Shown here: positions 1 to 23,310 of the stretch, in pieces
How positions within the stretch are numbered: the stretch's first letter is position 1
Layout of the letters: each line of letters begins with the position of its first letter
IMG/VR virus record: IMGVR_UViG_3300032285_000284
Span: 1-23,310 of that record
DNA length: 23,310 bases
Strand: one strand, 5' to 3'
Source: a virus
Notes under the pieces: generated by a model
Databases searched by the model: none
What the model was told of the DNA's origin: nothing
What the model saw: the letters and a program-made list of their open reading frames with translations, nothing else
Position numbers and translations under genes: made by a program

Positions 1-225
1 AGGTTCTGATTGCTGTTTTCTTTCTTCACGACGCTTCTCCTTTATTACGGCAGGAACGTAAACCAGAAAGGCGAACCCTGCGACGACATAGAGCCGTTCT
101 GTTGTGGGAGAGTACATTGCCCAGCACGTTAAGCCGAATGTCATCCACAGGGCGAACAGCGTTAGAATCCGATCCGTCAGCACGGTTAAGCCCATGCGAA
201 CGATAGCTAAAACAGTAGCATCCAC
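1..225 (-). CDS. Holin-like two-helix membrane protein (3' end beyond the window)
   Basis: An uninterrupted frame of 75 codons starts at a GTG (223-225) and is still open at base 1. The start is supported by AAGGAGG eight bases upstream, one of the best ribosome binding sites in the window. The peptide begins MDATVLAIVRMG. It has a hydrophobic segment at about residues 20-38 (ILTLFALWMTFGLTCWAMY), a short polar loop (SPTTER), a second hydrophobic segment at about 45-61 and then a strongly charged tail (KEKRREERKQQ). Two helices with a charged C-terminus is the layout of class II holins, which perforate the inner membrane at lysis. The position after the virion genes suits a lysis gene. The function is inferred from topology and position only; another small phage membrane protein is possible. 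Confidence 0.72.
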   Translation of the reverse strand, partial: MDATVLAIVRMGLTVLTDRILTLFALWMTFGLTCWAMYSPTTERLYVVAGFAFLVYVPAVIKEKRREERKQQSEP

Positions 226-251
226 GTCCCCTACCTCCTTGGCAGCAAAGA

Positions 252-452
252 TTAGGCATCTTCACTCTCAAAGAAGCCCGTCCCATACGAATCATCTTGT
301 ATCTTTTGCTTGATCTTTTCAAGGTTTATTGCGCGATCAATGATTTTCAGCTTTAAATCAGGTTCCATGGCCGCATCAGACATGGCCTGCTTGAGCATTT
401 CGCTGATAGCCTTTTCCAGATCAGGGTTTAATCCATTGTTTTTCTTGCTCAT
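252..452 (-). CDS. Small phage protein, possible small packaging (TerS-like) protein
   Basis: This 66-residue ORF starts at ATG 450-452 with AGGA five bases upstream and ends at TAA. The gap to the following holin-like gene is 26 bases. The protein is charged and mostly helical: an N-terminal helix (PDLEKAISEMLKQAMSD) and a second one containing KLKIIDRAINLEKIKQKI, ending DDSYGTGFFESEDA. I recall similar short proteins with an IDRAxxLExIK helix and an acidic GxGFF tail between the tail genes and lysis genes of T7-like podoviruses, sometimes annotated as small terminase or DNA maturase. T7 itself has small terminase (gp18) close to holin (gp17.5), which this order resembles. The sequence alone does not prove the function. 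Confidence 0.7.
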   Translation of the reverse strand: MSKKNNGLNPDLEKAISEMLKQAMSDAAMEPDLKLKIIDRAINLEKIKQKIQDDSYGTGFFESEDA

Positions 453-496
453 TTCCGTCCTACCTTGAGCTTGACCATTCGGATTTTTCTGGGGGG

Positions 497-1837
497 TTAG
501 AAGCCTAATCCTTTTTTAGCTTCCTCAACAGCAAACATAGCGCCGCCAATATAGGGTATCGCCTTGCCTGTCTTTTTAATAACTTCACCACCCGAAATAG
601 ACTTTTTGTATTTTTCGAGATCAGCCAGAACGTCTGGAACCTCTTTGAGCCAGTCTCTATTTGACCGGATGTAAGAATCCACGTTAGCCGCTGTCTTTAC
701 ACCCTTGCTCTGCAATTCAGATGCAACGTGATCTCTTGCGGCCTGAGTCGCAAAGGCAGGATCGTTGCTCAATTGCTTCAGATCCTTGATGCTTTGTTCG
801 GATTTGAAGAAGGATGAAGGCAAATTAGCCACGTCAGTCTTAGGCACATCAGGCAGAAACTCACCTGCCTTGGTTGTCACCTTAGCACCAACATTTTTAG
901 CAAACTGATTGATTGGTCCAGAAGCTTCCTTGTAAATCTGGAAAGCATTTTTAGAGCTAGGAGCATAAGTATTGATGATTTTAGTCAAATGGTCAGCCAT
1001 GGATTGTGCACGTTGCTGACGCACAGCATTATATCCCTCTTCTTCGAGGCCAGCAGCAATATCATTCAACTTGCGACGCTCTTTTTCCAAGCGTCCAATA
1101 CCTGCTTCTACGTCTTTGGCAGACAAGCGACCAATGCTGTCATCTATCAGCTTGATTTCATCAGCAGACAAATCTTTGCCAAACATACCTTTATAACGCT
1201 CAAGAGATTGAACGTAATCATTGAAGATATTTTGTTCGACCGGTCTTGCTTCCTTGAAATATTCGTTAAATGCAGTTTTTGCTTCTGCACGACGACCAGA
1301 AACCAGATTTTCAAGCCTGTCTAGCAATTTGGTTGATATGGATTTACCCACATCACTGACTGTGCCTGCCTCACCAAACACTTTTGTGGCTTTTGCTTCT
1401 GGCCTAAGTCCAGAAATAGCTTCTCCAAGAGCCTTCGCGCCAGGTTTTAGAAGTCCAGCAGCGCCAATAGCTAAAGGAGCGAATTCTCCTACTTTTTCGC
1501 TGATTTGGCCTCTTTTACCATCCTCTGATTGCAGCATCTTCCATTTTCCTACCTCTTCTGGTGTAGGAAATAGTGTTTTGCCGCCAGTAGGTGATGGTTG
1601 ATCTTCAACCTTGAATCCTAAAGCTCTTGGAATGGTATAAGCACCAAGTTCTTCCAAAGCGCCCGGAAAGCCAAGCGTACCCATAGTCAAACCACGGACA
1701 ACAGATGTCGGATCTATGGCTTCTCGCACGGCTTCAATGCCGGTTTTTTGAGGCTTTTCTTCAGTTTTAGGTTTTGCGGTTTCAAAAGGATCAACGATCC
1801 CAGAGGAACCAGTATCAAAGGGGTCAACAATCGGCAT
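497..1837 (-). CDS. Probable internal virion / DNA-ejection protein
   Basis: This protein has 446 residues. Its ATG (1835-1837) overlaps the TAA of the preceding gene by one base (TAATG), with GGGAG six bases upstream. The N-terminus carries two copies of a short motif, IVDPFDT (3-9) and IVDPFET (14-20), followed by a polar linker. A hydrophobic Ala/Gly stretch lies near residues 117-130 (FAPLAIGAAGLL), then long charged helices with coiled-coil character at about 165-290, and a C-terminal hydrophobic patch (IPYIGGAMFAVEEAKKGLGF). No enzyme motif was found. Being last in a run of three low-complexity virion-type genes after the tail genes, it is best read as an internal head protein injected with the DNA, analogous in position to T7 gp14-gp16. 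This is an inference from order and composition. Confidence 0.75.
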   Translation of the reverse strand: MPIVDPFDTGSSGIVDPFETAKPKTEEKPQKTGIEAVREAIDPTSVVRGLTMGTLGFPGALEELGAYTIPRALGFKVEDQPSPTGGKTLFPTPEEVGKWKMLQSEDGKRGQISEKVGEFAPLAIGAAGLLKPGAKALGEAISGLRPEAKATKVFGEAGTVSDVGKSISTKLLDRLENLVSGRRAEAKTAFNEYFKEARPVEQNIFNDYVQSLERYKGMFGKDLSADEIKLIDDSIGRLSAKDVEAGIGRLEKERRKLNDIAAGLEEEGYNAVRQQRAQSMADHLTKIINTYAPSSKNAFQIYKEASGPINQFAKNVGAKVTTKAGEFLPDVPKTDVANLPSSFFKSEQSIKDLKQLSNDPAFATQAARDHVASELQSKGVKTAANVDSYIRSNRDWLKEVPDVLADLEKYKKSISGGEVIKKTGKAIPYIGGAMFAVEEAKKGLGF

Positions 1838-3216
1838 TACTGACTCCCATATTTTTTATTGTAATAATCAATCAATTCTTGATCTGATGTATTTGGATTT
1901 GCCTGCTTGGCTTTCTGTAGAAATTCTTGCAGGCTTGGCTTTCCACCGGTTGCCGCAGCAGGCTTTGGTGGAGCTGGTTGCGATCCATCAAACATATAGT
2001 TCTGCGAACCAAGATTATTCAAAGCCTTGTCAAGCTGTTCTCTTGATAGACCAGAGCTTTGGGCGACTTCTCGTGCACGATCATTAAAGATGCCAACAAA
2101 GGCTTCTTTGGTCGTCTTGGAAGGATCAAGCAAGGGAGTTAATCTTGTAAATATACCTTGAGGCAAGATGCTGCCGCCGCGAGCTTGACGCTCCAGCTCC
2201 ATTGCTGTGAACAAAGCCTTTTTGTAGAAAACAACATTCTTGTCATTCGGGTCCATGCCCGAATCAGCGATGCTTTTGTCGATAATGCTGTTTGTCTCTG
2301 TAGCACTAGACGTACCACCACCGCTTGTCACGTTTCTGCGGATCGCAGCATCAAAATTGGTTCCATATTTGGACAATTCACCAAACTTAATATCTGGATC
2401 TTTTGCCTCACGAACCAATTGCAACGTGTTGGACAAGGTATAAATCTTGTTCACAATTGTCTCAGCTTCTTTGGGAGACAAGTTTGCACCAATAGGCACA
2501 TCAATCAGTTTTGATAATGTAGCCTTTGCGCCAATCTGTTCACCAGCAGATTGTTGTTGAAGCCGCTGGCTGGCAGACAAAGCATTGAGTTGAGCTGTTT
2601 GGGCATTTATTCTTTGAGTAGCTGCTGTATTGGCTTGATTCCAAACTTGAGCAGTCTTTTCAATTCCCTGCGTCTCAAGCTGTGCCCTAAGAACCTTGGC
2701 ATCCAATCCAGCCAGCTCTTGAGAAAGTTTATTCTTAGCTGTTGTCAGGTTATAAGGAGCCATTTTAACGGCACGATCAAAAGCCTGAGTGATTTGATCG
2801 TTATGCGCCTTAACGGCCTGCATGTTCTTATCGAACTCAGCCTTTTCACGCTCAAACAGGTCTTTGCGGCCCTGATTGTATCCATTGAGCATACCAGTCA
2901 TGCCCTGCATAGCACCCAAGGCATTACCGTAAGACTTGCCACCGCCCATGGCCCCGATAGCTCCAATCATGCCAAACAAGGCAACCAGATCTTGAGCTGA
3001 TTCTTTGCTAGGCTTGAACTCAGGAGTAGGTTGCATCTGGCTTTGGAATTTGGTGTCCAGACCACGAATATAGCCAGACTGTTGAGCGTCATAAGCCGCT
3101 TGAGCCTTTGCTTTCTCAACCGGTACTTGCGATGCAATCTCAGCCTGTTTCTTATAGGATTCGGCTATGTCTTGAGGCTGGAACCCTTGAGGTTCTTGTT
3201 GAACTTGCTCAACCAT
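1837..3216 (-). CDS. Probable internal virion / DNA-ejection protein
   Basis: This protein has 459 residues. Its ATG overlaps the previous TAA by one base, and GGGAGG lies eight bases upstream. A Gln/Ala-rich N-terminal helix is followed by a Gly/Met-rich hydrophobic segment at about 77-112 (LVALFGMIGAIGAMGGG, then GNALGAMQGMTGML), suited to membrane insertion. Long Gln/Ala-rich helices follow (about 115-225), then a more globular second half. The C-terminus ends in a short domain (SLQEFLQKAKQANPNTSDQELIDYYNKKYG) of a type I associate with the ends of phage internal virion proteins. Composition, hydrophobic patch and neighbours suggest an ejection protein that extends the short tail across the envelope. 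No peptidoglycan-cleaving motif was recognised. Confidence 0.77.
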   Translation of the reverse strand: MVEQVQQEPQGFQPQDIAESYKKQAEIASQVPVEKAKAQAAYDAQQSGYIRGLDTKFQSQMQPTPEFKPSKESAQDLVALFGMIGAIGAMGGGKSYGNALGAMQGMTGMLNGYNQGRKDLFEREKAEFDKNMQAVKAHNDQITQAFDRAVKMAPYNLTTAKNKLSQELAGLDAKVLRAQLETQGIEKTAQVWNQANTAATQRINAQTAQLNALSASQRLQQQSAGEQIGAKATLSKLIDVPIGANLSPKEAETIVNKIYTLSNTLQLVREAKDPDIKFGELSKYGTNFDAAIRRNVTSGGGTSSATETNSIIDKSIADSGMDPNDKNVVFYKKALFTAMELERQARGGSILPQGIFTRLTPLLDPSKTTKEAFVGIFNDRAREVAQSSGLSREQLDKALNNLGSQNYMFDGSQPAPPKPAAATGGKPSLQEFLQKAKQANPNTSDQELIDYYNKKYGSQ

Positions 3217-4310
3217 TACGATTGCCTCCCAAGCATGTTACCCAGAGCCGTGAAGAACTGACCACCAATTTGAGCCGCTTGACCAGCTAATTGACCACGG
3301 GTTTGCAGAGCTTGAATTTCATTGGCAAAGGCACTGTTCATCACTGTGTTGCCAGTACCGAGGATCTGCAAGCCAGCCGTCAATTGGCTGTTGAGGGCTT
3401 GTTGCCGCATACGCTCTTCAAGGGCAGTCGCCTGCATTGCGCCCACAGCGCCCGTGCGTGAAGCCTGTTGAGCTATCTGCGCTCTTGCAGCGTCAAACTG
3501 TTGCTGTTGCACTGGCGTCAAAGCACCCTGCACTGCCTGACCATATTGGGTAGCACCTTGTGTCAAGTAGGGCTGTGCCATGGTCTTTTGTTGTTCAGCG
3601 ATGGCTGCGATCTGGCTGGCAAGGTTGTTAGCCTGAGAACGAGCTTGTGATTGACCGTACAGGCCCATACCAAGTCCACCAAGACCAAGAGCCAATTTGA
3701 GAGGATCTGAGGTTAAACGATCCCAGAAACCGGGCTTGGCTGCTGCCGCTGCCGGTGCTGCTGCCGCCGCCGCAGGTTGGTCTTGAGCCACTTGTTCTTG
3801 TGGCTGATATTGGCCTTGAACGTCAGGCAAACTCAATTCTGGTGGCCGCACAGCAGGCATGGGAGCCGTTCCAGAGAAAGGCTGATTGTAGGGCGTAAAC
3901 TCCATCCCAGGTTGGTTATAACCAGCAGACGTATATCCGCTCATCCAGTTCGGATCATAGGATGCGCCTTGAAAGTTTGAATTAGGATCGGGCGGAGTAG
4001 CAGGAGTTGTGTCCACGCGATTGGTGAATTTTGCTGGATCAGCTTCCGCGACTTGTTGAGGAGCAGGAGCAGTTTCAGCTTGTGAAGGGCTGAAGAACTC
4101 AGTCAGTCTGTCCCAAAAGCTTGTGTCATACTCAGGCAGGCCGGTGTAAGGGTTAATCGTGCCGCTACCACCTGCTTCCTTGAGCATCCGAGCTTCACGA
4201 GGTGTAATGTGCGCCAGCATGGTATCTTTGCCGCGCCCCTTCTTACGAATCTCCTGCGCCAGAAACGGCAGGGACATATCAGCCTTCAGTATGGATGCGA
4301 TCTTTGCCAT
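3216..4310 (-). CDS. Internal virion protein with DTMLAH-type N-terminal motif
   Basis: This protein has 364 residues. The ATG (4308-4310) overlaps the preceding TAA by one base, with GGTGA just upstream. Residues 23-61 contain KGRGKDTMLAHITPREARML and then GGSGTINPYTGLPEY, a signature I recognise from minor structural proteins of many phages (DTxLAHVxPxEAxxLK...GGxGTxNPxTGLxE). A Pro/Gln/Ala-rich disordered middle (about 75-190) ends in an Ala-rich tract. A Gly/Leu hydrophobic segment lies at about 204-218, followed by Gln/Ala-rich helices to the end. The hexapeptide FWDRLT occurs twice, at 65-70 and 195-200, each time beside a region boundary. The likely role is an internal head or ejection protein; the motif's precise function is unknown to me. 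Confidence 0.78.
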   Translation of the reverse strand: MAKIASILKADMSLPFLAQEIRKKGRGKDTMLAHITPREARMLKEAGGSGTINPYTGLPEYDTSFWDRLTEFFSPSQAETAPAPQQVAEADPAKFTNRVDTTPATPPDPNSNFQGASYDPNWMSGYTSAGYNQPGMEFTPYNQPFSGTAPMPAVRPPELSLPDVQGQYQPQEQVAQDQPAAAAAAPAAAAAKPGFWDRLTSDPLKLALGLGGLGMGLYGQSQARSQANNLASQIAAIAEQQKTMAQPYLTQGATQYGQAVQGALTPVQQQQFDAARAQIAQQASRTGAVGAMQATALEERMRQQALNSQLTAGLQILGTGNTVMNSAFANEIQALQTRGQLAGQAAQIGGQFFTALGNMLGRQS

Positions 4311-5083
4311 TATGTCACCGTCTCGCTAACACCACGCAAGGATGAAGATCCCCAGACATCGCTGGCAGGCTTTTGATCCTTGTCGCTGGAACCAAATATT
4401 GTTGAACCCGGAGCATACGCGAAACCGGGCGAAGATGCCAGTGCCCCACCCAAAGCCGCAGAGGGAGCCGCTTGGGCTGATTGAGCCATTTGCGTAGGCT
4501 GAGTACCAAGATTGTAGGATGGAGACTTGGTGACGCCCAATCCTCTAGACAATGCAGGGGTCAAGGCCTGTTGCAGAGCTGTACCGGCAAACTTGCCAGC
4601 CGAACCTAAATCCCGACCAGATAGGTCGGAAATACCTGCCATCAGACCAGTAGATAGGCCGCTTGCCAATGCGCCTGGAAGAGCGCCACGAGCCGCTTTG
4701 GTAAAGTCTTGTCCGGCAGCAAGTCCACCGGCAGTACCGGCAACTTCCCCGCTTATAGCCGTGCCTAAACCTTTAGACAGAGCAGATCCGCCAGGTATGT
4801 CACTCAATCCGCTTCCTAGGGCACTGGTCAAAACAGGCGTCAAGCCAGCGCCAATGCCGCCCGTGAGAGCGCCAAGCTCAGCAGCCTTAACAATGTTTGT
4901 GCCCGTCGCAGCCGCAGTCAGAGCACTTGTACCTGCACCCAGAATAGCACCGCCAACCACATCTGCCACAACCGTACTTGCCGTAATTCCAGCCGCACCC
5001 AGAACCGCACTACCGATAGCACCGGCAGAAACCGTGATTCCAAGCTCACCAAGAAGCAGTGGGACAAATGCCATAAAAGCCAT
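4310..5083 (-). CDS. Ala/Gly-rich hydrophobic internal virion protein
   Basis: The protein has 257 residues from the ATG at 5081-5083, which lies one base after the TGA of the preceding gene. A GTG at 5126-5128 would add 15 residues but would overlap the upstream gene by 44 bases and has no better ribosome site, so the ATG is preferred. After MAFMAFVPLLLGELG the protein is dominated by glycine-zipper-like Ala/Gly/Ser repeats to about residue 190 (for example AIGSAVLGAAGITAS and GGAILGAGTSALTAAATG), then a polar tail ending SSLRGVSETVT. Such composition is common in phage proteins that insert into the host membrane during ejection. Its place at the head of the ejection block supports this. No catalytic motif is visible. 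Confidence 0.74.
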   Translation of the reverse strand: MAFMAFVPLLLGELGITVSAGAIGSAVLGAAGITASTVVADVVGGAILGAGTSALTAAATGTNIVKAAELGALTGGIGAGLTPVLTSALGSGLSDIPGGSALSKGLGTAISGEVAGTAGGLAAGQDFTKAARGALPGALASGLSTGLMAGISDLSGRDLGSAGKFAGTALQQALTPALSRGLGVTKSPSYNLGTQPTQMAQSAQAAPSAALGGALASSPGFAYAPGSTIFGSSDKDQKPASDVWGSSSLRGVSETVT

Positions 5084-5084
5084 G

Positions 5085-5549
5085 TCAGAGGTCCAATTCA
5101 AACTTGACGATAGGCTGTTGAGTGCCACCTATCATCTGGCTTGTTTTGGTCATTCTTATAGGCAATCCGGTGCTTTGCAAGACCCTAGCCATGCCAGGTT
5201 CAGTTGCATAGGACGTCACCTTCTTGAACCCCATCTGTTTTAGACTTTTGGGTAATACCTTGACCCGATTGGCTATCTGCTTGGGATTCTCTTGGGTAAT
5301 AATATGAGCCTCAACCGAGCCATCCGGCATAGGACGCAGGGCAAAGACCGTCTCCCCGATCTGAAGCAGCTTGAGAGCATTCTTCTGGATCAAAGCAGCC
5401 AATTGTTTCATCAAGAGGCCATCCGGTGAGGCCGCTTGGATGATCTCAGCCGAGCTTTTGGGTTGCTCAGGCTTCTTCCCGCCACCCTTCGAGCTAAAGC
5501 TTAACAATTCAGAATTTTTTATGGGGTTGGGAATAACGCCTTGAACCAT
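5085..5549 (-). CDS. GNAT-like phage protein (possible gp13-type internal virion protein)
   Basis: This protein has 154 residues. The ATG follows the upstream TGA by one base, with AAGGTG a few bases before it. The N-terminal 45 residues are polar and probably flexible (SSKGGGKKPEQPKSS). From about residue 64 the order of elements resembles a minimal acetyltransferase fold: a strand with GETVFALRPMP, a strand VEAHIITQENP, a helix ANRVKVLPKSLKQMGFKKV and a strand-helix SYATEPGMARVLQSTGLPIR. The canonical acetyl-CoA loop is not obvious, so it may be catalytically inactive. T7 gp13, an internal virion protein with a GNAT-like sequence, occupies a comparable position, so a structural role is plausible. 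The fold call is by eye and tentative. Confidence 0.7.
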   Translation of the reverse strand: MVQGVIPNPIKNSELLSFSSKGGGKKPEQPKSSAEIIQAASPDGLLMKQLAALIQKNALKLLQIGETVFALRPMPDGSVEAHIITQENPKQIANRVKVLPKSLKQMGFKKVTSYATEPGMARVLQSTGLPIRMTKTSQMIGGTQQPIVKFELDL

Positions 5550-5550
5550 G

Positions 5551-5889
5551 TCACACCTTCAGAGCCGCAGCTATTTGCAGATGAATGAGGTAATGTTGAC
5601 TTAACCAGTCGTAAAAGTCATCTTCTTTACGGAAATCAGCGTCCAGCATATTGAACGGATTGGACAGATTGAGCTGTGCGGCAAAGAACTCGTGTTCGAC
5701 CTGATGGGCCTGTAACCAGTCGTCAAATAGGTCCACATCCACGTCTATTAGGGGGTATGCAGGCCCTAATTGGTTGCTTTGAGCCAAAACATCTCTGAAA
5801 AGCTTGTGTTGCAAGCCATTTTCAAACAGAAACTCGTTCAGGGATTCCTGTTCGCCAAATTTAACGCTTGCAAGCACTTCCATATTCAT
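5551..5889 (-). CDS. Three-repeat HxxxH protein of unknown function
   Basis: This protein has 112 residues, and its start overlaps the preceding stop by four bases (ATGA). It is built from three imperfect 19-residue repeats: LNEFLFENGLQHKLFRDVL (17-35), FDDWLQAHQVEHEFFAAQL (55-73) and FYDWLSQHYLIHLQIAAAL (92-110). The shared pattern is [LF]-x-[DE]-[FW]-L-x2-[HN]-x-[LV]-x-H-x2-[FI]-x3-L. Conserved linkers rich in Asp/Pro (PLIDVDVDL, NPFNMLDADF) separate the repeats. The repeats look helical, and the invariant histidine is placed as if to bind a metal or pack a core. The protein is acidic overall. I recall related uncharacterised proteins in other phages but no assigned function. Its tight coupling to the tail and membrane genes suggests a virion or assembly role. 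Confidence 0.75.
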   Translation of the reverse strand: MNMEVLASVKFGEQESLNEFLFENGLQHKLFRDVLAQSNQLGPAYPLIDVDVDLFDDWLQAHQVEHEFFAAQLNLSNPFNMLDADFRKEDDFYDWLSQHYLIHLQIAAALKV

Positions 5890-6122
5890 CGTTTGTCGGC
5901 CTTTTCGTCTATTTTGTCGTATATTCTCTGAAACATATCTTCTATGTGCTTCATGGTGATGTTGAAGTCATCCTTAGCCACATAGCGTTTGGGAATATCG
6001 ACTTCCAGATCGTGAATGTCTTTCCTCAACTCGTTAACAGCGTCATAAATGGTTCTGGCAAACCAGCCTATAGCCGCCAAAACAGCTCCACCTGCAAGAT
6101 TTATGATGCTTTGCGTGTCCAT
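5886..6122 (-). CDS. Small membrane-anchored coiled-coil protein
   Basis: This protein has 78 residues from ATG 6120-6122, which overlaps the upstream TAA by one base. A longer in-frame start at 6206 would overlap the upstream gene by 85 bases and is rejected. One hydrophobic segment lies near residues 6-25 (IINLAGGAVLAAIGWFARTI). It is followed by a charged amphipathic helix (AVNELRKDIHDLEVDIPKRY) and a second charged helix to the C-terminus (MKHIEDMFQRIYDKIDEKAD). A membrane anchor followed by a coiled coil fits a holin-like or spanin-like small lysis protein, or a phage membrane protein of unknown role. I saw no lipobox. The position before the ejection genes leaves the choice open. Confidence 0.72.
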   Translation of the reverse strand: MDTQSIINLAGGAVLAAIGWFARTIYDAVNELRKDIHDLEVDIPKRYVAKDDFNITMKHIEDMFQRIYDKIDEKADKR

Positions 6123-6589
6123 TATGGTTTCACCGGCCATGTTACGTTCCAAGGAAAGCCCTGAGAGCTGGGTAAGTCTCTTAATTCCTGACGATAGGTA
6201 GCCCAAGCGTCCTTATCAACTTTAGCGTCAGCAAGTTGGGTCCAGTCACAATCAGAAAGGCGTTTGTTCCTGTTTTCACGAACCTGCTCTGCCTGCTCAG
6301 CATCTTTGGCGGCTTTGTATGCAACCTCATCTTCTGCATTAGCAAAGATAGGCCCCAGCACATACTTGGTGTACCACTGACCGTCTATTTGCTCTACGCC
6401 ATCACGTTGGCTGTATTGATAGACAGTGCCACCAGTTGCTTGCGGCCCTTCAAATACGGGATCAGCGCCCAGCTCATTAAGCACTTCAACGGTAGTTTGC
6501 TCCCATGATGCGCCAGTCGTGGCTGCATGATATGAGCGAAACTCGCTTTCATACATGACCTGACCTGTATCTTTGATTCGAATGAGCAT
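6122..6589 (-). CDS. Tail assembly chaperone-like protein (Phage_tail_APC type)
   Basis: This protein has 155 residues. The start at ATG 6587-6589 has AGGTGA overlapping the previous TAG region. The C-terminal third matches the pattern I know from phage tail-assembly chaperone proteins of the Phage_tail_APC / DUF4376-like type: RNKRLSDCDWTQLADAKV followed by WATYRQELRDLPSSQGFP and a terminal NVTWPVKP. The middle (about residues 87-105) is a charged Ala/Glu helix (NAEDEVAYKAAKDAEQAEQV). These proteins lie directly after fibre genes and are thought to help fold or attach the fibre, or to be small fibre components. The position immediately after the DUF7483-like fibre gene agrees. No sign of a frameshifted second product was seen. 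Confidence 0.82.
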   Translation of the reverse strand: MLIRIKDTGQVMYESEFRSYHAATTGASWEQTTVEVLNELGADPVFEGPQATGGTVYQYSQRDGVEQIDGQWYTKYVLGPIFANAEDEVAYKAAKDAEQAEQVRENRNKRLSDCDWTQLADAKVDKDAWATYRQELRDLPSSQGFPWNVTWPVKP

Positions 6590-6596
6590 GTTTCAC

Positions 6597-8564
6597 CTAT
6601 GCGATGGCAAGGAAGATGTAAGAAGCGCCGTTGACGTTGACAGTGGCGCTTGCGGTAGATGTGACTGTAAAGCCAGTGCTGGCAGCGTAGCAACCATTGT
6701 TGCCTGTAGTTTGTGCGGCTGTGCTGTTCATAAGCAGGTATGGGCTAGATGAGCTTGTAAATCCATTTGCGCTGTCAAATACATACCAATTTCCTGTGCT
6801 GTCAGTGCGCTTCACAAGCAAGAACCTAGCGCCGCCAGCGCCAAACCCGCAATTGATAGTTTGTGTGCCGCCAGTGCCAGTGAATGTCCCAACTTTGCTG
6901 ACGCTTGCAAGTGTAGCAAATAAATAAGAGACATATGTGCTTCCAGATGAATTAACCGTTGCAGCCGTGCCAACTGTAAATACTGTAGATGTTGGAGTTG
7001 TTGAGTTCCAATATGTAGAGTCTGTGGTTGAGGCATCAGTTCTATTAAGAGACAAATATTTAGAAGAAGTAATTGCGGATGAATAAACAGCCCAATTTGA
7101 ACCACCGCTTCTTGTTTTAACAATCATCAACTCAGGGACAGCGCCTAAATTATGATTAAATGTTGTAGCACTTCCTGTCCCCGTATAGCAAACCTCATCA
7201 AAAAAGCTGGGTGCGCGTTGGAATGACCAATAAGTTGCACCAACTGTATTCCAATATCCATAATCTACAAAACCAGTATTATTATCAAGATAAAGAGTGC
7301 TTGTGCTACTACCAGCCGTAAATTCAGCGTTAGTGTTATTTGAAGCTAAAGCAACATAACTAGTTTCTTGACCGCCGCCGCGCAATCTATCAACCCAATA
7401 TCTAAACGTTCCAGATCCCGTTGTTGTGTTAATATTTAAGCCAACAGGAAAGCCAGTCGTTAGCGTCTGCGGATTTGTAGTTGTTGTTTCGACATTTGTA
7501 TTGAACACACTCGTTCCTAATGTCGGCGTAGCCATCGGGCCACGACGAATGGCTATGTAGATAAATTGTGCGTTAGCAGCAACAAACGATTTCATGTTAA
7601 ATCCTGTTGCAGTTGGGTCAATTCTGTCTGCAATAGAAGTTGATTCTGCTGACGAAGTATCTGCGTAAAGCGGTGAATCACTGGTCAAACTTAGACCGCG
7701 CATTGTGTCCCATATAAACCAATTAGATGCTGTGCTTGAACATTTTACCATTACCCATTGAGGCTCATAGCCAAGGTTTATTGTAGCATTTCCGCTTACA
7801 TCGCTTGTGTACGACCCACAAGTAATCACATTGTCAGTGCCAGCAGAGCCAAAGCCGCCAGCGTTGGAGGCGAAGAGGTAGGCGACATAGGTTGCGCCAG
7901 AAGCATTTGTCCCAACACCAGCAACTTGAAAATTAGTTGATGTTGGTGTGTAAGCATTCCAAGCAGAAGTGGCGTTTTCAGCATTTGTCAAATCTAAATA
8001 TAATATTCTAGAGTTTGCAGGGCTTGTTGTTCCTATATGGTATACATACCAACTACTTGATGTATTTGTTTTTTTAACAATCATGCACCCCGGCGCTGAC
8101 CCTAAATTATGAGATATTGTTTGTGGGTCCGTACCCGTCCCTGTATAAGTCACAATGTCAAAGAACTTCGCTTGTTTGCGGAAGGTCCATGAGGCGAAAG
8201 TGGCGGCAGAAGTGTTGTAGTTAGCATCAGCGCCAATTGTAAATCCTGTTGTGCCAAATGCCGTTAAGCCAGTTGTATCTGTTGTCTGTACGGCAGTAGT
8301 ATTGCTAATTATTGCTTTTGTAGCGCCACGAACGGTATCTGTTAATTTGTGATCTGTAGCCGCAGAGCGTGATTTAATCCAAGTTAACCCGCCATTACCA
8401 GATAAGTTGATACCATTAGTAATTGTCTGGGTTGAGCCAGTCCCCGTATACAAATACGTCGAAAACACATCTTCAATGTAATTAGGCACAACCGCAGCAG
8501 CAGCTTGAGCTGCAAAGCCATAACCCTGCGCTGTCTTTGCACCTTTTGTAATAATTGTGGGCAT
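6597..8564 (-). CDS. Five-repeat DUF7483-like virion adhesin
   Basis: This protein has 655 residues and starts ten bases after the preceding fibre gene. After a short N-terminus (MPTIITKGAKTAQGYGFAA) it consists of beta-rich units. Each carries a YTGTG strand, an HNLG-like turn, an xxMIVK strand and an aromatic W-x-V-Y/F element. Five units are visible, beginning near residues 36, 137, 246, 457 and 558, for example FFDIVTYTGTG with ISHNLGSAPGCMIVK, and FFDEVCYTGTG with NHNLGAVPELMIVK. The third and fifth are more diverged. This is the DUF7483-type domain I recognise from marine and freshwater phage structural proteins, where a fibre or surface-binding role is assumed. The protein is Ser/Thr/Asn-rich with almost no long charged stretches, as expected for an exposed beta fibre. 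Confidence 0.85.
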   Translation of the reverse strand: MPTIITKGAKTAQGYGFAAQAAAAVVPNYIEDVFSTYLYTGTGSTQTITNGINLSGNGGLTWIKSRSAATDHKLTDTVRGATKAIISNTTAVQTTDTTGLTAFGTTGFTIGADANYNTSAATFASWTFRKQAKFFDIVTYTGTGTDPQTISHNLGSAPGCMIVKKTNTSSSWYVYHIGTTSPANSRILYLDLTNAENATSAWNAYTPTSTNFQVAGVGTNASGATYVAYLFASNAGGFGSAGTDNVITCGSYTSDVSGNATINLGYEPQWVMVKCSSTASNWFIWDTMRGLSLTSDSPLYADTSSAESTSIADRIDPTATGFNMKSFVAANAQFIYIAIRRGPMATPTLGTSVFNTNVETTTTNPQTLTTGFPVGLNINTTTGSGTFRYWVDRLRGGGQETSYVALASNNTNAEFTAGSSTSTLYLDNNTGFVDYGYWNTVGATYWSFQRAPSFFDEVCYTGTGSATTFNHNLGAVPELMIVKTRSGGSNWAVYSSAITSSKYLSLNRTDASTTDSTYWNSTTPTSTVFTVGTAATVNSSGSTYVSYLFATLASVSKVGTFTGTGGTQTINCGFGAGGARFLLVKRTDSTGNWYVFDSANGFTSSSSPYLLMNSTAAQTTGNNGCYAASTGFTVTSTASATVNVNGASYIFLAIA

Positions 8565-8573
8565 AGCGATCTC

Positions 8574-10619
8574 TTACTTGTATTGAGTTAGGGAAGCTAA
8601 AACCGTAAATGTGGCACTAGCCGTTTTAACGATAGTGTAAGTGTAAACGTCGATGCCGGACGCATTACCTGCCGACCAAGCTGTACCACCTTGATATTTA
8701 GGCGTGACAGATGTGCCATCAATAGTCAGTGCGTTGTTGTAATAGGCAGTCGAACCTTGTGTTACAAGAAATGCCACTGTCATGGTTTGACCCGTTGACA
8801 TCAATGTATTCAAAGACGTGCCAGAGCTGCCACGGAAGTTAACTGTCCAGTTAGCAGACGCATTGCTAGTGTAATACAACACTGATTGCGTGGTCACATC
8901 GAAGTTTATTGTGCCTGTCGCAGCAGTGGCACTGACGGTCGTAGTTTCAGCAGCGTTGACCAACACTTCAGCAAGAACGCTGGTTGAACCATTAAACGTC
9001 TGGGTAGCAGTGAATGTGGTTGCAGTTGCAGGAGCCACATAATCAGTGCCAGCCGTTGCTGCCGTAAAGGCAGATGTGCCATTGCCTTTTAATACGCCGG
9101 TCAAAGTTGTTGCACCTGTGCCGCCATAAGACACAGCAATAGTGCCAGCGTTCCATGTGCCAGATGTAAGCGTACCTACGCTGGTCAGAGATGACGAAAC
9201 AACAGTAGCGTTTAGTGTTGTGCCGGTCAGAGTTCCTGCTGCAGCCGTTACTGTGCCGGATGAGCCAAGAGAAATAGATGTGCCATTTACGGTCACAGAG
9301 CTATTGGCAAGACCTGAGTTGGGTATTGTAGCACTGGCAGTAAATGCAGAGGTTCCATTGCCAAAAACATAACCACTGAGTGTAGTTGCCCCTGTACCGC
9401 CGCGATTGACAGCAACAGTATTACCGTTCCATGTCGCAGATGTAATAGATCCGGGGTAATCTAAAGTATTGGTTGACCAGCTTGTGTTAGATGGAGCTTG
9501 GAAATGTGTTTCCCAAGATCCAGAAGATGTTGAATTATCAAGAAGAACAATTGTTCCATAAGAACCAGATTGAAAGGTTGCAATCGTGGTTGCGCCGGTG
9601 TTTTTAACAACAATAGTGCCGCTAGTTTGGTTATTGTTAAAAGAAAATATTGCACCAATTGGCAATATTGTTGCGTTGGGCAACGTAAATGTTTGACCAC
9701 CAGATCCAGTAACTACTTGAACTGGAGTTGATGATGCAGACAGAGTTGTTGTACCACCTGCAGCAGCCGTGCTTGTTGTACCAGCAAAGAAAGCATTTCC
9801 TGTGATGTTTGCGTTAGAGTCTCTTAAAACAACGCTGCTTGCACCGCTGGAAACAGCAACGCCTGTACCACCGTTAGCTACAGGCAAAATACCGGATGTG
9901 ATTTGCGACGCAGCGATAGCTATGCTCGTATTGGACGCCGCAGTCAGACGCCCCTGAGCATCAACCGTAAACACCCCAACTTGGGTTGCACTACCATATG
10001 TGGCTGCTGTTACAGTGGTGTTAGCCAGATTGATTGTGCCGGACGTAGTGATTGTGCCGCCCGTCAAGCCTGTGCCAGCCGTAATGCTGGTAACAGTACC
10101 GCCACCACCGCCGCCGCCACCTGTAGAATTGATAGTGACGTTTGACCTGTTGTTGGCCGAATCATCACTGACGGAAATCGTTACGTTTGTACCTGCAATG
10201 AAGTTGATTGCAGGTTCGCTACCAACCGTCGTGGCGTTATTCTGGATTGTGACCTTCTGATTGGTGCTGTTGGCTGTAACAGAAAGTGTTACGTTGCCGG
10301 TCAAAGCGCCGCCGCCGGTCAAACCCGTGCCAGCCAGAATATTCACAGTGTTAGGCACAGCGCCAGACACAGCCGCTACGTTAATGGCAATAGACGCATT
10401 AGAAGCAGCCGTAATACGCCCCTGAGCGTCAACAGTGATGACAGAGACAGTTGCTGCCCCACCATAGCTGCCAGTCGTTACAGCCGTATTGGCAAGCGAA
10501 ATAGTGCCCGTGGTTGTAATTGGCCCACCAGATAGACCAGTCCCGGTATTGACTTGAGTTACTGTGCCGGAGCCGTTGCCACCGCCCCCTGTAGTTGATG
10601 CCACTGCTTTGAGAGCCAT
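8574..10619 (-). CDS. Repetitive tail fibre protein
   Basis: This protein has 681 residues and starts three bases after the upstream stop, with GGAG eight bases further up. It is Gly/Thr/Ser-rich and made of repeats. One 62-residue unit occurs at 18-79 and 174-235 (for example TVDAQGRITAASN and TVDAQGRLTAASN), with 43 of 62 residues identical by my count. A 34-residue unit with GGTGATTL and GNGTSAFTA occurs at 395-428 and 487-520. Residues 167-174 are eight consecutive glycines acting as a hinge. The C-terminal 120 residues are less repetitive, with Tyr/Trp strands, and are the likely receptor-binding tip. Residues 121-164 match a segment of the tailspike. GGTGATTL and DAQGR repeats are typical of long phage fibres. 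No chaperone domain is attached, so the following genes may assist assembly. Confidence 0.87.
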   Translation of the reverse strand: MALKAVASTTGGGGNGSGTVTQVNTGTGLSGGPITTTGTISLANTAVTTGSYGGAATVSVITVDAQGRITAASNASIAINVAAVSGAVPNTVNILAGTGLTGGGALTGNVTLSVTANSTNQKVTIQNNATTVGSEPAINFIAGTNVTISVSDDSANNRSNVTINSTGGGGGGGGTVTSITAGTGLTGGTITTSGTINLANTTVTAATYGSATQVGVFTVDAQGRLTAASNTSIAIAASQITSGILPVANGGTGVAVSSGASSVVLRDSNANITGNAFFAGTTSTAAAGGTTTLSASSTPVQVVTGSGGQTFTLPNATILPIGAIFSFNNNQTSGTIVVKNTGATTIATFQSGSYGTIVLLDNSTSSGSWETHFQAPSNTSWSTNTLDYPGSITSATWNGNTVAVNRGGTGATTLSGYVFGNGTSAFTASATIPNSGLANSSVTVNGTSISLGSSGTVTAAAGTLTGTTLNATVVSSSLTSVGTLTSGTWNAGTIAVSYGGTGATTLTGVLKGNGTSAFTAATAGTDYVAPATATTFTATQTFNGSTSVLAEVLVNAAETTTVSATAATGTINFDVTTQSVLYYTSNASANWTVNFRGSSGTSLNTLMSTGQTMTVAFLVTQGSTAYYNNALTIDGTSVTPKYQGGTAWSAGNASGIDVYTYTIVKTASATFTVLASLTQYK

Positions 10620-10622
10620 GGT

Positions 10623-10955
10623 TTAGACTCCATCGCCAGGGGTCACATAAACAGCCGTACTGCCACCAGCCGTGATGCCGGTGAAGTAAGCATTTGGAAG
10701 GAATGTCAGAATTTCGTCCGTACCCGGCAAGAGAGGCAGGGTGAAGGTTGAGCTGCTGATGACTACCGCATTGGAAGTCGCGCCAGCCGCAGTCAGACTA
10801 AACCCAAGAAAGACCATATTGCTGCCCGGAGGAACCACAATCCGGTACTGGTTCGCTCCAAGGCCATTAGCAAGCGCCTGAACAGGCGTCGGAGCAACTG
10901 TGTTAGCGGTAAAAACCACTGTGTTCCCCATAGGGGTAAATGCTTGGACGCCCAT
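10623..10955 (-). CDS. Small beta-rich virion protein between spike and fibre
   Basis: This protein has 110 residues, beginning MGVQAFTPMGNTVVF at ATG 10953-10955. It has GAGG four to five bases upstream and starts seven bases after the tailspike stop. An in-frame ATG at 10991 would add 12 residues overlapping the tailspike and is less likely. The sequence is almost entirely alternating hydrophobic and small polar residues (YRIVVPPGSNMVFLGFSLTA, then ILTFLPNAYFTGITAGG), consistent with a single beta-sandwich domain. It has few charges and no cysteine. Similar small proteins near phage fibres are usually listed as virion structural proteins. It may link spike and fibre or decorate the capsid or tail. 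I cannot assign a precise role. Confidence 0.75.
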   Translation of the reverse strand: MGVQAFTPMGNTVVFTANTVAPTPVQALANGLGANQYRIVVPPGSNMVFLGFSLTAAGATSNAVVISSSTFTLPLLPGTDEILTFLPNAYFTGITAGGSTAVYVTPGDGV

Positions 10956-10962
10956 TTTAACC

Positions 10963-13287
10963 TCACGGATGTGATGCTTTGTAGCCTTCAAATTCGGACT
11001 TCAAAGCATCTAGTTCAGCCTTCAAAGCCTGTATAGACCCTACCAAATCGGCAAAATAGTCCATATTCAGACCAATACCCAGCCGCTCTTCAGATACGTC
11101 CGGGTCATACATTGTACTAACCGATGCAGGATATTCTACAGCAAATTCCTGTGCAATAAAGCCTCTGCTGTGCGGCGTCTGACCTGATTTTGGCTGCACC
11201 CAGTCAAATTCTTTTGGCTGCAAGGCCAAGATTCTAGCCAAAGCATCCGTAGGGGTAACGGCAGTGATATTGGTTTTGGAACGCTGGTCAGACAGGTTGG
11301 TCCAAGTTGTAGAAACCCAGTTCTTCGGGGTTATGTGGTTGCCGGTTGTGCCAACAATAAACGAGGCATTGTCAACATACATAGCTCCTGTAACGCTTTG
11401 AATGTTAAAGCTTAGATCTGTACCGGAACCTGATAATGGAGAATTGTCGTTATAAATAGATGTGTTAGATCCTAATTGAAGGATTCTGTATGAACTGTTG
11501 TCTTGCAAATAGGTGTTTGCCGTGCCTACGTTTTTAGAACCAATGAAGTTCTGGCTTGTGTCAAATTTACCAGCCAGTGTCCCATTGGTGTAAAATTCAT
11601 AAGCACCGCCTTCAGACGTAGCTTGAACCGTCGTGCCGCTATATTGCAGCTTTCCAATAGTACTCGTTGATGTCAAAGAATGAATATATAGGCCGGTCGC
11701 TTGAAGTGTGTTGTTCGTGTAATCAGCAACACCCGGATTTCCTAAAACATTCCTATTAAGGCCAACAGCATTGTCCGAATAAGTACCGCCAGTGCCGCTA
11801 AACTGATTACCGCAAACAACGTAATAATCACTGGACCCTGACGCGATATAAAGCCCTGCTGCTTGCGTTCCAAAGCTAAGAGTATCACCGAAAGCGCAGC
11901 CAATAACCGAAAAATAAGAACAATTGGCTTGAAAAAGAATACCATAGTAAGACCCGCCGCCAGTGTTGTTGCCTCTTGCAGAAAAGTTGACAAATGAGAC
12001 TTTCGTAGCATTTGCTCCGACCGAAACACCGTTTTGTTGGTTATTGACAGCACCGCCACCAGTAAACCTGATGCCATTGGCTGTAGCAATGCTGATGCCG
12101 GAAGCCGGACGATTCGAGAACCAGCAATTAGCAAAGTCAAACTCAACCGAATTGTTGATGCTGCACCCGCTGGTACACGAATCAAAATAACTATTGCTGA
12201 ATTTGTTATATGCTGGGCGACTGCCCATGACGTTTGATGTTGCATCAGTCGTAATGCAATACGCGCCTTGATACACTTGAATGTTTGTAAAGCTGTGGCC
12301 TTCAGATTGATTGTAAAACCGAATAGCTCCTAAAGTGCCATAGCTGTTAGTGTCGTTAACACAGAATACGTTGGAAACCATCCAGTTAAAGCACTGATCG
12401 TGCAAATAAAAACCTGTATTTGCGTAGTTTCTTACTTCGCAATTATCCACATATATGCTGTTTGACGTAACGCTTGTGCCGTCACCTTCAAATCCGTTGT
12501 ACACGTTGACAACATCAAGATCGTCAAAATAATTATAAAAACCAGAACAATAAATAGCCGACGCGCCAGATGTAGGAGTTCCATTGTATGTAAGACCAAG
12601 GGACACCGCGCTGTTATTGTTCGTGGTTATGTTTAGAATTTTGGCATTGGTTGTGAACTGCTTGATGATAGAAGCTTGCTTACCAGTTCCAAGAAGCTTT
12701 ATTTTTCCACCCGTAAATGTCAAAGCAGAAGTAATTTTGTATGTGCCGTAAGGAAAATAGACCGTTCCACCGCCAGCACTAGACACATCATTGATAGCAT
12801 ATTGAATAGCGTTTGTGTCGTCTGTAGATCCATCACCAGCAGCGCCAAAGTCTTTAACGCTTACAATGTCTGAATATTTGGCAAGACCTGTTCTAACAAC
12901 AGAGTTAGCCAAAGTTGACTGAAACGATACGTTAGCAGAATCAACTGTGCCGCCGCCATTACCACTTCCAGTAGCAGTGATTGTCACGTTTGACCGGCTA
13001 TTTGCTGAATCGTTTGTTACAGAGATATTAACATTTGTGCCAGGAATAAAGTTGATAGAAGGCTGGCTTGCAACAAACGTGCTATTATTTTGAACAGATA
13101 CGTTTGCTGATGTTGTTACACCAGAAATTGTGCCACCCGTAATAAGCACGTTGGACAATGCAACAGCACCGTTTCCTATGCCGTTAATAGCGTTAACAAC
13201 AACAGAAAAGTCTGTGTCCAGATTGGAGAGAGGAATCGGTGCAGTCTGCGAACCGAATGTATATGGAATGGTGATCGGCAGTGCCAT
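10963..13287 (-). CDS. Tailspike: pectate-lyase-type beta-helix with C-terminal S74 chaperone
   Basis: This protein has 774 residues. Its ATG overlaps the upstream TAA by one base, with GAGG five bases before it. Residues 1-60 probably attach to the particle. Residues 61-104 duplicate a module of the tail fibre. At about 141-185 the classic entry to a pectate-lyase-like right-handed beta helix appears: VSVKDFGAAGDGSTDDTNAI, then GGGTVYFPYGTYKI. Asn/Ser-rich helix rungs with many aromatic and Asn positions follow to about 500. Residues 666-774 are an intramolecular chaperone / peptidase S74 domain: SDQRSKTNI with S666 and K671 in the positions of the known Ser-Lys pair, FDW, then RGFIAQEF, and a final coiled coil (IQALKAELDALKSEFEGY). 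Trimers of this type bind and often cleave surface polysaccharide; the chaperone is then cut off before S666. The exact substrate cannot be read. Confidence 0.93.
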   Translation of the reverse strand: MALPITIPYTFGSQTAPIPLSNLDTDFSVVVNAINGIGNGAVALSNVLITGGTISGVTTSANVSVQNNSTFVASQPSINFIPGTNVNISVTNDSANSRSNVTITATGSGNGGGTVDSANVSFQSTLANSVVRTGLAKYSDIVSVKDFGAAGDGSTDDTNAIQYAINDVSSAGGGTVYFPYGTYKITSALTFTGGKIKLLGTGKQASIIKQFTTNAKILNITTNNNSAVSLGLTYNGTPTSGASAIYCSGFYNYFDDLDVVNVYNGFEGDGTSVTSNSIYVDNCEVRNYANTGFYLHDQCFNWMVSNVFCVNDTNSYGTLGAIRFYNQSEGHSFTNIQVYQGAYCITTDATSNVMGSRPAYNKFSNSYFDSCTSGCSINNSVEFDFANCWFSNRPASGISIATANGIRFTGGGAVNNQQNGVSVGANATKVSFVNFSARGNNTGGGSYYGILFQANCSYFSVIGCAFGDTLSFGTQAAGLYIASGSSDYYVVCGNQFSGTGGTYSDNAVGLNRNVLGNPGVADYTNNTLQATGLYIHSLTSTSTIGKLQYSGTTVQATSEGGAYEFYTNGTLAGKFDTSQNFIGSKNVGTANTYLQDNSSYRILQLGSNTSIYNDNSPLSGSGTDLSFNIQSVTGAMYVDNASFIVGTTGNHITPKNWVSTTWTNLSDQRSKTNITAVTPTDALARILALQPKEFDWVQPKSGQTPHSRGFIAQEFAVEYPASVSTMYDPDVSEERLGIGLNMDYFADLVGSIQALKAELDALKSEFEGYKASHP
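12976..13107 (-). repeat. Spike copy of a 44-residue module shared with the tail fibre
   Basis: This segment encodes tailspike residues 61-104 (from ANVSVQNNSTFVASQPSINF to SANSRSNVTIT). It matches tail fibre residues 121-164, encoded at 10128-10259, over the same 44-residue length without gaps. I count 29 identical residues. The DNA differs at many third positions, so the copies are not recent. Confidence 0.85.
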
Positions 13288-15512
13288 TAGAACCTCGCTC
13301 TTAGTTCGTGTTCCATTTCAAGCGTATTGAGCGTGAAAGCAGGAGCAGTAGATGTGATAGTGAGACCCAGATACTTGCCGTATTGAGCCGCATCTGATTT
13401 GTAGAGAGAATATCCGTAACCTGTAATCCAGCCAATATTTGACAACACATTGTTTTGCCAAGGTATTGTATTGCCAAGATTGTTCAGCCATGTGTTTGAA
13501 TTTGACAAAGCATAAACAGGGCTTGACCCGTACTCGCTATCAACTGTGACATTGAAGGATGCAGACGTGTTGACTGTAGCTTCAAACGCAAACTTCAATG
13601 CCTGCTTGTCACGGATTGTATCTTCCATAGGCCACAAAGCACTACGAATTGTTGTGCTAATGTTGGTTGTGCTGTCATTGTAGAGACGCACAAGATTAGT
13701 GCCGCTTGTGCCATAAATCCAAAGCTTGTTAGCTGTAGCAACAGGCGTTGCATATTTGACTGTGCCTTGGCTGGTCACAAACCATTTCTTGTCGAAGAAA
13801 ACCAACTGTACTGGTCTTAGCGATGACAGAGGATCGTTGTAATAAACATTAAATGCAGCGCACAAAATGTTGTTGACCAAGACCTGACCACCCGTAACAG
13901 GATATGTAAAGTCTATATATGGTATGATGCCATCAAGAGCATCCGAGATCTTGGTGACTGTCGCGCCAACCAGAGCAAAGATTCCGTACTGGTTGATGAA
14001 CAGCAAAGATCTGAAATACGGAAAGATGCCGTCAATGTACGTTGAGCCGGTAGATGCCGACACGTTTGTGTTTGTAAAGCTGGTCAAGCCGGTGCTTCCA
14101 ACTCTCACGTCCGAGAACACGTTGATTGAATCGTCGCCAAACACATACAAGAAGTTATTGGCAGAGATCAGAGCTGTAACATTGCTATGCAGTGTATCGT
14201 CTTTGATTGTTTCAACGCCAGCCGAAACGCTGACGAAATCGTTGTAAGTTCCTGCGGCAGAATAAAAAATATTACGCCCTTGGGACAACCAAGCACGACC
14301 GGAAAAGCTTGCTACGTCTGTTATGACCTGATCTGTCAAGACAGCCGTTGCCGTTGCAGCCGTTGTTGGCGTACCACCACTAAACGATACGCTAGGCGCA
14401 CTTGTGTAGCCTTTGCCCGGATTTGTAACAATGACGCCAGTAACAATGCCGCCAAACATGATGGCTGTAGCAACTGCTTGAGTACCGCCACCAGGAGGAG
14501 CACCAATGACAACAGAAGGTGTACTGGCATAGCCAATACCGCCGTTGCTGACTGTTATGCCTATAGATCCTTTGCGGAAGGTCAAAGGACCGGCAACAGC
14601 AGCCGCGCCAGTACCGCCACCGCCAGAAAAGCTGATAGTAGGCGCAGACGTATAGCCTGTACCCGCTTCAGTTACGGTCAGTGATGTGACTATGCCAGAT
14701 CCAACAACAGCCGTTGCAGCCGCAGCGCCACTGGAAAATGTAACGCTGGGAGCCGTTGTGTAGCCATATCCGGGATTTGTGATCTGTATCGAGCTGATTG
14801 CACCGCTCGTGATGCCGGTCACAACAGCAGTGGCTTGAACGCCTGTAGGTTGAGAAGGAGCTGCAATTGTTACAGTCGGAAAGGCTGTATATCCAGTACC
14901 ACCTGCCGTAATGCTGATGTTGGTAATTGTGCCAGCAGCATTGGAAATGGAAGCCAAGATTATTGCTTGTACGCCGCCTGTTTCATTAGGCGCAGACACA
15001 GTAACAACCGGAGGCTCTGTATAGTTAGATCCGGTGTTTGTTATGCCAACAGATCCAATAGATCCGATAGATACCAGATTGGTTCCGTCCCAAGTGTAGA
15101 ACCCGTTGTTGGGATCGGCAATCAATGCACGTTCGTTCTTCCACTGCCTCAAGCGCACACCTGACGCAGAGAAAGTGCCGGTGGTTGCTACATTGCCTTT
15201 TGTTGACGTGGCTATGTTGTAATACTCAGCCCGACCATCAGCTTCAAAAGCAACAATATAGTCTGTGTTGTTGAGGTTGAGGCTTGTCAGCTCAGTAACA
15301 GTATTGGACCAAGAGACATTTGCGCCACCAGATATGGTCACGTTACTTGAGTTGGCTACTACCTTTAGATTACCAAAGCCAATAGGCTGGATATTTTCCA
15401 ACCAAGCAAATTCATCAGAATCCAACGCAGTACGATTTGGCCGTGTATTAAGACCTTTGAAGGCCTTAGTTACATGGTAAGACTTGCGTTGCTCTGGTGA
15501 TTTCTGGGCCAT
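13287..15512 (-). CDS. P22 gp10-like tail hub / nozzle protein with inserted GxGY repeats
   Basis: This protein has 741 residues and starts three bases after the adaptor stop; no strong ribosome site is visible. The N-terminus (SYHVTKAFKGLNTRPNRTAL, then FAWLENIQPIGFGNLK) resembles phage tail-hub / DNA-stabilisation proteins of the P22 gp10 class, which close the portal channel after packaging and form the nozzle. Blade-like motifs such as FYTWDGTNLV (138-147), SGRAWLSQGRNIFYSA (404-419) and FIN/FDKKWFVT elements suggest a beta-propeller. Residues about 155-392 hold six tandem repeats with a GxGY core, interrupting the propeller. The C-terminus contains FNVTVDSEYG and an end rich in Leu/Glu/Arg (LNTLEMEHELRARF). 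The location between adaptor and tailspike matches the role. The gp10 assignment rests on pattern and gene order. Confidence 0.82.
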   Translation of the reverse strand: MAQKSPEQRKSYHVTKAFKGLNTRPNRTALDSDEFAWLENIQPIGFGNLKVVANSSNVTISGGANVSWSNTVTELTSLNLNNTDYIVAFEADGRAEYYNIATSTKGNVATTGTFSASGVRLRQWKNERALIADPNNGFYTWDGTNLVSIGSIGSVGITNTGSNYTEPPVVTVSAPNETGGVQAIILASISNAAGTITNISITAGGTGYTAFPTVTIAAPSQPTGVQATAVVTGITSGAISSIQITNPGYGYTTAPSVTFSSGAAAATAVVGSGIVTSLTVTEAGTGYTSAPTISFSGGGGTGAAAVAGPLTFRKGSIGITVSNGGIGYASTPSVVIGAPPGGGTQAVATAIMFGGIVTGVIVTNPGKGYTSAPSVSFSGGTPTTAATATAVLTDQVITDVASFSGRAWLSQGRNIFYSAAGTYNDFVSVSAGVETIKDDTLHSNVTALISANNFLYVFGDDSINVFSDVRVGSTGLTSFTNTNVSASTGSTYIDGIFPYFRSLLFINQYGIFALVGATVTKISDALDGIIPYIDFTYPVTGGQVLVNNILCAAFNVYYNDPLSSLRPVQLVFFDKKWFVTSQGTVKYATPVATANKLWIYGTSGTNLVRLYNDSTTNISTTIRSALWPMEDTIRDKQALKFAFEATVNTSASFNVTVDSEYGSSPVYALSNSNTWLNNLGNTIPWQNNVLSNIGWITGYGYSLYKSDAAQYGKYLGLTITSTAPAFTLNTLEMEHELRARF
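14337..15050 (-). repeat. Six tandem ~40-residue GxGY repeats inside the tail hub gene
   Basis: The repeat cores begin near hub residues 161, 204, 247, 283, 324 and 365: GSNYTEPPVVTVSAP, GTGYTAFPTVTIAAP, GYGYTTAPSVTFSSG, GTGYTSAPTISFSGG, GIGYASTPSVVIGAP and GKGYTSAPSVSFSGG. The period is about 36-43 residues. Between cores lies an Ala/Thr/Val-rich strand and a turn such as GxITSIxITxxG. The first copy lacks the second Gly of the core. The repeats are likely small beta units of surface type. Confidence 0.85.
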
Positions 15513-15515
15513 GGA

Positions 15516-16154
15516 TCAATATGGTTGGCTATAGGGGTCAGGTATGCGTCTGGTGTATGTCGTGCTAAGTACAGACTGGGCTTGTGAGATATATTGGTTC
15601 TTGAATAACTCAGCTTCGCCATAGCTCTGTTCTTTGAATTTAGCCAAATACGCCGCATAAAATTGTACTGGCCCCGTCCACGGGTTCGGAATTTCGTCAA
15701 CGTCAGTTGAATTAACCAACGTCACAGGCTGAATAACAGTGTCGATTTCAACCGTGTAAGTTTGATCTGGAACTGGTCCAACATAGAATTTGCCAGGTCC
15801 ATACATAGAATATGCAACCGGCTGGCCTATGTAGTTCTGCCAGAAACGCATTTGAGCGTTGAATTGTGTCCATGGCAAATAGCGCAAAGGCAAGCGCGTA
15901 TTGCCCCAGTACAGGTTGATGTTCAGAATATCCATATTCAAAGCGCCATCAGGCAGGTCGCTCAGATTATAGACTTCCTGATTCGTTACAACTGTGCTGG
16001 TTTGAATCTTGCGAAGGCAACCGGTGTCACGCACAAGACGGTTGCGCCCTTCATTGATGTAATCCGTTAACTCTGGATCGGTCCAAAAGTTAGCGTTTAC
16101 GTCATGGAGTAAGCGTCTGACTTGCGTAATGTAGGTCGAAAGTGTAGTCGCCAT
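15516..16154 (-). CDS. Head-tail adaptor (connector) protein
   Basis: This protein has 212 residues. ATG 16152-16154 has GGAG about five bases upstream. The N-terminal segment MATTLSTYITQVRRLLHDVN, then FWTDPELTDYINEGRNRLVRDTG, is the helical start typical of phage adaptor / gp6- and gp4-like connector proteins, which bind below the portal ring. The middle includes strands and a tryptophan-rich stretch (LPLRYLPWTQFNAQMRFWQNYIG), followed by GPGKFYVGPVPDQTYTVEID. The C-terminal part (residues about 160-200) is helical (VQFYAAYLAKFKEQSYGEAE) and ends in a basic and Pro/Tyr-rich tail. The gene sits just before the nozzle gene, as in P22-like and other podoviral tail modules. Confidence 0.85.
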   Translation of the reverse strand: MATTLSTYITQVRRLLHDVNANFWTDPELTDYINEGRNRLVRDTGCLRKIQTSTVVTNQEVYNLSDLPDGALNMDILNINLYWGNTRLPLRYLPWTQFNAQMRFWQNYIGQPVAYSMYGPGKFYVGPVPDQTYTVEIDTVIQPVTLVNSTDVDEIPNPWTGPVQFYAAYLAKFKEQSYGEAELFKNQYISQAQSVLSTTYTRRIPDPYSQPY

Positions 16155-16166
16155 TTTCGCTCCACA

Positions 16167-16505
16167 TTAAGCAGCCTTGTCAGTCCCCTTACCCCCCTCC
16201 TTCTTTTCGGAAGAAGGGGGGATTCGGCCCACTACCGGGGACGGGTTGGCAGTGGTTTTTTGAGGTTGATTGCTAATCTTGATCTTTTCCAAACGCTCGA
16301 AAGCTTGAGGCAGATCGTTAGAAAAGCGCGTCCAACCTAGTCTTATCAGATACGGCTCTTTGTTCTCTTGCTGGTATCCAAACACATGGACCGCTATTTC
16401 TTCTGAAACCTCTACCCATTTGCCAGGAGCAAATTCATAGAAATCGCCATTATAGCCATCAGTCAAAGACTGATCTGTTGTGTTCAAAACCCAAACATTA
16501 GCCAT
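16167..16505 (-). CDS. Small virion-associated protein of unknown function
   Basis: This protein has 112 residues from ATG 16503-16505, which shares its A with the TGA of the upstream gene (TGATG). A start eight codons earlier would overlap the upstream gene and is not preferred. The N-terminal 80 residues look globular (MANVWVLNTTDQSLTDGYNG, FYEFAPGKWVEVSEEIAVHV, LIRLGWTRFSNDLPQAFERL). The C-terminal 30 residues are a low-complexity Lys/Pro/Ser/Gly tail (QPQKTTANPSPVVG, then SSEKKEGGKGTDKAA). That tail is encoded by a sequence that folds into a very stable hairpin (16192-16221). The gene lies between small capsid-type proteins and the adaptor, so a head-completion role is possible. I do not recognise the family with certainty. 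Confidence 0.75.
   Translation of the reverse strand: MANVWVLNTTDQSLTDGYNGDFYEFAPGKWVEVSEEIAVHVFGYQQENKEPYLIRLGWTRFSNDLPQAFERLEKIKISNQPQKTTANPSPVVGRIPPSSEKKEGGKGTDKAA
16192..16221 (-). promoter_or_regulatory. Strong 12-bp RNA hairpin at the end of the 112-residue gene
   Basis: The minus-strand RNA reads CCCCCCUUCUUC, loop CGAAAA, then GAAGGAGGGGGG. All 12 positions pair, one as a G-U wobble. On the plus strand the same position is a C-A mismatch, so the hairpin favours the transcribed strand. No U-tract follows, so it is not a standard terminator. It may be a processing, stability or pausing element upstream of the adaptor gene. Confidence 0.55.
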
Positions 16506-16993
16506 CAGAGCTGCACCACGTCGCCCCAAACAGTAATGCTGACAGCAGCGTTAGCTACAGCAGCACCAACTTTTACGAACAACGCAGGGGAATTATAAGT
16601 GGGACCAGCCGTGCAAAGTGTTGTCACGTTTGCATTACCGTTCACAAGAACAAGATCTTGGAACGTGGCAGTACCAGAAATGCTTCCCAAAGTTTGACCG
16701 GCAGCAGTGGTAATAGCGTTGGACGTATTACCATCGTTGCTGGTCAGGATTGTGATGTTGGCCGCAGTCATGCTCGGCACAGTACCGCCAGCCGTGTTCG
16801 ACGGATTGGATACTGTGATACGACGCACGATGTACGAACCATTGCCAAAGCTGGGACCGATACCACCACTCAGAATAGGAAGAGTGATAACAGCGTTACC
16901 TGTGTTGGCAAGAGACTGCCCCGGCGCGAACGCAATGCGATACGAGCCGAAGTAGTCTTGGGTATTTTGACTTACTGAATCAGAATTAGCCAT
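16505..16993 (-). CDS. Small beta-rich virion protein (possible capsid decoration)
   Basis: This protein has 162 residues. ATG 16991-16993 follows a near-perfect AAGGAGG with six bases between. The sequence is low in charge and rich in Thr, Asn, Gly, Val and Ala, with alternating strands (YRIAFAPGQSLANTGNAVIT, SYIVRRITVSNPSN, ANITILTSNDGNTSNAIT, ALFVKVGAAVANAAVSITVW). There is one cysteine and no membrane segment. Its strong translation signal, small size and position shortly after the major capsid gene suggest an abundant virion protein such as a decoration or head-fibre protein. The family is not recognised with certainty. Confidence 0.78.
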   Translation of the reverse strand: MANSDSVSQNTQDYFGSYRIAFAPGQSLANTGNAVITLPILSGGIGPSFGNGSYIVRRITVSNPSNTAGGTVPSMTAANITILTSNDGNTSNAITTAAGQTLGSISGTATFQDLVLVNGNANVTTLCTAGPTYNSPALFVKVGAAVANAAVSITVWGDVVQL

Positions 16994-17004
16994 GGAAGTC
17001 CTCC

Positions 17005-17382
17005 TTAGCTGTTATACTGACCAGTAACCGCCTGACCACCATTTACCGTGAACAGAGTAACTGTCTGAGTTGCTGTGGTAGCATTAGCGCGAATGTTCCA
17101 ACCATCAGAGATGATGACAGGAGCGCCGACGTTAGCAGCAACCAGAGTTGTCCAGGCGTTCGTGTTTGTCGAAGCGTTGTAGTTGTTCACTTCGATAGTC
17201 ACGTTTGCTGTGGGCGGGTACACATATGTGCCAGCAGGAACATACTGAGCCGAAGATACACCTGCGTTCATGGCCGTAGCATTACCAATGCCAACACTGG
17301 TAATTGATACAGTCTGAAAATAAGCCGAAGCTGTATTTGTAGATGTATTTGTGACAAGGATCTTATTAAGAGCAAGTGCCAT
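17005..17382 (-). CDS. Small beta-rich virion protein following the capsid gene
   Basis: This protein has 125 residues. ATG 17380-17382 has AAGGAG eight bases upstream and the gene starts 12 bases after the capsid stop. The protein is nearly free of charged residues. It is Asn/Thr/Ala-rich with beta alternation (NKILVTNTSTNTASAYFQTV, YVPAGTYVYPPTANVTIEVN, TATQTVTLFTVNGGQAVTG). A YVPAGTYVYPPTANVT segment resembles an exposed strand-loop of decoration proteins. The strong ribosome site and immediate linkage to the major capsid protein suggest a high-copy capsid partner. I cannot name a homologue. Confidence 0.77.
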   Translation of the reverse strand: MALALNKILVTNTSTNTASAYFQTVSITSVGIGNATAMNAGVSSAQYVPAGTYVYPPTANVTIEVNNYNASTNTNAWTTLVAANVGAPVIISDGWNIRANATTATQTVTLFTVNGGQAVTGQYNS

Positions 17383-17394
17383 TGGTAGGTCTCC

Positions 17395-18417
17395 TTACAG
17401 GCTGATTGAATTGTAGCCCGTAACCTTCGTCATGGCCTTGGGTTTGGTGTTGACCAATTCAGCAATGGTCAAGACCGCACCGACATAACCAATCTGCCAG
17501 TTCGGGAGTGTGGATTCAAAGCCGGTGAACACAAACTGGCCCTGCTCGTGGATGTAGAGCGAGAGATAGTTGGTATTCAAGAAGTACACTGTACCTTCTG
17601 GGCAATACGGATCAGGATAGATCGGAACGCCAGCAACCATCAGAGCGCGGAACGCAGCCGAAGGACCGTTAGCATCGCCATCAAAGCCACCACCGGGAGT
17701 GATGACATATTGTTCCTGACCAACGTAGTCCTGAGCCAGAAGCGTCCATGTGCCGAAGCCGCAAACGCCAAAGCTGGGGACTTCAGCGCCGTTCTTCACA
17801 GTGCCGGAGATGTATTGCAGGATGTTCTGACGGGTCGGGTTGACCGAACCAGCGGCATACACCTTTGATCTCCACCATGAGTTCTGGGTGGATGAACGGG
17901 TGATGTTGCCGTATGTGGCAGCGCCAGAAGTTGTACCATCGTCAACAGCGGCAGGCAGTCCGATAAACTGCTGCTGGTTGGATGTGTTGTTGTACAGCGC
18001 ATAAGCCATACCGTCCAGCATGACGTTTGTGGCGTCATTCATACGAGCTTCGATCAGCGGAATGATTGCATGATCTTGCTGTACTGCACCTTCCATACCG
18101 AGGAACGGCACGGGAGCAATCATCAGCTTGAGGTTAAACTCAGCATTGAAAGCACCCTGCTGAACGGCAGGTTGGTTGAATGAGCCAGAGTAGTCCGACC
18201 ATTGAGCGTTCACAAACTGTGCGCCCTGGACAGGAACCGTTACGGAGCTAACACCGCCAGTAGCGGTTTGTGAGTTAGCGATAAGCGCAGCCATGAGGGG
18301 CGTACTGTTGTAAATTTGTACGACCATCTTGGGAATAAACGCACGTCTTGTGACGTACGTAAGTTCATTGTACTGCGTAGAGCCTGATGCTGGGACAATG
18401 CCCCCACCGATAGCCAT
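17395..18417 (-). CDS. Major capsid protein
   Basis: This protein has 340 residues. ATG 18415-18417 is preceded by GAGG with a seven-base spacer. Features common to HK97-fold coat proteins are visible: an N-terminal arm (YVTRRAFIPKMVVQIYNSTP), an extended E-loop-like region (VSSVTVPVQGAQFVNAQWSD), a long spine helix (HAIIPLIEARMNDATNVMLD), and a C-terminal P-domain stretch with FRALMVAGVPIYPDPYCPEG, VYFLNTNYLSLYIHEQGQFV and a final VGAVLTIAELVNTKPKAMTK. The VAGVPIYPDPxxP...VYFLNTxYL pattern is one I associate with coat proteins of short-tailed phages. It directly follows the scaffold gene and precedes small virion genes. No protease gene is nearby, so assembly with an uncleaved or self-removed scaffold is likely (inference). 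Confidence 0.93.
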   Translation of the reverse strand: MAIGGGIVPASGSTQYNELTYVTRRAFIPKMVVQIYNSTPLMAALIANSQTATGGVSSVTVPVQGAQFVNAQWSDYSGSFNQPAVQQGAFNAEFNLKLMIAPVPFLGMEGAVQQDHAIIPLIEARMNDATNVMLDGMAYALYNNTSNQQQFIGLPAAVDDGTTSGAATYGNITRSSTQNSWWRSKVYAAGSVNPTRQNILQYISGTVKNGAEVPSFGVCGFGTWTLLAQDYVGQEQYVITPGGGFDGDANGPSAAFRALMVAGVPIYPDPYCPEGTVYFLNTNYLSLYIHEQGQFVFTGFESTLPNWQIGYVGAVLTIAELVNTKPKAMTKVTGYNSISL

Positions 18418-18459
18418 GGCATTACCTCATAGTTGTTAGGTTAAGCATTGTCCCCATTA

Positions 18460-19005
18460 TCAAAACCCTATTGGTCTTGCGTTCTTACGCAATTCGTTCA
18501 AGGCCTTTGAAGCTTCGTCGCGAGCTGCTGTTGCTGGATTTTTCCAGAATTTTTCCAACGTCCCTCTGGCTGTTTCGTCCAGAACATTCTGGTTGAAAGT
18601 TTTAGAGGGGGTTGGAGTTGCAGCCTGACGCATCCACTGAAAGTAGTCTGCGGCAGTTTCGTGATTTTGTATGCCTTTTTCCAGCATGATCTTTTCAATC
18701 TCAGCGATTTCGTCGTCAGATTTGACTTTGCCCTTTTTGAGCAAAGAGCTCCGACGCTTTTCAAGCTCGTCCATAGCTTCGCGTTCACGCATTTTGTTTT
18801 CCATAAACATAACGCGCTCATTTGCTTCGTTTACAACCTTGCTGACTTCGTCCTTAATGTCGATTGCATCAATCGTCACAGACGGACGTGCCTGCTTGGT
18901 CAAGCGAAGGAATTGCTCACGAGTTACAGGATTATTTGCAAGCTCGTTTGCAAGCAAAGCCAGTTCGTCACGGGCTTCTGGTGTAAGATCTTCTAGTGAA
19001 GGCAT
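18460..19005 (-). CDS. Scaffolding-like protein
   Basis: This protein has 181 residues. ATG 19003-19005 has AGGGGA about six bases upstream. It is highly charged and predicted helical: LTPEARDELALLANELANNP (6-25), then a long coiled-coil region at about 48-110 with EVSKVVNEANERVMFMENKM and AMDELEKRRSSLLKKGKVKS, and a C-terminal basic helix (DEASKALNELRKNARPIGF) that could contact the coat protein, as in other scaffolds. Pro/Thr linker residues (TPTPSKTFNQN) separate the parts. The location immediately before the major capsid protein is the usual place for a scaffold. No serine protease motif is seen, so it is not a protease-scaffold fusion. Confidence 0.85.
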   Translation of the reverse strand: MPSLEDLTPEARDELALLANELANNPVTREQFLRLTKQARPSVTIDAIDIKDEVSKVVNEANERVMFMENKMREREAMDELEKRRSSLLKKGKVKSDDEIAEIEKIMLEKGIQNHETAADYFQWMRQAATPTPSKTFNQNVLDETARGTLEKFWKNPATAARDEASKALNELRKNARPIGF

Positions 19006-19024
19006 AATTGTCCCCTATCCTTCT

Positions 19025-19210
19025 TTAGATGACTTTTTTGCCATCGCCCGGAGGAACAATGGCATACTTGGACTTGGGTCCAGCCTTAGCAGGCGCAGAC
19101 AAACCGCCCAAACGAGCAAAGCGCGGGGTGTTTGTGATCTGACCATTCTGCTGCTGGTCTGAGGTAGGACGACGAGGCTGAGCGGCCCCACGCGGCTTAA
19201 ACAGGTCCAT
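19025..19210 (-). CDS. Small basic Pro/Gly-rich protein of unknown function
   Basis: This protein has 61 residues from ATG 19208-19210, with AAGGAG six bases upstream; an earlier in-frame start lacks this site and overlaps the preceding gene. The sequence runs MDLFKPRGAAQPRRPTSDQQ, then NGQITNTPRFARLGGLSAPA, ending KAGPKSKYAIVPPGDGKKVI. It is basic, rich in Pro, Gly, Arg and Gln, and probably disordered. It lies between the Pro/Gly/Met-rich gene and the scaffold gene, 14 and 19 bases from each, so it belongs to the head-assembly operon. Its good ribosome site argues that it is real. The function is unknown. Confidence 0.72.
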   Translation of the reverse strand: MDLFKPRGAAQPRRPTSDQQQNGQITNTPRFARLGGLSAPAKAGPKSKYAIVPPGDGKKVI

Positions 19211-19220
19211 GGTTATCTCC

Positions 19221-19697
19221 TTACATGGGCATAGCGCCGCCCATAGGCGGCATTGGTGGGGCTCCACCACCAGGAGGCGGCGGGGTCATTTGTCCGAGGT
19301 TCGGACCAGCGGCAGCAATTGTCCTAGCACCAGGAGAACCACCACCAGCATTGGGAAGATTCTGGAGAAGCTGAAGAATCTCAGCAGATTGAAGTTCATT
19401 GGCCTTTTGTTTTTTAGGACCAAGAACAGAAGTAAGATTGTTCAAAGCAGAAATAAGTTTTTGGCCTTCCGGTGTCTCGCTTCCGATTGCCGGAAGGGAC
19501 TGCTCGATAAGGTCAAGGGCCATGCTCACGTTGACTAGCGCCGATTCGCGCTGCCCGGACTTTGGCTCAGGAGTTGACATGGGCGAAGTCATGGGTGGTT
19601 GCGCGGATGCGCCATCAGCTCCGGGCGCCATAGAAACACCGCCTTGAGGCTGTCCACCTTGTTGCCCTAACAGGGCCATGATTTGATCGTCTGCCAT
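19221..19697 (-). CDS. Pro/Gly/Met-rich head-assembly region protein
   Basis: This protein has 158 residues from ATG 19695-19697 (MADDQIMALLGQQGGQPQGG). A GTG three codons earlier (19704-19706) is possible. Neither has a convincing ribosome site, only a weak GTGA. A disordered Gln/Pro/Met/Ala N-terminus precedes a helical core at about 45-115 (ALVNVSMALDLIEQSLPAIG, GQKLISALNNLTSVLG, LQSAEILQLLQNLPNAGGG). A Pro/Gly/Met tail ends GGAPPMPPMGGAMPM. I recall similar uncharacterised proteins next to phage portal genes. A scaffold-accessory or minor virion role is likely but unproven. It is the first gene after the intergenic region with a promoter-like box, so its transcript may begin almost at the start codon. 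Confidence 0.78.
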   Translation of the reverse strand: MADDQIMALLGQQGGQPQGGVSMAPGADGASAQPPMTSPMSTPEPKSGQRESALVNVSMALDLIEQSLPAIGSETPEGQKLISALNNLTSVLGPKKQKANELQSAEILQLLQNLPNAGGGSPGARTIAAAGPNLGQMTPPPPGGGAPPMPPMGGAMPM

Positions 19698-19704
19698 GGG
19701 ACTC

Positions 19705-19735
19705 ACTTTAACAGATAAAATCTGTAGAATGTCAA
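19705..19735 (-). promoter_or_regulatory. Putative sigma70-type promoter with an internal 15-bp dyad
   Basis: On the minus strand an exact TTGACA (19730-19735) is followed by candidate -10 boxes TGTTAA (19708-19713, spacer 16) or TAAAGT (19705-19710, spacer 19). The spacer contains the perfect dyad ACAGAT-TTT-ATCTGT (19711-19725), which could be an operator. Either -10 would start transcription within a few bases of the next ATG. The -10 match is only moderate. Confidence 0.45.
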
Positions 19736-19786
19736 GTGGGGGATATTTTTAGGATTTCCCTCCCCTCCGGGGAAACTCGAATCGAT

Positions 19787-19805
19787 AAACGGGACTGACC
19801 CGCTT
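19787..19805 (-). other. Hairpin after the 10-residue ORF
   Basis: Minus-strand RNA AAGCGGG-UCAGU-CCCGUUU forms a 7-bp stem including one G-U pair, beginning just after the stop of the 10-residue ORF. Only three U's end the stem, so termination would be weak. Further downstream, a second stem GUUUCCC / GGGAAAU (about 19754-19776) can form. Confidence 0.35.
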
Positions 19806-19810
19806 ATGAG

Positions 19811-19843
19811 TTAGCGACGAGCCTTACGACCTTTGCGACGCAT
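19811..19843 (-). CDS. Tiny Lys/Arg-rich ORF (10 residues)
   Basis: The ORF encodes MRRKGRKARR and ends in TAA. GGAG lies six bases before the ATG. Seven of ten residues are Arg or Lys. It shares the core RRKGR with the 11-residue ORF 58 bases upstream, although the codons differ: CGTCGCAAAGGTCGT here versus CGTCGTAAGGGTCGC there, three synonymous third-base changes in five codons. That pattern is expected if the peptide, not the DNA, is kept. It lies after an intrinsic terminator and before a promoter-like box. A role could be nucleic-acid binding, capsid interaction or a leader-type regulatory translation. None is shown. It is too short for ordinary annotation and could still be coincidence. 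Confidence 0.5.
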   Translation of the reverse strand: MRRKGRKARR

Positions 19844-19876
19844 GGTGCGCTCCTAAATTAGAGGGGGTGAATGGTT

Positions 19877-19902
19877 AAAAAGATCCGGCCAAAGCCAGAT
19901 CT
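19877..19902 (-). terminator. Intrinsic (Rho-independent) terminator after the 11-residue ORF
   Basis: On the minus strand AGATCTGGC-TTTG-GCCGGATCT forms a 9-bp stem with a 4-base loop (19881-19902), followed by a U-tract (last stem base plus TTTT, to 19877). One pair is a G-U wobble only in the minus-strand RNA; on the plus strand it would be mismatched, which supports minus-strand function. The stem starts within the stop codon region of the 11-residue ORF, so translation of that ORF could influence folding. Confidence 0.78.
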
Positions 19903-19937
19903 CACTTGCGCTTACCGCGACCCTTACGACGTGCCAT
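19902..19937 (-). CDS. Tiny Lys/Arg-rich ORF (11 residues)
   Basis: The ORF encodes MARRKGRGKRK and ends in TGA. GCGGAGG precedes the ATG with a seven-base spacer, a strong ribosome binding site for so short a frame. Seven of eleven residues are Arg or Lys and two are Gly. The TGA abuts the first base pairs of the terminator stem (19881-19902), the geometry of a translated leader whose ribosome could disturb the hairpin. It shares RRKGR with the neighbouring 10-residue ORF through different codons. It may make a protamine-like or RNA-binding peptide, act only as a cis-acting leader, or be chance. Evidence is the ribosome site, composition and the paired ORF. Confidence 0.55.
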   Translation of the reverse strand: MARRKGRGKRK

Positions 19938-19968
19938 GTGAAGGCCTCCGCTGTTAGAAACGTCCCCA

Positions 19969-20130
19969 TTAAGATCGCTTCATTCCTCTGTTGACTTGGC
20001 GGCTTTGCGGCTGCTTGGTCATAGAGCGAATATTCACAACCTTATACTGTAGATTAGCTGGTTTTGAAAAGCTGTCAACACTGGCTCTTGTCTGGTCCCC
20101 TTTGGGGGCAGTTGAGGGTTGCGCTGGCAT
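19969..20130 (-). CDS. Small basic protein downstream of the portal
   Basis: This protein has 53 residues. Its ATG at 20128-20130 lies one base after the portal stop (TAA C ATG), with AGGT five bases upstream inside the portal's last codons. It begins MPAQPSTAPKGDQTRASVDS, continues FSKPANLQYKVVNIRSMTKQ and ends PQSRQVNRGMKRS. The composition is basic and polar, with a Lys/Arg-rich C-terminus, and it is probably mostly disordered. The coupling to portal and the absence of any other use for the 160 bases make it a credible gene. The function is unknown; a small virion or assembly factor is possible. Confidence 0.7.
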   Translation of the reverse strand: MPAQPSTAPKGDQTRASVDSFSKPANLQYKVVNIRSMTKQPQSRQVNRGMKRS

Positions 20131-20131
20131 G

Positions 20132-21742
20132 TTAACCTGCTTTCTTTGGCATGGGAGTTACGTTCTGCGGGTTGGCCGCAGCCTTGGCTTCCATGACTTT
20201 TAGTTTCTCTTTGAGCATCTGCTTCATTGGCGGATCGAGCAATTCAATAAGGCTTTCCTTATCAATAGCTTGAGCCTTGTAAAGATTGAACGCCAGTGAG
20301 CGCAGATCTTCCATAAAGATCGGACTGTTCGAGTGTGCGTCCACTTTGACAACATAATCTTTTGTGAATTGTTCAGCGATAAATGGTTCGCCTTCCACAT
20401 CCAGAAGTTTGTCGGTGTCGTACACTTGAATCAGCTTCATGTAGAGCGTTGCCATTTTTTCCAACGCATCTTCAACGACCAATGCGCTCTTCTTGGCTCT
20501 GGCTGAACCAAGCCGCGCAAGCTGGGACGCATGACCGGCAGAGCGAACGCCTTGTTCACCTTGTCCAGACAAGATGCTGCTAATGCCGGAAGCCTCAGCA
20601 AACATTTGATCTATCTCGCGCAACTGGGCGTAAAGATCCTGCGGCAAGTTTGGAGCCAGACGTTCGACTTTAGCATTAGGCATGTCGGTTGAAAGCAAAC
20701 CACCAGCGCGATTCAAAGCAAAGTTCTTTTCATCCAAAATGCCGGTAAAGCCCATAAGGCTTGTCGGCGGGTTCACTTGCTTGGACAGAAGATCCAGAAT
20801 CTCGGTCATGCGCCGATTACGCATTTGTTGAAGGTAGACCAGCTTTTGCACTTCTGATTGTCCCCAATAATAATCGTATTGAGGCTTGGGGCAGATCTGC
20901 AAGATAGGCAGCTCGCCTTTCAAGAACATATCGCCGTGAGGGCGATCATAGATAATTACGTCCGGCTCTGCGATGGTTACGATTTGATAATCGTTCTCTT
21001 CATCGTTCCAAACATAAAGATCAGTCATCTCAATTGTATCTTCAGCAACTTCCGCTTTCATGCGGTTGAAGCCGTACAGATCAAGATTGATGTTGCCGTA
21101 GATAGTCGGATTGGTCTGAGACATCACAATGCGGTCGATGCCGTTTGGAATCTGTGTCGGCTGATGTTGCTGGGCATTAACTCTGGCAACAATGCTTGCG
21201 CGTTTAGGATGGCTATACAGTCTGCGATAGAGTTCAGACTTTGTAATGTAATAGCTATGCGTCAAAGCTTCTTGCCGGTCGGTGTGCGGCACGTCCTCGC
21301 GCAAAACACCGATTGTTCCGGGGTCAACAAAGAACGGATGTATGCTTCCGTCTTTAACAATCAGCTTGATGAATGTTGAATTGAACACAAGCGCCCAAGT
21401 CAGGGCAAGAGAAAACACTTGGTCAGCGTTTGAATTGTTCCATTCGTCGTGCAGCTTTTGGGTCAGAGCAGGTATGTACCTTGTAAGGTACGAACGTGTT
21501 GACGCGCCAAGGTTGATGCTGAATCTGGTTGTCTCAGCCGAATAGAGAAAGCTGGTGAGCTGGTCGATGTGGCTGTAGATCTTGTTGTAGGCGGCGGGAC
21601 TTTCTTCCGGCCCCGCGCCAAACAGGAAAAAGGATCTCAAAGACTGATAATCTCCGCGCCGCATGTCCCGCGAAACAAGACACTTCTGGACCAAGTCCAT
21701 GTAAAACATTTCGCGTTCAATGGGATTAGACGGGATTATCAT
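20132..21742 (-). CDS. Portal protein
   Basis: This protein has 536 residues. The ATG overlaps the upstream TGA by four bases (ATGA). Portal proteins form the dodecameric ring through which DNA is packed and ejected. Supporting features are the N-terminal helical region (RRGDYQSLRSFFLFGAGPEE), a clip/wing segment with LALTWALVFNSTFIKLIVKD (112-131), a conserved stem-helix region at 294-334 (GQSEVQKLVYLQQMRNRRMT, then EILDLLSKQVNPPTSLMGF), and the portal-like stretch GISSILSGQGEQGVRSAGHA at 386-405. This is followed by a long helix (ARAKKSALVVEDALEKMATL) typical of the crown side. Length agrees with podoviral portals. Gene order, terminase then portal then scaffold and capsid, strongly agrees. 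Confidence 0.93.
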   Translation of the reverse strand: MIIPSNPIEREMFYMDLVQKCLVSRDMRRGDYQSLRSFFLFGAGPEESPAAYNKIYSHIDQLTSFLYSAETTRFSINLGASTRSYLTRYIPALTQKLHDEWNNSNADQVFSLALTWALVFNSTFIKLIVKDGSIHPFFVDPGTIGVLREDVPHTDRQEALTHSYYITKSELYRRLYSHPKRASIVARVNAQQHQPTQIPNGIDRIVMSQTNPTIYGNINLDLYGFNRMKAEVAEDTIEMTDLYVWNDEENDYQIVTIAEPDVIIYDRPHGDMFLKGELPILQICPKPQYDYYWGQSEVQKLVYLQQMRNRRMTEILDLLSKQVNPPTSLMGFTGILDEKNFALNRAGGLLSTDMPNAKVERLAPNLPQDLYAQLREIDQMFAEASGISSILSGQGEQGVRSAGHASQLARLGSARAKKSALVVEDALEKMATLYMKLIQVYDTDKLLDVEGEPFIAEQFTKDYVVKVDAHSNSPIFMEDLRSLAFNLYKAQAIDKESLIELLDPPMKQMLKEKLKVMEAKAAANPQNVTPMPKKAG

Positions 21743-22191
21743 TTGATTTTAAGCCCTTCTGGATCAGAAAAGTAACTCGCCGCTTGCGGTCCCTTGGTCA
21801 GGTTAAGATCCTTGGGATTGGCCCCAACAGGTTCGCCGCCGACAGATTGTACCGCACCGCCAGCCAAAACGGAAGCCATGTTGAATCTGCCGCCGCCGCC
21901 CCACATAACGGCATCACCGGGGCGTGATTCTTTGGTCTGGTTGTTACGGGTGTGATAACCTTCTTGGAACTCGCCTTCGCGGGTGGTCTTGATGTTGGTC
22001 ATCTTAAATTCTTTAGCCAAGCCTTTAGCCGTGGTATCTACCATCTTGCTTTTGGCGGCTTTGGTCGAATCGCGCATCGACGGCGCTTTCAAAATAACCA
22101 CTGCCACGTCCAGACAGCCATGGGGGCACAGCGGCTCCCAAGCGTCAAAGTATCCGTGTTCCAAGCATTTATAAGATCTGAGAATAGCCAT
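21739..22191 (-). CDS. Cys/His-rich N-terminal protein between terminase and portal
   Basis: This protein has 150 residues. ATG 22189-22191 comes four bases after the preceding stop, with AGGGTGA just upstream. The N-terminus YKCLEHGYFDAWEPLCPHGC places C9, H12, C22, H24 and C26 as possible zinc ligands, like a short zinc ribbon. The middle is Lys/Thr-rich (STKAAKSKMVDTTAKGLAKE, then EFQEGYHTRNNQT), and the rest is Gly/Pro-rich (AVMWGGGGRFNMASVLAGGA). It is coupled to the portal gene by ATGA. I recall related uncharacterised proteins with this zinc-ribbon start near phage portals. The role is unknown; a packaging or head accessory is possible. Confidence 0.77.
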   Translation of the reverse strand: MAILRSYKCLEHGYFDAWEPLCPHGCLDVAVVILKAPSMRDSTKAAKSKMVDTTAKGLAKEFKMTNIKTTREGEFQEGYHTRNNQTKESRPGDAVMWGGGGRFNMASVLAGGAVQSVGGEPVGANPKDLNLTKGPQAASYFSDPEGLKIK

Positions 22192-22195
22192 GCCG

Positions 22196-22588
22196 TCACC
22201 CTTTCATAAGCTCTTCAAAGGTTGGTTCAGAATAGTCGGCCCTGTTCTTGAGGCCGATCTTTAATTTGATCTCTCCGTCTTGAACCGTCAAGCCGTAGGA
22301 GCGTCTGATTCTTGGACGGGGGTTTTTAACATATCGGACTTCTCTGGTTAAATCCCTGTGCTGTACGATTTCAATTTCCCCATTCTGCAATCTTAACAAT
22401 GCCTTAGACATTCTGATCTGCGTCGTTTCAGACATAGGCATCTTCTTCAACTGAAAAACCATCTTGATTGTAAAATCAGATAGGCCAGCCAAGTCAGCCA
22501 ATAGCTTGATTGATATTGGCCTGACGGGGTCGGCCAGCAGGCGGTCCATCCGGTTGTACAGATCTCTCTTGGTCAAAACCGTTTTCAT
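22196..22588 (-). CDS. HTH-like DNA-binding protein next to terminase
   Basis: This protein has 130 residues. The start overlaps the terminase stop by four bases (ATGA). Residues 25-70 resemble a lambda-repressor/XRE-like helix-turn-helix: ISIKLLADLAGLSDFTIKMV, then SETTQIRMSKALLRLQNGE. The A-x-x-A-G-L-S-x-x-T-I pattern fits the recognition turn. The C-terminal half is basic (REVRYVKNPRPRIRRSYGL) and then Lys/Glu mixed. A DNA-binding protein translationally coupled to TerL could be the small terminase, even though it comes after rather than before TerL, or a late-gene regulator. The fold is inferred by eye. Confidence 0.78.
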   Translation of the reverse strand: MKTVLTKRDLYNRMDRLLADPVRPISIKLLADLAGLSDFTIKMVFQLKKMPMSETTQIRMSKALLRLQNGEIEIVQHRDLTREVRYVKNPRPRIRRSYGLTVQDGEIKLKIGLKNRADYSEPTFEELMKG

Positions 22589-23310
22589 CGCCCGTATAGC
22601 CCTATGTTCTTGAGGTAATTAGAGACATTTTTGCCGACCGACAATTCTTCGGGCGTGTGGCTTTCTTGGGACTGGCTAACGCTTTTGGTGATTCGCATGG
22701 CAATCAGGCGGGGCTGAACCTGTTCAGCATAAGCTGCTGCCGCCAGCGCCGAGGCTATGACCCGATCATCTTTGCCGCGTCCAGGAGCGGAGATCGAGCC
22801 GCCGTCACGCACAATGGTTTTCATTTCTTCTAGCAAGTCGGGTGACTTCACAATACACATCTGACGTTCAAAATAGTCCTTGAAGTAGGACAGCATACGT
22901 TCCTTGGATGCCGAGGTAGTCAGCCAGCCGATGCTGGTCGAGATGCCGGACATGGTATCGTTCTTACGCCAGATATAGTTCTGCATGTGGGAGAGCACGT
23001 CCATCAGGGCTCTGCCGTTTTTCTCTGCTGGCATGGCAGCGGCTTGGCGCTTGAGATTACGCAGCTCGTTGATGACGGCCTGCCCCGGACCATTGACTTC
23101 GAGGTTCAGTGTAGAGTTCCGATAGGCTCCGGCCAAGTGCGCGATAACCCATGCAAATTGGTATGTGTTGAGTTCTGAGGTAGTGAACTCAGCAACTTGT
23201 TCCAGTCCGTCTGCGTAACAACGATATACTGCGATGCAGAAACGATCTGCCCAGTCTGAAGATCCATAAGCCGGATCTGCGCCGATAACATAGTACGCGG
23301 TGTCAATCGG
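22585..23310 (-). CDS. terL: Terminase large subunit, C-terminal nuclease part (5' end beyond the window)
   Basis: The frame is open from the right edge to TGA at 22585-22587: 241 residues of a longer protein. A TTG at 23134-23136 lies inside conserved sequence and is not a real start. The visible part is the RNase H/RuvC-like nuclease domain that cuts the concatemer. Motif I is YYVIGADPAYGSSDWADRFC with D12. Motif II is AYRNSTLNLEVNGPG with E71. Motif III is GRGKDDRVIASALAAAAYAE with D181/D182. These acidic residues normally bind two metal ions. The ATPase half must lie to the right of the window. The gene heads the packaging-portal cluster and is coupled to the HTH-like gene. Confidence 0.93.
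   Translation of the reverse strand, partial: PIDTAYYVIGADPAYGSSDWADRFCIAVYRCYADGLEQVAEFTTSELNTYQFAWVIAHLAGAYRNSTLNLEVNGPGQAVINELRNLKRQAAAMPAEKNGRALMDVLSHMQNYIWRKNDTMSGISTSIGWLTTSASKERMLSYFKDYFERQMCIVKSPDLLEEMKTIVRDGGSISAPGRGKDDRVIASALAAAAYAEQVQPRLIAMRITKSVSQSQESHTPEELSVGKNVSNYLKNIGLYGR

Follow-up and report, generated by a model that had tools for sequence, protein, structure and literature searches.

The J protein of phiX174 consists of 37 amino acids, the adenovirus core peptide Mu is an example of a DNA-condensing core protein, and the N protein of phage lambda, an arginine-rich RNA-binding protein of ~107 amino acids, binds boxB together with host factors. Fremin et al. 2022 (cited in PMC11323111) reportedly catalogued small genes predicted in phages, which are conserved and too short for standard gene callers. 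The J protein of the Microviridae (phiX174) is small and basic, is encoded with the capsid genes, and resides inside the capsid, with a role in DNA packaging (PMC11945456); eukaryotic dsDNA viruses encode small basic proteins that are protamine-like or condense DNA in the core (PMC6163548). In the literature searched for protamine-like phage peptides, no phage case was found.

The window, that is, the whole stretch of DNA analyzed here, is a lone 23.3-kb IMG/VR record in which every assigned gene lies on the minus strand. The gene order is terminase (at the window end), two small genes, portal, a 53-aa ORF, two micro-genes, and a 161-aa protein (g161), followed 3' by an 81-aa protein (g81), a scaffold-like protein (named by its position), the major capsid protein and the tail genes. 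The portal protein matches the Pfam family SU10_portal with 36.0 bits, at a cut-off of 30, and in this tailed phage of the SU10 portal type the micro-genes close the terminase–portal block. A Microviridae J-like ssDNA phage context was considered and rejected, given the presence of the terminase and portal genes. The PHROGs search produced no match for g161, g81, the scaffold-like protein, g150 or g130, and the same holds for g161 in Pfam and for the capsid protein in a PDB sequence search; the micro-gene peptides are too short for the PHROGs and Pfam searches. A tRNA scan of the window detected none, and there is no Rfam match to the window at the gathering score. The features of the interval are as follows (window coordinates).

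19969..20130, minus strand: 53-aa ORF between the portal and the micro-genes, conserved by eye in relatives
19945..19949, minus strand: Shine–Dalgarno sequence of micro-gene B, GGAGG, 7 nt before the ATG
19902..19937, minus strand: micro-gene B, MARRKGRGKRK (11 aa), with homologues at the same position in relatives
19877..19902, minus strand: hairpin and T-run directly 3' of micro-gene B, terminator-like, by eye
19850..19854, minus strand: Shine–Dalgarno sequence of micro-gene C, AGGAG, 6 nt before the ATG
19811..19843, minus strand: micro-gene C, MRRKGRKARR (10 aa); exact-peptide pattern in 59 IMG/VR stretches
19789..19803, minus strand: hairpin GCGGGTCAGTCCCGT 3' of micro-gene C, by eye; loop TTAGN in most near relatives
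19738..19776, minus strand: conserved H-type pseudoknot with an A-rich third loop, from a constrained search across relatives
19730..19735, minus strand: TTGACA, promoter-like -35 abutting the pseudoknot, with a weak -10

The original prediction had described two tiny ORFs here, each with a good ribosome site; they lie at 19902–19937 and 19811–19843 on the minus strand, and both the ORFs and the sites stand as listed. It had also pointed to three silent third-position differences in the shared RRKGR core, and the codons indeed read CGT CGT AAG GGT CGC in B and CGT CGC AAA GGT CGT in C, with three differences, each silent. B and C are exactly the two ATG ORFs of the window that combine 8–16 codons, at least 60% K/R and a Shine–Dalgarno match; not one such ORF appeared when the whole window was shuffled 200 times with its dinucleotides preserved. 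The gap between the portal and the micro-genes is not empty because the 53-aa ORF (19969–20130) fills part of the interval. This ORF has no match in PHROGs or Pfam, and its relative has none in PHROGs; judging by the sequence, its end (..MKRS) may be a remnant of micro-gene A, which begins with MYKSVKRS.. in relatives. Among the relatives of the 53-aa ORF, a PANLQYKV-like motif is kept (by eye). At the site after B, the hairpins of several relatives differ in sequence (by eye), and a consensus terminator scan of the window did not list the hairpin and T-run at 19877..19902.

The two micro-genes are real, conserved protein-coding genes: more than 200 other viral contigs have homologues in the corresponding portal–capsid interval. 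The family was defined as ORFs of 8–16 aa with at least 50% K/R and a Shine–Dalgarno site, located between the portal and the g161–scaffold–capsid block, and the micro-genes of the window conform in size, K/R content, Shine–Dalgarno site and position. A search with the portal protein retrieved 80 IMG/VR loci, three of which end too early to judge. By hand count, with L064 and L065 being the two ends of one contig, micro-genes lie just downstream of the portal in 50 of the 77 testable loci and are absent from 27; in L021, they lie ~1.2 kb downstream. Pattern scans, which are blind to the portal and the neighboring genes, recovered 59 IMG/VR stretches with the C-peptide DNA pattern and at least 120 matches to an SD-ATG-..KGRKGRK-stop pattern, for which the chance expectation is <1 by a rough hand estimate. 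The neighbors were examined for part of the fetched KGRKGRK-pattern loci, and there the portal precedes the micro-genes, which are followed by the 161-aa gene, scaffold and capsid, wherever the contig is long enough; one such locus, L238, has the local sequence context with no blastp match among its neighbors. The scan reached deep lineages with capsid identity of 35–42% (L141, L158, L184, L191, L212, L218 and L243). The contigs of L212, L218 and L191, with the same micro-gene and capsids 36–37% identical, are ~62 kb long, compared with the 34–39 kb that is usual in the group. A looser type-A pattern matched 57 loci of the lineage and 50 unrelated contigs; none of the latter carries a similar basic pair, and four of them hold basic ORFs due to chance, none being family-like. 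The genome collection gave only two matches, both in freshwater MAG contigs that hold the phage interval itself. Across the near-complete relatives scanned, such genes are found at the portal–capsid interval only, and in the distant relatives Mx8, Mx9 and BUCT555, as well as phiEco32, they were not seen.

Each locus contains one to three copies in tandem, of three types in a constant order: A (MYKSVKRSRRSRRK or MYKKMKRGRKTRR), B (MRRKGRKSKR, MARKARKGRKGRK and similar) and C (MRRKGRKARR). Hybrids exist as well: MYKSMMRMKGRKARR in L020 joins the start of A to the end of C, and MARRKGRKARR in L003 is B fused to C. The 83 distinct peptides are 8–15 residues long, with a net charge of +5 to +8, no D or E, and a composition of 35% R, 30% K and 11% G; within this set, the micro-genes of one locus are at most 400 nt apart. 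Genes of 10–14 codons fall under the normal length cut-offs, and the original prediction had expected such ORFs to be missed by these. Micro-genes are present in two annotated metagenomic genomes, MW202825 (L252) and MW202753 (L253) from Manatee Spring: both have A and B, both leave them unannotated, and hypothetical proteins are called on the opposite strand across the interval (UOF82412; UOF81572 and UOF81573). The family may already be in the catalogue of Fremin et al. 2022.

The pattern of substitutions indicates purifying selection on the peptides. In a nucleotide-level alignment of 30 intervals from the clade of the window, made with the peptides disregarded, type A has a minimum of 9, 5 and 22 changes at the first, second and third codon positions, and type C has 2, 2 and 8 (type B, misaligned there, was left out). 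For A and C pooled, the one-sided binomial p-value is 3e-5 when the changes are taken as independent, a figure weakened by shared ancestry. The mean heterozygosity is ~0.34 in the spacers and 0.04–0.16 at positions 1 and 2 of A and C. Thus, changes concentrate at the third position while the spacers drift, which argues that the peptide is selected. The reciprocal pN/pS values (A in B-pattern loci and B in A-pattern loci) are 0.13–0.49, under a 50% K/R filter that partly conditions the test on composition; the zero pN of the C10 set is uninformative because this set was found by its own peptide. Residues other than K and R (Y2, G, T/S) are also kept over wide DNA divergence. The selection that the original prediction had read from three silent differences is accordingly recovered across relatives, as third-position bias and pN/pS below 0.5.

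Frameshifts and stop codons, which were to speak against the prediction if found in both ORFs of related phages, were not seen in relatives that carry the genes; two lineages have no such genes at all. These are the clades L042–L045 with L080 and L046–L067, and on the portal tree the pattern of absence requires two changes. The midpoint root, and with it the direction of change, depends on the long branch of L080, the row of which is frameshifted in translation. No tiny replacement was detected in five near-complete genomes of the gene-less clades, so the role of the peptides is either dispensable or met otherwise in these lineages. These genomes also encode other small proteins of basic character, 45–77 aa long, which could do the polycation job instead. 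Those of 45–58 aa in the gene-less lineages were considered as compensation and rejected, given that they have likely counterparts in the lineages with micro-genes. A 75-aa DUF6321 protein and 45–51-aa proteins of PHROGs 2423 and 16028 are encoded in L273, L275, L281 and others.

The micro-genes are accompanied by structured RNA. Of 34 non-redundant sequences, 32 contain the pseudoknot after the last micro-gene (19738–19776 in the window), compared with 17% of mononucleotide shuffles; at a score of at least 11, the shares are 82% and 4%. The set had been selected by a C-run ahead of TTGAC, a choice that favors the second stem. The stems change on both sides (GGAGGGG/CCCCTCC, CGGGGGA/TCCCCCG, GCGGGAC/GTCCCGC); the common parse is not the best one for a few rows (e.g. 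L007, L147 and L154). This pseudoknot is absent from Rfam. TTGAC lies within a few bases 3' of it, and in most loci the sequence after the pseudoknot is TTGACA; a consensus promoter scan of the window reported no promoter at this site (19730..19735), and the promoter is putative because the -10 in the window is weak. Just downstream of TTGACA, there is an inverted repeat, ACAGAT..ATCTGT (19704–19735, minus strand), and at its site relatives have, by eye, a dyad of other sequence (CCGCTAATAGCGG, TGCTGACTGTCAGCA), as an operator or a hairpin would. L034 and L075–L077 have micro-genes and, by eye, no pseudoknot after them; hence, the peptide is the wider feature. A different H-type pseudoknot (GGG..GGCUGCUU..CCC..AAGUGGCC), absent from the window, lies in the A–B spacer of a sister clade. 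In an alignment of 43 sequences (L133:10876-10953 and 42 other spacers), its 14 pairs are formed in 90% of the cells, and the covariation is 0.223 compared with 0.096 in shuffles and a maximum of 0.130 when slid. It has no Rfam match at the gathering score; the Rfam searches otherwise gave two weak, chance-like matches and one unrelated tRNA in L079.

Protamine-like, RNA-binding, or capsid or portal roles are all possible for such sequences. The best guess, to which we assign about an even chance, is that the peptides are disordered polycations that neutralize nucleic acid, either as the head is assembled or within the virion, because the genes are located in the head block, the sequence is a pure polycation with nothing foldable in it, and the copy number varies as a dose would. 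Each micro-gene would yield a disordered polycation of 10–14 residues that binds nucleic acid electrostatically while the head is being assembled; possibly, the peptides are co-packaged and neutralize the DNA phosphates or bridge DNA to the inner surface of the capsid or portal, the dose being set by the one to three near-equivalent copies. We infer translation, nucleic acid binding and presence in the virion; the ORFs, their conservation, the purifying selection and the fixed position in the head module are observed, and the copy number of 1–3 and the hybrid peptides are compatible with a dose role.

Regulation through RNA binding ranks second after nucleic acid neutralization and appears unlikely; the peptides would then modulate late expression by binding the flanking hairpins or pseudoknots, host RNA or the ribosome. 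Structured RNA does adjoin the genes, between A and B in the sister clade and behind the final micro-gene in the window and its relatives, but peptides occur without these pseudoknots in L034, L075–L077 and the deep lineages, so that peptide and RNA element are separable. It is a very remote prospect that the ORFs are by-products of conserved RNA with an incidental coding look: the nearby RNA structure is conserved, but the third-position bias, the pN/pS below 0.5, and retention of the peptide where the RNA elements are absent all argue for coding.

Leader peptides had been proposed as well, in which translation of the Lys/Arg codons matters, through attenuation or stalling, and the product does not. 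Tiny ORFs with good ribosome sites and hairpins 3' of them are what this proposal expects, but it is disfavored and we give it little credence: the promoter-like TTGACA and the conserved pseudoknot intervene between the micro-genes and the next gene, which makes a leader role for that gene unlikely, the copies come in tandems of one to three, and the conservation extends to the residues other than Lys and Arg. Improbable, too, is a peptide directed at the host, e.g. one binding ribosomes or nucleoid DNA for host shut-down, with which the composition agrees; the genes are fixed in the head module and not among early genes.

If neutralization is the function, this would be a tailed dsDNA phage lineage with dedicated genome-neutralizing peptides of 8–15 residues, encoded next to the portal by one to three micro-genes in tandem, with pseudoknots between and behind them, that serve as a protamine-like packaging aid and are among the shortest conserved viral genes; this full picture we put forward tentatively, at somewhat less than even probability. 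A family so short, with codon-level selection and representation in >200 public viral contigs, offers a clean test of the minimum size of a viral gene. The phages resemble the phiEco32/SU10-type podoviruses in the SU10_portal match and in the order of terminase, portal, small gene, scaffold and capsid; in phiEco32, a 78-aa gene starts 9 nt after the portal, leaving no room for micro-genes. With lambda N, the likeness is a short basic stretch beside RNA hairpins, and no parallel to boxB and the host factors is claimed here. The core proteins of eukaryotic viruses are likewise polycationic and expected to neutralize packaged DNA, but they are longer, belong to eukaryotic viruses, and the role of the micro-genes is predicted. 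The J protein shares with the micro-gene peptides the character of a small basic product encoded in the capsid-gene neighborhood, and it acts in the manner proposed for them; J is one longer protein of an ssDNA phage, whereas the micro-genes encode 8–15 aa, are often tandem and belong to tailed dsDNA phages, and no homology is claimed. Packaging of the peptides, if it occurs, would give tailed phages a protamine-like device akin to the J protein of the ssDNA phages.
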